A stretch of 64,000 nt of DNA from Halorhodospira halochloris (GTDB taxonomy: Bacteria > Pseudomonadota > Gammaproteobacteria > Nitrococcales > Halorhodospiraceae), in assembly GCF_002356555.2 (NCBI RefSeq), contig NZ_AP017372.2:1054001-1118000 (forward strand). Direction: 5' to 3'. Below, piece after piece: positions 1-64,000 of this stretch (the first letter of the stretch is position 1; each line of letters begins with the position of its first letter). Below the pieces are notes generated by a model that did no database searches, had not been told where the DNA came from, and saw only the letters and a list, made by a program, of their open reading frames with translations. Position numbers and translations under genes: made by a program.

Positions 1-1012
1 GTTTAAAGGCCCCCGGTAAATTACTTAGTAGCCTTTGCCAATCGGCCTCACTGCCGGGCAAGCCAAAACGCAGTCCGGGCGGGTTATCAAAAGCCCTGAC
101 CCAGATCCCGCCTTCAGCCAAGGTCTTCTGAATCTGCCGCGCTGACCCTGTCTCTATCCAGCAGTAAAGGCTCGTTTTACCAGCTACCTTGAGGCCCGCC
201 TTATCCAGGGCTGCGGCTAGCCGATCGGCGGCTGCGCCAAGTTCGAGCCGTTGTTGCTGCTGCCAAGCGGTGTCGGCCAGTGCTGCGATGCCCAGTTGGC
301 GTGATGCCCCGCTCAGTGGCCACGGCCCAAGCAGCTCGGCTAGGCGGTTACGGATCTGCTGCGGGCCGAGCAGGAAGCCGACTCGCGCCCCTGCCAGGCC
401 GAAGAACTTGCCTAGTGAGCGCAGCACAATAAGTCCTTGTCTATCTTGCTTGCCAGCCTGTCTGCTCAGGCTGAATTCCGGGTAGCAGTCGGCGAAGGCC
501 TCATCAACTATTAACCAGCCTGAATTGCGTTGTAGCCACTTATGCCAGGTTACTAGCAGTTCGGGGTCGTAGAGCCTGCCAGTAGGATTGTTGGGGTTGC
601 TCAGTACTAGCACCTCCCAGTCAGTGCCTGCCTGGGGGCCACTCTCTATCTGCTGTGCGGTTATGCGCCGGATCTCGTGTCCCCAGCTTTGCCACGCTCG
701 GCTGTGCTCAGCATATTCAGGCTCGGCTATGGCAACCCTGGATCTGCTGCGTAATGCCGGCAGCAGTGATATCGCCGCCTGGCTGCCGGGTACGGGGGTC
801 AGGTGAGGGCAGGCGTAGTACTCGGCGGCGGTCGCCTCGAGCTGATCCGGCTCGGGTAATCGTTGCCATATCTGGCTGTGCGTTAATGTCTGGGTAGGTA
901 GTGGATAATGGTTAGGGTTTATCCCGGTGGATAGGTCTATCCAGCCCTGGGGAGGTTCGCCGTACTCAATGGTCGCCTGAGTTAGGTTGCCGCCGTGTTC
1001 TAGTGATGACAA
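1..1012 (-). CDS. cobD: L-threonine-O-3-phosphate decarboxylase (C-terminus cut by window edge)
   Basis: PLP-dependent, aminotransferase-fold enzyme that makes (R)-1-amino-2-propanol phosphate, the linker of the cobalamin nucleotide loop. The minus-strand translation begins near ...LEHGGNLTQATIEYGEP, has the substrate region STGINPNHYP, LSNPNNPTGRLYDPELL, IVDEAFADCYPE, and the PLP-lysine motif SLGKFFGLAGARVGF. There is no ATG; a TTG at 1012 preceded by AAGG about 8 bases upstream is the likely start. The reading frame is still open at base 1, but the family usually ends within a few residues of this point. It follows cbiB by about 30 bp as the last visible gene of the cob operon. In Pseudomonas nomenclature this gene is cobC. 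Confidence 0.9.
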   Translation of the reverse strand, partial: MSSLEHGGNLTQATIEYGEPPQGWIDLSTGINPNHYPLPTQTLTHSQIWQRLPEPDQLEATAAEYYACPHLTPVPGSQAAISLLPALRSRSRVAIAEPEYAEHSRAWQSWGHEIRRITAQQIESGPQAGTDWEVLVLSNPNNPTGRLYDPELLVTWHKWLQRNSGWLIVDEAFADCYPEFSLSRQAGKQDRQGLIVLRSLGKFFGLAGARVGFLLGPQQIRNRLAELLGPWPLSGASRQLGIAALADTAWQQQQRLELGAAADRLAAALDKAGLKVAGKTSLYCWIETGSARQIQKTLAEGGIWVRAFDNPPGLRFGLPGSEADWQRLLSNLPGAFK

Positions 1013-1040
1013 AGATTTAACCTTGTGAAAATATCTGCCC

Positions 1041-1982
1041 TTAATATATGTAGAGGCTGGCTATGGCCAGGCTGAGGATCGCCCCGAGCCAGAGCCAGGC
1101 GCCGTGGCGTAATAGTCGCCATGCGGCCTGGATGCTGGCCTCATCAGCACCACGAGAGCTAACCCCTAGCCAGGGCCGGAGCCGCTCCCCTGCCGGGTAG
1201 GGAGTGGGGCCGCCGAGTCGGATGCGCAGAGCCAGAGCGCCACAGGCTAGCACAATGCCAGGATTGATGCCCGGCCAGTGACGTGCCTGGCGGCGTGCTT
1301 GGCGCAGGGTGGTTAGAGGCCGGCCACCGAGCAGGGCATAGGTTAGTGCGGTTAGCCGAGCTGGTAACCAGCCGAGCAGGTCGTCGGTGCGCGCTGCAGC
1401 CCAGCCGAAATCGGCAAAGCGCTGATCGCGATAACCCCACATGGCGTCAAGGGTGTTGACCAGGCGGTGGAGAAGAGCCCCGGGGGCACCGGCTATGGCG
1501 AACCAGAAAAGGGTAGCAAACAGGGCATCGTTGCCGTTTTCCAGAACCGATTCGGTGGTCGCAGCAGCTACTCCCTCGCGCCCCAGAGAGTTAGTGTCAC
1601 GGCTTACTAAGCAGCTTACCGCTGCTCGTGCTGGGCCAAGGTCGTTGTCATGCCGCGCTTGGCGGAGTGCTCTAACCACGGCAAGCGCGTGTTCACGCAG
1701 GCTATGGGCGCCCAGGCACAGGAACAAGATTAGCAGCTCCAGCAGCCAACCGTACGCCATGCTGCTTAACCAGGCTGTTAGCAGCACGGCTGGAATGGTC
1801 AGCATGACTAGGGCGCTGGCGCCTAGCAGGCGGCGGCGCTTGGGCGAGAGGTGAGGCTGATTGAGGCGCTGCTCGAGCTCTTCGGCGAGGTTGCCAAACT
1901 GGCATAGTGGGTGGCCGCGGCGCGGTTCAGCGATTATGCCATCCAACAGCCAGGCAGTTATTAGTAGCAACGCGCTGCTCAT
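1041..1982 (-). CDS. cbiB: Adenosylcobinamide-phosphate synthase
   Basis: Integral membrane enzyme that attaches aminopropanol phosphate to adenosylcobyrate. The 313 residues match the usual family length. The N-terminal motif WLLDGIIAEPRRGHPLCQFG (family DxxxGDPxxxxHPV-type start), the VSRDT motif (family SRD) followed by ESVLENGNDALFATLFW, and MWGYRD are all present, with several hydrophobic segments. The product feeds on the CobD product and supplies the substrate for CobU. It lies in the same minus-strand operon, about 70 bp after the end of cobS. In Pseudomonas nomenclature this gene is cobD. Confidence 0.95.
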   Translation of the reverse strand: MSSALLLITAWLLDGIIAEPRRGHPLCQFGNLAEELEQRLNQPHLSPKRRRLLGASALVMLTIPAVLLTAWLSSMAYGWLLELLILFLCLGAHSLREHALAVVRALRQARHDNDLGPARAAVSCLVSRDTNSLGREGVAAATTESVLENGNDALFATLFWFAIAGAPGALLHRLVNTLDAMWGYRDQRFADFGWAAARTDDLLGWLPARLTALTYALLGGRPLTTLRQARRQARHWPGINPGIVLACGALALRIRLGGPTPYPAGERLRPWLGVSSRGADEASIQAAWRLLRHGAWLWLGAILSLAIASLYIY

Positions 1983-2055
1983 GCCGGGCGATCCTCAGGC
2001 GGCATAATCCTTTTATGCAAACCTTTTAAGTGGACTAGCGAAGCCAGACTTACTA

Positions 2056-2811
2056 TCACCAGCTCGATGCTACTAGTGTCGCAGCTGCAGCCAGCGCTGC
2101 TGTCTCGGTAAGTTCTACGCTGGCACCGGCAGTGTCTCCGGTGGTGCCGCCGATGCGCCTGACCATTGAGTGTTGCGCGAGGGCCAGCATCAGGGACCCG
2201 GCTATGACACCGACGATGCCGGCCCAGCCGTTGAACAACGCAATAATGAAGGTTATCAGCGCGGCGCTGCCGAGGGCCTGGAGCGGTGGGGCATAGAGCG
2301 ATAGACTTTCGCCGATACCACCGCTGCGCACGTACGGGGTTGTCATAAGCAGTACTACCAACCCGGCGCGAGCTACAATCGGGGCCAGCAACAGCAATAG
2401 TAGAGCTGCTGCCTCAATGATTGCCATCACCGCGGCAATCTTGATTGCCACAACCATTACTATGGCAGTTACCGCCGCCGGCCCGCAGGCCGGGTCTTTC
2501 ATGATGGCGAGGGTTTGAGTACGACTGCCGAGCCCGCCTATCCAGGCATCAGCTGAGTCAGCCAGGCCGTCGATGTGCAGCGCCCCAGTGATTATTATCC
2601 AGGCAGCGACAATTATGCAGGCCTGCAGGAGGTTGGGAAGGGGGGTGGTGAGCAGAGCCAAGAGCACCAAGATTGCACCGATAACCGCTCCCACCAGTGG
2701 ATAGGCGACCAGGGATGCGCCGCTCTCATGTTCATCGACCGGGGTAGGCGCTGGTGCCGGTAGACGGGTCAAAAAAGTCAGGGCAATGAGAAAGGGGCGG
2801 AGCCAGGGCAT
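2056..2811 (-). CDS. cobS: Adenosylcobinamide-GDP ribazoletransferase (cobalamin-5'-phosphate synthase)
   Basis: Membrane enzyme that joins adenosylcobinamide-GDP to alpha-ribazole (phosphate), the last assembly step of cobalamin. The protein is 251 residues when started at MPWLRPFLIALTFLTRLP, the normal N-terminus of the family. A longer open frame upstream only overlaps the phosphatase gene and is not coding. The motif HIDGLADSADAWIGG and the following MKDPACGP are the family signatures, and there are six or so hydrophobic segments. It starts 22 bp after the stop of the phosphatase gene, so the two are co-transcribed. Confidence 0.95.
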   Translation of the reverse strand: MPWLRPFLIALTFLTRLPAPAPTPVDEHESGASLVAYPLVGAVIGAILVLLALLTTPLPNLLQACIIVAAWIIITGALHIDGLADSADAWIGGLGSRTQTLAIMKDPACGPAAVTAIVMVVAIKIAAVMAIIEAAALLLLLLAPIVARAGLVVLLMTTPYVRSGGIGESLSLYAPPLQALGSAALITFIIALFNGWAGIVGVIAGSLMLALAQHSMVRRIGGTTGDTAGASVELTETAALAAAATLVASSW

Positions 2812-2833
2812 TGTCTTTTTCCTGTTTGCTAGT

Positions 2834-3463
2834 CTATCTCTCGCCTTGCCAGGCGTTGGCACGATTGTGGAAATAGAGCGTTGGCTCGGCATGGGGGTCG
2901 ACACGGACCCTAGATACCGATGCGTACGGGACGTAGAGACGGTTGAACCCCTGGATCGGGATGCTGAGCAGATGGGCGAGCACAACCCTGATCAAGCCGC
3001 CGTGGCCGACAATAAGCAGATGCTCACCGCGGCAGCTAGCTGCGATCTTATCCCAGGCGGCAATGACCCGGGCCTGAAAATCGACCATTGGCTCGGCGTT
3101 TGGCGGGGTATATGTGAGCGGATCGGCCCAGAAATTCGCCTGTCCCTGGGGGTCCTGCTCGGCGAGTTGAGCCGGTGAGAGGCCTTCCCAGTCACCGAAG
3201 CCGATCTCTTTGAACCCTTCCTCGCAGGTGACTGGCAACTGGTGTGCGGCGCCATAAGATTCGGCGAACTCGCGGCAACGGCGAAGCGGCGAAGTGTATA
3301 TGGCGGTGTATGACTCTGCCTCGAGCGGGGCGTTGTGTAGCTGATGCCAGCCGCGCTCGCTAAGCGGATCATCCTGGGTGCCGCGGTAAAGCCGCCCGCC
3401 TTGCGGCTCGCCGTGGCGGATCAGGTCGATCCACAGCTCATCTGCTTGGGTCGGTGCTCTCAC
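2834..3463 (-). CDS. cobC: Histidine phosphatase, probable alpha-ribazole phosphatase
   Basis: Phosphoglycerate-mutase-type phosphatase of 209 residues. The catalytic RHGEP motif is near residue 16 and the second histidine is in IVGHGGLIRVVL. Other superfamily signs are LSERGWHQL, SPLRRCRE and GDWEGLS. Its position between cobT and cobS supports removal of the 5' phosphate from alpha-ribazole phosphate or adenosylcobalamin phosphate. The start overlaps the cobT stop by four bases (ATGA), which suggests translational coupling. The substrate is inferred from context; the enzyme class is clear from the motifs. Confidence 0.88.
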   Translation of the reverse strand: MRAPTQADELWIDLIRHGEPQGGRLYRGTQDDPLSERGWHQLHNAPLEAESYTAIYTSPLRRCREFAESYGAAHQLPVTCEEGFKEIGFGDWEGLSPAQLAEQDPQGQANFWADPLTYTPPNAEPMVDFQARVIAAWDKIAASCRGEHLLIVGHGGLIRVVLAHLLSIPIQGFNRLYVPYASVSRVRVDPHAEPTLYFHNRANAWQGER

Positions 3464-4554
3464 TGGTGGTTATCTCCTTGAGTCACTCCGGCCTGAGCGA
3501 AGGTCGCCATATTGTTGTGGATAGCACAGGCCATGCGCAGTAACGGTAGGGCTGTGGCAGCACCGCTGCCTTCTCCTAGGCGCATGCCTAAGGAGAGTAT
3601 GGGCGAGAGGCCGAGGGCGCTGACTACTCGTCTATGGCCTGGTTCAGCAGAACAGTGGCCCAGCAGCATGTTCTCTTTGGTCCCGGGGGCGAGGCGTTCA
3701 GCGAGCAGCGCTGCAGAGCCGCTTATATAACCGTCGAGCAGGACCGCTATGCCTAACTGTGCGCAGCGCAGGTAGGCGCCGGCCATGGCGCAAATCTCCA
3801 GTCCCCCCACCCGGCGACCGGCTTCCCAGGGGTTGGCAAGGGCTCCAGGGCTGCCAAGTTCGTGGCGGTGAAAACTGAGGGCAGCCTCAATAACCTCTTC
3901 CTTATGCCGTAGTGCGGGACCTTGCAAGCCTGTCCCCGGGCCGACAAGTCCGGCTGCTGGTGCCTCGAGGAGAGCTGCGGCTAGGGCGGCAGCTGCTGAG
4001 GTGTTGCCAATCCCCATTTCGCCAGCTATGAAGAGCTTAACGCCACTTTGCTGGGCCCGTTCGGCCGCCTCGCGGCCAGCCTCTAGTGCGGCCAGGAATT
4101 GCTCAGGGCTCATCGCTGCTTCGCGGCGCATGTTGGCGGTGCCCGGGGCAATGCGCCGATCAAGTATAGGCTGCGGGAGTTCGCCCGGCCAACGGCTGCC
4201 GACGTCGATGACCTCAAGCTCACAGCCTAGTTCACGGGCCATTACCGAGATGGCGGCGCCGCCATTGACGAAGTTGGTCATCATCTGTTGAGTAACAACA
4301 GGGTCTATGGGGGAGACGCCCTCTGCGGTTATACCGTGATCTGCGGCGAAAAGGGCGATATGTGCCGGCTCTGCAGCGGGGTTGTGGCTGTTCTGAATCG
4401 CCGCTAGCTGAACGGCTAGCGCCTCCAACTCGCCGAGTGACCCAGGCGGTTTGGTTAGCTGATCCTGGTGTTCTAAGGCGCGCTCGCGGTGGGTAAGGCT
4501 AGGTTGAGCGGGGCTCTCTTGAAGCCAATTGGGCTGCTGGGGGCTGTTCTCCAC
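3460..4554 (-). CDS. cobT: Nicotinate-nucleotide--dimethylbenzimidazole phosphoribosyltransferase
   Basis: Makes alpha-ribazole 5'-phosphate from dimethylbenzimidazole and nicotinate mononucleotide. The protein has 364 residues, close to the family norm. It carries the motifs LTKPPGSLGELE, FAADHGITAEGVSP, GEMGIGNTSAAAA, and LGMRLGEGSGAA with the catalytic glutamate. It begins at an ATG two bases from the cobU stop and overlaps cobC at its end, so cobU-cobT-cobC is one tight unit. Confidence 0.97.
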   Translation of the reverse strand: MENSPQQPNWLQESPAQPSLTHRERALEHQDQLTKPPGSLGELEALAVQLAAIQNSHNPAAEPAHIALFAADHGITAEGVSPIDPVVTQQMMTNFVNGGAAISVMARELGCELEVIDVGSRWPGELPQPILDRRIAPGTANMRREAAMSPEQFLAALEAGREAAERAQQSGVKLFIAGEMGIGNTSAAAALAAALLEAPAAGLVGPGTGLQGPALRHKEEVIEAALSFHRHELGSPGALANPWEAGRRVGGLEICAMAGAYLRCAQLGIAVLLDGYISGSAALLAERLAPGTKENMLLGHCSAEPGHRRVVSALGLSPILSLGMRLGEGSGAATALPLLRMACAIHNNMATFAQAGVTQGDNHQ

Positions 4555-4555
4555 A

Positions 4556-5134
4556 CTACTCTCCTGGGGGTTCTTTTACTTTTAGTGGCATTCCCGCGAC
4601 CATGAGGGTTACTCGTTCGCAGCGTTTGGCCAATGCCTGGTGAAGCGCACCGGCTTCGTCGCAAAAACGTCGGGCCAAGGCGTTGATCGGCATAACACCG
4701 AAGCCGGTCTCGTTGCTGACTAGCAGAAGCATTCCGCGGGACTGTTCGGTTGCCTGCACAAGTGCATCGATGCGCCTTTGGATGGCGGTGGGTGGTGGGC
4801 AGCATGTCCCGTCAACAATCTGTGCATGGTCTATATTAGCCATATCGGGGCCGCTAAGCAGGTTACTCAGCCATAGCGTGAGGCAGTCGACAAGGACCGT
4901 TGTTCCCGCGCTGCAATGCTCGGTTATCGCCTCAGGTAGCTCGAGCGGCGCTTCGACGGTCTGCCAATGGGGCGGCCGACGCTCGCGGTGCGCGGCTATG
5001 CGCTGGGCCATTTCGCTATCACCGTCGGCGTAGGCGGTGGCTATGTAGACTACCTGCTGATCGCTCTGGGTAGCTAGTTGTTCGGCATAGCGGCTTTTGC
5101 CCGAGCGGACGCCGCCGAGGATAAGTTCACGCAT
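4556..5134 (-). CDS. cobU: Bifunctional adenosylcobinamide kinase / adenosylcobinamide-phosphate guanylyltransferase
   Basis: Phosphorylates adenosylcobinamide and then transfers GMP to it. Starting at MRELILGGVRSGKS gives 192 residues with the P-loop GGVRSGKS at residues 7-14, the guanylylation histidine region AAHRERRP, LVDCLTLWLSNLL, and VSNETGFGVMP. The frame stays open upstream into repeat FB1, but those residues are repeat-derived, so 5134 is preferred although the Shine-Dalgarno sequence is weak. This is the first gene of the cob operon. I see no cobalamin riboswitch in the 275 bp between it and the divergent gene. Confidence 0.94.
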   Translation of the reverse strand: MRELILGGVRSGKSRYAEQLATQSDQQVVYIATAYADGDSEMAQRIAAHRERRPPHWQTVEAPLELPEAITEHCSAGTTVLVDCLTLWLSNLLSGPDMANIDHAQIVDGTCCPPPTAIQRRIDALVQATEQSRGMLLLVSNETGFGVMPINALARRFCDEAGALHQALAKRCERVTLMVAGMPLKVKEPPGE

Positions 5135-5162
5135 TCGCTGAGTTCTTAGATAATTGCCCTGA

Positions 5163-5312
5163 GGAACCTCTAAAAAATTCGCCGGCGCCACCATCTGCCC
5201 CGGTGTGGAGGACGCCGTGAATCCATCCCTGGAGGCTTCATGGCGCTATTCCTGGCGCCAAGACCTCCACACCGGGGCGGATGGTGGCGCCGGCGAAGTT
5301 TTAGAGGCACCC
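5163..5312 (-). repeat. Foldback repeat FB1
   Basis: Full copy between the divergent cobU and DUF3422 genes, 28 bp from the cobU start. The outer arms pair over about 47 bp with only a few mismatches: CGCCGGCGCCACCAT on the left, ATGGTGGCGCCGGCG on the right. Its ends are CCTCTAAAAA and TTTTAGAGG. The two inner hairpin loops read GGGA and GGAA on the minus strand. One inner hairpin has a C-A mismatch on that strand (a U-G wobble on the other). Confidence 0.9.
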
Positions 5313-5408
5313 CCTGGGGAAACTTGCCCTAGATTAGGCGGGCAAGGATAACATATCCTGCGTATACTGAATCGAAACAGCCAGCAGCAGAATAAAAAGT
5401 TATAGCTA

Positions 5409-6749
5409 ATGTCACTTATTCATCCCCCACCTGAGCACCAGGTAGAGACAATTTTCGGTGCCTTTAACGATCATCCGCTCCGCCAAGAGGTCAACGATGA
5501 GGTTCACGCTAGGCCTCATGAGGCGCTCAATACCCCGGTAAAGGTAAGCCATCTCGGGATGCTCTCGGGTAGGCGCGGGGGAGAGCTTGATCGTCAAGCG
5601 GTCGCTGACCTATGCCGGCGGTATGGGGTCGAGCCGCCCCAACCCGGTGCTCAGCACCTGTCTGCCGATTTTGGCGACTTTCGTCTTAAGTGGGAGCGCA
5701 GGACCGAGCTGTCTACCTATACCTTCTTTGTTGAGGAAGATTTTGATGAGTTGTTCGCCGATCCGCCCCTCGATCGGGTCCCGCTCGACTGGCTCTATTC
5801 GTTGCCTGGTCCACGCTTAGTGGGGGTCCACTTGACCCTTGAGCCGGCCTGGGCACAGCCGCGTTCGACTAGCGACATACAGCACATATTCGATGATAAC
5901 CCGATAGTCGGTAGCCATATCACCGGTGGCGCTGCGCGGGTCTGGAGTGATTTCCGGATTCAAGATGACGGTTTTACCCGGGTGCTAATGCGAGATGTGA
6001 GCTTGCGCAATCGCCAGGCTGGACGAGCTGTGCAACGTATCCTGGAAATAGAGACATACCGCATGATGGCGCTGCTCGCCTTTCCGGTCGCGCGGCAGCT
6101 CAACCCCGAGATCAATGATCTTGAAGAGCAGCTGGCCTGGATCACTGAGCACATGACCCAGGATGAGAACTCCTCGGTCAGTGATGAGCAAGGCCTGCTC
6201 GGCAGGCTCACTGAACTCGCCGCCCGGATTGAGGGGATAGGCAATAACACAAATTACCGCTTTCACGCCGCCAAGGCTTATAACGAGTTGGTTCAGCGGC
6301 GCATTCACGAACTGCGTGAACAGCGGGTGCAGGGGGTGCAGACTATCCAGGAGTTCATGGAGCGGCGCATGGTGCCGGCGATGCGCACCTGCGAGACGGT
6401 CTCCGAGCGGCTGGAATCACTATCGCGGCGCATTACCCGCACTGGCGATTTGTTGCGCACCAGGGTGGATGTGGCTCTTGAGGCGCAGAACCGCGACCTG
6501 CTTGATTCAATGAATAGGCGCGCGGATATGCAGTTCCGTCTCCAGGAGACGGTAGAGGGGCTCTCTGTCGCGGCAATCAGTTACTACCTGATGGGGCTTA
6601 TCAGCTATGTGCTCAAGGCCGGGCATGACGCTGGTTACCTGCCGCGAGTAGAGATCTATCAGGGTCTGCTCGTCCCGGTTGTGGTGCTCTTTATCTGGGC
6701 GGTCATTCGTATTGTCCGGCATAGGATTGCGCGCAAGCAGGCTAAATGA
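5409..6749 (+). CDS. DUF3422 family membrane-anchored protein
   Basis: A protein of 446 residues that begins with HPLRQEVNDEVHARPHEALNTPVKVSHL, the signature of DUF3422. The middle (about residues 150-380) contains RVWSDFRIQDDGFTRVLM, IETYRMMALLAFPVA and long alpha-helical, coiled-coil-like stretches. The C-terminus has two hydrophobic segments (ISYYLMGLISYVLKA and LLVPVVVLFIWAVIRIV) and a basic tail, so it is probably an inner-membrane protein. Its biochemical role is not known to me. It stands alone, facing away from the cob operon. Confidence 0.85.
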   Translation: MSLIHPPPEHQVETIFGAFNDHPLRQEVNDEVHARPHEALNTPVKVSHLGMLSGRRGGELDRQAVADLCRRYGVEPPQPGAQHLSADFGDFRLKWERRTELSTYTFFVEEDFDELFADPPLDRVPLDWLYSLPGPRLVGVHLTLEPAWAQPRSTSDIQHIFDDNPIVGSHITGGAARVWSDFRIQDDGFTRVLMRDVSLRNRQAGRAVQRILEIETYRMMALLAFPVARQLNPEINDLEEQLAWITEHMTQDENSSVSDEQGLLGRLTELAARIEGIGNNTNYRFHAAKAYNELVQRRIHELREQRVQGVQTIQEFMERRMVPAMRTCETVSERLESLSRRITRTGDLLRTRVDVALEAQNRDLLDSMNRRADMQFRLQETVEGLSVAAISYYLMGLISYVLKAGHDAGYLPRVEIYQGLLVPVVVLFIWAVIRIVRHRIARKQAK

Positions 6750-6793
6750 GTGGTAAGCGCTGAAGGTGTGGATTTAGGCTTAGTTGACCGCTG

Positions 6794-6839
6794 TGGAGGG
6801 CGCCGTTAAACCACCAGGGGTGGGTTACGGCGCCCTCCA
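6794..6839. repeat. Miniature foldback hairpin FB2
   Basis: Perfect 13-base inverted ends (TGGAGGGCGCCGT / ACGGCGCCCTCCA) around a short near-palindromic centre. The ends match the inner stem of the FB repeats (GTGGAGG, CGCCGT) but the two small hairpins and the long outer arms are missing. It lies between the converging ends of the DUF3422 and BCCT genes and could form a bidirectional terminator hairpin, though no long T-run follows. It may be a deletion derivative of an FB copy or an unrelated hairpin. Confidence 0.6.
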
Positions 6840-6902
6840 AGCGCAGAGGGTTAGTGGCGAGTTTAATTGCGGTTTTCAGAGTTTCTGTGGCTGCTACTTC
6901 TT

Positions 6903-8564
6903 CTACTGCTCCTGATACTGATCCGTCTCTTGATCTGTTGCCGTTTCAGTCTCTTCGCTTGCCGAGCCTTCAACCGTCCACTCGGTCTCGGCCTGCGCCC
7001 AGGGTTCCATTGGTGGTGTTGCACGCTCACCCGGTTCGGCGGCGAAGCGTTCATCTTCCAGGGCGCGGATTAGCCCTACGATCATGCCGAGGATGATGAA
7101 TGAGAAGGGCAGGGCAGCGGCTATTACCGCCCCTTGTAGGGTTGCCAGCCCACCGGCTGTAAGCAGCACAACCGTTACTAGAGCAATGACCGTGCCCCAG
7201 ATCACCGTGTGGGTCCGTGATATATCTGTGGAACCGTTGGAGAGTAGGGTCTGGGTGACCAGAATGCCGGCGTTGGCGGAGGTTATCAGGTAGGTACCGA
7301 TAAGTACGGTGATGAGGATTGAGGCCCCGGTTGCTACCCGCCCGGCGTCCATCAATTCTATAGTGCGGTAGACGGCAGTGGTCACATCCCTTTGGGTTGC
7401 CTCGACGATCCCGCCGCTGCCGAACAGTTCAATATAGATCGCGTTGCCGCCGAACAAACCTATCCAGACTATAGTTATGCCGGTGGGGACCATCAGCACG
7501 CCCATGACGAAATCACGCAACTTGCGCCCGCGGGAGATGCGCGCAATGAATATGCCGACAAACGGCGCCCAAGCTATCCACCACCCCCAATAGAACAGTG
7601 TCCACTCGGCTTGCCAGTCGGCCCCCGGGGCGTTGGCGTGGGTGTAAAAAGACAGGTTAAAGAGGCTCTGTAGGTAGTCACCGGTTGATTGAACGATCAA
7701 GGCCAACAGATAGTTAGTGGGCCCCCAAAGCAAGAAAAAGAGCAGAATCGCACTGCTCATCCAGAAGTTTGCTTCGCTTACCAGGCGCACTCCTGAGGCG
7801 ACCCCGAAGAGGACCGAAATGGTGGCAATGGCCATTACCGTGGCCCCAATGATGATCTGCCAGTGGGCTTCAATGCCTATGCCGAGCAATTCATCAAGCC
7901 CGGCATTGAGCTGCTGGATGCCCAGGCCGAGGGTAGTTGCTATACCGAAGACGGTTGCAAAGACGGCCAGGATGTCGATCGCATCGCCCCAGCGCCCGTG
8001 GATGTTTCTGCCTATCAGCGGATAGAAGGCAGAGCGCATGGTTAGCGGTAGGCCGCGGCGGAAGCTGAAATAGGCTAGGATCAAAGCTACTAGCGAGAAG
8101 ACCGCCCAGCCATTAAACCCCCAGTGGAAGTAGGCTAGGCGCAAGGCGGTATTGGCTGCCTCGGAGGGGTCATCACCGGGTAGCAGGAAGGGGTTGCTGT
8201 CGAAGTGGGAGATCGGCTCTGCTACGGCCCAGAAGATCAATCCTACTCCCATGCCGGCAGCAAAGAGCATGGTCAGCCAGGAGAAAGTACGAAATTCCGG
8301 AACTTCATGGTCTTGGCCCAGGCGGACGTTTTTGTAGCGGCCGACCCCTAGCCAGATAACCAGCAACAGAAAGGCAGCGACGATTATTACGTAGTACCAT
8401 TGCAGAAAGGGGGTGAGGGATTCCCGAAAGCCGGTCACCAACTCTTCGAGTTGCTCTGGGTAGATTGCGCCGGCGAGCGCGGATGCTGCGATGACTACGG
8501 TAGATACGGCCGTTACGCGGGGGCTCATGCCCTTGAAGAAGCCGCGAGTGGCGACGTTTTGCAT
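6903..8564 (-). CDS. BCCT family betaine/choline/carnitine transporter
   Basis: Sodium-coupled uptake protein for glycine betaine or a similar solute. The 553 residues have about twelve hydrophobic segments. Family motifs seen are the glycine-rich AAGMGVGLIFWAVAEP and the Trp-rich FYWGWWIAWAPFVGIFIARI followed by SRGRKLRDFVMGV. The last 60 residues form an acidic, Glu/Thr-rich cytoplasmic tail. Such transporters serve osmoprotection, which fits a halophilic host; the precise substrate cannot be read from the sequence. The gene is monocistronic and divergent from ispB. Confidence 0.93.
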   Translation of the reverse strand: MQNVATRGFFKGMSPRVTAVSTVVIAASALAGAIYPEQLEELVTGFRESLTPFLQWYYVIIVAAFLLLVIWLGVGRYKNVRLGQDHEVPEFRTFSWLTMLFAAGMGVGLIFWAVAEPISHFDSNPFLLPGDDPSEAANTALRLAYFHWGFNGWAVFSLVALILAYFSFRRGLPLTMRSAFYPLIGRNIHGRWGDAIDILAVFATVFGIATTLGLGIQQLNAGLDELLGIGIEAHWQIIIGATVMAIATISVLFGVASGVRLVSEANFWMSSAILLFFLLWGPTNYLLALIVQSTGDYLQSLFNLSFYTHANAPGADWQAEWTLFYWGWWIAWAPFVGIFIARISRGRKLRDFVMGVLMVPTGITIVWIGLFGGNAIYIELFGSGGIVEATQRDVTTAVYRTIELMDAGRVATGASILITVLIGTYLITSANAGILVTQTLLSNGSTDISRTHTVIWGTVIALVTVVLLTAGGLATLQGAVIAAALPFSFIILGMIVGLIRALEDERFAAEPGERATPPMEPWAQAETEWTVEGSASEETETATDQETDQYQEQ

Positions 8565-8642
8565 CTAACAAAGCCTCCTGCTGACGCTGTTACATTTGCA
8601 CTCTCTAGACATCGGCTATTACTAACCTTCTGAAAAGTATTG

Positions 8643-8766
8643 CCAGCTAGCCCCCATACGGGGACGCCGTGGATCCATCCCTGGAGGTTTCACGGCGCCA
8701 TCTCCGGCGCCAAGACCTCCACGCCGGGGCAGTTGAGTGGCTCCGGGGGAAGTTTTGAGAAATTCC
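8643..8766 (-). repeat. Foldback repeat FB3 (left arm degraded)
   Basis: Lies in the 365-bp gap between the divergent BCCT and ispB genes. The core and right arm (GCCGGGGCAGTTGAGTGGCTCC) are intact, but the left arm is reduced to AGCTAGCCCCCATACGGGG and no longer pairs well. One inner hairpin loop is GAGA rather than GGGA on the minus strand, closed by G-U. I see nothing else clear in this gap. Confidence 0.8.
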
Positions 8767-8929
8767 CATTTGCAGTGATGGTTGCTGAAAATATAATAGA
8801 TGTATTGGCAAGTCCACTCAGCCGGACGCGCTAGCTTATCAGATATGCCCCCAAGGGTAAGCTGCGCTTGACAGCTGGCCTGGGCCTACCTAGGATTCTT
8901 TCTGCCCACACAAAGGCCCGGTCCTGCAA

Positions 8930-9901
8930 ATGAATCTTGATGCTATTCGAGAGCTCGCCGCTGATGACATGGCGGCTGTTAACAATCTAGTCGAGGAGCG
9001 CCTCGCCTCTGATGTCGTGCTCATCAATCAACTTGGCCACTACATAGTCCACAGTGGAGGAAAGCGGCTGCGCCCTTTGGTTACCCTGCTTGCTGCTCGT
9101 GCTAGCGGTTATAGTGGCCGGAAGCATACCCAACTGGCGGCTGTGGTGGAGTTTATTCATACGGCAACGCTGCTCCACGATGATGTCGTCGATGGTTCAC
9201 AGATGCGCCGTGGCAAGCAGACCGCTCATACCATTTGGGGCAATGAGGCTAGCGTGCTGGTGGGTGATTTCCTCTACACCCGCGCCTTCGAGATGATGGT
9301 AGAACTGAATTCGATGCCGGTTCTGCAAGTTATGGCTAAGGCAACCAATACCATTGCTCGGGGCGAGGTGATGCAGTTGATGAATGTCCACGAGCCAGAT
9401 ATAAGCGAGGAGGATTATCGGCAGGTCATCTACCGTAAGACGGCTACCCTTTTCGAGGCCGGTTGCCAATGTGGTGGGATACTTGCCGGGCTGGACGAAA
9501 GAAGTTGTGCAGCCTTGGGGGATTTTGGCCGCCACCTCGGGACTGCATATCAACTCGTTGATGATGCCCTTGATTATAGTGGCGATGCGGTTGAGATTGG
9601 CAAGAACATCGGTGATGATTTGGCTGAGGGCAAGACCACTATGCCGCTGCTCCATGCCATGCGAGTTGGTGAGGAGCGGGATCGCGAATTGATTCGTCGG
9701 GCTATCGAGTCAGGCGGTCTCGAGCGGATGGAAGAGGTCGGTCGGGCTATTGAAAAAACCGGGTCAGCAGAATACACTAGGCAACTTGCTGAGGCAGAGG
9801 TCGCTGAGGCGGTGGCCGGCCTTCAGGCTAGTCTACCTGAGAGTCAGTGGCGGCAGGCGCTGGTCGAGTTGGCGCGGGGTTCGGTTTCGCGGACTACTTA
9901 G
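8930..9901 (+). CDS. ispB: Octaprenyl (polyprenyl) diphosphate synthase
   Basis: Builds the isoprenoid side chain of ubiquinone from FPP and IPP. The 323 residues match the family. The two aspartate-rich motifs are at residues 84-88 (DDVVD) and 211-215 (DDALD), with GGKRLRP at 43-49 and GDFLYTRAF at 112-120. The chain-length assignment as C40 is by similarity to gammaproteobacterial IspB. In many relatives this gene sits opposite rplU-rpmA; here its upstream neighbour is a BCCT gene. Confidence 0.95.
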   Translation: MNLDAIRELAADDMAAVNNLVEERLASDVVLINQLGHYIVHSGGKRLRPLVTLLAARASGYSGRKHTQLAAVVEFIHTATLLHDDVVDGSQMRRGKQTAHTIWGNEASVLVGDFLYTRAFEMMVELNSMPVLQVMAKATNTIARGEVMQLMNVHEPDISEEDYRQVIYRKTATLFEAGCQCGGILAGLDERSCAALGDFGRHLGTAYQLVDDALDYSGDAVEIGKNIGDDLAEGKTTMPLLHAMRVGEERDRELIRRAIESGGLERMEEVGRAIEKTGSAEYTRQLAEAEVAEAVAGLQASLPESQWRQALVELARGSVSRTT

Positions 9902-9983
9902 AGGCTTAAGAAAGCGCACTGCCAGCAGGCCTGGATATAGTTAGGGCATCTGCCGGGTAGTTCGGTGGACGCAAAGTTTCAAT

Positions 9984-10060
9984 CGGGGTGTAGCTCAGTT
10001 TGGTAGAGCACTGCCTTCGGGAGGCAGGGGCCGCAGGTTCAAATCCTGCCACCCCGACCA
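9984..10060 (+). tRNA. tRNA-Pro (anticodon CGG)
   Basis: Cloverleaf with acceptor stem CGGGGTG/CACCCCG, D-loop GTAGCTCAG..GGTAGAGC, anticodon stem CTGCC/GGCAG around the loop TTCGGGA (anticodon CGG), T-arm GCAGGTTCAAATCCTGC and an encoded CCA end. The leading C and CGG anticodon identify proline. A run of seven T follows about 25 bases downstream without an obvious stem. Confidence 0.97.
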
Positions 10061-10151
10061 TCAACCTCAATACCCCACTCCTTTTTTTGTCCCATCCGAT
10101 GTCCTCCTTTGCGGGCGGGTCGTGTCAGCGGTGCGTTTTTGCGCAACCCGA

Positions 10152-10460
10152 TTAGGCTGCACATACATCTAGGGGCGGCGGTAGTTTGCGCGGGGCCTCA
10201 ACCTCGACCGTCTTCTCCTTGCTCTTGACGCCGTTAGTAATTCTTATGTTCGATTTGGGTACGCCGCAGTGCTTTGCTATGAGGCGCACTAAGCGGTCGT
10301 TGGCCGCACCGCCTACCGGTGGCGCGTTGATATAGACTTTAAGAAGTCCGTTCCAAGGGTCTCCTAACTTCTCTTGGGAAGATCTAGGTTGTAGCTTTAA
10401 CCGCAACACTAGCGTTTGGTTGCGCCATTGCCACCATTTTTTCTGCTGTTGATCGGGCAT
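10152..10460 (-). CDS. DUF167 (YggU) family protein
   Basis: A small soluble protein of 102 residues starting at MPDQQQKKWWQW. The core LRLKLQPRSSQEKLG, LKVYINAPPVGGAANDRLVRLIAKHCGVPKSNIRITNGVKSKEKTV is the DUF167 signature. The frame remains open further upstream but would overlap the opposing gene that starts at 10537, so the internal ATG is chosen. The function of the family is not established. It often lies beside yggT/proC in other species, which is not the case here. Confidence 0.85.
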   Translation of the reverse strand: MPDQQQKKWWQWRNQTLVLRLKLQPRSSQEKLGDPWNGLLKVYINAPPVGGAANDRLVRLIAKHCGVPKSNIRITNGVKSKEKTVEVEAPRKLPPPLDVCAA

Positions 10461-10536
10461 CTGATTGTTTGGTTTGTGGTTTGTGTCGAGATAGCTTAAA
10501 GTTAACAGAAACGGAAAGCGGCAGGAGGTTGCCGCC

Positions 10537-11022
10537 TTGGTCAACAAACTGCTCATATCCTATCTATTTATAGTCGCGCTGGTAAGTGCAGCGCTTGCCG
10601 GCACGATGGGTGTGCTGGTGGCTGGAGTCTATGTGCCGCCGGCATGGCAGCACATTGGCTATGATGCCATCGCCGGTTCGCCGCGCTTCATTACTATAGA
10701 GCGGGATGTAGAGGTAGGCGCTGATCACGGCTGGGAAGAGGCTAGTATAAGCCTGAGTTTTGAGCTGATTACACGGCACGATCCGACCATATACGCGGTT
10801 AGGCGCAATATGGATAAGCTGCACTCTGAGATCGCCGAGGGCCTGGCCCAGCGCAGCCCGGAAGAGTTTGTCGGCAGCGAAGGGAGGCGTCGCCTGGTGG
10901 CAGACATACTTCGCTTAACCAATGATGCCCTTATGGCCGAGGGTGAGCCGGCCCGTGTCGAGGCTGTGCAGTTTCTATCTCTGCAACTGGAAGTAGACTC
11001 GGCGGTTGTAGCCGAGAAATAG
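10537..11022 (+). CDS. FliL-like single-pass membrane protein
   Basis: A protein of 161 residues with one N-terminal hydrophobic segment (about residues 4-32) and a periplasmic domain. Its later half (EEASISLSFELITRHDP, then LAQRSPEEFVGSEGRRRLVADILRLTNDAL, then VEAVQFLSLQLEVD) has the pattern of FliL, the flagellar stator-associated protein, in the same order. No flagellar genes are nearby, so it may be a FliL paralogue acting elsewhere. Assignment is by pattern only and is moderate. Confidence 0.6.
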   Translation: MVNKLLISYLFIVALVSAALAGTMGVLVAGVYVPPAWQHIGYDAIAGSPRFITIERDVEVGADHGWEEASISLSFELITRHDPTIYAVRRNMDKLHSEIAEGLAQRSPEEFVGSEGRRRLVADILRLTNDALMAEGEPARVEAVQFLSLQLEVDSAVVAEK

Positions 11023-11092
11023 TCTCCATAATCAGACTGGCCTTTTCTCAACGGCTGAGGAGACTACTGGCGTTGGAACCTTGCCCCGTGCT

Positions 11093-11893
11093 TCATTCGC
11101 CGAGCAGCCTGCATAGTGTCTGACGCGCTGTCTCGGGCGAGAATGGCTTATCGCATATGGCGTCAACCCCGGCCTGGGTAACCGCGCTGAGGCTCGCCTG
11201 GTCATCGGTTGAGCTAATCATTAGTATTGGCAGATGGACAAAGGCAGCGTTTTCGCGGATATAGTTGGTTAGTTCGCGGCCATCCATTTCCGGCATGTTG
11301 TAGTCGGTGACAACTAGGTCTATTGGGGTTTCATGGAGCACCTTTACCGCCTCATTACCATTGGTTGCTTCAATGAAATATTCAGCACCGATAGACTCCA
11401 GTACACGGCGGATATAATTTCGGGCTAGGCGGCTGTCATCGACAAGCAGGATACGCAGCGCAGTGATGTCGAAGTACTCCAACTCGAGCTCTTCCTCGCT
11501 TAATATGTCAATGCTGCTGCGGACAGCCCGATCAAGATCTTCTGCTGAGAAGGGCTTGGGAAGGATGGCATTGACACCAGATTGGCGGAGGGTCTCCAGG
11601 CGTTGGCGGTCACGAACACTTGAGACGAGCATAAAGGCTTGATCATGCGTGTCCGGATTGTTGCGCAGCTCAAGCAGAAAGTCCTCGGCGGTGCCGTCCG
11701 GCAGGTACATCGCGCTGATAATCAGATCAGGCTGCCTCTGCTCAACTAACTCTCGTGCATGGGCAAGGGAGTTCGTCGATTCGAGGCGTGAAAGCCCCGC
11801 ATCTTGTAAACTCTGGGTCAGTATGCGCCGCTGCACGTCAGATGGTTCAATCAAGAGGGCGGTTAGTTCGGCGGCGGTGATCTTGTTGAGCAT
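11093..11893 (-). CDS. Response regulator with two receiver domains, the first degenerate
   Basis: 266 residues made of two CheY-like receivers (about 10-127 and 145-264) and no output domain. In the second, the acidic pair D152-D153, phospho-acceptor D197 (VVTDYNMPEMDG) and K249 are all present. In the first, the phospho-acceptor position is Ala61 (DLIISAMYLPDG) and the acidic pair is reduced to E16-P17, though K113 remains, so it probably cannot be phosphorylated normally. No histidine kinase is adjacent. A role in chemotaxis-type or adaptor signalling is possible but not shown. Confidence 0.88.
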   Translation of the reverse strand: MLNKITAAELTALLIEPSDVQRRILTQSLQDAGLSRLESTNSLAHARELVEQRQPDLIISAMYLPDGTAEDFLLELRNNPDTHDQAFMLVSSVRDRQRLETLRQSGVNAILPKPFSAEDLDRAVRSSIDILSEEELELEYFDITALRILLVDDSRLARNYIRRVLESIGAEYFIEATNGNEAVKVLHETPIDLVVTDYNMPEMDGRELTNYIRENAAFVHLPILMISSTDDQASLSAVTQAGVDAICDKPFSPETARQTLCRLLGE

Positions 11894-12000
11894 TTTTTCC
11901 CCTTGGGCTCAGGCCTTTTGTTCAATCCGCAGAGTATGCGATAAACAACGCTAAAGGCAAATAGAGTCCGGAGGTCGACCACAACTCGGAGTATGCATGC

Positions 12001-13638
12001 ATGCGGTGGGTAAGGCCACTTTCTATTGTTGGGATATTACTCGGCACGCTGTTCTTTGCGTTTTCCTTAACGCCAAGTCTGCTGCCGCGACCGTTTGCCG
12101 TCCAAGGGGTGATCTCCGGGTTGTCGGTAACGGCAGGTTATGCGTTGGGAGCGATAGCGCAGTGGCTGTGGTACTACTTAGAGTTACCTGCCCCTAGAGT
12201 GCGTGTTGCCCGCATTATGTGGATTATCTCGGCGGTCGTTTGCGCCTTGGTGGTGGTCTTCTTTATGTGGCGTGCCTCCGAGTGGCAGGGATCAATCCGC
12301 GCCTTGATGGGCATGGAAGAGTCTGTCGCTGTGCAGCCCTTGGGCGTAGCCGTTGTTGCCTTTCTCGTTTTTGCCCTGTTGTTGACCCTGGCGCGGCTGT
12401 TTCGGGGTACCTTCAGATTCCTCTCCGAGAAGCTGCAGGTTATTGTGCCGCGGCGGATATCAAATGTTTTTGGTGTTTTAGCCGCACTAGGGCTGTTCTG
12501 GGCGGTTATAGATGGGGTGATCTTTACCCTGGCCCTGCGGGCCGCGGATAGCTCCTATCAGCAGATTGATGCGCTTATCGAGGATGATCATGAGCGACCG
12601 ACTGATCCGGAAAAGGCGGGCAGTCCTCAATCATTGGTAGATTGGCAGGATTTGGGTAGGCAGGGTAGGAGTTTTATCTCCTCGGGGCCAACGGCTGCCC
12701 AGATAAGTGCATTTCATGGTTCGGAGAAGCCTGAGCCGATCCGGGTCTATATCGGCCTTAACGCAGCAGAGACCCCTGAGCAGCGCGCCCGTCTCGCGCT
12801 AGAGGAGTTGAAGAGGGTAAATGCCTTTGAACGCTCGATTCTGCTGCTGGTTACTCCAACCGGTACGGGGTGGGTCGATCCAGCTGCTGCCGATCCGGTC
12901 GAGTATCTGCACCGAGGTGATATCGCTACTGTAACCGCCCAATACTCTTATCTGCCCAGTCCGCTATCGCTATGGGTAGAGGAGGATTATGGAGTTGAGA
13001 CGGCGCGGGCCCTGTTTGAGGAAATATACGGATATTGGACTGAGCTTGATGCCGATAGCCGCCCCGATCTCTTTCTCCATGGGCTGAGTCTTGGGGCGCT
13101 TAACTCAGACCGGTCATTCGATTTTTATGACATCATCCACGATCCATTCCAGGGAGCACTCTGGAGTGGTCCGCCATTTCGTAGTGAGACATGGCAGAGG
13201 ATAACCGAGCGGCGGACGCCTGATTCTCCGGCCTGGTTGCCGGTGTTTAGGGATGGCCACGTAGTCCGCTTTATGAACCAAGAGCAGGGCTTTGATAAGC
13301 CTGATGAACCATGGGGGCCTTTCCGGATAGGTTATCTGCAGTATGCCAGTGATCCGGTCACCTTTTTTGAGCCGGAGTCATTTTACCGTGAACCGGCATG
13401 GATGAGCGGCCCGCGCGGCCCGGATGTAGCCCCGGTGCTGCGCTGGTACCCGATAGTCACGATGCTACAGCTTGCCGCTGATATGGCCGCCGGCAGCGCG
13501 CCCATTGGTTATGGCCACAATTATGCCGCTGAGCACTATATTGATGCGTGGCTTAAGCTCACCGAGCCGCAGGATTGGAGTGAGGAGGACATCGATCGCC
13601 TAAAGGATAAATTCCGCTCACAGCAGGGCAAGGACTGA
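12001..13638 (+). CDS. Abhydrolase_9-type membrane alpha/beta-hydrolase
   Basis: 545 residues with several hydrophobic segments in the first 190 (LLPRPFAVQGVISGLSVTAGYALG is typical of the N-terminal domain) followed by a large soluble domain. The nucleophile elbow is GLSLG with S363 (LFLHGLSLGALNSD). Family hallmarks downstream are GALWSGPPF and WMSGPRGPDVAPVLRWYPIVT. The substrate is unknown; lipid or ester hydrolysis is a guess. GGAG lies nine bases before the chosen ATG. Confidence 0.85.
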   Translation: MRWVRPLSIVGILLGTLFFAFSLTPSLLPRPFAVQGVISGLSVTAGYALGAIAQWLWYYLELPAPRVRVARIMWIISAVVCALVVVFFMWRASEWQGSIRALMGMEESVAVQPLGVAVVAFLVFALLLTLARLFRGTFRFLSEKLQVIVPRRISNVFGVLAALGLFWAVIDGVIFTLALRAADSSYQQIDALIEDDHERPTDPEKAGSPQSLVDWQDLGRQGRSFISSGPTAAQISAFHGSEKPEPIRVYIGLNAAETPEQRARLALEELKRVNAFERSILLLVTPTGTGWVDPAAADPVEYLHRGDIATVTAQYSYLPSPLSLWVEEDYGVETARALFEEIYGYWTELDADSRPDLFLHGLSLGALNSDRSFDFYDIIHDPFQGALWSGPPFRSETWQRITERRTPDSPAWLPVFRDGHVVRFMNQEQGFDKPDEPWGPFRIGYLQYASDPVTFFEPESFYREPAWMSGPRGPDVAPVLRWYPIVTMLQLAADMAAGSAPIGYGHNYAAEHYIDAWLKLTEPQDWSEEDIDRLKDKFRSQQGKD

Positions 13639-13676
13639 GTTAGCTGTCTAAATGATTAATAGGTATAGCGCTTAAT

Positions 13677-13834
13677 GGGAACCTCTAAAAGCATTCCTGG
13701 AGCCATGGGGCCATATCTGCGCCAGTTTGGAGGGCGCCGTTAATCCATCCCTGGAGGCTTCATGGCGCCATCCCTGGCGCCAAGACCTCCACACTGGCGC
13801 AGATATGGCTCCGGAAATGCTTTTAGAGGCGACC
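13677..13834 (-). repeat. Foldback repeat FB4
   Basis: Full copy between the converging Abhydrolase_9 and fimT genes. Its arms differ from other copies: GCGCCAG next to the core, GCATTCCTGGAGCCAT further out, answered by ATGGCTCCGGAAATGC. The left arm carries an eight-base duplication (GGGGCCAT) that is not matched on the right. Both inner loops are GGGA on the minus strand. Confidence 0.9.
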
Positions 13835-13839
13835 TCCAT

Positions 13840-13906
13840 GAACGGATTAACGGTGTCCTCCACACCGGGGCAGTTTAGTGTATCCAGAGAGAGTTTTAGA
13901 GGGTCC
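13840..13906 (+). repeat. Half copy of the foldback repeat, FB5
   Basis: Directly follows FB4. It matches only the 3' half of a plus-oriented copy: GGATTAACGGTGTCCTCC, then CACACCGGGGCAGTTTAG, then a GAGTTTTAGAGGGTCC end. The 5' arm and one inner hairpin are missing. The arrangement looks like one copy inserted into, or recombined with, an older copy of opposite orientation. Confidence 0.75.
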
Positions 13907-13923
13907 TTAATAGAGGGTGGTGG

Positions 13924-14532
13924 TTAACAGCCTTCGTCATTGCCTGCGGCACGGCGTACCCGTCCAGAGCGCGAGATTATGATGCTGCCTAAGTGTTGTT
14001 CGCCTCGGCAGACCTTGAAAGTACCGGGGGCGACGCCCCAATTATCCGGCGAGTAGTGTACCCCGTGGCGGACATTGTGGTTGCCGGACACTTCTAAGTT
14101 GTCAGTGACGCCTCTGCCTATCTCGAGCACTTTGCCGCCGTGGCCTTCGCAGTTTCCGCTGCTGTCAACGCCACTGCAGCTGCGTTCTGCTTGTGGATCC
14201 TCGAATGCAATCCAACCGCTGCTCCATTGTTCAGCGCTGCAGCCGTGTGTAGGTGTGCCGCCGCATAGGGAGACTGGTGCAGCATAGCTGATCGAGTGAG
14301 CTCGGGCGCGCTCTAGACCGCCACTTAGCTCGCGTTGCCACATCCAGGCGCTGAGTTCACTGCGGGTGGCACTCCATTGCGGCGCAGCAAGTGCTATCAG
14401 CAACCCGATGATGGCAATAACCATCATTAGTTCAGGCAGGGTAAACCCCCTATCTACCAGCCCCAACAGCTTTTTATTTCCCCCGGTGAACTGCTGCGCT
14501 GACCATGATGGTCTAGTGTAAATTCCTGGCAC
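13924..14532 (-). CDS. fimT: Minor type IV pilin, FimT/GspH-like
   Basis: Prepilin-like protein. The cleavage site and hydrophobic helix are DRG-FTLPELMMVIAIIGLL, followed by a GspH-type domain with SGGLERARAHSISYAAPVSLCGG. The GTG at 14532, preceded by AGGAGG, gives 202 residues with a 29-residue leader but overlaps the upstream pilin gene by 79 bp. A TTG at 14466 would give a more usual 7-residue leader. It is the last gene of the minor pilin operon. The protein should sit in or initiate the type IV pilus. Confidence 0.85.
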   Translation of the reverse strand: MPGIYTRPSWSAQQFTGGNKKLLGLVDRGFTLPELMMVIAIIGLLIALAAPQWSATRSELSAWMWQRELSGGLERARAHSISYAAPVSLCGGTPTHGCSAEQWSSGWIAFEDPQAERSCSGVDSSGNCEGHGGKVLEIGRGVTDNLEVSGNHNVRHGVHYSPDNWGVAPGTFKVCRGEQHLGSIIISRSGRVRRAAGNDEGC

Positions 14533-14864
14533 TCGTCGTCCGCCTCCTGCGATCCGCCTTCCGTGGGTTGTGCGTATAGCTTGAATGCCGCCTCTTCAAG
14601 GTCAGCGCTTATTGAGTATTTTCCTTTGGGGGATTGCTCGGGAACGACGTCGTTACACGCAGTGAAATCTAGTTCACTAACGAAGCAGCGCTCAAGCTCA
14701 TTCCAAGTAGCCAGTAGGGCTCCAGTGGCATCGCTGCGTTCGGAGCGCATCTGGTATTGAGCGTAAAAGGGGTAGGCTATAGCAGCTAGTATCGCTACGA
14801 TGCCAACAACAATAAGCACTTCTACTAGCGTGAACCCGCGATTAGTCTTGTTTTGCGTTATCAA
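14454..14864 (-). CDS. Type IV pilin-like protein (PilE-like)
   Basis: 136 residues from a TTG at 14864, which has GGGAG eight bases upstream; the open frame further upstream is repeat-derived. The leader TQNKTNRG is followed by FTLVEVLIVVGIVAILAAIA, the classical class III prepilin signal with Glu5. The C-terminal half contains cysteines (ERCFVSELDFTACND, DDECQEF, KSCWGW). It matches PilE-type minor pilins encoded next to pilVWX in Pseudomonas. FB6 separates it from pilX. Confidence 0.87.
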   Translation of the reverse strand: MITQNKTNRGFTLVEVLIVVGIVAILAAIAYPFYAQYQMRSERSDATGALLATWNELERCFVSELDFTACNDVVPEQSPKGKYSISADLEEAAFKLYAQPTEGGSQEADDECQEFTLDHHGQRSSSPGEIKSCWGW

Positions 14865-14914
14865 TGAAAGTACTCCCTGAATATAAATGGTCAGATGCCA
14901 GCAAAAGGTCCATC

Positions 14915-15068
14915 GGGAACCTCTAAAAACACCCGCCAGAGCCACTCAACTGCCCCGGTGTGGAGGGCGCTGTGAATCCGTCCCTGGAGGCTTCTTGGCG
15001 CCATCCCCGGCGCCAAGACCTCCACGCCGGGACAGTTGAGTGGCTCCGCAGGAGCATATAGAGGTGCA
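14915..15068 (-). repeat. Foldback repeat FB6, inside the pilin operon
   Basis: Full copy between pilX and the pilE-like gene. Its end lies directly against the pilX stop codon at 15069. Arms: GCCACTCAACTGCCCCGG / CCGGGACAGTTGAGTGGC; the outermost part (ACACCCGCCA versus GCAGGAGCATA) pairs less well. Both loops are GGGA on the minus strand, with one G-U closing pair and one A-C mismatch. Confidence 0.9.
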
Positions 15069-15488
15069 CTATCGCCACCACCTAAACTCAGCTTGATCAG
15101 CTAGCCCTATTACGCCTAGTTGAATCACAGCTGTTCTTTGGGCGCAACCGTGGCTGATCGCGGTAATCTGCCTGTAGCCAAAGAAGCATTCTACAAGGTA
15201 GCACGTATTTGCCGAAGTGCAGCTGTAATCGGCAGGATTTAGGCCCTCTCCAAAAGCATCGCATGTTACCGTTCCATCTTTGATGCTGGACTTGGCTTGG
15301 TTGATTATCTGCCGTGCTGCCGTTTCCGCTTTAAGCTGGCATTCACTGGCTAGAGCTGCCCTCTGCTGCATGTTGGCGGGCACTATTAGGCTCCAGGATA
15401 GTGCGGCCAATATCCCGAGGATGGCCATTACGCTGATTATGGCGAAGCCTTGTTCTTGGGCGTTGCCTTGGGCGAGCCCTGGAGGCAA
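15069..15488 (-). CDS. pilX: PilX-like minor pilin
   Basis: About 139 residues. The prepilin-like start is AQGNAQEQGFAIISVMAILG, and the rest has cysteines in CQLKAE, TCDAFG, SCTSANTCYLVECFFGY. The order pilV-pilW-pilX and the QxG-(hydrophobic) leader support PilX rather than a major pilin. There is no ATG; a TTG at 15488 with AGGCGG nine bases upstream is the best start. The frame stays open through FB7 upstream, but those residues are repeat-encoded. Confidence 0.75.
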   Translation of the reverse strand: MPPGLAQGNAQEQGFAIISVMAILGILAALSWSLIVPANMQQRAALASECQLKAETAARQIINQAKSSIKDGTVTCDAFGEGLNPADYSCTSANTCYLVECFFGYRQITAISHGCAQRTAVIQLGVIGLADQAEFRWWR

Positions 15489-15512
15489 TTCCGATAACCG
15501 CCTATACTTCGT

Positions 15513-15664
15513 GGGAACCTCTAAAAACCTCCCCGGCGCCATTATCTGCCACGGTGTGGAGGAAGCCGTGAATCCATCCCTGGAGGCTTCATGGCGCCAT
15601 CCCTGGCGCCAAGACCTCCGCACCGGGGCAGATAATGGCGCCGAGGAGGTTTTTAGAGGCACCC
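15513..15664 (-). repeat. Foldback repeat FB7, inside the pilin operon
   Basis: Full copy between pilW and pilX, ending 24 bp before the pilX start. Arms CTCTAAAAACCTCCCCGGCG and GCCGAGGAGGTTTTTAGAG pair with one mismatch; GGCGCCATTATCTGCC pairs with GGCAGATAATGGCGCC. Both loops are GGGA on the minus strand. This is among the best preserved copies. Confidence 0.92.
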
Positions 15665-15712
15665 TCGGGCAGTGTCGAGGTGTGCGCTGTTCTTGATTGG
15701 TGGCTGATTTTT

Positions 15713-16675
15713 TCACAGTCTTCCTTGCACTGGGATTGTTATAGTCAGGGGCCAGTCGAGTTGATCTGCGGTTGATGGGCCGCTCGCTGACAAGATTGTC
15801 GAGGCGCGCACTGCGCAAACCGATTGCCAATCATTGATATCATTGGCATGCATAAATTGACTGGGGTTCTCGCAGCTGGAGAAACTGAAGTAGAGTTCGG
15901 TTAAACCGCGCAGAGCGGGATCGTCGTCAATGGTAAGTACTGCTACCCCATCAGCACCGCCAGGGGAAACTCTGCGACCGATCGCGGTTTGGTGTAAACG
16001 GGGATCAATCACCTCAGAGGTTGTTCCCGGTATACCGCTGATCGCGCTTACTCGCCATATCCAGCCAGATTCCGGCAATTGCGTCGGGTCGAGATCTTGG
16101 CCGGAAATCGACAGAAATGAGCCGCTACCACCATTTGAGCGCACCCTATGTAGCAGTGTGCAATCGCCTATCAGCAAGTATTCATTAATCTCGGGCAGGG
16201 TTGATGGCGAGCCGCTAAGTTGTAATGCGACGCCTAGCTCGCCGCTTATGATCTGCTGATAGCTAAGGTCGGCGTACTCAGGGCTGGGTTCAAAGCGGCT
16301 TACTGAGAGGGTGCCGTTGTTCATCTCCAGACCGCCGTTGGCGGGTAGGCTGCAAGCCGCGCGCTCTTGCTCGCCTCCTGTCCAGTCGTGGACAGGAGTA
16401 GTGGCTCCGCAGGGTGCCATACCGGCGCCGGCAATCTCGCTGTGGAGGATGCGCTGGAGGATGCGAGCTTTATCGGCGAGCAGTTCAAACTGATCAATAG
16501 TTACCGCAGCACGGATTGAATTGCTGTGCAGTTGGACGGCGGCTAAGCTTACTACCGACCCAATGGCCAGTGCTACGAGTAATTCGGCTATGCTGGTACC
16601 TCTTTGGCGGATCACTGCCGGCGATCTTGTGCCGCTCTTATAATTATCGCTACTGCCTTGAGGTGATCTTCTCAC
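15713..16675 (-). CDS. pilW: PilW-like minor pilin / pilus assembly protein
   Basis: 320 residues. The leader AVIRQRG is followed by TSIAELLVALAIGSVVSLAA, and then the PilW pattern FELLADKARILQRILHSEIAGAGMAPCG. The length, long soluble domain and position between pilV and pilX agree with PilW. The ATG overlaps the pilV stop by four bases (ATGA). The protein is expected to act with PilV, PilX and FimT in priming pilus assembly. No pilY1 gene is present in this cluster. Confidence 0.88.
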   Translation of the reverse strand: MRRSPQGSSDNYKSGTRSPAVIRQRGTSIAELLVALAIGSVVSLAAVQLHSNSIRAAVTIDQFELLADKARILQRILHSEIAGAGMAPCGATTPVHDWTGGEQERAACSLPANGGLEMNNGTLSVSRFEPSPEYADLSYQQIISGELGVALQLSGSPSTLPEINEYLLIGDCTLLHRVRSNGGSGSFLSISGQDLDPTQLPESGWIWRVSAISGIPGTTSEVIDPRLHQTAIGRRVSPGGADGVAVLTIDDDPALRGLTELYFSFSSCENPSQFMHANDINDWQSVCAVRASTILSASGPSTADQLDWPLTITIPVQGRL

Positions 16676-17124
16676 AGAGCTTGCCCCAGGGCGATTTCAC
16701 GGTGCTCTGCATTAGCATCACGACGCCAGCGAACCCTTACGGTTAGCTGCTGTGTGGAGCTGGTCACGTTTGCCTTTGAGCCGGGTAGAGAGCAGCTTAA
16801 TTCGTTAAGCCAAGCCGATGTGCTTATAGTTGGCTGGGAGGATAGTGTTTCATGTTGGGTGCAATCGCCGCCTTGCCAGCCACTGGTATTGACGGCTGCC
16901 GAGTCGCCTTGAGCATTCAGGAGCATAGCCAGTGAAGTGATCTCTTCTGCCGCTAAAACCGCACGGTGGTGCAGGGCGGATTGATGGGCTTGGGTTATGG
17001 AGGCGTTGAGCTGTTGGCTGATGGCGACAGCAACGGAGGCGAGCAGCCCCAGTGCAACGAGTGACTCCACCAGGGAGAAGCCACGCGAGAGCGGGGCTAT
17101 AGATCTTGATCTTGCAGTAGACAT
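16672..17124 (-). CDS. pilV: PilV-like minor pilin
   Basis: 150 residues with leader RSRSIAPLSRG and hydrophobic helix FSLVESLVALGLLASVAVAI including Glu5. PilV-like features follow: ALHHRAVLAAEEITSLAMLLNAQG and a short C-terminal beta-rich part with WQGGDCTQHE and ELSCSLPG. First gene of the pilV-pilW-pilX-pilE-fimT operon; GAGG lies four bases before the ATG. The name rests on motif plus gene order. Confidence 0.85.
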   Translation of the reverse strand: MSTARSRSIAPLSRGFSLVESLVALGLLASVAVAISQQLNASITQAHQSALHHRAVLAAEEITSLAMLLNAQGDSAAVNTSGWQGGDCTQHETLSSQPTISTSAWLNELSCSLPGSKANVTSSTQQLTVRVRWRRDANAEHREIALGQAL

Positions 17125-17265
17125 CCTGTCCTCACCGAGTCAATCCATTGACTTTGCGCGAGCATAGCCGATTGTCTGGACAAAGACAAGCGCTTTGCCT
17201 TCTTGGATAGAGCGGGTGTTTGGTATAAAATTGCTCACAGAGTTGAGCGTAGTCTTTCATTCCAA

Positions 17266-17341
17266 GCCGGTGTAGCTCAGTTGGTAGAGCAGCCGATTCG
17301 TAATCGGCAGGTCGGAGGTTCAAGTCCTCTCGCCGGCACCA
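17266..17341 (+). tRNA. tRNA-Thr (anticodon CGT)
   Basis: Cloverleaf with acceptor stem GCCGGTG/CGCCGGC (one G-T pair), D-arm GTAGCTCAGTTGGTAGAGC, anticodon stem GCCGA/TCGGC around TTCGTAA (anticodon CGT), T-arm GGAGGTTCAAGTCCTCTC and an encoded CCA. A TATAAA at 17224-17229 upstream could be its -10 element, but the best -35 spacing (15 bp to TTGGAT) is poor. Confidence 0.97.
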
Positions 17342-17540
17342 TCTCCAGTACGGCCTAAAAATCCTTAAGAGCTCAGAGTTGGCATCATAAAAGGCGTGTT
17401 AAGAGACTAATGTCTCTCGACTCAAGCTTCGATATAGCAGGGTTACGGTTAAGTGCTATAGTAAGGCAGTGATAAGCCCTTTTGAGTCGTCAGATGGGTA
17501 AAACAGGAGCGGAAAGCTTACGAACCCGGGGGAAACGGTT

Positions 17541-18539
17541 TCACAGCACATCTGCCTCTTCTGCAGCGTTGCGGATGGTCTCGCTGACAGAGCCGTAGCG
17601 TGGATGCTCGGGAGCTAGGTGCTCGCTGCGCTGTGCCGCCTCAAGAGCTCCTTCCACCTTGCCTTGACGCAGCAATGCCCAGGCTAGGTTGTGCCAAGCA
17701 GCGGCGAAATCTTCATCATGCTCAATGGCCTGTTGATAGGCCTTTGCTGCAGAGCGGTAATCGCTATTAGCGTAGTAGACGTTGCCTAAGCCAAACCAGG
17801 CTGTTGAGTGCTGGGGCCAACGCTCTTGCGCTGCCCGATAGCCCGCTTTAGCTGCCTCCCAGCGTTGCTGCCTCTCCAACTCAGCGACCGCAGCTACCCA
17901 GTTATCAGCAGTGGCGCTCGCCGGGATCTGCCCCGGTTCGGGGATGACAATGGCCCATCGGTCGGCACGCTGCCAAGTGCGCTCAAATCTGCGCATCGAG
18001 AGAGTTTGGCGCTTTTGCTCTTCTGAGCGCAGTGTGATCTCTTGCTCATCAAGGTCATAGCCGACAACAACCGCGTAGTGCCATACGGGTAGACGCTCTA
18101 AAGCAAGGTTTTGTAACACCAAAACCGGGTTGCCGTGCTGGACTTCGGACAAGAGATCCTTAAGGTGCGGCTCAATTTGATACGGTATGCGATCGGCCCG
18201 GCGGGCAGCGCCGAGTAGCTCTTTCTGCAAAGAGCCCTGACTTTCTGGCAAATAGACCCGCTCTACGATCTCGGTGTCGGTAGTTTCCACCCCGCTAGCA
18301 ACGAGCAGTGTAGCCAGCGCTGCGGGTCCGCAGTAGTAAGAGTCGTCGGGGAAGAACGGAGTCCCGGTGAGTTCAACGGCTTGTGGGATCTCCAGATCTT
18401 CCCTGTCGGCAAGGCCCGGATACTCTAAGGGCTTGCCAGCGCACCCAGCCAAGACAAGCACTGCTACAGAAAGCGTTGCTCGCTGTAGTAGCCAACGCCA
18501 CGGTGCCATTAGAGCAGTCCGAGGCGGAATGTAAGGCAA
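17541..18539 (-). CDS. PA2778-type C39 cysteine peptidase lipoprotein with TPR repeats
   Basis: 332 residues. A lipobox (VLVLAGC, lipidated C33) predicts a lipoprotein. A C39-like peptidase domain has the catalytic Cys70 in SYYCGPAALATLL and His154 in VWHYAVVVGYD. The C-terminal third (about 205-325) contains TPR units such as STAWFGLGNVYYANSDYRSAAKAYQQAIEH. The same architecture with an adjacent small PA2779-like protein is known in Pseudomonas, so the two probably act together. The target is unknown. The second Met at residue 11 is an alternative start. Confidence 0.87.
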   Translation of the reverse strand: MPYIPPRTALMAPWRWLLQRATLSVAVLVLAGCAGKPLEYPGLADREDLEIPQAVELTGTPFFPDDSYYCGPAALATLLVASGVETTDTEIVERVYLPESQGSLQKELLGAARRADRIPYQIEPHLKDLLSEVQHGNPVLVLQNLALERLPVWHYAVVVGYDLDEQEITLRSEEQKRQTLSMRRFERTWQRADRWAIVIPEPGQIPASATADNWVAAVAELERQQRWEAAKAGYRAAQERWPQHSTAWFGLGNVYYANSDYRSAAKAYQQAIEHDEDFAAAWHNLAWALLRQGKVEGALEAAQRSEHLAPEHPRYGSVSETIRNAAEEADVL

Positions 18540-18554
18540 TTTATCAGCTCTTGC

Positions 18555-18911
18555 TTAACGCACAAGCAGCCAAATGATTATAACCAGCAGTATGGTGGTA
18601 GCCCCTACGCTCACGCCAGCACCTATCGGCTGCTGATCCATCCGCTCAACTAGCTCCCTAACCTCCTCATCGCTGAGCGCGGCAACTCGCTTCTCTGCTT
18701 CTGCAAGATCAACTCCTTGAGCGGCTAAAAGATCTTGCATCTCTTCACGTTCAAGTGCCTGCTGCAGGTAGGCGCGGTCGGCAGAGGCTTGGTTTTCATG
18801 GACGACCTCACTGGTCCCGACAACGCCGGCGAGCGCAGTGGCTGGAATCATACCAATGGCTAGGGTCAAACTTATTAGGACGATAAGGCTGCGTACAGTG
18901 AAGCGTTTCAT
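18555..18911 (-). CDS. PA2779 family small membrane protein
   Basis: 118 residues: an N-terminal hydrophobic signal (SLIVLISLTLAIGMIPATALA), a central helical region with repeated Glu/Ala (YLQQALEREEMQDLLAAQGV and VAALSDEEVRELVERMD), and a C-terminal hydrophobic segment TTILLVIIIWLLVR. It is the upstream partner of the C39/TPR lipoprotein gene, separated by 15 bp. Family membership is by length, pattern and pairing; the function is not known. Confidence 0.85.
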   Translation of the reverse strand: MKRFTVRSLIVLISLTLAIGMIPATALAGVVGTSEVVHENQASADRAYLQQALEREEMQDLLAAQGVDLAEAEKRVAALSDEEVRELVERMDQQPIGAGVSVGATTILLVIIIWLLVR

Positions 18912-19034
18912 TACCGTTATCCTCTAGTGGCATGCAAGAAGGTTCGGGCCCCGGTGGGGGCTAGCGGCACCCCGACAAACATAGTAAACGAAACCTGGAC
19001 AATCAGCGACACACACTGCACCAGTCTGCCACAA

Positions 19035-19185
19035 GGAGCCTCTAAAAACTCCCCGGGGCCACTCAGCTGCCCCGGCGTGGATGGCGCCGTAAATCCATCC
19101 CTGGAGGTTTCATGGCGCCATCCTTGGCGGCAAGACCTACACTCCGGGCAGTTGAGTGGCTCCGGAGAGTTTTTAGAGGCACCCC
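19035..19185 (-). repeat. Foldback repeat FB8
   Basis: Occupies the middle of the 435-bp gap between the divergent PA2779-like and HD-GYP genes. Outer arms GAGCCTCTAAAAACTCCCCG / GAGAGTTTTTAGAGGC and GGCCACTCAGCTGCCC / GGGCAGTTGAGTGGC pair with a few mismatches. One inner loop reads GGGA and the other AGGA on the minus strand. The core stem has point changes (CCTACACT for CCTCCACA). I see no gene in the rest of the gap. Confidence 0.88.
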
Positions 19186-19346
19186 ACATGGGCGGATCCG
19201 CGGAGGAACACAAAAAAGTGCTGCAGCGCTGTTCGAGGCCCGAGAAGTTTTTTTCTTCAAAATGCGCCCACATCTTCAATGGTAGTGTTTGATGATTGTA
19301 AATTTAGATACAATAGTAAACACACATTATAGATGACACATGGACA

Positions 19347-20477
19347 ATGGCTATGGATCTTAGCGTATGGCACCCCCCAGACGCCCTTGGTCTAGCGATA
19401 GGAGATAAGGACGAATCACTCAACTTTCGACTAGAACGGCTGCGTAATCGCTTAATCAGCGACTACGGCGCAACCGGATTACACCGGATTGCCATAGCCG
19501 TCTATGAGCCGAAGAGCGACGAACTTCTTACTTTCGCTTACGCCAGTGATACGCCTTCTCCCCTTACTCAATACTCAGCGCAACTTAGCGACTCGCAGTC
19601 CCTGATGAACCTGAGCAGAGACTGGGGGACAAGGATAATCCACGACCTTAAAGATATCCCCAAACAGCGTCGACATAGTGCGGTTGTATCGGACAGCGGT
19701 TTTCGTTCCAGCTTGACGATACCCATAATTTACAACGGCAAGCTGTACGGGTTTGTCTTCTTCAACTCCCGAGAGCCGGAGTTTTTTCAAGGAGCTAGAT
19801 TAGAAGCTCTTTTGCCGTACGCCCGCCTAGTTGGTTTAATCGGCGCCAACGCCATTCGTGAGGCGCGCATAATCAGGGGGACCGTAGGTTCTACCATCGC
19901 CTTGAGTAAAGCTCGCGATATCGAAACTTCTGCCCACATGCAGCGAATAGGCGTACTCTCTGGGGCTATAGCTGGCCGACTGGCAGCCAAATTTGACCTT
20001 AGTGATGAATACATCACGATGCTCGAGCAGTTCTCTCCACTCCACGACCTTGGCAAGCTCTCTATACCGGATAACATTCTCCTTAAGCCCGGCCGCTTAA
20101 CTGAGGAGGAGTTCGACCACATAAAGCAGCATGTGCAGAAAGGGATAGATCTGCTTGAGGTCATGGTTAGTGAGCTCGATATAGGCAGTAACAGCCAGAT
20201 GGGGATGCTAAGGGATATTATTGCCTATCATCACGAAAAACTTGATGGCAGTGGTTACCCGTATGGCCTGAAAGATGATCAGATACCCTGGGCTGGTAGG
20301 ATTGTCGGTGTTGCGGATATTTACGATGCCTTGACTAGCGAACGCCCCTATAAGAGCGCTTGGAGTAAGGGTGAGGCGATAGATTTACTGCGACGGGAGT
20401 CCGGCACCAAGCTCTGTCCTTACTGTGTGGATGCTTTAATTGAGGTGCTTGAAGATCCTGAATCTAATATAAGCTAG
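19347..20477 (+). CDS. GAF and HD-GYP domain protein, probable cyclic-di-GMP phosphodiesterase
   Basis: 376 residues. The first half (about 30-170) has a GAF-like sensor pattern ending in SSLTIPIIYNGKLYGFVFFNS. The second half is an HD-GYP domain with H233-D234 (LHDLGKLSIPD), HHEKLDGSGYP at 295-305 and DIYDALTSERPYK. All metal-ligand and GYP motifs are intact, so it should hydrolyse cyclic di-GMP. It has no membrane segment and stands alone, so its signal is probably cytoplasmic. Confidence 0.93.
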   Translation: MAMDLSVWHPPDALGLAIGDKDESLNFRLERLRNRLISDYGATGLHRIAIAVYEPKSDELLTFAYASDTPSPLTQYSAQLSDSQSLMNLSRDWGTRIIHDLKDIPKQRRHSAVVSDSGFRSSLTIPIIYNGKLYGFVFFNSREPEFFQGARLEALLPYARLVGLIGANAIREARIIRGTVGSTIALSKARDIETSAHMQRIGVLSGAIAGRLAAKFDLSDEYITMLEQFSPLHDLGKLSIPDNILLKPGRLTEEEFDHIKQHVQKGIDLLEVMVSELDIGSNSQMGMLRDIIAYHHEKLDGSGYPYGLKDDQIPWAGRIVGVADIYDALTSERPYKSAWSKGEAIDLLRRESGTKLCPYCVDALIEVLEDPESNIS

Positions 20478-20570
20478 AAAGATTCTTAATCTTTGGAGTT
20501 AGGGAGTCGTCGCATCACGGGTATTAGTGTTTAGCTATAGCAGCTAATTAAGCTTGTCCGTGCAGCTATG

Positions 20571-20716
20571 GGAGCCACTAAAAGCTCCCCCTTAGTAAGG
20601 CTGCACCGGAGTGGAGGTCTTGGCGCCAGGGATGGCGCCATGAAGCCTCCAGGGATGGATTGACGGCGCCCTCCACTCCGGTGCAGCCTTACTAAGGGGG
20701 AGCTTTTAGTGGCTCC
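20571..20716 (+). repeat. Foldback repeat FB9, perfect 47-bp arms
   Basis: Between the converging HD-GYP and porin genes. The left arm 20571-20617 and right arm 20670-20716 are exact reverse complements over 47 bases, including GGAGCCACTAAAAGC at the end and CACCGGAGTGGAGG near the core. The core stem reads CCGGAGTGG rather than the usual CCGGTGTGG, and the change is matched on both sides. Both loops are GGGA on the plus strand. Confidence 0.95.
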
Positions 20717-20736
20717 GCTAGGTGGGGTTCGGTTTG

Positions 20737-21897
20737 CTAGAACCACCACTGAGCGCGGGCGCCAATCAGCGTTGGGCTGTCGTCTCGAGTATCATCGTCG
20801 AAGTCGACATCGGCAAAGACAACATTGCCCATGATGCGTATATGCTCGCTGACGTAGTAGTTGACCCCCAGGGTGTAGTTTTGCTGCTCGCCGCCATCAA
20901 TCCCGGAATCGTTGAGGTCGATGTTGCTGATGCGGGCCGCCAACTCCCAGGCCCCGCTTGTGCTGTTCGGGACTACAGCACCAAAACCGGTAGGTGAGTA
21001 GGGGCGAGTCTCGCCGGTGAGCATGTAGCTGCCCTGTATATGCCAGCCGTCGAAGGTCGGGTCATCACCATTGTCATTATTGATCATGGCGCGCAGGTAT
21101 TCGGCCTCGACCGTCAATGGACCAGCGGCGTAGACCGCTTCCAGTCCGAGCCGGGTGATGTCTTCTACGCCTTTCACATCGCCGTCAAGTATTCGGGTCC
21201 CGCCATCGCCGTCGCGCAGCTCGGGCCTGTCACGGAAGTTTATATCTTGCGGGTCATCGTGGTCCTCATAAGCCACCGACAGGCCAAGATGCAGCCGCGC
21301 CGCATCACCGATATGGGGTGCAAAGTAGCCGCGGGCGGCTAGCCCGAGTGGCTGATCTCCGGAAAAATCTTTTTCATCAGGATCAGGGTCTTGATCATCC
21401 CCGATACCACTCCCAAAGAACATCGACTTTATGCCGTATGTATCGCGGCTATGCTCGTAGGCCACACCAACACGGCGGGCTATTGTGAAGACATTGGAGG
21501 GCGAGGAGCGCTCTATTAGTGAGATGAACCGCGAGCTAGTCAGCTCCTGAAAGCCCATGGGTACCTTGTATTGACCAATCCACAGCCGATCGTCATTGGG
21601 TAGCGCCCAGCGCATGCGAAAGTCGTTGATACCAAGGCTGCCGCCGCCATAGTCGACCTCAATACGCCCGTCCCAGTCCTCGGCGAGATCACCGGTAACC
21701 CCAATACGCGCCCGGCGGTTGTTAAAGCCGTTAACGAAATCCTGCTCATCCTCATCAATGTGGTGGTAGTCGATCATCAACCTGCCGCGCACATCAAGAT
21801 CGGGGTAGCTAGCCAGTACCGGCATACTCAACCCAAGCCCTGTGCCCACTATGGTGAGCGCGGAGAGGCGGCGCGCGTTTGGACTCATCTTTCTCAT
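20737..21897 (-). CDS. Outer-membrane porin, phosphate-selective (OprO/OprP-like)
   Basis: 386 residues starting at MRKMSPNARR, eight bases after GGGAG. A signal peptide ends near PVLASYP. The mature part is beta-rich: DVRGRLMIDYHHI, NNRRARIGVTGDLAEDWDGRIEVDYG, LWIGQYKVPMGFQELTSSR, and it ends in Trp-Phe (GARAQWWF), as outer-membrane barrels do. The pattern fits the Porin_O_P family. Its place beside phoB, pstS and a Pho box suggests phosphate uptake across the outer membrane under PhoB control; that is inference from context. Confidence 0.85.
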   Translation of the reverse strand: MRKMSPNARRLSALTIVGTGLGLSMPVLASYPDLDVRGRLMIDYHHIDEDEQDFVNGFNNRRARIGVTGDLAEDWDGRIEVDYGGGSLGINDFRMRWALPNDDRLWIGQYKVPMGFQELTSSRFISLIERSSPSNVFTIARRVGVAYEHSRDTYGIKSMFFGSGIGDDQDPDPDEKDFSGDQPLGLAARGYFAPHIGDAARLHLGLSVAYEDHDDPQDINFRDRPELRDGDGGTRILDGDVKGVEDITRLGLEAVYAAGPLTVEAEYLRAMINNDNGDDPTFDGWHIQGSYMLTGETRPYSPTGFGAVVPNSTSGAWELAARISNIDLNDSGIDGGEQQNYTLGVNYYVSEHIRIMGNVVFADVDFDDDTRDDSPTLIGARAQWWF

Positions 21898-22041
21898 TAA
21901 TGCATCTCCCTTAGTGCACATGCTTTGATTTGTGACAACACTGCTGACGGGCTCTACCTTGATGGCTAAAGGTTGCCGTAAGATTACAGTTAGGTTGTGT
22001 TTGTTTTACTTTATCGTCAGCCTCTTACCCGATTTGGTTAA

Positions 22042-22060
22042 CTGTCATGAATTTGTCACA
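22042..22060 (+). promoter_or_regulatory. Pho box between the porin gene and phoB
   Basis: CTGTCATGAATTTGTCACA: two GTCA half-sites exactly 11 bp apart with an A/T-rich spacer, close to the PhoB consensus (CTGTCAT, four bases, CTGTCAT). It lies 218 bp upstream of phoB and about 145 bp upstream of the divergent porin gene. FB10 lies between it and phoB. Autoregulation of phoB is expected from E. coli. Confidence 0.7.
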
Positions 22061-22099
22061 GAAATGTCTTTTACTGATGATTATCGACAGGTATTAATG

Positions 22100-22250
22100 G
22101 TCGCCTCTAAAAAAACTCCCCGGAGCCATTACCTGTCCCGTTGTGGAGGTCAAAGCGTCAGGGATGGCGCCATGAAGCCTCCAGGTATGAATTTACGGCG
22201 TCCTCCACTGCGGGACAGGTAATGGCTCCGGGGAGATTGTTAGAGGAGCT
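22100..22250 (+). repeat. Foldback repeat FB10, between the Pho box and phoB
   Basis: Full copy, ending 28 bp before the phoB ATG. Arms CTCCCCGGAGCCATTACCTG / CAGGTAATGGCTCCGGGGAG pair almost perfectly. One inner loop is GGGA, the other GGTA. The core is more diverged than in most copies (GGTCAAAGCGTC, ATGAATTTACGG). Any phoB transcript from the Pho box would carry this hairpin in its leader. Confidence 0.9.
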
Positions 22251-22277
22251 CTAATACACGTATTTCAGGGAGGCTCA

Positions 22278-22967
22278 ATGAGAGGCAAGATCTTAGTGGT
22301 TGAGGATGATGCGGCGGTGCGGGAGATGCTCCTTAGCACCCTGGGTCGCGAGGGGTTTGAGGCCACCGTTGCCTGTGACGCTATCCAGGGGGATGAGCAG
22401 CTGCGTCGCCAACATCCCGATTTGATACTGCTCGACTGGATGTTGCCGCGAGTAAGCGGTGTTGAGTGGGCGCGCCAACTCAAAGAGAGTGAGCAGACTC
22501 GGGCGATCCCGATCATCCTTCTGACCGCGCGTAGCGAGGAAGAGGACAAGGTTCAGGGGCTGGAGTCGGGCGCCGATGACTATGTAACCAAGCCCTTTTC
22601 GCCGCGCGAACTTAAAGCGCGCATAAAGGCAGTCCTCAGGCGTACTGCCCCGGAGACCAGTGATGAGACGATAGAGGTATCTGGCCTGATGCTAGATCCA
22701 GTCAGTTACCGGGTCAGCGGTAACGGTCAGCATCTCTCTATGGGCCCAACTGAGTTTCGCTTGCTGCGTTTTTTCATGACCCACCGGGATCGGGTATACA
22801 CGCGCACCCAATTACTCGATCAAGTTTGGGGCGTAAACGTCTACGTCGAAGAGCGTACTGTCGATGTGCATATCCGCCGATTGCGCAAGATTTTGGCTGA
22901 AACTGGCCATGACAAGCTTATCCAGACAGTGCGAGGGGCCGGCTATCGCTTTTCTGACAGCAAATAG
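22278..22967 (+). CDS. phoB: Phosphate regulon response regulator PhoB
   Basis: 229 residues: receiver (1-120) with E9-D10-D11, phospho-acceptor D53 ([11 protein letters not shown]) and [18 protein letters not shown], then a winged-helix DNA-binding domain with [11 protein letters not shown]-like [44 protein letters not shown]. This is the OmpR/PhoB family, and the phosphate-uptake neighbours identify it as PhoB. The expected partner phoR is not next to it; the following gene is on the opposite strand. Confidence 0.94.
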
Positions 22968-23016
22968 CCCTCACAGCTGCTTCGTTTAATACCGCGCCGC
23001 TATTTAGAGTAGCTAT

Positions 23017-23643
23017 CTAAATCAACCAAGTTGTTCCCAACCTTACCTCGGGTGAAGCCCCGGGGATGATGCTCATTGCCTGCCAACCAAAGGCAAAGGT
23101 GATCAGCAGTGCCGCTATGATCGCGGCAATATAATGGGCTAGACGGTGGCCGCGCTGTATGTCCATGATCACCGCAAACGCCGCATAAATAAGCACGAAG
23201 CTGTAAAGAATAAGGATTATGGCGCCGTATGCCCCTATAGGCCAGGGCAGGGCGGCTACAATGTTGCCGATCCAGGCTGGCACCATGCCTATTGAAACCG
23301 CTGCTAGAGCGCGGTTGAAATCCGAGTAGCCTTGAAATAGATCGCACAGATAATGGGCTGCTGCGGCTAGGGCTAGCACTCCGACCAAATGGGTTAAGCC
23401 GCTATAAATGGCAAAGCCGACCGGATCCGGGCGGGTATGCGGAGGGAAACCGCTGGGTATGAATTCATGCGCAATACCTGAGCCGAGTATGCTCAGGAGC
23501 AAAACAGGGATGGTCAGCCGGGTCAAAACCCAGAAGGTTTCCGGCTCTGCGTCACGCCATGCAAAGAGTAGCCTACGGGGACGCAAAAAAACGCCTAACA
23601 GGGCATCACCAGCTGGGTTGCGCGGCAGCGGGTAAGAGCTCAT
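23017..23643 (-). CDS. Yip1 family integral membrane protein
   Basis: 208 residues from MSSYPLPRNP with about five hydrophobic segments (LTIPVLLLSILGSGIA; GLTHLVGVLALAAAAHYL; YGAIILILYSFVLIYAAFAVIM; YIAAIIAALLITFAFGW). The pattern ALAAVSIGMVPAWIGNIVAALP is typical of bacterial Yip1/DUF1282-like proteins. A longer frame begins with a GTG inside the pstS terminator hairpin and is not preferred. No function is established. It lies downstream of pstS on the same strand but behind a strong terminator. Confidence 0.75.
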   Translation of the reverse strand: MSSYPLPRNPAGDALLGVFLRPRRLLFAWRDAEPETFWVLTRLTIPVLLLSILGSGIAHEFIPSGFPPHTRPDPVGFAIYSGLTHLVGVLALAAAAHYLCDLFQGYSDFNRALAAVSIGMVPAWIGNIVAALPWPIGAYGAIILILYSFVLIYAAFAVIMDIQRGHRLAHYIAAIIAALLITFAFGWQAMSIIPGASPEVRLGTTWLI

Positions 23644-23656
23644 AAACTGGGTATCC

Positions 23657-23708
23657 AAAAAGGCATAAACCACGGCCCAGGGCGGTGTTTAGGGCCGTGG
23701 TTTATGCC
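23657..23708 (-). terminator. Rho-independent terminator of pstS
   Basis: Perfect 17-bp inverted repeat (GGCATAAACCACGGCCC at 23662-23678 and its complement at 23692-23708) with a 13-base loop, followed on the minus strand by five T. It sits 22 bp after the pstS stop and just before the Yip1 gene. Confidence 0.88.
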
Positions 23709-23730
23709 GAAATAGGTAATCTCTAGTACT

Positions 23731-24690
23731 TTACAGGCCGAGTCGTTCTTTCTCACGTTGTGCCGCTGCAGCGGGCAGGGGGATAAAACCATCTCGATTT
23801 ACCACTTCCTGGCCTTCTTTGGAGAGGACCAAGCGCAAAAATTCACGCTCCAGTGGCGGTAGTCCGTCGTTAGGGTGCTTATTGACGTAGACGTAGAGAA
23901 ACCGGGCCAGTGGGTAATTGCCGGATACGGCGTTTTCACCGGTAGGCTCGTAGTACTCGCCTTCCTCTTCGCCCAATGGAATGGCCCTGACGCCTGAAGT
24001 CTTATACCCTATGCCGGAGTAGCCTATGCCGTTGAGTGATTCCGACACCCCCTGAACAACAGAGGCGGAGCCAGGCTGTTCGTTGATGGCATCCTTAAAG
24101 TCGCCATCGCACAGGGCGTGTTCACGGAAGAATCCATAGGTGCCGGAGACCGCATTTCGGCTGTAGAGGGTGAAGTCACGGTTGTTCCAGGCCCCGTCGA
24201 GACCGACATCGCCCCAGCGTGTCTTGTTGTAACCGCCGCAACGTTGAGTCTCCGAGAATATACCATCTACTTGGTCAAGGGTCAGCCCTTCTATGGGGTT
24301 ATCGCGATTAACAAACACAGCAATGGTGTCGATCGCGACCCGCACCTTGGTCGGCTCGTAGCCGTGCGAATCCTCAAAGTCTTGGATTTCAGATGAGCGC
24401 ATACTGCGGCTCATGGGTCCGAAGTTAGCGGTGCCTTCGGATAGTGCAACTGGGGCTGTACCTGAGCCAGCGCCCTCGATCTCAATAGAGACGTTAGGAT
24501 AGAAATCGTTGAATTCCTCTGCCCATAGGGTCATGAGGTTATTCAGGGTGTCTGACCCCATACTGCCCAAGTTACCGGATATCCCGGAGACCCTTTCGTA
24601 TCTGGGCAGATCATCGTCCACCGCGATAGCATGACCGCTCGCTAGGAGAGCGGCACTGGTAATGCCAACCAGTAGGCTTCTCTTCAGCAT
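23731..24690 (-). CDS. pstS: Phosphate ABC transporter, periplasmic phosphate-binding protein
   Basis: 319 residues starting at MLKRSLLVGITSAALLASGHAIA, a signal peptide; AGAGG lies eight bases before this ATG, favouring it over the upstream GTG. The mature domain has GSMGSDTLNNLM, IEGAGSGTAPVALSEGTANFGPMSR and YSRNAVSGTYGFFREHAL, the phosphate-binding elements of the PstS family. It is transcribed away from pstCAB-phoU, with Pho-box-like sites on both sides of the divergent region. Confidence 0.94.
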   Translation of the reverse strand: MLKRSLLVGITSAALLASGHAIAVDDDLPRYERVSGISGNLGSMGSDTLNNLMTLWAEEFNDFYPNVSIEIEGAGSGTAPVALSEGTANFGPMSRSMRSSEIQDFEDSHGYEPTKVRVAIDTIAVFVNRDNPIEGLTLDQVDGIFSETQRCGGYNKTRWGDVGLDGAWNNRDFTLYSRNAVSGTYGFFREHALCDGDFKDAINEQPGSASVVQGVSESLNGIGYSGIGYKTSGVRAIPLGEEEGEYYEPTGENAVSGNYPLARFLYVYVNKHPNDGLPPLEREFLRLVLSKEGQEVVNRDGFIPLPAAAAQREKERLGL

Positions 24691-24767
24691 CTTTCTCACC
24701 TCTGTAGTAGCTGCTTTAGGATCACTGGTGGCATTGTGCGGTTGGTTTCTGACTGTGCGGTTACCTC

Positions 24768-24786
24768 AATATTACTGAAATATTAC
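24768..24786 (-). promoter_or_regulatory. Pho-box-like direct repeat upstream of pstS
   Basis: On the minus strand the sequence is GTAATATT TCA GTAATATT: an exact 8-base direct repeat with an 11-bp period, the spacing of PhoB half-sites, but with GTAA in place of GTCA. It is about 78 bp upstream of pstS. It is a weaker match than the phoB site and rests mainly on spacing and context. Confidence 0.45.
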
Positions 24787-24837
24787 ATAAGCTTTTTTGC
24801 AGAGGCTTTTGTAAGTGTACTAGCGCGCCCGCGCAAA

Positions 24838-24988
24838 CCCTCCCAAAAAACCCCACCTGAGCGAATATGGTTAGCCGGTGTGGAGGACGCCGTGAATCCA
24901 TCCCTGGAGGCTTCATGGCGCCATCCCTGGCGCCAAGACCTCCACACCGGCTAACCATATTCTCTCAGGTAGGTTTTTTTGGGAGGGG
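24838..24988 (-). repeat. Foldback repeat FB11, with private arms
   Basis: In the 412-bp divergent gap between pstS and pstC. The core is consensus (both loops GGGA on the minus strand), but the arms are unlike the family's usual ones: CCCTCCCAAAAAACC, then GAATATGGTTAGCCGG, answered by CCGGCTAACCATATTC and GGTTTTTTTGGGAGGG. The two arms therefore changed together. The A/T runs at the ends give it terminator-like form in both directions. Confidence 0.93.
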
Positions 24989-25032
24989 CCTCGGAGACAC
25001 CTGACTAGATACCTCAAAAGCAGAATCGGCTT

Positions 25033-25051
25033 TTGTAATAAAAACGTCACC
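25033..25051 (+). promoter_or_regulatory. Pho-box-like site upstream of pstC
   Basis: TTGTAATAAAAACGTCACC: half-sites GTAA and GTCA 11 bp apart with an A-rich spacer, 52 bp upstream of the pstC ATG. The second half-site matches the consensus, the first has one change. The position suits PhoB activation of pstCAB-phoU. Confidence 0.5.
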
Positions 25052-25102
25052 GTCGGGCACTAAGCTGCGCCTAGTCATTTAGTCGGAGCGTGCGTCGAGG
25101 CT

Positions 25103-27439
25103 ATGAGTAAATCAAGGACTAGTGAGTCCACTCCAGAGAGTGCCAGTGCCCGCGGGATAGTCAGTGAAGCTATGCCTGATGCTCGCCAGCGCAGGCGGTT
25201 ACGCCTTTGGCGGGGGGTGAAGGACCACCTCAGTAAGACCAGTGTGGCCTTTTTCGGTCTTGCTGTAATAGGTGCGCTGGCATTGATGTTCGTCTATCTG
25301 TTCTCAGAGACCGCACCTATCTTCAGTGATCCCGAGATCACCCCGGTGTCTACCTATCCAGCCCCTGGCGGCGAGCAAGCCGGTGAGACGGTCCATGCCG
25401 CCATGGAGCGGTACCGCGAGATTGGAGTGCGGTTTACTGATCAGGCCCATTTCTTCTTCTTTCGCCCGGATAGCGGCGAAGTCATCAAACATGGGCGGCT
25501 GCAGCGCCCCGCAGGTGTTGAGGTACGTAGCTTTGATACAGCCGAGGCGCGTCACCGCTTAGTTGGTTATGGCCTGGATGATGGCACCGCAATCTTTGCC
25601 CGTCACGATTACGACATCAGTTATCCGGATGACGAACGGCTAGTAGAGCCTTACATAACCTACCCGGAGGGCGAGGGCGAGCCTCTGGATATCTTTGCTA
25701 GCAACGCTTATCCGATTGACGCTATTGGTGTGCAGCGCGGTAACCGCGGTTCTGCGGTAGTGGCCGCCAACAACGAGAATCAGGCCTTACGCCTGGTCCT
25801 GTTCGAGGAGGATGTAGATTTTCTAACCGGTGAGGCGACGGTTGAGAGAGAGGTCTACGATATTCCATGGCCGGAGGAGGGGGTAGAGATAACTCGCATC
25901 CTCCTCGATACGACGATGCGCAACCTCTATATAGGTGGTGCTGACGGTAGGCTCCACTATTACGACGTCGCCAATTTGAGTGACCCCCGCCTAGTAGGTT
26001 CGGAGCGTGCGATCGGAGGGGATGATGCGCAAGTTACCGAACTCGAGTTCCTGCTCGGGGCGGTATCGATAATCGTCGGCGGCTCTGACGGTTCGGTCTC
26101 GCAGTGGATGGTCACTCGCGATGAAGACAGACAGCGCAGCCTGACAGAGATTCGCGACTTTGTTGGCCACAATGCTCCGGTCACCGCTATAGCCGCGGAA
26201 CACGGCCGCAAGGGGTTTGCTAGTGCCGCAGCGGATGGCACGTTGCAACTGCACTACGCAACCTCGGCACGCACCTTGACCCAGTTAGCCCTCGCGGGCG
26301 GCGAGCAGGTCAGTGCTCTCTCTATGGCCCCGCGCCACGATGGGATGCTGGCGGTGGCCGAGGGTGGAGGCTTTAATTATCTGCACGTTAATAACCCCCA
26401 CCCAGAGGTCTCCTTTAAGGCGTTGTGGCAGAAGGTATGGTACGAAGGGCGTGATGCGCCGACCTATGTGTGGCAGTCATCGTCCGCATCCGAGGAGTTC
26501 GAGCCCAAGTTCTCCCTGGTGCCCTTGACTGTGGGCACGCTTAAGGCGGCGTTCTACGCGATGCTCTTCGCCGCCCCAATCGCCATCCTGGGGGCAATCT
26601 ATTCGGCATATTTCATGTCGCCGCGGATGAGGCAGGTTACTAAGCCAGCCATAGAGATTATGGAGGCGCTGCCTACCGTAATCCTCGGGTTTTTGGCTGG
26701 ACTCTGGGCGGCACCGTTTTTTGAGCGCAACTTACCAGCGATATTCACTATCTTGGTTGCCTTGCCCATTGCCATGGTCTTTGCCTCATGGCTGTGGACT
26801 CGGGTCATGCCCGAAGGGATTCGCAAGCTAGTGGCGCCGGGCTGGGAAGCAGCACTACTAATTCCAGTGGTCTTATTCGTTGGCTGGATAGGGATTACTG
26901 CCAGTCCCTATATGGAGTTGGCCTTCTTTGGCGGCGATATGCGCCAATGGTTGACCGATCAGGGCATTGACTACGATCAACGCAATGCTTTGGTGGTCGG
27001 CATAGCGATGGGGTTTGCGGTCATACCGACAATCTTCTCCATATCTGAGGATGCCGTATTCAACGTCCCCCGTCATCTATCCCAAGGCGCTCTGGCTTTG
27101 GGGGCCACTCCCTGGCAAGCGGTTGCAACGGTGGTTCTATTGACCGCCAGCCCGGGGATCTTCTCAGCAGTAATGATCGGTTTTGGCAGAGCCGTGGGAG
27201 AGACGATGATAGTGGTTATGGCAACTGGTAATTCGCCGGTGACCAATTTCAACATCTTTGAGGGCATGCGGACCCTCTCCGCCAATATCGCAGTGGAGAT
27301 GAAAGAGACTGCACAAGGAGGGACGCACTATAGAATCCTCTTTTTAGCCGCACTAGTGTTGTTTGTGTTGACATTCGTCGTCAACACGGCAGCAGAGATT
27401 GTCCGCCACCGCCTGCGTCGCAAGTACAGCGCGCTCTGA
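25103..27439 (+). CDS. pstC: Phosphate ABC transporter permease PstC, long form with beta-propeller-like insert
   Basis: 778 residues, much longer than the roughly 320 of E. coli PstC. After a first membrane segment (VAFFGLAVIGALALMFVYLF) there is a periplasmic region of about 390 residues with WD-like blades (MRNLYIGGADGRLHYYDV, IIVGGSDGSVSQW, GFASAAADGTLQLHYA). The permease domain follows, with MSPRMRQVTKPAIEIMEALPTVILGFLAGLW and the EAA-type loop ALALGATPWQAVATVVL. Long PstC proteins of this type occur in pseudomonads and relatives. It is the first gene of pstC-pstA-pstB-phoU. Confidence 0.9.
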   Translation: MSKSRTSESTPESASARGIVSEAMPDARQRRRLRLWRGVKDHLSKTSVAFFGLAVIGALALMFVYLFSETAPIFSDPEITPVSTYPAPGGEQAGETVHAAMERYREIGVRFTDQAHFFFFRPDSGEVIKHGRLQRPAGVEVRSFDTAEARHRLVGYGLDDGTAIFARHDYDISYPDDERLVEPYITYPEGEGEPLDIFASNAYPIDAIGVQRGNRGSAVVAANNENQALRLVLFEEDVDFLTGEATVEREVYDIPWPEEGVEITRILLDTTMRNLYIGGADGRLHYYDVANLSDPRLVGSERAIGGDDAQVTELEFLLGAVSIIVGGSDGSVSQWMVTRDEDRQRSLTEIRDFVGHNAPVTAIAAEHGRKGFASAAADGTLQLHYATSARTLTQLALAGGEQVSALSMAPRHDGMLAVAEGGGFNYLHVNNPHPEVSFKALWQKVWYEGRDAPTYVWQSSSASEEFEPKFSLVPLTVGTLKAAFYAMLFAAPIAILGAIYSAYFMSPRMRQVTKPAIEIMEALPTVILGFLAGLWAAPFFERNLPAIFTILVALPIAMVFASWLWTRVMPEGIRKLVAPGWEAALLIPVVLFVGWIGITASPYMELAFFGGDMRQWLTDQGIDYDQRNALVVGIAMGFAVIPTIFSISEDAVFNVPRHLSQGALALGATPWQAVATVVLLTASPGIFSAVMIGFGRAVGETMIVVMATGNSPVTNFNIFEGMRTLSANIAVEMKETAQGGTHYRILFLAALVLFVLTFVVNTAAEIVRHRLRRKYSAL

Positions 27440-27458
27440 TACAGAGGATACCGCAACG

Positions 27459-29135
27459 ATGCGCGACTGGTTTAAGAGAGGAACACCTTGGATCTGGCTC
27501 AACGCCGGAGCAGTGGCCGTCTCCCTGGTGATGGTGTTCGGCTTGATAGGGCTTATCGCCTTTAATGGCCTACAGCATTTTTGGCCGAGTAGTGTGGTTG
27601 CCTTCGAATATCAGGAGCCGGGTGAAGATGTTCAACACGTTCTTGGTGAAGTCGATGCTGCCGAGACGCTAACCGCTGCTGCGGCACGCGAAAGGGGTTT
27701 TGAGGTTGAAGATGATGAGACGCTTATCACCCGTTATCGGATAAAACGCGGTAATCGCGACGTCGATGGCCGTGATTTTGTCTGGTATGCCGGCCCCAAT
27801 ATGTCCGAGTGGCGGTACCCGGAAGATGTGGTGGTGATAGAGCGCCGCCAGTGGGGCGATTTTATCGGCTATCTACGCGATGTTCGGGTAGATGGTGAGG
27901 TGGTCGCCGAGGTCCAGGATCGAGGTGACGAAGCCTGGGCGGTGTTTGACGAGCTGTACGCTGAGAACCGCTCGCGGTTGGATGAGATTCAGCATATAGA
28001 AAGAGTAGAGATCGGCGCAATTAATGCTCAGCTAGAGGAAGTTCGTCTGGCCGAAAGGCGCTTGGAGGCTGATGCGACCCTTAGCGAGGAGCAACGCACC
28101 GAGCAGGCCAGCGCCTTGGCAGAGGAGCGGGAGCGCTGGGAGGAGGAGTACGCTGAGCTAGAAGAGCGTCGCGATGAGCTGATTGATGAAGTCGCCCGTT
28201 ACGCCATCGGTTTGGAGACGGCAGCCGGCGAACAAGTCGTCATCGCTATGGGGGATGTGGTCAAGCCCTGGCGACCCAATGCCATGAGCACATGGGAGAA
28301 GATGGCCTTCTATGTGGGGGATTTCTGGGATTTTGTCAGTGGCTACCCGCGTGAGGCCAATACCGAGGGCGGCATTATGCCTGCCATCTTTGGCACGGTG
28401 CTGATGACCATGGTTATGGCCGTCTTTGTTACTCCATTCGGGGTGCTGGCGGCGATATACCTGCGCGAGTACGCTAAACAGGGGCCGATAACCCGCATGA
28501 TCCGCATTTCGGTCAACAACTTGGCCGGTGTGCCCTCCATCGTGTTCGGGGTCTTTGGCTTGGGGTTCTTCGTCTACTTTGTCGGAGGTGGCGTAGATCA
28601 GATGTTCTTCTCTGAGCGTCTGCCGTCGCCGACTTTCGGTAAAGGTGGCATATTATGGGCCTCGTTAACCCTCGCCCTGCTTACCCTGCCAGTAGTTATA
28701 GTCTCCACCGAGGAGGGGCTGTCGCGGATACCAAGTGATGTCCGTAATGGGGCCCTGGCGCTGGGTGCAACCAAGGCCGAAATGCTCTGGCGGGTTGTGG
28801 TGCCGCTGGCGACTCCGGCCATGATTACCGGTTTGATCCTAGCTGTGGCTCGAGCGGCTGGCGAGGTGGCACCGCTGATGCTGGTCGGCGTGGTTAAGCT
28901 CGCCCCGCAACTACCAGTGGACGGCAGCTTCCCCTTTATCCATTTGGAGAGGAGCTTCATGCACTTGGGCTTTCACATCTTCGATGTCGGTTTTCAGAGC
29001 CCTAACGTCGAGGCCGGACGACCACTGGTTTACGCCACAAGTTTGATCCTGGTGCTGGTGATAATAGTGCTTAATCTAACGGCCATATCAATTCGCAATT
29101 ATCTGCGCGAAAAGTATCGGGCCCAAAGCGATTGA
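27459..29135 (+). CDS. pstA: Phosphate ABC transporter permease PstA, long form with coiled-coil insert
   Basis: 558 residues from MRDWFKRGTPWIW, 20 bases after the pstC stop. After the first membrane helix a region of about 240 residues contains a charged coiled coil (INAQLEEVRLAERRLEADAT ... ERERWEEEYAELEERRDELI). The permease domain has GVLAAIYLREYA, NLAGVPSIVFGVFGLGFFVY and the loop ALALGATKAEMLWRVVVPLA. Usual PstA has about 300 residues; the insert matches the long PstC partner, so the two extracytoplasmic parts may interact. Confidence 0.9.
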   Translation: MRDWFKRGTPWIWLNAGAVAVSLVMVFGLIGLIAFNGLQHFWPSSVVAFEYQEPGEDVQHVLGEVDAAETLTAAAARERGFEVEDDETLITRYRIKRGNRDVDGRDFVWYAGPNMSEWRYPEDVVVIERRQWGDFIGYLRDVRVDGEVVAEVQDRGDEAWAVFDELYAENRSRLDEIQHIERVEIGAINAQLEEVRLAERRLEADATLSEEQRTEQASALAEERERWEEEYAELEERRDELIDEVARYAIGLETAAGEQVVIAMGDVVKPWRPNAMSTWEKMAFYVGDFWDFVSGYPREANTEGGIMPAIFGTVLMTMVMAVFVTPFGVLAAIYLREYAKQGPITRMIRISVNNLAGVPSIVFGVFGLGFFVYFVGGGVDQMFFSERLPSPTFGKGGILWASLTLALLTLPVVIVSTEEGLSRIPSDVRNGALALGATKAEMLWRVVVPLATPAMITGLILAVARAAGEVAPLMLVGVVKLAPQLPVDGSFPFIHLERSFMHLGFHIFDVGFQSPNVEAGRPLVYATSLILVLVIIVLNLTAISIRNYLREKYRAQSD

Positions 29136-29148
29136 ATGAGGAACATAT

Positions 29149-30003
29149 ATGAGTGAGGTGACGACCGACAGCACGCCGACCCACGGCTTCAGTCAGGAGG
29201 CTATTCGCGATCGCGGCCGATCGGGTACCGAGCCACGTTCGGTAGGTTCGGATATCTGCCTGGAGACGCGTGATCTCAAGCTTTGGTACGGCACAGAGCA
29301 GGTGCTGCAAGGCATAGATATCAAGATACCGCGAGGGCAAGTAACGGCATTTATCGGTCCATCGGGTTGTGGTAAGTCGACCTTGCTGCGCTGCTTCAAC
29401 CGCATGAATGACTTGGTAGATAGTTGCCAGGTGCAGGGGAGCATCACCCTTGATGGCCAGGATATCCACGATCGGCGCATGGACGTGCCAGAGTTGCGCC
29501 GACGGGTCGGCATGGTCTTCCAGAAGCCCAATCCGTTCCCTAAGTCGATCTATGAGAATGTTGCTTATGGTCTGCGACTGCAGGGTGTTAAGAATAGGCG
29601 TAAACTAGACGAGGTGGTAGAGCGGTCTTTGCGCCGCGCGGCATTGTGGGGCGAGGTTAAAGACCGCCTGCATGAGAACGCCTTCGGGCTCTCTGGCGGG
29701 CAGCAGCAACGTTTGGTTATCGCTCGGGCAATTGCGGTTGAGCCTGAGGTCCTGCTGCTCGACGAGCCGGCATCGGCACTCGATCCGTTGGCTACTTTGA
29801 AGATTGAGGAGCTGATCTTCGAGCTCAAGGAGCGGTATACGATAGCTATCGTCACCCACAACATGCAGCAGGCTGCCCGGGTATCAGACTTCACCGCGTT
29901 TCTCTATCTGGGTGAACTGGTAGAGTTCGCCGATACCGATACGCTATTTACAACCCCGGCCCAGAAGAAGACCGAGGACTATATTACCGGCCGTTATGGC
30001 TGA
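29149..30003 (+). CDS. pstB: Phosphate ABC transporter ATP-binding protein
   Basis: 284 residues with an N-terminal extension of about 35 residues. Walker A is GPSGCGKST (70-78), the signature is [16 protein letters not shown], Walker B is [13 protein letters not shown] and the switch histidine is in [37 protein letters not shown] is diagnostic for PstB. It energises PstCA. It follows pstA by 13 bp. Confidence 0.97.
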
Positions 30004-30041
30004 TTTTTCAAGCTTGGTTGCGGCGCAGCAGGAGATTTTAC

Positions 30042-30782
30042 ATGAGTCAAGAAGAGTCGATGGAGCAGAATTTTTTCAAGCAGCATATCTCACAGCGCTT
30101 TAATGCTGAGCTTGAAGAGATCCATAGGCAGGTAATGTCCATGGGCGGGCTGGTTGAGGAGCAGCTCACTGATGCCGTTAAGGCCATGGTTGAAGGCAGA
30201 ATGGAGCTGGCCGAGAAGGTGGTTGTCAGTGACTATAAGGTCAACGCCTTAGAGGTTAAGATCGACGAGGAGTCGACCCAGATCATAGTCCGCCGTCAAC
30301 CAACAGCTTCCGATCTGCGCCTGGTGGTGGCGGTGATCAAGACCATAACCGATCTGGAGCGCATCGGTGATGAGGCGGAGCGGATTGGCCGCATGGCCCT
30401 GCATTTTCTTGAGTTGGATCGCCAGACTGGGCCCATTAAGGAACTCGGCGATCTGGGTGAGCATGTGCGCGGCATGCTCAATTCAGCTCTGGATGCCTTT
30501 GCGCGTATGGATGTCGAGCAGGCCGTGCGAGTTGCGCAGCTGGATATCAATGCCGACAGTCAGTATGAGGTCATTATTCATCGCCTTATGGATCAGATGA
30601 TGAAATATCCGGATACCATTCCGCGGGTAATGGATGTGGTGTGGACTGCTCGCTCTTTGGAGCGGATAGGCGATAGGGCGCGCAATATCTGCGAGTACGT
30701 GGTCTACTTTGTGCGCGGTAAAAATGTCAGGCACATAAGTTATGATCAGATGGTGCAGGAGGCTACGGGAGATAGGCGTTAG
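30042..30782 (+). CDS. phoU: Phosphate transport system accessory protein PhoU
   Basis: 246 residues starting at MSQEESMEQNFFKQHISQRF, eight bases after AGGAG. It has two PhoU helical-bundle repeats with the metal-binding type motifs ITDLERIGDEAERIGRMA and ARSLERIGDRARNICEYVVYFVRGKNVRH. It is the negative regulator linking Pst transport to PhoR/PhoB signalling. Last gene of the operon; a T6 run after an imperfect G/C stem follows near 30821. Confidence 0.96.
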   Translation: MSQEESMEQNFFKQHISQRFNAELEEIHRQVMSMGGLVEEQLTDAVKAMVEGRMELAEKVVVSDYKVNALEVKIDEESTQIIVRRQPTASDLRLVVAVIKTITDLERIGDEAERIGRMALHFLELDRQTGPIKELGDLGEHVRGMLNSALDAFARMDVEQAVRVAQLDINADSQYEVIIHRLMDQMMKYPDTIPRVMDVVWTARSLERIGDRARNICEYVVYFVRGKNVRHISYDQMVQEATGDRR

Positions 30783-30783
30783 G

Positions 30784-32149
30784 TCAATATTTGCCACAGC
30801 CGGCTGCTAGAGGGCGGCCCTTTTTTCTAAGGTGTGCCAGTCTTAGAGCTCTTAGGCGAGATATCTTTTTCGATTGGTGCTCCTGCATGCGCTGGAGTAT
30901 CCCTTTGAGAGTAATTACTGCCGAGATTATGTGAGGGCCTTTGTTGAGCATCACGCATTCGGCACGTCCCGCCATTGCTGCATCTGTTAGCTCGGGCCTG
31001 GAAGCCGTGCCTTGCTTGGCTAGCTTCTCAAGGACCTGGGTTGCCCATACAACTGGCACATGGGCAGCTTCGCAAAGCCAGAGCAGCTCTTCCTGAATCT
31101 CAGCCAAGCGTTCGCCGCCGATCTCCACTGCCAAGTCGCCGCGGGCTATCATGACGCCAAGTAAGCTGAACATCTGGAGTCATATAAAGTGTTTTATAGG
31201 TGTTAGCACGAGCCCTGCCGGGAATTGTATCCGTAACATAAAGCGATCTTTTCGAGCCGCGGGCATCTAGCATTACGAGCCTATCACCCGGCTGAATAGC
31301 ATCGATGATTTCCTCAGGCAGGCTCAGCTTGGGGGGTGTTGTAAAATCAGTGTCGGTGACAGCACCAGTGCTGGTGCCTGGCATAGTATTTATGCCGTTA
31401 GCGGCTTCTGGGCTTGGTTCTGCTATAAGATCAATCGTTGCTGGGCTTAGTACGCGCCCTAGATAGTTGCGTTGCGGACGTAATTTAAGTACCGGCTCGC
31501 GCTTGGCTAATCGACCGGTACGGATCTTATGCCCGGCTAAGTCCATTTGAATTCGGCATGCTTTCCCTAATTTTTGCTCTTCATGGCGGATGAACTCAAT
31601 CATCCGCAGCCACGCTTCGGGGCCATCGTGAGCGCAGTTGATTCGCGCTATGTCCATGCCCGATTCGAGTAATGACCTTATCAGTGTAGGGTCATCACCA
31701 GCCTTGCTAGGCAAGGTGACCATGATGTAGGAGCTGCGCGCATAGTACTTGTCACCGAATAGCTCTCGAGTATTTTGTTCTAGCGCCCTAAATCCCTCAT
31801 CAATACTGCAATAACTCTGGTAGGGGAGCTGTACTTGCCGTCCAGAATAATACGCAAGCATTTGGATGACCCGATCTAGCCCAGCAAGAACGTGCGGCTC
31901 ATTGCGTCCTAAAGACGATAGGCCGTGGCGCGCAAGTAGTCCTTGTAAAGGCCTAATATCTTCGCTACGTAGAGCTAGATAGTGGGCAAAGTTGCGCGCT
32001 GATTTACCTGCCGAGGCGCTGGAGAATGAGTCTTGGTAACTATCTAACCAGTCGTTAGCCACTCGGATTAGGTCGGCGCGCAGAGCTAACAGCCGTTCTA
32101 GGAGAGCTTCAGTCGTCAGATTTTCGTCTAGTTTAGCTTTATCAATCAT
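30784..32149 (-). pseudogene. Pyruvate kinase, internally deleted and frameshifted
   Basis: The 5' part (32149 to about 31170) encodes a pyruvate-kinase-like N-terminus with an extra helical domain, then SSYIMVTLPSKAGDDPTLIRS, GMDIARINCAHDGPEAWLRMI and the start of the B domain. The 3' part (from about 31170 to 30784) is in another frame and encodes [57 protein letters not shown]. In intact long pyruvate kinases of this type about 200 residues, including the catalytic lysine and metal-binding Glu/Asp region, lie between these parts; here they are joined near 31145-31170. The product should be inactive. A functional copy is presumably elsewhere. Confidence 0.85.
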
Positions 32150-32366
32150 AGTGGAACAGAGTCTAATGGCTAAAAGCTACACTTTTATTTAGGTTTTGTT
32201 AACTGGCGGGCGTATTTAGACTACTTAAAATGTTTTGCTGGTAATCAGATATTAATCATTCCGCAACACTTTATCGGGTAGCTTGGCGGCAGACGTCATT
32301 GATAAGCAAAAAGGCTTTGTGTCTGAACATGAATGACTATGTCCTAACCTTAGATGAGGGGGCAAT

Positions 32367-33326
32367 ATGAGCTCCGAACAAAATGCTGAAGAACTCGATA
32401 ACATAATCAGAAATGAGCTGCTTACACCCTTCTTTCAACCTATATTCAGCACACATAGAGCCAAAATATACGGCTATGAGGCCCTGGCCCGAGGGCCTTC
32501 CATGTCTGCGCTTCATTACCCGCGAACCCTTTTTCAGGTGGCAGCTAAGCAGCACCGTCTAGTCGAAGTGGATATGCTAGCTCGCAAGATTGCTATTCGT
32601 CATTTCAAACAATTGGGGTTGAGCGGTAAACTGTTTTTAAATGTAATGCCTCATACCCTTTTTCAGAATGACTTTCGTGAAGGGGCTACTCTGGAGTTCT
32701 TGCACCAAGAAGGTGTAGATCCACAGCGCGTGGTGATTGAGGTTACTGAACACTCACATATAAATGACTATAGCCTCATGCGTCATGCATTGGATCACTA
32801 CAGAAGGATGGGGTTTCGGGTGGCTTTAGACGACCTAGGTGCAGGTTCTGCCGGCTTAGGTCACTGGGCGGAGCTTGGCCCGGACTATGTAAAGACATCG
32901 CACTATTTCTGCCAGCATATTGATACTGATCTGGCGAAGCATAAATTTCTGGATTACTTGTTAGAGGTCTCCCGCAATTTAGGGTGTGAGATTATCTTCG
33001 AGGGGGTAGAAAGACGGGAAGAGTACGAGACCTTGGTCGCACTCAACGGTAACTTACTGCAAGGTCACTATATCTCTTTCCCTGCTGCAAATCCGCCTCA
33101 AGATATTGATCAGGTGCAGCGTGACAACTGCCTGCCTGTTACCAGAGGTGAACATTCTTGCGAGCAGAGTCAGCTAATGGAATTTATGCCCATGAGAGAG
33201 GCCATCGATGCTAGTTCAGCTGAAGAGAGCAGTTCTGCCGGACAATTGAATAAAGATGCTGCGATTGGTGCTGAAACAACCTCTGAGCTTTCACGCTGTC
33301 CCTTGGCCAGCTTTGTGGTCTTCTGA
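32367..33326 (+). CDS. Stand-alone EAL domain protein, probable cyclic-di-GMP phosphodiesterase
   Basis: 319 residues. EAL is at 38-40 (YGYEALARG). The other catalytic motifs are recognisable: FLNVMPHTLF, VVIEVTEHSHI, VALDDLGAGSAGL, DYVKTSHYFC, EIIFEGVERREEYE, LLQGHYISFP. The last 70 residues are Ser/Glu-rich and low in recognisable structure. No GGDEF or sensor domain is present. The 217 bp upstream hold no other gene that I can see. Confidence 0.9.
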   Translation: MSSEQNAEELDNIIRNELLTPFFQPIFSTHRAKIYGYEALARGPSMSALHYPRTLFQVAAKQHRLVEVDMLARKIAIRHFKQLGLSGKLFLNVMPHTLFQNDFREGATLEFLHQEGVDPQRVVIEVTEHSHINDYSLMRHALDHYRRMGFRVALDDLGAGSAGLGHWAELGPDYVKTSHYFCQHIDTDLAKHKFLDYLLEVSRNLGCEIIFEGVERREEYETLVALNGNLLQGHYISFPAANPPQDIDQVQRDNCLPVTRGEHSCEQSQLMEFMPMREAIDASSAEESSSAGQLNKDAAIGAETTSELSRCPLASFVVF

Positions 33327-33340
33327 TATGCCGAAATGAT

Positions 33341-33494
33341 GCGCCTCAAGGAACCTCCCCTAGGGCCATCCAGCTGCCTCGGCGCGGATGGTCTTTGTGC
33401 CAAGGATGGCGCCATGAAGTCTCCAAGGATGGATTCACGGCGTCCACCACGCCGGGGCAGCTAATGGCTCCAGGGGAGGTTTTCTGAGGGTCCC
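33341..33494 (+). repeat. Foldback repeat FB12
   Basis: Between the tandem EAL and glycosyltransferase genes, beginning 15 bp after the EAL stop. Arms: AACCTCCCCTAGGGCCATCC and AGCTAATGGCTCCAGGGGAGG, with several mismatches. Both inner loops are AGGA, and the core stem is CGGCGCGGATGG on one side, so this copy looks older. Confidence 0.85.
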
Positions 33495-33558
33495 TGCTGT
33501 AACGTAAACCTCATATCTGTATCACTATCCTGTAACTTAGCCCCAGCAGCATGGGGCC

Positions 33559-34767
33559 ATGAAAAAAGTAAACCTGCACAGAAAAGAGTCACCTCTACGC
33601 CGTATCTCCATTGTTTCCGAGACTTATGCGCCGGAGTCTAATGGGGTTGCGACCACCCTCAGCCACATCGCAGCTGGATTGCGTCGAGACGGTACAGCTG
33701 TAGATCTTGTTGTGCCTAGGCATCCAGCCCGTCCTTACGGCTATGATAAAGATCTGCATAGCGTGAGCGGCTTACCGATTCCCGGTTATAGCCAAGTACG
33801 TTGTGGGGTTGTGCGGCCACGCCTTCTTGAGGAGCTTTGGCAGCGGCGCACACCAGATGGGGTCTATATCGCGACTGAAGGCCCTCTGGGCTGGGCGGCT
33901 CTGCTTGCGGCAAAGCGCTTGCAGTTGCCGGTGGTAAGTGGATTCCATACCCGCTTTGACCTGTACAGCGAGCACTACATGACGAGCTGGTTAAAGCCAC
34001 TGGTCGGGGCAGCGTTACGCTACTTTCATAACTCCACCGCCACCACTTTGGTGCCTGATAAATCCTTGGCTGAAAAGTTACGCAGCCAGGGCTATAGAAA
34101 CGTCGAACTGTTAGGCAGAGGCGTGGATACTCGACTGTTTAACCCCCAGAGAAGGTGCACGTCGCTGCGCAGCGGATGGGGTGCCGGCGAAGATGAGCCG
34201 GTGCTGATCTACGTCGGGCGGATTGCAGCAGAGAAGAACTTGTCTTTGGCGGTAGAGGCCTTTCGCACCATCGAGTCAGTTCGGCCAGGGGCGCGCTTCG
34301 TGCTAGTCGGTGACGGGCCGATGCGCTCTGCTCTGCAACACCAAAACCCGGACTTTATTTTCGCTGGAGAGCGCCACGGGGAAGAGTTGGCTTCCTACTA
34401 CGCCTCAGCAGATATCTTTCTCTTTCCCAGTCTGAGTGAGACCTTCGGCAACGTTACTCTCGAAGCATTAGCAAGTGGTCTACCCGTAGTAGCTTTCGAC
34501 TATGCCGCCGCATCCCGCTTCGTAGAAGAGGGTGTCAATGGCCATAAGGTAGCACGTAGCTATCCGGCAGCCTGGGTGCAAGCCGCCTTGGGAGTAGCGA
34601 TGCTGCCGCCGCAGGTGCGGCAGCGCTGGCAAGAGGCTGCACGGGATAGTGTTGCGGCGCTGAGCTGGCAACAGATAGCCCGGCAGTTCGCTGGTGTCAT
34701 CGCTAATGCAGGTGAGCAAAATCCTGGTACAGAGCAGGGGGTGCCTCATGCAGCAAACTTTAGTTAG
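33559..34767 (+). CDS. Glycosyltransferase, GT4 family (GT-B fold)
   Basis: 402 residues. The N-terminus RRISIVSETYAPESNGVATTLSHIAAGL and the C-terminal block VLIYVGRIAAEKNLSLAVEAF, VGDGPMRSALQ, and FLFPSLSETFGNVTLEALASGLPVVAFDYAA with the EX7E pattern are typical of GT4 enzymes such as those mannosylating membrane glycolipids. The acceptor is not known. The next gene (PAP2) starts 20 bases before its stop, so the pair probably serves one lipid or glycolipid pathway. Confidence 0.9.
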   Translation: MKKVNLHRKESPLRRISIVSETYAPESNGVATTLSHIAAGLRRDGTAVDLVVPRHPARPYGYDKDLHSVSGLPIPGYSQVRCGVVRPRLLEELWQRRTPDGVYIATEGPLGWAALLAAKRLQLPVVSGFHTRFDLYSEHYMTSWLKPLVGAALRYFHNSTATTLVPDKSLAEKLRSQGYRNVELLGRGVDTRLFNPQRRCTSLRSGWGAGEDEPVLIYVGRIAAEKNLSLAVEAFRTIESVRPGARFVLVGDGPMRSALQHQNPDFIFAGERHGEELASYYASADIFLFPSLSETFGNVTLEALASGLPVVAFDYAAASRFVEEGVNGHKVARSYPAAWVQAALGVAMLPPQVRQRWQEAARDSVAALSWQQIARQFAGVIANAGEQNPGTEQGVPHAANFS

Positions 34768-35293
34768 GTTGCAACGTTACGAGATGGTAATGTGCCAGCT
34801 GCTTAGTCGCTTGCAGCGCGTTCGCCTCTCCCGCGATATTTTTGTGGCCGCAAGCCGACTAGGAGATGGCGTTTTGTGGTATGCGCTGATGGCCGGGATC
34901 TTGATCTTCCAAGGCGTCAGTTCGGCTGTGGTTGTGGCCCATATGGCGGCCACCGGTCTTGTTGCTACTCTGATTTACTCATTGATCAAACGTAGTACTC
35001 GGCGGCTGCGCCCCTACGAGGCTGACCCACAGTTGATGCCGGCGACTCCGGCTTTAGACCGCTACAGCTTCCCTTCGGGACACACTTTGCATGCCGTCTG
35101 CTTTAGCCTCTTGGCAATAGCATACTTCCCTGCGTTGGCATTGTGGCTCGTGCCTGCAGTGATACTGATTGCCTCATCGCGGGTGGTGCTTGGCCTACAT
35201 TATCCCACCGACGTCATTGCGGGAGGCTTGCTGGGGTTCGCTCTAGCTCAGATAAGTCTGGTTTTCGTGGAGTGGGTACAGATGTATTTCTAA
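34748..35293 (+). CDS. PAP2 family membrane phosphatase
   Basis: 181 residues from MQQTLVRLQRYEM; GGGGG is seven bases upstream, and the start overlaps the glycosyltransferase stop. The three phosphatase motifs are KRSTRRLRPYE, FPSGHTLHAV and SRVVLGLHYPTDVIAG, with several hydrophobic helices. The likely substrates are phosphatidate, isoprenyl diphosphate or a related lipid phosphate. Confidence 0.9.
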   Translation: MQQTLVRLQRYEMVMCQLLSRLQRVRLSRDIFVAASRLGDGVLWYALMAGILIFQGVSSAVVVAHMAATGLVATLIYSLIKRSTRRLRPYEADPQLMPATPALDRYSFPSGHTLHAVCFSLLAIAYFPALALWLVPAVILIASSRVVLGLHYPTDVIAGGLLGFALAQISLVFVEWVQMYF

Positions 35294-35312
35294 TCTGCCA
35301 AACCAGATTGGA

Positions 35313-35462
35313 GCATAAAAAACCCCACTTGAGTCATTATTCAGCTGCCCCGGTGTGGAGGACACCGTGATCTATCGCTGGAGGCTTCACGGCGCCAAAA
35401 CTAGCGCCAAGACCTCCCAACTCTGGGGACAACCGAATGGCTCATGTGGGGATTTTAATGTG
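35313..35462 (-). repeat. Foldback repeat FB13
   Basis: Between the converging PAP2 and Kdo-transferase-like genes. Ends CATAAAAAACCCCACTTGAG and CTCATGTGGGGATTTTAATG pair. The inner loops are GCGA (a GNRA variant) and GTTT on the minus strand. The arm next to the core (TTCAGCTGCCCC / TGGGGACAACCGAA) has drifted. Confidence 0.85.
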
Positions 35463-35490
35463 TCCACATTGTCTGCCTCTGTATTTTGCT

Positions 35491-36273
35491 TCAAGCAGCA
35501 CTACCAAGCTGGCATAGCTCGAATTGACCGCGCTGTTGCCCGCTAGGTTGATCGCCGGGATTGACCAGTGAATTGTCGTCGTTATCTTTAAGTGAAAGCC
35601 TTGAAGATCGGGCTCGACAAGCGGCTCGGCGAGCACATTCGCCTAGGGCCTTGCCGAGTTGACCGTCAACTAGTAGGCCGTGGAGGGCCTCGGCAAGTTC
35701 AACGGCATTGTTGCCTCGGCGGATGCTGCCAAGCCTTATTAAGCGTGCAGTTAGTCTAGACAACCGCGGTTCGTTGTAAAGATAGTCTATATAGGGTCCA
35801 GAGACTGCCGGTAGCCCTGCGCGAGCTGCAAGTGTGGGGTCAGGATAACCCGAGTGGACTAAGGATGAGCCGATAAAGGCGGCGTCACTGGCCAGATAGA
35901 ACAAGCCTATCTCCTCAGAGGTGTCAAGGATATAGACATCACGACATGGGGTGCAGCCAACCCCTGCGCTGTGCCTCCCTACTTTGAGCCCGGCATGGCG
36001 ACAGTGAGAGTAAAGCTCGCCCCAATCCTCAGTGTTGGCTGGATTTAGTACCAGAAGCAGATTGGTATGCCAATTCCTTAGAAGTATAAATGTTTCTATT
36101 ATGGTTTTAGTTTCACGTTTGTGGACGTTCCCGGCGATCCAAATGCTGCGATTACTCCCCAGTCCTTGGCGTATGGCTTGGGCTGCGAGGCGGTAATGGC
36201 TGAGGTGGCTTTGATCACTGTTGCGCATAGCCCGCTGCCACTCATTGTATAGTATAGATGAATGTTTGTTCAT
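35491..36273 (-). CDS. Kdo-transferase (WaaA/KdtA, GT30)-like C-terminal half protein
   Basis: 260 residues from MNKHSSILYNEWQRAM with GGAG five bases upstream. The body follows the C-terminal nucleotide-sugar domain of 3-deoxy-D-manno-octulosonate transferase: SIWIAGNVHKRETKTIIETF, LLLVLNPANTED, AGLKVGRHSAG, DVYILDTSEEIGLFYLASDAAFIGSSLVHSGYPDPTLAARAGLPAVSGP. The membrane anchor and N-terminal acceptor domain of the usual 420-residue enzyme are absent, and the C-terminal 50 residues are unrelated. It may be a remnant or a separate protein; activity on its own is doubtful. Confidence 0.65.
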   Translation of the reverse strand: MNKHSSILYNEWQRAMRNSDQSHLSHYRLAAQAIRQGLGSNRSIWIAGNVHKRETKTIIETFILLRNWHTNLLLVLNPANTEDWGELYSHCRHAGLKVGRHSAGVGCTPCRDVYILDTSEEIGLFYLASDAAFIGSSLVHSGYPDPTLAARAGLPAVSGPYIDYLYNEPRLSRLTARLIRLGSIRRGNNAVELAEALHGLLVDGQLGKALGECARRAACRARSSRLSLKDNDDNSLVNPGDQPSGQQRGQFELCQLGSAA

Positions 36274-36403
36274 TGTTGCTCCCCCATTGGTTATTTTGAA
36301 TTTCAGGCAAGCGTAAGCGGCGGGGGTTACATTATGGTTACGGTTAGGTGACCTGCGGGGAGAAGGCAGGGCTAACAAGGTAAGCAGGGGCAGGTCTATC
36401 TTT

Positions 36404-36552
36404 GGGTGCCTCAAAAACTCCCTAGCCCCACTGGGTTGCCCCGGAGTGGAGGTCTTGGTGCCATGGATGGCGCCATGAAGCCTCCAGGGATCGATTAACG
36501 GCGTCCTCCACACCGAGGCAACCCAGTGGTTCTATGGCTAGTCTCTTTAGGC
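36404..36552 (+). repeat. Foldback repeat FB14
   Basis: In the 331-bp gap upstream of the Kdo-transferase-like gene and downstream of dadA. Arms GCCCCACTGGGTTGCCCCGG and CGAGGCAACCCAGTGGTTC pair; the outer ends CTCAAAAACTCCCTAGC / GGCTAGTCTCTTTAGG pair partly. Loops are TGGA and GGGA. The rest of the gap shows no gene. Confidence 0.88.
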
Positions 36553-36604
36553 CACAAGTTGCCATGGCGGCGGTTATGGCCCCAAATAATCAGTGATCTT
36601 TTTT

Positions 36605-37867
36605 CTAAACTTGATAAGGCCCGGTATAAATGGCGCTTTTTTTGCCTTCGAGCTGATCGGCGACCAACTCTGCTGCACCGGCCGCGAAGGTCCAGCCTAA
36701 GTGTCCGGCCCCGGTCGCTAAATGCAGGCCGCGAATAGGGGTTGGCCCGAGCAAGGGTGTGCCTTTGCAGGTCATCGGGCGCAAGCCGGACCAGTGTTCG
36801 CCAGGTATCGAGCCTAGCCTTTCAGCAAGGCGGGGGAAGCGGGCGAGTCCTTGTTCGCGAACCGAGTTACATCTATCCGGGTTAAGGCGGGTATCGAAGC
36901 CGCTGATTTCGGCCTTGCCGGCTATGCGCAGACGATCGCCCAGCCGAGTCAGAACTATCTTGCGCACATCATCAATTATCGGCTTATTGGGGGCGAGCTC
37001 GGCGGCATCGCCAAGGGGGATGGTGACGGAGTAGCCCTTTATCGGTTCAAGCGGTAACCGCAGGCCTAAAGGTTGCACTAGCTGGTTGCAATGGCTGCCA
37101 GCCGCAACTACCACGGCGTCGCCATCGATTAGGCCATGCTCAGTCACAACTCCGGCAACGCCTTGTCTCTGGTCGCCGCGTAGCCGGATGACTGGGTTGC
37201 CGAGGCGCAACTCGGCCCCTTTTTGGGCCGCTTTTTTTGCTATGCCCTGGCAGAACATCAGCGCGTCGGCGCAACCGTCCTCAGGGTACTCGATAGAACC
37301 GACCAGCTTACCGCTATCATTACTGGTGCTCAGGGTCGGCTCACGTGCGATGGTTTGGGCGCGATCTAGCACGTTGTAGCGAATGCCTAAATCCTTAACA
37401 GCTTGGGCGGCGGCGATACCCCGCTGTAGTGAGGCGCGATCGTCGAATAATTTTAGGATGCTGCTACGCCGCAACTGGCACTCTACGCCAGTATGCTCAA
37501 TGATATCGTAGAGCCGCTGAACGCTGTATAAAGCTAGGGTGGCATTGGCACGCGCATTGCTACGATGCCTGGCCTTGTTGGCGTTGGCGAGAAAGCGCAT
37601 GAGCCACCAAGGCGCGCCGAGCAAGCGTTCCGGGCGGATACGTAGTGGCGAGTCGGCTCGGCCCAGCCAGCGCAGGGCATCGGTTAACATGCCGGGGGAG
37701 TTCCATGGGGCGGCGTGTCCAGCGTGGAGCTGCCCGCCGTTGGCGTAACTGGTCTCGTGAGCTACCTCCTTGGCTCTATCCACAAGTATGACCTGATGGC
37801 CCCGCTCGGTGAGTTCCCAGGTCAGAGTGGCTCCGATAACGCCGGCACCGACAACGACGATACGCAT
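36605..37867 (-). CDS. dadA: D-amino acid dehydrogenase small subunit
   Basis: FAD-dependent oxidoreductase of 420 residues. The dinucleotide fold is at VVVGAGVIGATLTWELTERG, followed by YANGGQLHAGHAAPWNSPG, LLGAPWWLMRFL, and at the C-terminus GLRPMTCKGTPLLGPTPIRG, LATGAGHLGWTFAAGAAELVA. It oxidises D-amino acids and passes electrons to the respiratory chain. No alanine racemase gene lies beside it. Confidence 0.92.
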   Translation of the reverse strand: MRIVVVGAGVIGATLTWELTERGHQVILVDRAKEVAHETSYANGGQLHAGHAAPWNSPGMLTDALRWLGRADSPLRIRPERLLGAPWWLMRFLANANKARHRSNARANATLALYSVQRLYDIIEHTGVECQLRRSSILKLFDDRASLQRGIAAAQAVKDLGIRYNVLDRAQTIAREPTLSTSNDSGKLVGSIEYPEDGCADALMFCQGIAKKAAQKGAELRLGNPVIRLRGDQRQGVAGVVTEHGLIDGDAVVVAAGSHCNQLVQPLGLRLPLEPIKGYSVTIPLGDAAELAPNKPIIDDVRKIVLTRLGDRLRIAGKAEISGFDTRLNPDRCNSVREQGLARFPRLAERLGSIPGEHWSGLRPMTCKGTPLLGPTPIRGLHLATGAGHLGWTFAAGAAELVADQLEGKKSAIYTGPYQV

Positions 37868-37889
37868 GCTGATGGTTCCTTACATTTCC

Positions 37890-38639
37890 TTAGGCATGGG
37901 AGTCAATATAACGTTGCCACCCATCTGCGCGCAGCTGGCAAGCAGGGCACTGACCGCATCCGTACCCCCATGGATGAAGCTTTTGACGGTTTCCATGATA
38001 ACAGGTGTGGGAATGCTCAACGATCAAATTAATTAAATCGTTGCCACCAACCTTTGCTGCCAGCTCCCACGTTCTGGCCTTATCGAGCCACATTAGCGGG
38101 GTATGGAGGATTAGTTGCTGCGCCATTCCCAGGTTAAGAGTCACCTGCAGTGATTTTATCGTATCATCGCGGCAATCGGGATACCCGGAATAGTCAGTTT
38201 CACAGACGCCGGCGACTATGTTGCGGATGTTACGGCGTTCCGCAACAGCCGCAGCTAGTACGAAGAAGAGCAGGTTGCGGCCGGGCACGTAGGTACTCGG
38301 TAATCCCCTGGAATCGTAAGTTATCGCGCTCTCGCTGGTTAGTGATGTCGAGCTGATCTGGCCGAGGACATGACTATCGAGCAGGTGGTCTTCCCCAAGG
38401 CGCTCGCGCCAGATGGGGAACTGCTCAGCGATCTGCTCAAGTATGGTGCACCGCGCCTCAAGCTCCACGCTGTGGCGTTGACCATAGTCAAACCCTATTG
38501 TCTCTACTCGACTGAACCTCTCCAGTGCCCAGGCGAGGCAGGTGGTGGAGTCCTGGCCGCCGGAGAATAATAGTAGCGCAGCTTCCCCTGTCGCTTTTGG
38601 GCATATACTTGAGTGCAACTGGTGGGATTGGCTGACCAT
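37890..38639 (-). CDS. queC: 7-cyano-7-deazaguanine synthase
   Basis: Queuosine and archaeosine precursor enzyme, 249 residues. The PP-loop is [18 protein letters not shown], the mid-region has [20 protein letters not shown], and zinc cysteines lie in HTCYHG and [17 protein letters not shown]. It makes preQ0 from 7-carboxy-7-deazaguanine. Its start lies eight bases after the stop of the CobW-type GTPase gene, so the two are probably co-transcribed. Confidence 0.95.
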
Positions 38640-38646
38640 AAATTGA

Positions 38647-39855
38647 CTAGCTTTGATCTGTTTGAGTTATCGCTTGCAGTAGTAGCTGCTCTATCTTATC
38701 CCAACCCAGCTTATAATCGTCCGCTATTACCTCCAAGCGGCTCTCGCCCCGCCAGGCCGTGGCCTTGAGGTCGGTGCCATCAGGGCTGGTGTTGACTTGT
38801 AGCCAATCATTTCCAGTGCGGATAACTCCCTTGACCCGATCGCAGTCACGTAGCTGTTCAAGCGCCTGCGTAAGTAGTTGGCGGTCGAAAATATCACCTC
38901 TATGGAATATCCAACCACAACTAGCGGGGTAGTAGCTATCATTTTGTAGGCGCAGGGGTTGGCCGGGCTGGGGGTCTGGAGCCTGTGCTTGGCTATCGGC
39001 TGCTGAGGGCTGCTGCTCGCCATGATCAGCGCTGCTTTTTGCAATGCGCGATTCGCCGTCATCGCGGTAATGACCGTGATGGCCAGTGACACCCTTGTGG
39101 CCAATCTCAACACCCTTGTTATAAAGCCCCGGGGAGGAGAGGGCAGCGCGCGTCCTGCCGGTTGGACAGTCCAACCAGTTGGCTGAGATGCGGCCCTGTT
39201 CGGTCTCGGCAATAATCTGCTTGGGCGGGTAGAGAGATCTTGACCAGTGTTCGAAGCGGGCTCGATCATCGTTGCCAATAAGATCGCTTTTATTGCAGAT
39301 AAGTATGTCAGCTATCTGCGCTTGATCGATAAAGGCGCTATGCTGTGCCGCCTTGGGCTCTTTTAGGCGGCGAGGATCGACAAGGGTAATGGTGGCGCGC
39401 AGTTCGATTGCCCCCTGTTGCTCAAAATTGCGCAGTTGATCGATGATCTTGGCTGGATGGCCGAAGCCAGTCGGTTCTATTATCAATCGTGCTGGCTTGC
39501 TATCGCGCAATAGGCGGGTAATGGCGGTGCGAAAAGGGATGCCTAGTGTGCAGCACAGGCAGCCGCCAGGGAGCTCTGCTATGGTTACAGCTTCTTGTTC
39601 ATCACCGCTGCCTGGGGCGCTCTCTGAGTAAGATCCGGCGTTAGTGTCCTGGCCGTATTGAGTGGTTCCCTGGCCTTTATCATGCAGCTGATCGCTGAGC
39701 ATGGCGGCATCGATACTGACATCGCCGAACTCATTAATCAGCACTGCCCACCGCTCTGCTGGCGGGCGGTGGCGGGCTAGCAGGTGGCGGATGGCAGTAG
39801 TCTTGCCGGCGTTAAGGAAGCCGGTGATGACGTTGGTGGGTACTGGTGGTGCCAT
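38647..39855 (-). CDS. CobW/COG0523 family GTPase, metal-chaperone type
   Basis: 402 residues. Walker [10 protein letters not shown] is at 12-20, the metal-binding CxCC motif GGCLCCT has C99, C101 and C102, and [13 protein letters not shown] and CNKSDLIG complete the G domain. Residues 55-88 form an acidic, Gly/Ser-rich insert just before CxCC. A His-containing linker ([14 protein letters not shown]) precedes the CobW C-terminal domain. COG0523 proteins deliver or sense metals such as zinc. The neighbour is zinc enzyme gene queC, so zinc supply to queuosine synthesis is possible; the cob operon is too distant to imply a cobalamin role. Confidence 0.88.
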
Positions 39856-39896
39856 GGTGGTAAAGGTTACGTCTTGAGATGATTTTGTTCAATGTT

Positions 39897-40057
39897 GAGT
39901 GGGACAGCCCGAAGAGTGCCTCGGTCTAATGGCTGGCTCGGTGTGGAGGTCTTGGCGCCAGGGATGGCGCCATGAAGTCTCCAGGGATGGATTGACGGCG
40001 TCCTCCACACCGGGGTAGCCATTAGGTCGAGGCACTCTTCGGGCTGTCCAGTGACTC
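39897..40057 (+). repeat. Foldback repeat FB15, with private arms
   Basis: Between the divergent CobW-type and aroC genes. The core is consensus (both loops GGGA) but the arms are unique: GGACAGCCCGAAGAGTGCCT and, further in, CTAATGGCT, answered by AGCCATTAGGTCG and AGGCACTCTTCGGGCTGTCC. The usual CTCTAAAAA ends are absent. This is the best single case of arms that changed but still pair. Confidence 0.94.
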
Positions 40058-40167
40058 ACGTAGTTTATGTTCCATAACCACCGTTCAAAAAAGCGCTGCG
40101 CAGCATGCCGAATGTAAATCTGACGAAGACCACAAATTAAAAGGCAAAGGTAGTACAATAGCGCCCC

Positions 40168-41283
40168 ATGTCCGGAAATACTTTTGGCAAACTCTTTACT
40201 GTTACCACCTGCGGCGAGAGCCACGGCCCGGCTCTTGCGGCTATTGTTGATGGCTGTCCGCCGGGACTTGAGCTGACCGAGGGCGACCTGCAGCAGCAAC
40301 TCGATCGGCGCCGGCCGGGGCGGAGCAAACAGACCACCCAGCGCCGCGAGAGCGACACTGTGCGCATCCTCTCCGGGGTGTTCGAGGGGGTAACTACCGG
40401 TACACCGATCGGTCTGCTGATCGAGAATACCGATCAGCGCTCCCAAGATTACTCCGAGATAGCGCAGCGCTTTCGTCCCGGCCATGCCGATTATACCTAT
40501 CAGCATAAGTACGCCATCCGCGACTACCGCGGCGGCGGTCGGGCCTCGGCGCGTGAGACGGCGATGCGGGTTGCCGCCGGCGCCATAGCCAGTAAATACC
40601 TGGAACAGCGCCTCGGCATCGAGATACGTGCCCGCTTAGCGCGCATGGGCGATATCGAACTAGCGGCTCAAGATTGGGAAGCGGTCGCTGAGAATGACTT
40701 TTTCTGCGCCGATCCGGAGCGGGTCGCAGAGCTGGAGAGCTTGATTCAGAAGGTGCGCAAAGCTGGCGACTCGGTCGGCGCCGAGGTCGAGGTTGAGGTC
40801 CACGGGGTGCCACCGGGCTTAGGCGAGCCGGTCTTTGATCGTCTTGACGCCGATCTGGCTAAGGCGTTGATGTCGATCAACGCGGTCAAAGGGGTCGAGA
40901 TAGGGGCGGGGATGACTGCTGCCCGGCAGCGCGGTAGCGAGCACCGTGATGAGCTTACCCCGCAGGGCTTTCTTAGTAACAACGCCGGCGGTGTGCTGGG
41001 CGGTATCTCCAGTGGCCAAGCCATCATTGCTCGAGCGGCTCTCAAGCCGACCTCAAGCATGCTAATACCGGGGAGCTCGGTAGATGTTAACGGCAACCCG
41101 GTGTCGGTGGTCACCAAAGGTCGCCACGACCCCTGTGTCGGTATTCGCGCCGTGCCGATAGTTGAGGCCATGGTGGCGTTGACCATTATGGATCACTGGC
41201 TGCGCCATCGTGGCCAGAATGCCGATAGCGATGAGATCTCCGGCGCACCGCTAATCCCGCCGCAGGCGCCCCGGCAGGAGTAG
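40168..41283 (+). CDS. aroC: Chorismate synthase
   Basis: Final shikimate-pathway enzyme, 371 residues, using reduced FMN. Signatures: [49 protein letters not shown], and [38 protein letters not shown]. The product chorismate feeds the trp genes further along. A transporter gene follows four bases after the stop. Confidence 0.97.
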
Positions 41284-41287
41284 GCCG

Positions 41288-42457
41288 TTGCACGGCGGGC
41301 AGCCGACACCGCCGGTAGGGGCAGTGCCTTACTGGCGGCTATCCGGGTTCTATCTCTTCTTCTTCGCCGCGCTCGGCGCCTTGATGCCGTATTGGGGGCC
41401 CTATCTGCGCGCCGAAGGTTTCTCCTCGGCGCAGATCGGCGAGCTGCTCGCCATCCTCCACGCCACCAAGGTAATCGCCCCCAACGTCTGGGGCTATATT
41501 GCCGACCGGCTCGATCGGCGCATGGCGGTGGTGCGCGTCGCGGCACTGATCGCCTTCATGGCCTTTTTCGGCATCCTGATCGCCGATACCTACGGCACCA
41601 TTGCCCTGGTGATGGCCCTATTCGGTTTTTTCTGGAATGCTGCGCTGCCGCAGTATGAGGCCAACACCTTTAACCACTTGCAGGGCCAGGAGCATCGCTA
41701 TAGCAGTATCCGGGTGTGGGGCTCGGTCGGTTTTATCATCGCGGTGATGGGTATCGGCGAGCTGCTCGATCGAGTCGGCTTCGACTCTTACCCCTACATG
41801 GTCCTGCTGATCTTTGCCGGTTTGTGGCTGTCCAGCCTGATTGCCCCGGAGGCCGGAAAGGCGCGGCAAGCGGCTAACGGCGATGGGTTTTGGCAGACAG
41901 TGCGCCAGCCGGCCGTTATCGGCTTTTTTCTGGCCTGTTTTTTAAATCAAGTCGGCCACGGCCCCTTCTACGGTTTTTTCAGTATCTATCTGGAAGATCA
42001 CGGCTATAGCGGCGGCTTGATAGGGGTGCTATGGGCCTGGGGGGTGGTTGCTGAGATCGGCGTCTTTATGCTCATGCATCGGATCATGCCGCGCTTTGGG
42101 GCGCGCTATCTGCTCGCTTTGGCGCTTGCCTTGGGAGCAGTGCGCTGGCTGATGGTGGCGGCTTGGGTCGATTCACCTTGGCTGATTGCGCTAAGTCAGA
42201 CTATTCATGCAGCAAGTTTCGGTCTCTACCACGCGGTGGCCATAGATATTGTTAATCGCTTCTTTGTCGGCCGCTCGCAGGGTAAGGGTCAGGCACTCTA
42301 TTCAAGTTTGACCTTCGGCGCTGGTGTTGCTGTCGGCTCTTTAGGGGCCGGTTGGGTTTGGGATCTCTACGGTGGGCAGACCTTTTTGGCCTCTAGTGCG
42401 GTAGCTTTGTTGGCGGCGGTGTTGGCTGCTGTGAGTCTGCGGAGGTTTAGGTATTGA
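41288..42457 (+). CDS. MFS transporter (MFS_1-like, HcaT/LacY-type)
   Basis: 389 residues with about twelve hydrophobic segments. The N-terminal WRLSGFYLFFFAALGALMPYW, APNVWGYIADRLDRR (motif A region) and RYSSIRVWGSVGFIIAVMGIG match the PPP/HcaT-like branch. The start is a TTG four bases after aroC. The substrate cannot be told from the sequence, and the link to aroC may be only positional. Confidence 0.85.
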   Translation: MHGGQPTPPVGAVPYWRLSGFYLFFFAALGALMPYWGPYLRAEGFSSAQIGELLAILHATKVIAPNVWGYIADRLDRRMAVVRVAALIAFMAFFGILIADTYGTIALVMALFGFFWNAALPQYEANTFNHLQGQEHRYSSIRVWGSVGFIIAVMGIGELLDRVGFDSYPYMVLLIFAGLWLSSLIAPEAGKARQAANGDGFWQTVRQPAVIGFFLACFLNQVGHGPFYGFFSIYLEDHGYSGGLIGVLWAWGVVAEIGVFMLMHRIMPRFGARYLLALALALGAVRWLMVAAWVDSPWLIALSQTIHAASFGLYHAVAIDIVNRFFVGRSQGKGQALYSSLTFGAGVAVGSLGAGWVWDLYGGQTFLASSAVALLAAVLAAVSLRRFRY

Positions 42458-42478
42458 GGTAGTTGCAGTTGCGGCGAC

Positions 42479-42584
42479 CATTAGAGCCACATACTTGCAC
42501 TGTGGAGGACCTGGCGCCAGGGTCGCCACTAGGCTTTCAGAGATGGATTCGCTGCCTTCTCAACAGTGCATGGGCGTGGCCTAA
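42479..42584 (+). repeat. Degenerate foldback repeat FB16
   Basis: Shortened, diverged copy: CTTGCACTGTGGAGGACC, then GGCGCCAGGG, then AGATGGATTCGCTGCCTTC and ACAGTGCATGG. The arms (TGCACTGT / ACAGTGCA) still pair, but part of the inner hairpins, including GCCATGAAGCC, is lost. FB17 follows one base later. Confidence 0.75.
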
Positions 42585-42585
42585 C

Positions 42586-42733
42586 GGAGCCTCGAAGCCT
42601 CCCCGGAGCGATTGGCTGCACCCGGTGTGGAGGTCTTGGCGCCATGGATGGCGCCATGAAGCCTCCAAGGATGGATTTACGGCGTCCTCCACACCGGGGC
42701 AGCCAATTGCTCCGGGGAGGCTTCTCGACAGCC
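42586..42733 (+). repeat. Foldback repeat FB17
   Basis: Full copy directly after FB16 in the 374-bp gap between the MFS gene and leuC. Arms GAAGCCTCCCCGGAGCGATT / AATTGCTCCGGGGAGGCTTC are nearly perfect; the ends read CCTCGA/TCGACA instead of CTCTAAAAA. Loops are TGGA and AGGA. A TATACT 42 bp upstream of leuC, beyond the repeat, may be its -10 element. Confidence 0.9.
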
Positions 42734-42831
42734 ATGTCTGCCGTGAAAGCGCCCCTAGACTGTCCCGCTGTAACCCGCTTCGGTTATACTCGCCGTAAAA
42801 CCAGCTGGCCACAGAGCGGAACTACGACCCG

Positions 42832-44238
42832 ATGACAGCCAAGACACTCTACGACAAGCTCTGGGATAGCCATGTGGTGACCGAGCATGACGACGGTTCG
42901 GCGCTACTCTATATAGATCGGCAACTGCTCCACGAAGTGACCTCACCGCAGGCCTTCGAGGGCCTGCGTTTAGCCGGACGCAAGCCGTGGCGGGTTGATG
43001 CCAACCTGGCGGTTACCGATCACAATGTGCCGACCACTGACCGCTCGCTGCCGGTGGCTGATCCGGTGGCGCGCGAGCAGATTGAGACCCTGGATAGAAA
43101 CTGCGCTGAGTTCGGCATAACCGAGTTCGGGATGCAAGATAGGCGCCAGGGCATTGTCCACGTAGTCGGCCCAGAGCAGGGGGCGACCTTGCCCGGCATG
43201 ACCCTTGTCTGTGGCGATTCGCATACCGCTACCCACGGTGCATTGGGCGCCCTGGCCTTCGGTATCGGAACTAGCGAGGTCGAGCATGTGCTCGCCACCC
43301 AGACCTTGGTGCAAAAGAAGGCCAAGAGCATGCAGATCCGTGTCGATGGTGAGTTGTCCGTCGGGATAACGGCCAAAGATCTGATCTTGGCAATCATTGG
43401 CCGTATCGGGACTGCTGGCGGCACCGGTTACGCCATTGAGTTCGCCGGTGAAGGGGTCCGCGGACTGTCCATGGAAGGGCGCATGACCCTGTGTAATATG
43501 GCTATAGAGGCCGGGGCGCGGGCCGGTATGGTGGGTGTCGATGCGGTAACTATCGACTACGTCAGGGGTCGCCCCTTCGCCCCGCAAGGCGAGTTGTGGG
43601 ATAAGGCGGTGGCAAGCTGGCGCGAGATGGCCACTGATGATGGCGCCGAATTCGATCGGGTCGAGGTCTTCGATGGCGCGGCAATCGCCCCACAGGTCAG
43701 TTGGGGAACTTCGCCGGAGATGGTCGCCCCGGTTGGGGATAAGATCCCCGATCCAGAACACGAGGCGGATGCGGTGCGGGCGGCGGCCATGCGCAGGGCG
43801 CTGGAGTATATGGACCTGCAACCGGGTTTGCCGCTAACCGAGATTCCCTTGGATAAGGTCTTTATTGGCTCCTGCACCAATGCCCGGATCGAGGACTTGC
43901 GCGAGGCCGCGGAGATGGTGCGGGGTCAGCAGGTAGCGCCGAGCATCAAGCAGGCGCTGGTGGTGCCCGGTTCGGGGCTCGTTAAAGAGCAGGCTGAGGC
44001 CGAAGGGCTGGACCGGGTCTTCAGCGAGGCCGGTTTTGAGTGGCGCGAACCGGGCTGTTCAATGTGTCTGGGCATGAACCCTGATCGCCTCGAGCCAGGC
44101 GAGCGCTGCGCCTCGACCTCCAATCGCAACTTCGAGGGCCGGCAGGGGCAGGGCGGGCGCACCCATCTAGTTAGCCCGGCTATGGCCGCCGCGGCGGCAA
44201 TCCACGGCCACTTTGTTGATATCAGGGGCGAGTACTGA
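42832..44238 (+). CDS. leuC: 3-isopropylmalate dehydratase large subunit
   Basis: Aconitase-family enzyme of 468 residues, leucine synthesis. [36 protein letters not shown] and the iron-sulfur cysteines in [11 protein letters not shown] and [11 protein letters not shown] are present. It partners LeuD, which starts two bases after its stop. First gene of the long block reaching metZ. Confidence 0.98.
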
Positions 44239-44240
44239 TC

Positions 44241-44888
44241 ATGAGTATTGAACCTTTTACCCGCCATACCGGCCTAGTTGCACCACTGGATCGGGCTAAC
44301 GTCGATACCGATGCCATCATTCCTAAGCAGTTCTTGAAGTCGGTCAAGCGCACCGGTTTCGGGCCGTACCTGTTTGATGAGTGGCGCTATCTCGATCACG
44401 GTGAGCCGGGTATGGATTGTACTAACCGCCCGCGCAACCCGGATTTTGTCCTCAATCAGGAGCGTTATGCAGGGGCGAGCGTCTTGCTGGCGCGGGCTAA
44501 TTTTGGCTGCGGCTCATCGCGCGAGCACGCCCCATGGGCGCTGCAAGACTACGGTTTTCGAGCCATTATTGCACCTAGCTTTGCCGATATCTTCTATAGC
44601 AACTGCTTTAAGAACGGCATCCTGCCGGTGGTGCTGGATGAGGCAACGGTCGATAAGCTGTTTACCGCCGCCTATGCCGAGCCGGGTTACAGCCTTACCG
44701 TTGATCTACGTAATCAGACCGTTGAGACTCCCGCCGGCGAGAGTTTTGGGTTTGAGGTCGATCCGTTTCGGCGGCGGATGCTGCTGGAGGGTTTGGATGA
44801 GATCGGTATTACCCTGACCGAGCACGCCGAGGCTATCCGCGCATATGAGCAAAAGCGCCGCGAGGAAGCGCCGTGGTTGTTTAGTTGA
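44241..44888 (+). CDS. leuD: 3-isopropylmalate dehydratase small subunit
   Basis: 215 residues, the swivel domain that completes LeuC. Motifs: [45 protein letters not shown], and [18 protein letters not shown]. Its stop codon abuts repeat FB18 with no gap. Confidence 0.98.
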
Positions 44889-45040
44889 GGGTCTCTAGCA
44901 ACTTCCTCGGAGCCATATAGCCTCCCCGGTGTGGAGGACGCCGTGAATCCATCCCTGGAGGCTTCATGGCGCCATCCCTGGCGCCAAGACCTCCACACCC
45001 GGGGAGGCTATATGGCTCCGAGGAAGTTGCTAAAGACGCC
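44889..45040 (-). repeat. Foldback repeat FB18, inside the leu operon
   Basis: Starts at the base after the leuD stop and ends 55 bp before leuB. Arms AGCAACTTCCTCGGAGCCAT / ATGGCTCCGAGGAAGTTGCT are perfect, and ATAGCCTCCCCGG pairs with CCGGGGAGGCTAT apart from one extra C. The ends GTCTCTAGCAA / TTGCTAAAGAC differ from the common CTCTAAAAA. Both loops are GGGA on the minus strand. Confidence 0.94.
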
Positions 45041-45095
45041 GCGCGAAAAATCTTTCTTCTGAGCGGTGGGACGGTGATTGGTTTAAGGAGAGGTT

Positions 45096-46166
45096 ATGAG
45101 TCATAGGATACTGTTACTGCCTGGTGATGGCATCGGCCCGGAGATAGTCGCGCAAGGGCGGCGAGTTCTGGAGGCGCTGCGGGATAATCACGGACTCGAT
45201 TGTGAGCTGGATACGGCGCCCATCGGTGGGGCCGGTTATGATGCCGCCGGGCAGCCGCTGCCGGAGGAGACCTTAGCTAAGGCGCAGGCAGCCGATGCGG
45301 TGCTGCTCGGTGCCGTCGGCGGGCCGCGCTACGATGAGTTGCCGCGCGAGGTGCGCCCGGAGCGGGGCCTGTTGGCGATCCGCGCCGAGCTAGGGTTGTT
45401 CGGCAATCTGCGCCCGGCGATGCTCTATCCGCAACTCGCCGATGCCTCTGCGCTGCGCCCGGAGGTGGTTGCCGGCCTTGATCTGCTCATCGTCCGCGAG
45501 CTTACCGGTGGTATCTATTTTGGTGAGCCGCGCGGGGTGCGGGAGCTGCCGAGTGGTGAACGGCAGGGTTACGATACTGAAGTTTATAGTGAGTCGGAGA
45601 TTGAGCGGATTGCCCGATTGGCTTTTGCTGCCGCCGAGCGGCGGCAGGGACGGCTCTGTTCGGTGGATAAGGCTAATGTCTTGGAAAGCTCGGGACTCTG
45701 GCGTGAGGTGGTCGAGCGGGTTGCCGCCGATTATCCGCAGATCGAGCTCTCTCACATGTATGTCGATAATGCCGCTATGCAGTTGGTGCGGGCGCCGAAG
45801 CAGTTTGATGTGATTGTCACCGGCAATATGTTTGGCGATATCCTCTCCGATTGCGCGGCGCAGCTTACCGGCTCGATCGGGATGCTTCCCTCAGCGTCGT
45901 TGGATGAGCGTGGTAAGGGGCTTTATGAGCCGGTGCACGGTTCGGCGCCGGATATTGCCGGGCAGGATAAGGCGAATCCGCTGGCTACTATTTTGTCGGT
46001 GGCCATGTTGCTGCGCTATAGCCTCGGTAAGTCGGAGCACGCCGAGAGGGTTGAGCGGGCTGTCGGGCAGGTCCTTGAGGAGGGGCTGCGGACGGCTGAT
46101 TTGCAGGGGGGGAGTCGGGTTGTGGGGACGGTTGAGATGGGGGAGGCGGTGGTGGGGAGGTTGTAA
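45096..46166 (+). CDS. leuB: 3-isopropylmalate dehydrogenase
   Basis: NAD-dependent oxidative decarboxylase, 356 residues, third leucine-specific enzyme. Signatures: [51 protein letters not shown], and [35 protein letters not shown] precedes the ATG. It is separated from leuCD by FB18 but oriented the same way. Confidence 0.98.
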
Positions 46167-46293
46167 GCTTTTGGGGGTGCCCAAGCTGCTTATGAAGCGT
46201 TACACTTGCACTGCATACTACGACTATAACGGCGTTGGCTGCATCTGGCAGCCACGCAAGGAGTTCAGCTAAAACGGGGGGCCGCGATAGACC

Positions 46294-47316
46294 ATGAGTA
46301 AGACATACGACGTAGCCGTAGTCGGCGCCACTGGGGCGGTGGGCGAGGTGATGCTGCAGATATTGGCCGAGCGCAACTTCCCCGTAGGTCGGGTCTATCC
46401 TCTGGCGAGTAGCCGCTCGGCTGGCGGTCAGCTGGAGTTTGCCGGCGAGCAGCTGACCATTGAAGACTTGGCCGAGTTCGACTTTAGCAAGGTGCAGATA
46501 GCGCTGTTCTCCGCCGGCGGGTCTATTTCGGCTGAACATGCCCCGCGGGCGGCTCAGGCCGGTGCGGTGGTTATTGATAACACCTCGTACTTTCGCTACG
46601 ACGACGATATCCCGCTTGTGATCCCCGAGGTCAATCCCCACGCCGCTGCTGGGTACAAGAAACGGGGCATAATAGCCAATCCCAACTGCTCAACTATCCA
46701 GATGTTGGTGGCCTTAAAACCGCTCCACGACGCGGCGGCGATTGAGCGGATCAATGTGGCTACGTATCAGGCGGTCTCAGGTAGCGGCAAGCCGGCGATA
46801 GATGAACTCGATGCTCAGACGCGGGCGATCATTGCCGGACAGGAGCCGCAGTGCGAGGTCTACCCTAAGCCTATAGCATTTAATTGCCTGCCCCATATTG
46901 ATGACTTTCAGGATAATGGCTATACCAAGGAAGAGATGAAGATGGTCTGGGAGACGGTCAAGATCCTGGAAGACTCCTCGGTTAAGGTAAATCCGACCGC
47001 TGTAAGGGTGCCGGTCTACTATGGCCACTCCGAGGCCGTGCATATAGAGACCCGTGAGAAACTCAGCGTCGAGAAGGCGCGCGAGGTGTTGAGTGCTGCA
47101 CCCGGTATCGAGCTGCTTGATGAGCGTGCGGCGGGGGGCTATCCGACTGCCCTAACCGAGGGTGAGGGGCGCGATGCTGTATACGTCGGGCGCATTCGCG
47201 AAGATATCACCCACGAGCGCGGTTTGGATTTCTGGGTGGTTGCCGATAACTTGCGCAAGGGCGCTGCGCTAAATAGCGTACAGATCGCAGAACTCATGAT
47301 CGAGCGCCACATCTGA
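46294..47316 (+). CDS. asd: Aspartate-semialdehyde dehydrogenase
   Basis: 340 residues, NADPH-dependent, branch point to Lys, Met and Thr. VVGATGAVGEVMLQIL is the nucleotide fold, Cys132 in IIANPNCSTIQM is catalytic, and VPVYYGHSEAVHIETRE contains the histidine region. It lies between leuB and fimV as in Pseudomonas. Confidence 0.97.
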   Translation: MSKTYDVAVVGATGAVGEVMLQILAERNFPVGRVYPLASSRSAGGQLEFAGEQLTIEDLAEFDFSKVQIALFSAGGSISAEHAPRAAQAGAVVIDNTSYFRYDDDIPLVIPEVNPHAAAGYKKRGIIANPNCSTIQMLVALKPLHDAAAIERINVATYQAVSGSGKPAIDELDAQTRAIIAGQEPQCEVYPKPIAFNCLPHIDDFQDNGYTKEEMKMVWETVKILEDSSVKVNPTAVRVPVYYGHSEAVHIETREKLSVEKAREVLSAAPGIELLDERAAGGYPTALTEGEGRDAVYVGRIREDITHERGLDFWVVADNLRKGAALNSVQIAELMIERHI

Positions 47317-47339
47317 TCAGCAGCGCTTGGAGGGGAGTC

Positions 47340-49919
47340 GTGCGCAAAGCATTCCAAGTCGCCGTCGTTATAGCCGGTTTAAGCATAGCGGCGGGAACCC
47401 ATGCAGCGGAACCGCGACTAGGTACCATTGAGTCCCGCTCCCAAGCGGGAGAGCCGGTTTCGGCGCGGATTCCCCTTCGTGACATAGAAACCGATCAGCT
47501 GGATGAGTTTGAGGTCGAACTGGCCCCGAGTAGGGTATTTGAACGGGCCGGGATTCAACGTCAGGATGAGCTCTCCCTGCTCTCTTTCGAGATAGTTACC
47601 GAAGGTGAGGATGCCCCCTATATCGAGGTGAGCAGCGATGAGCCGGTTGATCTGCCACTGCTCGATTTCCTCGTCCGCATTAGCTGGCCGCAAGGCGATC
47701 TGACTCGTGAGTACACGTTACTGCTTGAGGAGCCGACCACGGTAGCCGAAGCGCGGGAGAGGCGTGAGCGGGCTGAGCGCGAAGAAGAGCAACGGCAGGC
47801 TGAGGCTGAGCTTGAGTCTGCCGAGGAAGAGGCCGAACGTGATGCGCGGGGCCGTTCAGCCTATGGCCCGGTTGAAGAGGGGGATACGCTGTGGAGCATC
47901 GCCGAGCAGCACCGTCCCGACGACTCGGTGACCGTCGCTCAGACCATGCTGGCAATCCAGCGACTTAATCCTCACGCCTTCGCCGACGATAATGTCAACG
48001 ACCTTCTAAGCGGTTGGTGGCTGCGTCTGCCGGATGAAGAAGAGATCAAGCAGCTGAGTGCTGCTGAGGCTCAGTCTATTTATGAGGACCACCTAGCTGC
48101 CTGGGTGCCGCCTGCTGAGCGCCGGGCCGCTGCAGAGGAGTGGGATCCGCAAGCACCAATCCCAGAGATTGATGAGCCGGTCCCGGATGTTGCTGAGCGG
48201 GAGGCACGGCTGCGGGTTGTGGCCATGGATGATAAGGGCACAGACGAGGTCTTGGCCCTGCTTGATGCCGACCTTGAACCCTCTGAGGCCAATTTGAGTC
48301 GCCTGCAGGGAGCGGTCGCCGCCATGCGCGAAGAGCGCGAGAGCCTGCGGGCGGAGCGGGATAATCTGCAGGATCGGGTGCGTGACCTAGGTGAACGGGT
48401 TGAAGCCCTAGAGCGGCTCCTCGATTTGTCTATGGACGATATCTTGCCGCCGCCCCAAGAGCCGACCCCACGGGCACCGATACCCGAAGTGGGGATGCTT
48501 GAGGAGGAGTTGCCGAGGCCGGAGCCTGCACCTGAGCCGGAGCCGACACCCGAGCCCGAGCCGGAACCGGAGGTAGCCGAGGAGGAGCGCGGCGAAGCGC
48601 CTTGGTGGGCGAGCATGCTGGCTGATGTCGAAGAGCTGGATGTTGCCCCTGAGGATATAACCGCGGCGCACTTGTGGGAGGAAGATACCTTACGTCAGCG
48701 CGCCCTTATTGCCCTTGGTTTAACGCTGGTGGCTATATCGGCGATAACTGGTTTAATCGCCTACCGCCGACGCAAGCAGATGCAGACTCGGCAGAGTCCG
48801 CGAAAGCGCTTTGATCCGGCGGATTTCGGCCTGTCTGATGAGCAGGAGCAATCTTACTCGCGACGTGACCCGCTCGATTTGGCTGAAGACTATATAGCCG
48901 ACGATGAGTTTAATAACGCCCGTCAGATCCTTGAGCGGGGCATCCATCGTGAGCCCCACCGAGCCGATCTGCGTCTGAAGCTTCTCGATGTGCTGGCCAA
49001 TCTAAATGAGCGCGATGCCTTCATGGATCAGGCTCAGGAGCTTTATGATCGGACCCGCTCGGATAGCGACCCGGTGTGGCAGACGGCGCTTAATATCGGT
49101 CGCCGATTTGCCCCTGATTCGCCCTTATTTGGTGGCCTGGCGGCGGGTGCTGCTACCGCCGCAGCGGCGGCAGATGGCGATCCCTACGGCGCTAGGGATA
49201 ACGACTTAGCAGGTGAGGGAGAGGATGATCTCGATTCCAAGCCTGATCTAGAGGCCCTGGACCTTGGTTTTGACGATGAGGATGAGGGTCAGCAATCAGC
49301 CGGCGCTGATGATGACTTCGATCGGCGCTTGGATGAGGCATTTGGCGGCGAAGATGATCAGGAGCCTGAACCGGCGATGCAGCAGGATCCTGAGCAGAGC
49401 GCAGCGGCTCAGGATGCAGCGGATGATCTCTTCGGTCAGGGCGAAGATGATGCCGACAGCGGCTACGATGAGCTTGAAGAGATGGACATCGATGGACTGC
49501 TCAGTGAAGAGGGCTTCGACGACGAATCTGAACCTGATCAGCAACCCGCCGCTGGTGATGCAGAAGCGGAGCCCGCCGATCAAGGTGCTGCTGATGGCGA
49601 GTCCGGCGATGATTTCGATGAATTGCTTGGGGCAACAGAGCAGCAGGCCGAGTCTGAGCAGACAGAGCAAGCCGCGGATAGTGATGCCGACACCGAGGAG
49701 AGCTCAGCGGACGAGGAGGATGAGCTGCCCGATGATGATGAGTTGAGTCTCGGGCCAGGCGAGGGCGATCAGTCGGATACTATGCTCGATTTGGCACGCG
49801 CCTATATCGACTTGGGCGATGAGGCAAGTGCTCGTGAGATGCTTGAAGAGGTAATTGAAAAAGGTACCGAGAGCCAGCGCGAGAGTGCCCGCGAGATCCT
49901 CTCGGAGCTTGGCTCCTAG
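47340..49919 (+). CDS. fimV: FimV family polar/peptidoglycan-binding protein
   Basis: 859 residues from a GTG. Signal peptide to about residue 22; an N-terminal FimV domain (EPRLGTIESRSQAGEPVSAR, then LDFLVRISWPQGDLTREYTL); a LysM domain (VEEGDTLWSIAEQH) near 178; a coiled coil around 320-365; a Pro/Glu repeat tract; one membrane helix near 455-470 (ALIALGLTLVAISAITGLIAY); a TPR-containing, very acidic cytoplasmic part; and the conserved C-terminal domain MLDLARAYIDLGDEASAREMLEEVIEKG. In Pseudomonas FimV organises polar type IV pili and signalling, which fits the pilin operon in this window. Confidence 0.95.
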   Translation: MRKAFQVAVVIAGLSIAAGTHAAEPRLGTIESRSQAGEPVSARIPLRDIETDQLDEFEVELAPSRVFERAGIQRQDELSLLSFEIVTEGEDAPYIEVSSDEPVDLPLLDFLVRISWPQGDLTREYTLLLEEPTTVAEARERRERAEREEEQRQAEAELESAEEEAERDARGRSAYGPVEEGDTLWSIAEQHRPDDSVTVAQTMLAIQRLNPHAFADDNVNDLLSGWWLRLPDEEEIKQLSAAEAQSIYEDHLAAWVPPAERRAAAEEWDPQAPIPEIDEPVPDVAEREARLRVVAMDDKGTDEVLALLDADLEPSEANLSRLQGAVAAMREERESLRAERDNLQDRVRDLGERVEALERLLDLSMDDILPPPQEPTPRAPIPEVGMLEEELPRPEPAPEPEPTPEPEPEPEVAEEERGEAPWWASMLADVEELDVAPEDITAAHLWEEDTLRQRALIALGLTLVAISAITGLIAYRRRKQMQTRQSPRKRFDPADFGLSDEQEQSYSRRDPLDLAEDYIADDEFNNARQILERGIHREPHRADLRLKLLDVLANLNERDAFMDQAQELYDRTRSDSDPVWQTALNIGRRFAPDSPLFGGLAAGAATAAAAADGDPYGARDNDLAGEGEDDLDSKPDLEALDLGFDDEDEGQQSAGADDDFDRRLDEAFGGEDDQEPEPAMQQDPEQSAAAQDAADDLFGQGEDDADSGYDELEEMDIDGLLSEEGFDDESEPDQQPAAGDAEAEPADQGAADGESGDDFDELLGATEQQAESEQTEQAADSDADTEESSADEEDELPDDDELSLGPGEGDQSDTMLDLARAYIDLGDEASAREMLEEVIEKGTESQRESAREILSELGS

Positions 49920-49945
49920 ACTATTTGGAAGGCGGATAGAGCGGT

Positions 49946-50746
49946 TTGGGCTGCACTGAGGACCGGCAAGCGCCGCGGATAGCGCTAATCGTCGAGTACG
50001 ATGGTAGTGGCTTTAGCGGTTGGCAGCGCCAACACCACGCCCTATCTGTGCAGGAGGTGCTTGAGCAAGCCCTATCTAAGGTGGCCGCGGATCGGGTTGA
50101 GGTCAGTTGTGCTGGGCGCACGGATGCCGGCGTGCATGCCGCGCACCAGGTGGTGCACTTCGATCCTCCGGTGGAGCGTGAGCTGCATGCCTGGGTCCTG
50201 GGTTCTAATGCCAACCTTCCGCAGGCGGTTAGCGTGATTTGCGCCTATGAGGTGGATAGGGATTTCCACGCTCGCTATAAGGCCGTGCGCAGGGCCTACC
50301 GTTACTACTTCTTCTGCCGGCGGGCGCGGCCGGCAATTTGGTGTAACCGGGTGGCTTGGACACATCGTGAGCTCGATGCTGAGCTGATGCACACCGCAGC
50401 TCAGCCGTTGGTCGGCGAACACGATTTTTCCGCCTATCGGGCCGTTGCTTGTCAGGCCCCTCATGCAGTTCGCGAGGTTTACCGGCTAGATGTTTGGCGC
50501 CGTGGACAGATGGTGGTCATTGAGATCGAGGCCAATGCCTTTCTCCATCATATGGTACGTAATATCGCCGGTACCCTGCTTGCCGTCGGCTCAGGTGAGC
50601 GGGATACCGATTGGCCGCGACGTCTGCTCGTTGAGCGCGATCGTACGCGAAGTGGCATAACTGCACCGGCGGCGGGACTCTATTTGACCGGGGTTGTCTA
50701 TCCTCAGCAATATGCCTTGCCCGCTTACGCCGATTTTTTGCCGTAA
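49946..50746 (+). CDS. truA: tRNA pseudouridine(38-40) synthase
   Basis: 266 residues from a TTG. IALIVEYDGSGFSGWQRQ, catalytic Asp60 in CAGRTDAGVHAAHQVVHF, and IEIEANAFLHHMVRNIAG are diagnostic. It modifies the anticodon arm of tRNAs. It sits between fimV and trpF, as in Pseudomonas. Confidence 0.97.
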   Translation: MGCTEDRQAPRIALIVEYDGSGFSGWQRQHHALSVQEVLEQALSKVAADRVEVSCAGRTDAGVHAAHQVVHFDPPVERELHAWVLGSNANLPQAVSVICAYEVDRDFHARYKAVRRAYRYYFFCRRARPAIWCNRVAWTHRELDAELMHTAAQPLVGEHDFSAYRAVACQAPHAVREVYRLDVWRRGQMVVIEIEANAFLHHMVRNIAGTLLAVGSGERDTDWPRRLLVERDRTRSGITAPAAGLYLTGVVYPQQYALPAYADFLP

Positions 50747-50809
50747 AGGCATCCGCCGCGGTAAGATCTGTGCCTCCTGCGCAGCTGCATATAGGGAACA
50801 ACATCCGAA

Positions 50810-51439
50810 ATGCGAACTCGCGTAAAAATTTGCGGAATCACTCGCCCGGAGGATGCTCGGGCAGCGGTAGAGGTCGGTGCCGATGCGATAGGTTTGGTGT
50901 TTTGCGATAGCAGTCCGCGCGCAGTAGATCTAGGCGAGGCGCGGGAGATAGTGGCAGAGGTACCAGCCTTTATCGCGATTGTCGGACTGTTCGTCGACCC
51001 CCGTCCCGGTTATGTCGAGGTCGCCCTTGATGAACTGCGCCTCGACACCCTGCAGTTTCATGGTAATGAGCCCCCCGAACGCTGCGCTAGTTATGGTCGT
51101 CGCTATATAAAGGCTGTCCCCATGGGTGGCGGGGTAGATCCACAGCACTATGTAGGGTGCTATGCCGGCGCCAGCGGCTTTGTTTTCGACAGCCATAAGC
51201 TTGGTGAGCGCGGTGGCAGTGGCCAGCTCTTCGATCACAATCAGCTGCCAGAGGGTGTGCAGGGTACAATTGTTGCCGGTGGCCTTCGGGCAGATAATGT
51301 AGCTGAGGTTATAAAACGCACTAGGCCGTTTGCAGTTGACGTCAGCAGTGGCGTTGAGCGACGGCCGGGGATCAAAGACCCGGAGCTTATGGCCCGGTTC
51401 CTGGCGGAGGTAGAGCGTGGCGATAGAGACCGAGATTAA
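50810..51439 (+). CDS. trpF: Phosphoribosylanthranilate isomerase
   Basis: 209 residues, a single TIM barrel. [68 protein letters not shown] are the expected strands and catalytic Cys/Asp. Monofunctional form, not fused to trpC. The trpB start overlaps its end by 23 bases. Confidence 0.97.
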
Positions 51440-52637
51440 TCCCGAGGCTTCAGTGCACAGCGATGAGGGTCGTTTTGGCCGCTATGGCGGCCGGTTTGTC
51501 TCCGAGACCTTAATAGGCCCGCTGGAAGAGTTAACAGCCGCCTATGCCCAAGCAAAGCAGGACCCTCAATTCCATGCCGAAGTTGAGCGCGAATTAAGCT
51601 CCTTCGTAGGTCGCCCGACGCCACTCTATTTTGCGCAGAGGCTGACCGCTAACAGCGCCGGGGCGAAGATCTACTTAAAGCGTGAGGATCTTGCCCACAC
51701 AGGTGCACATAAGATCAACAATACAGTTGGTCAGGCGGTGTTGGCAGCGCGCATGGGCAAAAGACGCATCATTGCCGAGACCGGGGCCGGTCAGCACGGG
51801 GTAGCAACGGCGACTGTGGCTGCGCGCTTGGGGTTAGAGTGCGTGGTTTACATGGGTGCTGATGACGTGCAGCGGCAAGCGGCTAACGTCTATCGCATGC
51901 GCCTGCTCGGCGCTGAAGTAAGGCCCGTTGAGGGGGGCACACGCACGCTTAAGGACGCCCTCAATGAGGCGATGCGCGATTGGGTGACCAATATCGACGA
52001 TACTTTCTATATCATTGGTACTGTTGCGGGTCCCCACCCTTATCCTACCCTTGTGCGTGACCTGCAGCGGGTCATCGGCATTGAGGCGCGCGAGCAGATA
52101 TGCGCCGCCGAGGGAGAGCTGCCTGCTGCTGTAGTCGCCTGTGTCGGTGGCGGGTCTAATGCCATCGGCATCTTTCACCCTTTCCTCGATGACCGTGGGG
52201 TCGAGCTCTATGGCGTCGAGGCCGGCGGCGAAGGTCTTGGTAGCGGCCGCCACGCCGCCCCGCTCAACGCTGGTCGCCCGGGAGTGTTGCACGGTTCGCG
52301 CAGCTACCTTATGGAATCGGCGGAGGGGCAAATTATTGGCACTCACTCTATCTCTGCCGGGCTTGACTATCCTGGTGTTGGGCCTGAGCACGCCTACCTT
52401 AAAGATATTGGTCGGGCCAACTATGTGACCATTGATGATGATGAGGCGATCGCTGCTTTTCATCGCTTGTGCCGCTGCGAGGGGATTATGCCGGCGTTGG
52501 AGAGCTCTCACGCCATAGCTTATGCTGAACAGTTGGCGGCCCGGCTCAGCCCGCAGCAGTCTATAGTGGTCAGCCTTTCGGGGCGGGGAGATAAGGATAT
52601 AGCTACGGTAGCCGCACAGGAGGGCATAGAACTGTGA
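51417..52637 (+). CDS. trpB: Tryptophan synthase beta chain
   Basis: 406 residues from GTG at 51417. [40 protein letters not shown] with PLP lysine K99, [16 protein letters not shown] and [15 protein letters not shown] are all intact. It condenses indole with serine. Overlaps both trpF and trpA, pointing to coupled translation. Confidence 0.98.
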
Positions 52638-53454
52638 GTCGCATCAGCGAGCGTTTCCAGACTTGCCGCGAAGCAGGGCGCGCAGCACTAATCCCGTATA
52701 TAACTGGCGGTGATCCAAGCCCTCAGCAGACGGTCGAGATTATGCATGGGCTAGTCGCCGGCGGGGCGGATATAATCGAGATCGGTGTCCCCTTCTCTGA
52801 TCCCATGGCCGACGGGCCGGTTATCCAGGCTGCTTGCCTGCGGGCTTTGCAGGCTGGCACCTCGGTGCAGGATCTGTTTGCCGCCGTGCGGGAGTTTCGT
52901 CGCCAGGATACGCAGACTCCTGTCGTCTTTATGGGCTATGCCAACACTCTGGAGGCTATCGGTTATAAGAGTTATGTCGAGCAGGCCGCAGCTGCGGGTG
53001 TAGATGGCCTGTTAACGGTCGATCTGCCGCCGGATGAGGCGGGCGAGTTAACCGGGATAGCAGCCGAGGCGGGTGTTGAGTTGATCTATCTGGTTGCTCC
53101 GAATACCAGTGAGCAGCGTCTAGAGTACATCAGCAAGGCAGCCGGCGGGTTTATTTATGCGGTCGCTCTAAAGGGGGTTACCGGGGCTGCGAATCTTGAT
53201 ACTGATCTGGTCGCGGGGCAGGTTGCTGCTATCCGCAATGCTTCGCAGCTACCCGTTGCGGTCGGGTTTGGGGTGCGCGACCCGCAGGGTGCAGCGGCTG
53301 TGGCGCGGGTGGCAGATGGGGTTGTTGTCGGCAGCGCCCTCGTGCAGATGATCGCCGATTATGGCACTGCGCCTGATTTAGCCCAGCGCTTACAAGATGC
53401 TGCAGCTGCGCTGCGGCGCGGTATGGATGCAGCGACGCAGAGTGGAGGTAACGC

Positions 53455-53458
<4 letters not shown>
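52634..53458 (+). CDS. trpA: Tryptophan synthase alpha chain
   Basis: 274 residues, cleaves indole-3-glycerol phosphate. [41 protein letters not shown] (catalytic Glu and Asp), and [11 protein letters not shown] are present. It begins four bases before the trpB stop and ends four bases into accD. Confidence 0.98.
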
Positions 53459-54348
<890 letters not shown>

Positions 54349-54363
54349 GCCTACAGGCATTAG

Positions 54364-55746
54364 ATGGCTCGCCAGGTTCAGTATAACGGTAACACCTCGA
54401 CCCCCTCGGTCGCTTTGGTTGGGGGCGGCTTGCCCACCGATCTCGAGTCCTGGCTGCAGCTACTTGAGCGAGCCCATCCGCAGGAGATCGACCTGGGGTT
54501 GGAGCGAGTCGCAGCAGTAGCGCAGCACTTGAGCGAGAGGCCAGGAACGCTCGTGGGCGCTGCGGACGGCATTACAAGCCCAAATGCTGAGGTGGTTACC
54601 ATTGCCGGCACCAATGGTAAGGGCAGTGTTGCCGCAATGGTTGCGGCGCTAGCGCAGAGTGCCGGTTATCGCGTAGGCCTGTATAGCTCGCCGCATTTTA
54701 GTCGTTTTAACGAGCGGGTTAAGGTTGCCGGTTTTGAGGCTGACGATGAAACGCTGATTGGTGCCCTGCGCCGGGTAGAACTGGCGCGGCAGGCCGCCGG
54801 CGTTTCGCTGACCTATTTCGAGCACACGACCCTGGCCGCCTTTGTGGTCTTCGCCGAATCCGACTGTGATCTGTGGGTGTTGGAGGTAGGGCTAGGTGGC
54901 CGCCTGGATGCGGTCAATCTAATTGATGCTGATGTTGCGGTGGTGACCAGGATAGCCCATGATCATGCTGAGTGGCTGGGCAACGATTTGGCTAGTATAG
55001 CGCGCGAGAAGGCGGGCATATTCAGATCACATAAAGCAGCTGTTATCGGCCAGGCAGACGCCCCGGATGAGTTATCTAGTATTGCGCAGAGCCTGGCTGC
55101 CGAGCCGATTTGGCAAGCGGGCAAAGATTATCATTGGTCTGCATTTTCCAGCTCTGAGTGGCACTGGAACTCGGGCTCGATCAGCCTACCGGGGCTCTCT
55201 TATCCGAGTATCCCGGGCCCTGCAGCCCTGAGTAATGCTGCTACCGCGCTGGCTGCTTTCCAGCAACTCTCCCGAGCCGGTTTAATCAGCGCGGCGGAAA
55301 TAAGTGCGGCCCTCAGTCAGGTGAAGGTAATTGGGCGCTTGCAGCTGTTAGAATACTCTGGCACGCAGTGGTTATACGACGTAGCGCATAATGCTGATGG
55401 AGCGGCCGAGTTGGCTAGGGTGTTAAGCAGCTTACCGCGAGCCAACGAGTGCCACGCATTATTGGCTGTCGCCCGGCACAAAGAGGCAGAGGGTTTGATT
55501 GCCGCAACGGCCGATCAAGTAGACTATTGGCATTTACCATCAATGGATGATGAGCAAATGATCGCCGCTGTTGAGTTGGCGGGGCATGTCCGCAATCATA
55601 GGGGTACTATAGCCTCTTGCGGTGCAGACTTGCAGAGCACACTAGCTGGAATTGAGCGCGGAGTCAGGCACGGCGGCAGCAGAGTTGTTGTGTTTGGCTC
55701 CTTCCGTACGGTGACAGCTGTACAACAGCAACAGGGGTGGGGGTGA
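54364..55746 (+). CDS. folC: Bifunctional folylpolyglutamate / dihydrofolate synthase
   Basis: 460 residues. The P-loop is GTNGKGSVAA (82-91), then SSPHFSRFNERVKVAG, LEVGLGGRLDAVNLIDADVAVVTRIAHDHAEWLG and WLYDVAHNADGAAELA. The N-terminus is about 30 residues longer than in many homologues, and translation may start at an internal site. Adds glutamate to folates. Confidence 0.95.
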   Translation: MARQVQYNGNTSTPSVALVGGGLPTDLESWLQLLERAHPQEIDLGLERVAAVAQHLSERPGTLVGAADGITSPNAEVVTIAGTNGKGSVAAMVAALAQSAGYRVGLYSSPHFSRFNERVKVAGFEADDETLIGALRRVELARQAAGVSLTYFEHTTLAAFVVFAESDCDLWVLEVGLGGRLDAVNLIDADVAVVTRIAHDHAEWLGNDLASIAREKAGIFRSHKAAVIGQADAPDELSSIAQSLAAEPIWQAGKDYHWSAFSSSEWHWNSGSISLPGLSYPSIPGPAALSNAATALAAFQQLSRAGLISAAEISAALSQVKVIGRLQLLEYSGTQWLYDVAHNADGAAELARVLSSLPRANECHALLAVARHKEAEGLIAATADQVDYWHLPSMDDEQMIAAVELAGHVRNHRGTIASCGADLQSTLAGIERGVRHGGSRVVVFGSFRTVTAVQQQQGWG

Positions 55747-55751
55747 GCCCT

Positions 55752-56306
55752 ATGGATTCGACTACCAAACGCCAATTGGTCGGCGCAGCAGTTATTGTCG
55801 CCCTGGCGGTTATCTTTTTGCCGATGTTCTTTTCTTCTCCGCAGGAGCGTGAGCAGGTTGATGTGCCGCTTGAGGTGCCGCCACGCGCAGATAGTCCAGA
55901 AGCCGATCGCGAGCCTCAGCTAGTCGATCCAGATGATGATATGTCTGATTTGGATGATCATGATTTGGCTGACGCAGTTAACGACGATCGGGATAACAGC
56001 GAGGCTGCCGCCAATAGCGACAGCGAGCCTGAAGAGGTGGCGAATGGGGATATAGAAGGCGTACCTATTGAGGAAGGCGCTTTTGCTGTGCAGGTGGGCA
56101 GCTTCAGAGACCAGGATAACGCTTACGGATTCCGCGATCAGGTTCGCGATATGGGCATGCCGGCCTATGTTGATCGCTCCGATGTCGATGGCTCGGCCGT
56201 ATATAGAGTTAGGCTGGGCCCGGTCATGGAGCGGGATCGAGCCGATGAAATGCTGGAACAAGCGAGAACTGAACTGGAAATAGATGGATGGGTGATTTCG
56301 CTATGA
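55752..56306 (+). CDS. dedD: DedD-like SPOR domain protein
   Basis: 184 residues from MDSTTKRQLVGAAVIVALAV. One N-terminal membrane helix, an acidic disordered linker (about 35-105), and a SPOR domain from FAVQVGSFRDQDNAYGFRDQV to the end that binds denuded septal peptidoglycan. The order folC-dedD-cvpA-purF confirms the name. Its TGA overlaps the cvpA ATG. Confidence 0.9.
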   Translation: MDSTTKRQLVGAAVIVALAVIFLPMFFSSPQEREQVDVPLEVPPRADSPEADREPQLVDPDDDMSDLDDHDLADAVNDDRDNSEAAANSDSEPEEVANGDIEGVPIEEGAFAVQVGSFRDQDNAYGFRDQVRDMGMPAYVDRSDVDGSAVYRVRLGPVMERDRADEMLEQARTELEIDGWVISL

Positions 56307-56971
56307 GTTGGCCGGATATTGTGATTATCGCGATTGTGGCGCTTTCGGCCGGGTTTGGTCTGATTCGTGGCTTTGTCCGTGAAGTGGCTGCCTTGCTGGT
56401 TTGGGTGCTTGCCTTCATCGTGAGTGTACAGCAAGCAGGCGTTGTCTCAACTTACCTCGAGGGTATAACTGAATCTCCTACGATTCAGCTTGCACTCGCG
56501 TTCATCCTCTTGTTTGTCGGCATAGTCGTTGTCGGCTCCTTGGCTACCCGCTTTTTGGTCAAATTGGTCAGCGTCAGTGGGTTGGGCGGGACTGATCGGA
56601 TGCTGGGGATCCTGTTTGGTGCTGTCCGCGGCACAGTTATAGTGGCCTTAGCGGTATTGCTGGCCGGTTTGACCCCCATCGCTGAAGAACAGGCCTGGGA
56701 GGAGTCAACGGCACTGAATAGTGTTAAGCCGCTGATCTGTCGTGCTGGGGCCGATGGCTGGTTGGCTGATATAAGCGCTCGTGTCGGCTTGGGGGAAAAC
56801 GGCGGCGCTGCGCCTTTTGATGCCGAGATGCCGGCATATTGGACTGAGTATTGCGCTAAGGCCAATCCTGATGCTTTGCCCGAGGGCGTGGTTGACGATT
56901 TATTGGACGGTGTGTCTGGTGAAGATCTGCCCGACGCCGTGCGCGAGCATATTCCGGATAGGGACGATTAA
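56303..56971 (+). CDS. cvpA: CvpA family membrane protein
   Basis: 222 residues from MSWPDIVIIAIVALSAGFGL, the standard family start; an ATG 15 bases upstream is less likely. Four hydrophobic segments, then a C-terminal tail. GFVREVAALLVWVLAFIVSV and GGTDRMLGILFGAVRGTVIV are typical. It is usually co-transcribed with purF, as here (38 bp apart). Confidence 0.92.
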   Translation: MSWPDIVIIAIVALSAGFGLIRGFVREVAALLVWVLAFIVSVQQAGVVSTYLEGITESPTIQLALAFILLFVGIVVVGSLATRFLVKLVSVSGLGGTDRMLGILFGAVRGTVIVALAVLLAGLTPIAEEQAWEESTALNSVKPLICRAGADGWLADISARVGLGENGGAAPFDAEMPAYWTEYCAKANPDALPEGVVDDLLDGVSGEDLPDAVREHIPDRDD

Positions 56972-57009
56972 TCAAAATAGCTGGCTGGATGTGGAGGTAG
57001 CAGCGGATA

Positions 57010-58524
57010 ATGTGTGGCGTAATCGGGATGGTTGCCAATGGAGCTGTCAATCAGGAACTCTATGAGGGATTGACGGTTCTGCAACACCGCGGTCAGGATG
57101 CAGCTGGAATAATCACTTACGATGAAGGACAGCTGAATCTGCGCAAAAGCAATGGGCTGGTAAGGGACGTCTTTCGAACCAGGCACATGCTACGCCTGAC
57201 TGGCAATATGGGGATAGGGCATGTGCGTTACCCTACCGCCGGATGCGAGAGTTCTGCCGAAGCGCAGCCTTTTTACGTCAATTCGCCGTACGGTATCTCC
57301 CTGGCCCATAATGGCAATCTGACGAATGCCGAAGACCTGAAAGAGGAACTATTTCGCGAAGATAGGCGACATATAAATACTAATTCCGATTCTGAGGTGC
57401 TGCTTAATGTTTTTGCCCATGAGCTAGGCGCAAAGCAGAAATTTCGCCTCGAGCCGGAAGATATTTTCGACTCCGTAAGCGCTGTCCATAAGCGTTGCCA
57501 TGGCGCCTATTCTGCAGTGGCCATGATTAATGGCCATGGAATACTGGCTTTCCGCGATCCCTATGGTATCCGACCGTTGTGTTTTGGTAAGCGCGCTACT
57601 GAGCAGGGTAGCGATTATATTGTGGCTTCAGAGAGCGTAGCCATGGATATGCTCGGCTTCGAGCTTATCCGCGAGATCGCCCCTGGTGAGGCGGTATTTA
57701 TCAGCATGGATGGTGAGTGTTTTACGCAGCAATGCGCTGAATCAACGATAAGTTCGCCGTGTGTATTTGAATACGTCTACCTCTCCCGCCCTGATTCTAT
57801 AGTCGACGGTGTGGCGGTCCATAAGGCAAGGTTGCGGATGGGGGAGAGGTTGGCGGCGAAGATTAGAACGGCTTGGCCAGATACCGATATTGACGTGATC
57901 ATCCCTATACCCGATACCAGTAGAACGGTTGCAATGCAGCTTGCCTACGAGCTCGGAGTTGAGTGCCGGGAAGGTTTTATTAAAAACCGCTATGTCGGCA
58001 GGACCTTCATAATGCCGGGACAGAAGGCGCGCAAGAAGTCGGTACGCCAAAAGCTTAACCCCATACCGCTGGAGTTTGAGGGCAAAAAGGTCATGCTCGT
58101 CGATGACTCTGTGGTGCGTGGCACGACCTCACAGCAGTTGGTTCAGCTCGCCCGCGAATCCGGAGCGCAGCAGGTCTATTTCGCCTCGGCGGCACCCCCG
58201 GTGCGTTATCCCAACGTCTATGGCATAGATATGCCTAATGCCACTGAATTATTGGCATACGATCGCGATGAGGAGCAGATTACTGCTGCGATCGGTGCAG
58301 ACCGGATGGTTTATCAAGACATTGAGGATTTGCGAGCAGCGGTAATGGCTGGCAATGATCAGTTGACGCGCCTCGACTGTTCTTGCTTCGACGGTGAGTA
58401 TATCACCGGGGATGTGAGTGAGGAGTTTCTTTACGGCCTCTCGGTAGCCCGTTGCGACGCGGCAAAGGAAAAATCGCGTCACGAGGAAAATCTTGAGACG
58501 GTCGATGTCCATAACCACGACTGA
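57010..58524 (+). CDS. purF: Amidophosphoribosyltransferase
   Basis: 504 residues, first step of purine synthesis. The N-terminal nucleophile is Cys2 (MCGVIGMV), the glutaminase domain includes HVRYPTAGCESSAEAQPFYV and HNGNLTNAEDL, and the PRPP motif is KVMLVDDSVVRGTTS (360-374). The start needs no leader processing beyond Met removal. It ends 20 bases into metZ. Confidence 0.98.
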   Translation: MCGVIGMVANGAVNQELYEGLTVLQHRGQDAAGIITYDEGQLNLRKSNGLVRDVFRTRHMLRLTGNMGIGHVRYPTAGCESSAEAQPFYVNSPYGISLAHNGNLTNAEDLKEELFREDRRHINTNSDSEVLLNVFAHELGAKQKFRLEPEDIFDSVSAVHKRCHGAYSAVAMINGHGILAFRDPYGIRPLCFGKRATEQGSDYIVASESVAMDMLGFELIREIAPGEAVFISMDGECFTQQCAESTISSPCVFEYVYLSRPDSIVDGVAVHKARLRMGERLAAKIRTAWPDTDIDVIIPIPDTSRTVAMQLAYELGVECREGFIKNRYVGRTFIMPGQKARKKSVRQKLNPIPLEFEGKKVMLVDDSVVRGTTSQQLVQLARESGAQQVYFASAAPPVRYPNVYGIDMPNATELLAYDRDEEQITAAIGADRMVYQDIEDLRAAVMAGNDQLTRLDCSCFDGEYITGDVSEEFLYGLSVARCDAAKEKSRHEENLETVDVHNHD

Positions 58525-59740
58525 AAAAGACGCAGATAATCAATTGGATAGCGATGGAGAAGATGAGCCGCTGCGGGGGTTCGGCTCTCGGGCGATAAGA
58601 GCTGGCCAGAGCTGGGGCTGCGAGCAGGAAAATAGCGAGCCTATCTATACCACTTCCAGCTTTCGCTTTACCAGCGCCAGTGAAGCGGCAGCGCGGTTTG
58701 CTGGCGAGCAGCCGGGTAACGTCTATTCTCGCTTCACCAACCCCACGGTAGATACCTTTTGTCAAAGACTAGCTGCCCTGGAGGGCGGGGAGGCGGCGGT
58801 CGGCACTGCCTCAGGCATGTCGGCAGTTCTTGCTACCACCATGGGGCTGCTTTCGGCTGGTGATCATATAGTAGCCTCAAAGACCCTGTTTGGAACGACA
58901 CTCTCCCTGTTTACTAATCATCTGCCGCGCTTTGGCATTGAAGTCAGCTGGGTGCCGCTGACTGACGAGCAGGCCTGGCGCGAGGCGCTGCGTCCTGATA
59001 CTAGGATGCTTTTTGCTGAGACACCCTCCAATCCGCTCAATGATGTTGTCGATATTGCTAGTCTAGCCGGGATTGCGCACGATGCAGGGGCACTGCTTGT
59101 CGTCGATAACTGTTTTTGCACACCTGCTCTGCAGCGGCCACTCGAGCACGGCGCCGATCTTGTGGTTCACTCGGCAACCAAGTATCTCGACGGTCAGGGG
59201 CGCTGTGTCGGAGGGGCGGTGGTTGGTGATCAGCAGCTGGTAGGAGAGCAGATCCACGGCTTTATCCGGACTGCCGGGCCGAGTATGAGTCCGTTTAATG
59301 CCTGGGTCTTCCTCAAGGGTTTAGAGACGCTAGCCCTGCGTATGCAGGCGCACTGCGAGCGTGCTCAACAGGTTGCTGAGTGGCTGCAGTCTTGCTCGCG
59401 GGTAAATAAGGTCTATTATGCCGGGTTGCCTGACCATCCGGCCCATGAGCTAGCGCGACGCCAGCAGGATGGCTATGGCGGTATAGTCGCCTTCGAGGTC
59501 GATGGCGGTCGCTCGGCGGCCTGGCAAGTTATCGATGCGACCAGGATGCTCTCGATAACCGCCAACCTCGGCGATGCCAAAAGCACTATCACCCATCCGG
59601 CGACCACTACTCACGGCACAATCAGCGAGGAGCAGCGCCAAGCGGCCGGGATCAGCGAGGGGTTGGTGCGTGTCTCGGTCGGCCTGGAGGATGCTGAGGA
59701 TATCATAGCTGATATCGGGCGCGGCTTAACCTGCCTTTAG
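58505..59740 (+). CDS. metZ: O-succinylhomoserine sulfhydrylase
   Basis: 411 residues from the ATG at 58505, overlapping the end of purF. PLP enzyme of the Cys/Met metabolism family: YSRFTNPTVDTFCQRLAALE, ASGMSAVLATTMGLLSAGDH, TPSNPLNDVVDI, and PLP lysine K226 in HSATKYLDGQGRCVGG. Direct sulfhydrylation route to homocysteine. The purF-metZ order is the Pseudomonas one and supports metZ over metB/metC. Confidence 0.93.
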   Translation: MSITTTEKDADNQLDSDGEDEPLRGFGSRAIRAGQSWGCEQENSEPIYTTSSFRFTSASEAAARFAGEQPGNVYSRFTNPTVDTFCQRLAALEGGEAAVGTASGMSAVLATTMGLLSAGDHIVASKTLFGTTLSLFTNHLPRFGIEVSWVPLTDEQAWREALRPDTRMLFAETPSNPLNDVVDIASLAGIAHDAGALLVVDNCFCTPALQRPLEHGADLVVHSATKYLDGQGRCVGGAVVGDQQLVGEQIHGFIRTAGPSMSPFNAWVFLKGLETLALRMQAHCERAQQVAEWLQSCSRVNKVYYAGLPDHPAHELARRQQDGYGGIVAFEVDGGRSAAWQVIDATRMLSITANLGDAKSTITHPATTTHGTISEEQRQAAGISEGLVRVSVGLEDAEDIIADIGRGLTCL

Positions 59741-59751
59741 TAGCCTGCCTT

Positions 59752-59914
59752 GAGGAAACTCTAAAAATCCCCTAGGCACCAGCCATTAGCTGCCCAGTGT
59801 GGAGGTCTTGGCGCCAGGGATGGCGCCATGAAGCCTCCAGGGAAGGATTCACGGCGTCCTCCACACCGGGATGCTAAAGGTTGGGGTGCCAGGCGGATTT
59901 TTAAATATTCCCCA
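59752..59914 (+). repeat. Foldback repeat FB19
   Basis: Starts 11 bp after metZ, between the converging metZ and suhB genes. Arms are less regular: CTAAAAATCCCCTAGGCACC / GGTGCCAGGCGGATTTTTAA, and CATTAGCTGCCCAGTGTGG / CCACACCGGGATGCTAAAGG. Both loops are GGGA, one closed by A-A. A G9 run and a GGGGTG/CACCCC hairpin follow at 59926-59950. Confidence 0.85.
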
Positions 59915-59971
59915 GAAGGGGGGGGGTGATTACCACCCCGTTTGGTTGGCTGCTCATCGGGCGATTAGCAG

Positions 59972-60766
59972 TCACACCCTACTTATGGTCTGTAATAAAC
60001 CGTTGTGTACCTTGGAGCTGCCGGCAACTATGTTACCGTTTTCGAGGTAGGCGTGTTCGCCGTCGAGGTCGGTTACAGTGCCGCCGGCCTCGGTTATGAG
60101 CAGTGCCCCGGCGGCTATATCCCAGGCCTTGAGGCCGAGTTCAAAGAAGCCGTCGAGCCTGCCCGCGGCGACGTAGGCAAGATCGAGAGAGGCCGCTCCG
60201 GCCCGGCGCATATCCTCGGCCTGCTCGGCAACTGCCCCGAACATGCGCAGATAGCGCTGCATCAGATCCGGCTGTTTGAATGGGAAACCAGTGCCTACCA
60301 GGCTGCCTCTGAGTCCGGGGCGCTGAGTTACCCGAATTCGGCGTCCATCAAGCTGCGCGCCGTTGCCGCGCGAAGCGGTGAATAGCTCTTGTCGCAGCGG
60401 GTCGTAGATAACCGCGGCCTCCAGCTGACCGCGTCGTTGTACAGCTATGGAGATGCCGACCTGCGGAAACCCATGGACAAAATTAGCCGTGCCATCAAGG
60501 GGGTCGATGATCCAGGTATATTCGGCTTGGGTCCGGGAGTTTTTCTGATGAGTACCGCTCTCCTCGGCAATTATCGCATGATGCGGATAGGCGCGGGTGA
60601 GGGTGTCGATAATGACCTGCTCGGCTTGACGGTCAACCTCGGTGACAAAATCATAACGCCCCTTCTCCTCGACCTTGACTCGGTCGATGCGGTCGATGCT
60701 GCGGGTAATGACATTGCCGGCGGAACGGGCTGCCCGTACCGCGATGTTCACCATTGGATGCATGGG
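59972..60766 (-). CDS. suhB: Inositol-1-monophosphatase family protein
   Basis: 264 residues from MHPMVNIAVRAARSAGN, six bases after AAGGAG. Metal-site motifs: IAEESGTH, IIDPLDGTANFVHGFPQ (86-100) and AWDIAAGALLITEAGG. Similar to E. coli SuhB, which also acts in rRNA transcription antitermination. Divergent from trmJ, as in many gammaproteobacteria. Confidence 0.95.
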   Translation of the reverse strand, partial: PMHPMVNIAVRAARSAGNVITRSIDRIDRVKVEEKGRYDFVTEVDRQAEQVIIDTLTRAYPHHAIIAEESGTHQKNSRTQAEYTWIIDPLDGTANFVHGFPQVGISIAVQRRGQLEAAVIYDPLRQELFTASRGNGAQLDGRRIRVTQRPGLRGSLVGTGFPFKQPDLMQRYLRMFGAVAEQAEDMRRAGAASLDLAYVAAGRLDGFFELGLKAWDIAAGALLITEAGGTVTDLDGEHAYLENGNIVAGSSKVHNGLLQTISRV

Positions 60767-60872
60767 GATCTCCTTCGCTAGATGGGCGTATGATATCAAC
60801 AGAAGTGATAAGATTCACGGGCAAAGCATAAGCCCTGCGGTAGAGTATTGGCTTGACTATATAGAGGTAAGT

Positions 60873-61595
60873 TTGAATCCGGATAAGATTCGCATAGTCC
60901 TGGTGGGCACCAGTCACCCGGGTAACATAGGCGCTACGGCGAGGGCGATGCGCACCATGGGCCTAGAGCGCCTGGCGCTGGTCGAGCCGCAGTGTGACCC
61001 GCTGGGTGAAGAGGCGATTGCGCGGGCAACTAGTGCCGAAGATGTCCTTCGTCAAGCCAGCGTGCATGATGAGCTTGGTGCAGCGCTGAGTGGGTGCCGC
61101 TTGGTCTACGGTCTATCCGCTCGGCCGCGGGCAGAAAATTACCGTGTCAGCGATCTCCGCACGGCGGTGAGCGAGGCTATGGGCGAGGGCGATGCTGAAC
61201 AGGCTTGGGTCTTTGGCCGGGAGCGGACCGGGTTGAGCAACTTAGAGCTCGATCGTTGCCACGCACTGGTGCATATACCCGCCGATCCGCAGTACAGCTC
61301 ACTCAATCTTGCTCAGTCGGTACAGCTTGTGGCTTGGGAGCTGCGCATGGCTATGGCTAGCGCATCGCCCATTGTGTGTGCTGAGGAGCCGCCGGCGGGG
61401 GTCGATACTCTGGAGCGTTTCTTTGCTCATCTCGAGCAGACGGCAACGGCCGTGGGTTTTCTCCAGCGACAGAATCCCGAACTGACTATGCGTCGGCTGC
61501 GCAATATCTTTCGGCGGGCGCGGCCTAGCGCTGATGAGGTGCGGATGCTCCGCGGCTTGCTTAGCCATGTGCTCGATCAGCGGCGATGGTTATGA
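60873..61595 (+). CDS. trmJ: tRNA (cytidine/uridine-2'-O-)-methyltransferase TrmJ
   Basis: 240 residues from a TTG at 60873 with AGAGG five bases upstream; the open frame before it overlaps suhB and its promoter region. SPOUT-fold motifs: IVLVGTSHPGNIGATARAMRTMG, WVFGRERTGLSNLELDRCHA and PADPQYSSLNLAQSVQLVAWE. Methylates position 32 of tRNAs. The order suhB-trmJ-cysE is typical. Confidence 0.94.
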   Translation: MNPDKIRIVLVGTSHPGNIGATARAMRTMGLERLALVEPQCDPLGEEAIARATSAEDVLRQASVHDELGAALSGCRLVYGLSARPRAENYRVSDLRTAVSEAMGEGDAEQAWVFGRERTGLSNLELDRCHALVHIPADPQYSSLNLAQSVQLVAWELRMAMASASPIVCAEEPPAGVDTLERFFAHLEQTATAVGFLQRQNPELTMRRLRNIFRRARPSADEVRMLRGLLSHVLDQRRWL

Positions 61596-61604
61596 GTCTT
61601 TTAT

Positions 61605-61755
61605 GGGCGTCTCGAAAGGCTTCCCTGAGCCAATTTGTTGTCTTGTGTGGAGGACGCCGTGGATCCATCCCTTGAGGCTTCATGGTGCTAGCCCTGGCGT
61701 CCATACCTGCACACCGAGACAAGCGATTGGCTCAGGGAAGCCTTTCGAGACGCCT
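61605..61755 (-). repeat. Foldback repeat FB20
   Basis: Nine bases after trmJ, upstream of cysE. Arms GGCGTCTCGAAAGGCTTCCC / GGGAAGCCTTTCGAGACGCC pair perfectly over 20 bp but differ from the common CTCTAAAAA ends. Inner loops are GGGA and GGGC on the minus strand. The core has several changes (CTTGTGTGG / CCTGCACACCGAG). Confidence 0.92.
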
Positions 61756-61802
61756 GTTGCGTGCGAATATGTAAGCTAGTATCGACAGATGAAGAGGTAA
61801 CG

Positions 61803-62573
61803 ATGTTACAACGCCTGCGTGAGGATATCCGCTGTGTTATGGAGCGGGACCCTGCGGCTCGCAATGCCTTTGATGTCATAACAACCTATCCCGGGTTCCA
61901 TGCCCTGGTTTTACATCGTTGCGCGGGCCTCTTATGGCGCTGGCGACTACGCTGGTTGGCTCGCGTGCTGGGCCTAATCAATCGCTGGTTGACGGGGATC
62001 GAAATCCATCCCGGGGCACGGATTGGCCGCAGGTTTTTCATTGATCACGGTATGGGCGTCGTCATCGGGGAGACGGCAGATGTTGGCGATGATGTGACCC
62101 TCTATCACGGCGTTACCCTGGGCGGCACGAGTTGGCAGTCGGGTAAGCGTCACCCGACCTTGGGTAATGATGTGGTGATCGGTGCCGGTGCCAAGCTGCT
62201 CGGGCCTATTCGGGTCGGAAGCGGAGCTCGGGTTGGTTCTAACGCTGTGGTGTTAAAAGATGTCCCGGAAGGGGCGACTATGGTGGGTATACCGGCACGC
62301 CAAGCTGGTGAGATAAAACAAGAGCGCAGTCGGCGCGAGAAGGTGGCGCAACGCATCGGCTTTGATGCCTACGGTACCACCGAGATGCCTGATCCAGTCG
62401 CTCAGGCGGTCGATGCCATGCTTGATCATATCCATGTTACTGACCGGCGCATTGAGGAGCTTTGCTGTGCCGTCAAAGAGCTCGGCGGAGATGTCGAGCA
62501 GACTTGCGTGCCCGATTTGAAAGTCGGTACACGCGAGTCGGGTGCTGGAGAGTATGAGGATAAGCGAGATTGA
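61803..62573 (+). CDS. cysE: Serine O-acetyltransferase
   Basis: 256 residues from [13 protein letters not shown], with GAGG five bases upstream. An N-terminal helical domain precedes a left-handed hexapeptide helix ([59 protein letters not shown]). The C-terminal 60 residues are an extra acidic tail. It makes O-acetylserine for cysteine synthesis. No iscR follows, unlike in many relatives. Confidence 0.95.
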
Positions 62574-62629
62574 GCGGGTGGCTGTGCCTAAGTGAATCCT
62601 TAAAAAAGTTCGTGCCCCCCGTCTTCGAG

Positions 62630-62804
62630 TAGCCCCTAAAAATGCTCTCCAAAATTACCCCCGGAGCAACTCAACTGCCCCGGTGTGGAGGTCTTGGCGC
62701 CAAGGATGGCGCCATGAAGCCTCCAGGGAAGGATTCACGGCGTCCTCCACACCGGGGCAGTTGGCAGTTGAGTGGCTCCGGAGGGAATTTTTAGAGGCGA
62801 GCTC
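62630..62804 (+). repeat. Foldback repeat FB21 (longest copy)
   Basis: In the 394-bp gap between cysE and ndk. Arms CCGGAGCAACTCAACTGCCC and GTTGAGTGGCTCCGGAGGG pair; the right arm has a seven-base duplication (TTGGCAG), and the left end carries CTAAAAATGCTCTCCAAAAT, partly unmatched. Loops AGGA and GGGA. Confidence 0.88.
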
Positions 62805-62830
62805 TATGGGCTTTACGCTAACCCCCGCAG

Positions 62831-62860
62831 TTGTTCTGTGATGGCGCAGCGTTGTATAAT
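62831..62860 (+). promoter_or_regulatory. Sigma70-type promoter P1 upstream of ndk
   Basis: TTGTTC at 62831-62836 and a consensus TATAAT at 62855-62860 with an 18-bp spacer. The predicted start near 62867 lies only about 10 bases before the terminator hairpin that follows. Confidence 0.55.
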
Positions 62861-62877
62861 GCACAGTTATCCAAGCC

Positions 62878-62907
62878 GCCGCAGCTTGTTGATGCTGCGG
62901 CTTTTTT
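62878..62907 (+). terminator. Rho-independent terminator just after promoter P1
   Basis: GCCGCAGC / GCTGCGGC stem of 8 bp with the loop TTGTTGAT, followed by six T. It is 60 bp upstream of ndk, so it would end transcripts from P1 (about 40 nt) and any read-through from cysE. Confidence 0.8.
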
Positions 62908-62923
62908 GTGGTTAGAGAAATCT

Positions 62924-62952
62924 TTGGCAAGTTTGACTTGAATTGCTATATT
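62924..62952 (+). promoter_or_regulatory. Possible second ndk promoter
   Basis: TTGGCA at 62924-62929 and TATATT at 62947-62952 with a 17-bp spacer, placed after the terminator. The predicted start would be only about eight bases before the ndk ATG, which would cut into the GAGGAGAGG ribosome-binding site, so its use is uncertain. Confidence 0.4.
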
Positions 62953-62967
62953 TTGAGGAGAGGCTAG

Positions 62968-63393
62968 ATGACGTCAGAAAGAACCCTTTCGATTATCAAA
63001 CCAGATGCGGTAGCCAAAAACGTTATTGGTGAGATTCTGGCGCGATTTGAGCGCGCTGGCCTGCGCATTGTGGCAGCAAAGATGGTCCATTTGGGTCAAC
63101 AGGAGGCGGAGAGTTTCTACGCCGTTCACCGCGAAAGGCCTTTTTTCAACGATTTGGTTGGGTTCATGACCTCAGGCCCGATTATGGTGCAGGTCCTCGA
63201 AGGGGAACAGGCAATCCGAAAAAATCGTGAGATCATGGGCGAGACTAATCCCCAGGAAGCCAGCGCCGGATCTATTCGCCACGATTTTGCTGAAAATATA
63301 GATGCGAATGCCGTGCACGGTTCGGATAGCCCGGAAACTGCCAAGCAAGAGATCGAGTTCTTCTTCAAGGCCGATGAAATCTGCTCACGCTGA
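62968..63393 (+). CDS. ndk: Nucleoside diphosphate kinase
   Basis: 141 residues. [44 protein letters not shown] with the phospho-accepting His117, and [16 protein letters not shown] are diagnostic. Equalises NTP pools. It overlaps rlmN by 20 bases; the ndk-rlmN order is common in gammaproteobacteria. Confidence 0.98.
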
Positions 63394-64000
63394 ACATGAT
63401 CAGCTCCATGCCGCTAAGGATGCCGGGCCGGTAGAGCTATTAGGGCTTGATCGGCCGCGTTTAGCGGCATTTTTCGAGGCGCTGGGAGAGAAACGTTTCC
63501 GTGCCCGGCAAATGATGCAATGGCTCCATCAGCGTCGGGTTTATGATTTCGAGGCCATGACCGATCTGAGTAAGGCTTTGCGCGCGAAGCTTGCGAAGCA
63601 GGCCATAGTAGCGCTGCCGCAGATAGCCAGCGAAAGCATCTCTGCCGATGGTACCCGCAAGTGGGTGGTGCGCCTTGCCGACGGCCATAGTGTTGAGATG
63701 GTTTATATACCGGAGCCTAAGCGTGGCACACTGTGTGTCTCGTCGCAGGTGGGTTGCCCGATGGGCTGCCGCTTTTGTGCTACCGGTGACGGTGGCTTTG
63801 CCCGTAATTTGAGCGCTGCGGAGATTGTCGGGCAGTTACACTTGGCCACTGAGAAGCTCGGTGATGGGGCCATTACTAATGTTGTGTTTATGGGCATGGG
63901 TGAGCCGCTGCTCAATTTTGACCCGGTCATTTCGGCTTCTCGTGTCTTTACCGATGACTTCGGTTTCGTCATTTCTAAGCGACGGGTCACCATTTCCACC
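63374..64000 (+). CDS. rlmN: 23S rRNA (A2503-C2) methyltransferase (3' end outside window)
   Basis: First 209 residues of a radical SAM enzyme, from an ATG inside the ndk end. [35 protein letters not shown], then [22 protein letters not shown] with the CxxxCxxC iron-sulfur motif, and [15 protein letters not shown]. It methylates A2503 of 23S rRNA and A37 of some tRNAs. The open frame runs through base 64000; about 160-180 residues are expected beyond. Confidence 0.95.

Follow-up and report, generated by a model that had tools for sequence, protein, structure and literature searches.

The palindrome at positions 20571-20716 of a 64-kb stretch of the Halorhodospira halochloris genome (the window, i.e. 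all 64,000 nucleotides analysed) belongs to a real, mobile, class-wide structured repeat. We propose that it is a mobile foldback repeat whose plus strand folds as RNA and whose paired tip loops form a putative binding site for CsrA, a combined reading to which the sequence comparisons below lend an even chance. The repeat may thereby spread predicted CsrA binding sites.

Structure of the focal palindrome and its copies in the window

The focal palindrome has near-perfectly paired arms and a tip forked into two hairpins, with the cores GGCGCCAGGGATGGCGCC (20622-20639) and TCCAGGGATGGA (20648-20659). The stretch folds on either strand into a long arm with two tip hairpins, surpassing 200 of 200 shuffled sequences (z-scores of -16.0 on the plus and -14.3 on the minus strand). 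A search of the window with the 59-nt core yielded 18 copies on both strands, plus three weaker matches. At gathering level, no Rfam families except two tRNAs were found in the window. A weak extra core-like match (nhmmer E 4e-4) lies at 42505-42559, near the copy at 42629. The parts of the focal copy and the core copies from the window search are:

20571-20617, plus strand: left palindromic arm of the focal copy, pairing with 20670-20716 (sequence, fold)
20613-20671, plus strand: core of the focal copy
20618-20643, plus strand: hairpin 1 of the focal copy, stem TCTTGGCGCC/GGCGCCATGA with a T·T mismatch (sequence, fold)
20629-20632, plus strand: loop of hairpin 1, focal copy, NGGA within A-NGGA-T
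20645-20667, plus strand: hairpin 2 of the focal copy, GCC+TCC / GGA+TTGAC bulge+GGC (sequence, fold, covariation)
20652-20655, plus strand: loop of hairpin 2, focal copy, NGGA within A-NGGA-T
20670-20716, plus strand: right palindromic arm of the focal copy (sequence, fold)
5210-5268, minus strand: core copy, 5-mer CAGGG repeated at both ends
8662-8720, minus strand: core copy
13732-13790, minus strand: core copy
14965-15023, minus strand: core copy
15561-15619, minus strand: core copy
19082-19140, minus strand: core copy, 5-mer TGTGG repeated at both ends
22145-22203, plus strand: core copy
24885-24943, minus strand: core copy, with a below-threshold Ysr224 match on the opposite strand
33387-33445, plus strand: core copy
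35359-35417, minus strand: decayed core copy, loops GTTT and GCGA
36448-36506, plus strand: core copy
39945-40003, plus strand: core copy
42629-42687, plus strand: core copy
44936-44994, minus strand: core copy
59801-59859, plus strand: core copy
61652-61710, minus strand: core copy
62687-62745, plus strand: core copy

Copy number and mobility in H. halochloris

A 20-base piece of the core, with up to three mismatches allowed, matched the 2.83 Mb H. halochloris genome 315 times (172+143), and the same pattern read backwards gave 2 matches. We assembled a copy set from the window and 40 further stretches (674 kb in all; 37 of the 40 stretches were picked for holding copies). A profile search of this DNA returned 160 copies, of which 142 were full. 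Their palindromic arms measure ~42-48 bp and end in GGGNRCCTCTAAAA...TTTTAGAGGTTCCC, with an A-run and a T-run at the outer ends.

Anchoring on these ends was possible for 90 of the 142 full copies (52 could not be anchored), and an identical 5-mer stands outside both ends in 30 of the 90, compared with 3.2 for randomly paired flanks. The repeat has therefore spread by transposition in this genome, with 5-bp target duplications, and shows the target-site duplication expected of a MITE-type (DDE) element. One of the 30 copies with a duplication has odd arm lengths. In relatives, 5-mer duplications were at control level (5/38 vs 4.2, 5/36 vs 3.8, 3/24 vs 1.9 and 1/22 vs 1.2). A search for an autonomous partner bearing these ends located twelve end-like sequences away from cores in the 674 kb of own-genome DNA, and no stretch there carries two such core-free sequences in inverted orientation.

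Some loci in this genome depart from the common form. Short palindromes with the ends of the element and no forked core occur at L066:6062 and L051:6379, either as coreless deletion forms or as independent small elements. At L051:16575, L060:7592 and L065:158 the left and right arms differ widely, one arm being that of the commonest subfamily; such copies look like products of recombination between two copies at the core or of the replacement of an arm. The loci L077, L079, L080 and L081 contain IS200/IS605-type transposase genes next to TnpB-type genes (OrfB_IS605).

Distribution and conservation of the forked tip

Relatives were searched with a covariance model, R1, which was built from 13 sequences with ANGGA loops and so favours such loops; its copy numbers are lower bounds, and copies within one genome are not independent. 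With the H. halochloris genome included in each count, R1 matched 28 of 54 genomes of the order and 50 of 274 genomes (44 of 222 genera) of the class. In a phylum sample it matched 28 of 398 genomes, all of the same class, in a sample that may hold no other classes. That the family belongs to the Gammaproteobacteria is concluded from the named relatives and the hosts of the plasmids. One genus of the order (g10: G018, G021, G024, G026, G028, G030, G032, G044, G046-G048 and G050-G052) comprises 14 small genomes of 1.2-2.2 Mb; R1 matched 0 of the 14, and csrA is present in 13.

Plasmid copies were located with a string from the Ysr224 consensus that includes the reverse complement of the loops. 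This string hit 14 plasmid records of Pantoea and Enterobacter and gave no match in phages. Copies on Pantoea plasmids lie between convergent genes, and a plasmid of Enterobacter chuandaensis carries two copies in inverted orientation. Against plasmids and phages, a G027 copy as query gave no match and the window core gave one weak match; one exact pattern had 0 matches in viral contigs.

In alignments of relatives, 95.1% of cells pair in 71 distinct order rows, with double changes in 23 of 26 pairs, and 95.2% pair in 25 class rows, with double changes in 24 of 26; both alignments were fitted to the structure of the model, which helped these pairing figures. Five of five covariation measures lay above all 500 shuffles for the order rows. 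For the class rows four of five exceeded 500 of 500 shuffles, and the fifth was reached by 13 of 500. By these alignments, the forked tip is conserved across the class while its stems are replaced by compensatory changes. The two hairpins on a three-way junction described in the sequence-only reading are thus borne out both by the fold (200 shuffles) and by covariation (500 shuffles).

Irregular features of the tip are also kept. The T·T mismatch of hairpin 1 is unpaired in 21 of 25 class rows, and the bulge of hairpin 2 (TTGAC in the focal copy) is conserved as TTYAC in relatives. In four sets of relatives the arms have median lengths of 29, 29, 30 and 29 bp, with individual lengths between 22 and 89. 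Arm sequence varies among most of the copies listed, with related copies sharing arms, and no fixed sequence is common to the relatives' arms. Close copy pairs in G038 and G027 are inverted in 14 of 18 cases.

The conserved loop is A-N-GGA-N

The sequence-only reading had assigned most of the loops to the GNRA type. GGGA is indeed the commonest loop, and most copies fit GNRA literally. In hairpin 1 of the 142 full own-genome copies, however, the base before GGA varies (G109 A16 T14 C2, one gap) and GGA itself is nearly fixed (G in 136, G in 133 and A in 130 of 142). The base that GNRA leaves free is thus almost invariant and one that it fixes is variable, so GNRA is the wrong name for this loop. 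Order and class rows agree.

Judged from the aligned copies, the conserved loop in both hairpins is A-N-GGA-N. The loosest loop positions of hairpin 2 in the own genome are its two N (G132 A9 C1 and T126 A9 C5 G2), and the 71 order rows read A 71, N (G42 T22 A3 C4), G70, G71, A70 and N (T55 C10 A2 G4). GGA is present in both hairpins in 25 of 25 class rows, preceded by A in 23 and 24. Hairpin 2 reads CANGGANG in 69/71 order rows, 24/25 class rows and 26/30 rows of a further set; for ANGGAN in hairpin 1 the figures are 58/71, 23/25 and 24/30. Both loops are still ANGGAN in the Pantoea plasmid copies, which have lost the TTCAC bulge, and in the two Enterobacter copies. The loops are among the best-conserved parts of the element, which is the opposite of the palindromy without loop conservation that the sequence-only reading had named as evidence against an RNA role.

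Strand polarity of the pairing

Since a position that pairs as G·U when one strand folds becomes an A·C mismatch when the complementary strand does, the ratio of the two shows which strand has been selected to fold. Our aligner scored G·U and A·C as equal mismatches. In the 29-bp arms of 116 distinct copies from relatives, read on the ANGGAN strand, we counted 133 G·U and 20 A·C, together with 84 other mismatches (G·U vs A·C, p about 1e-21, the copies being not fully independent). The excess recurred in every set (G038 34:7, G027 47:1, other genomes of the order 29:8, class 23:4), in the outer arm, a part outside the search model (111 vs 16), and copy by copy, with G·U exceeding A·C in 72, the reverse in 8 and ties in 36. 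This polarity settles the strand in relatives: the ANGGAN strand is the one that folds, most likely as RNA.

The signal in H. halochloris itself is weak. Its arms hold 115 G·U against 79 A·C (p 0.012), a separate tally of the full set of 142 copies came to 201:153, and one of the most frequent arm subfamily to 21:8. The core mutation spectrum of this genome comprises 65 changes that make G·U and 85 that make A·C; mutation alone therefore gives no reason for a G·U excess. We read the weak own-genome signal as that of a recent burst decaying neutrally. The sequence-only reading had listed G-U changes in the first hairpin stem, set against them a recurrent A-C mismatch in the second, and called an RNA role plausible but the strand not settled. 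G·U does lead in hairpin 1 (20:15), yet these changes leave the strand unsettled within this genome; the remark on the second stem holds, hairpin 2 having 11 G·U and 20 A·C. An RNA-like role on the strand which that reading used is supported by the relatives' arms.

Gene context

Genes were called with a simple hexamer script instead of an annotation pipeline. The 160 own-genome copies comprise 54 between convergent genes, 38 between divergent genes, 34 in tandem gaps in the same orientation and 28 in the opposite one, and 6 overlapping or neighbourless. In G038 the 40 copies divide into 15 convergent, 8 divergent, 7 tandem same, 9 tandem opposite and 1 overlapping, and in G027 the 36 copies into 19, 1, 7 and 9. 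Over the three genomes the copies did not favour either direction relative to the genes (tandem gaps: 48 same vs 46 opposite, p 0.92). The G·U:A·C counts of 74 G038 and G027 copies were 48:2 in convergent, 13:1 in tandem same, 18:3 in tandem opposite and 6:2 in divergent gaps. Because orientation is not preferred and the G·U excess appears in every setting, the constraint concerns the element's own single-stranded form and not host mRNAs. These orientation counts and the divergent copies also exclude a directional 3'-UTR element or terminator as the sole role.

Relation to known repeats and RNAs

In Halothiobacillus neapolitanus, CGTC-tagged REP dimers sit within palindromes of 41 bp, where ATTCACG marks the right junction (Di Nocera 2013, PMC3733652). 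As described there, these CGTC-1 dimers resemble the present repeat in having two hairpins within palindromic arms, an ATTCACG immediately to the right of the second hairpin, in part of the rows a CGTC/TGTC/CCTC tag before hairpin 1, no dedicated transposase and a preference for convergent and unidirectional gaps. They differ in that they were interpreted at the DNA level, as repeats that had inserted into palindromes of a single species, and their stems start with AT and their tails are CCA. Neither holds here: an 8-9 bp AT-starting stem with a CCA tail was absent by eye, and stem starts vary. The tag CGTC, TGTC or CCTC occurs in 43/71, 12/25 and 15/30 rows, and after tag-led stems we saw by eye mostly GAGCC, GAGCG, AAGCC or AAGCG. 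The H. neapolitanus consensus gave 7 single matches, each with 2 mismatches, in 369 genomes of the class, among which the H. neapolitanus genome was not encountered. CsrA and GGA do not appear in the text searched of PMC3733652. The layout is probably the same, and by the printed consensus the two repeats may be identical.

The consensus of Ysr224 (Rfam RF02770, Yersinia sRNA 224) contains the reverse complement of the tip. Sub-threshold Ysr224 matches fell on 10 of 12 loci from relatives and on one window copy, always over a copy and opposite the ANGGAN strand, scoring 22-34 bits where the gathering threshold is 70. Ysr224 is, however, filed as an sRNA on the UCCCU strand, not AGGGA. In Yersinia, YPAL/RU-2 is also a palindromic mobile intergenic repeat, of ~168 bp, that inserts beside dyad symmetry; by the description in PMC2229807, its target duplications vary from 3 to 26 bp, unlike the 5 bp found here.

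CsrB/RsmZ-type CsrA-binding RNAs likewise present A-N-GGA-N hexaloop hairpins, two close together, and TwoAYGGAY is the motif of one CsrA-binding RNA type. Such RNAs are single trans-acting genes or leaders, whereas the present unit is repeated and mobile; no CsrB/RsmZ-type Rfam family matched in the stretches scanned. ERIC/IRU is similar as a palindromic intergenic mobile repeat, and we presume a resemblance of the two around TTCAC. Homology to ERIC was rejected: at two E. coli ERIC loci, which represent one site sampled from two strains, R1 scored no higher than 3.2 bits.

GTAG-type REPs carry a GT[AG]G tetranucleotide that stands 0-2 nt upstream of their hairpin (PMC6006769). This tag precedes hairpin 1 in 0/71, 0/25 and 0/30 rows. 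A GTAG-type REP moved by a RAYT is hence unsupported: there is no tag, and in 63 stretches around a subset of the Y1_Tnp hits no RAYT flanked on both sides, despite a copy near the RAYT of G027.

CsrA binding as a candidate function

CsrA recognizes RUACARGGAUGU with GGA in a hairpin loop (PMC4347634), and ANGGAN hexaloops are described as the recognition element of CsrA/RsmA (PMC3791407). The element has an ANGGAN hairpin loop at two sites, as a CsrA-binding RNA should, and UACARGGAUGU (the SELEX consensus minus its first base) stands in hairpin 2 in 9 of 71, 11 of 25 and 7 of 30 rows. H. halochloris has one csrA gene (Pfam PF02599), behind an aspartokinase-like gene (by eye); its product is a near-identical CsrA, residues 1-58 of which match 1y00 (carbon storage regulator; E 4e-27), which we take to be E. 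coli CsrA, and 2jpp was also matched. Among the papers searched, none joined CsrA, 'repetitive extragenic palindromic' and GGA.

A CsrA dimer can bridge two loops. The site is a copy of a non-coding foldback element, small and mobile, with a conserved two-hairpin forked tip, and its two A-N-GGA-N hexaloops 23 nt apart would suit one CsrA/RsmA dimer holding both. Transcripts would arise from a source copy or when transcription reads into the element from outside, the RNA would bind CsrA, and each copy would then be a movable CsrA site, the whole family forming a dispersed CsrA reservoir in which oppositely oriented copies would be inert at the CsrA level. An effect on genes and the identity of the moving enzyme are parts of the proposal that we infer. 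CsrA binding is the best-supported candidate function, about as likely as not. More tentatively, the family as a whole could carry a paired CsrA/RsmA site as conserved cargo throughout the class, the element being selected as a folded RNA that is possibly CsrA-bound in its own life cycle.

Several observations run against the CsrA reading. The copies show no gene-orientation preference, and the G·U excess extends to tandem-opposite and divergent gaps. Within the order, 50 of 54 genomes have csrA regardless of whether they carry the element, so that co-occurrence does not discriminate, and two of the four genomes lacking a csrA match (G033 and G049, both in many contigs) carry at least 8 and at least 13 matches. 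In the own genome, A·C exceeds G·U in hairpin 2, the second N of hairpin 1 is not loose (T137 of 142) and the two A of its A-N-GGA-N loop are replaced by G in 7 and 8 copies. The single copy in genus g73, between a purD-type gene (GARS domains) and a purH-like gene (by eye), is antisense to both neighbours in both genomes seen. Ysr224 is filed on the opposite strand, R1 was trained on ANGGA loops, and the plasmid copies were found with a loop-bearing string.

If the CsrA reading is true, transposition takes the capacity to bind a global regulator to new places and multiplies it, to ~300 copies in one genome. An abundant repeat that lacked an explanation would then connect mobile DNA with the Csr regulon across many gammaproteobacteria in a concrete way that can be tested, and fragments known singly, the REP dimers of one species and one Yersinia sRNA, would be united as one family. 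The G·U strand polarity can also serve, at low cost, to test other palindromic repeats for RNA-level selection.

Alternative explanations

The main rival, possible but rather unlikely, takes the tip as the site at which a recombinase or transposase recognizes single-stranded DNA, reading only the plus strand as the IS200/IS605 and REP enzymes do, and the likeness to CsrA sites as chance. The element is mobile in its own genome, its fold constraint is independent of gene orientation, and hairpins read by DNA enzymes carry conserved mismatches and bulges, as does this tip with its T·T mismatch and TTYAC bulge. G027 moreover has a true RAYT (NF047646, E 1e-60; the REP-associated tyrosine transposase gene at L270:2130-2903), whose stop codon is followed 162 bp further on by a copy. 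On the other hand, G·U accounts for ~6% of the pairs in the outer arms (111 among 1830 G·U and Watson-Crick pairs), a share usual for RNA and costly in DNA, and the relatives' arms share no fixed sequence. Only 4 of 63 stretches around a subset of the order's Y1_Tnp hits (L077, L270, L271 and L272) hold an R1 match near the gene, three of them picked for known nearby copies; in none of the 63 is a Y1_Tnp gene flanked by copies on both sides, and the four own-genome Y1 loci examined all adjoin TnpB-type genes.

A two-way transcription terminator or 3'-end stabilizer with incidental loops, which we consider improbable, would fit the convergent gap as the commonest setting in all three genomes and the A- and T-runs of the own-genome ends. 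It accords poorly with the 38 own-genome copies between divergent genes and with the lack of a T-run after the arm in 14 G038, 14 G027 and 12 of 14 class copies among those listed, and it requires neither loop conservation nor one favoured strand. Very improbable, in our view, is a neutral palindrome in which one arm is rewritten from the other by replication errors templated on the hairpin, with no selection involved. Its traces would be the 88 changes common to both arms, against 49 unmatched and 21 expected by chance, among 49 members of the most frequent arm subfamily, the mirrored insertions visible among the own-genome copies listed, and the less unequal G·U and A·C of that genome; but shared ancestry inflates the 88, and the strong polarity in relatives, together with the conserved tip, needs selection on one strand. 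To GNRA tetraloops docking into a receptor we give next to no credence: the prevalence of GGGA speaks for them, but the first loop base accepts T, A and C and the second is a nearly fixed G in the own genome, order and class.

Individual loci

Mirrored insertions and substitutions in both arms of single copies among L037-L076 are candidates for hairpin-templated correction. At L249:1501-2712 six copies stand in tandem with a period of ~227 bp, interleaved with another repeat that presumably resembles a Pseudomonas REP. L220 and L221, from two congeneric genomes, carry a single copy in the corresponding intergenic gap, and both the copy and the rest of the gap are nearly unchanged.
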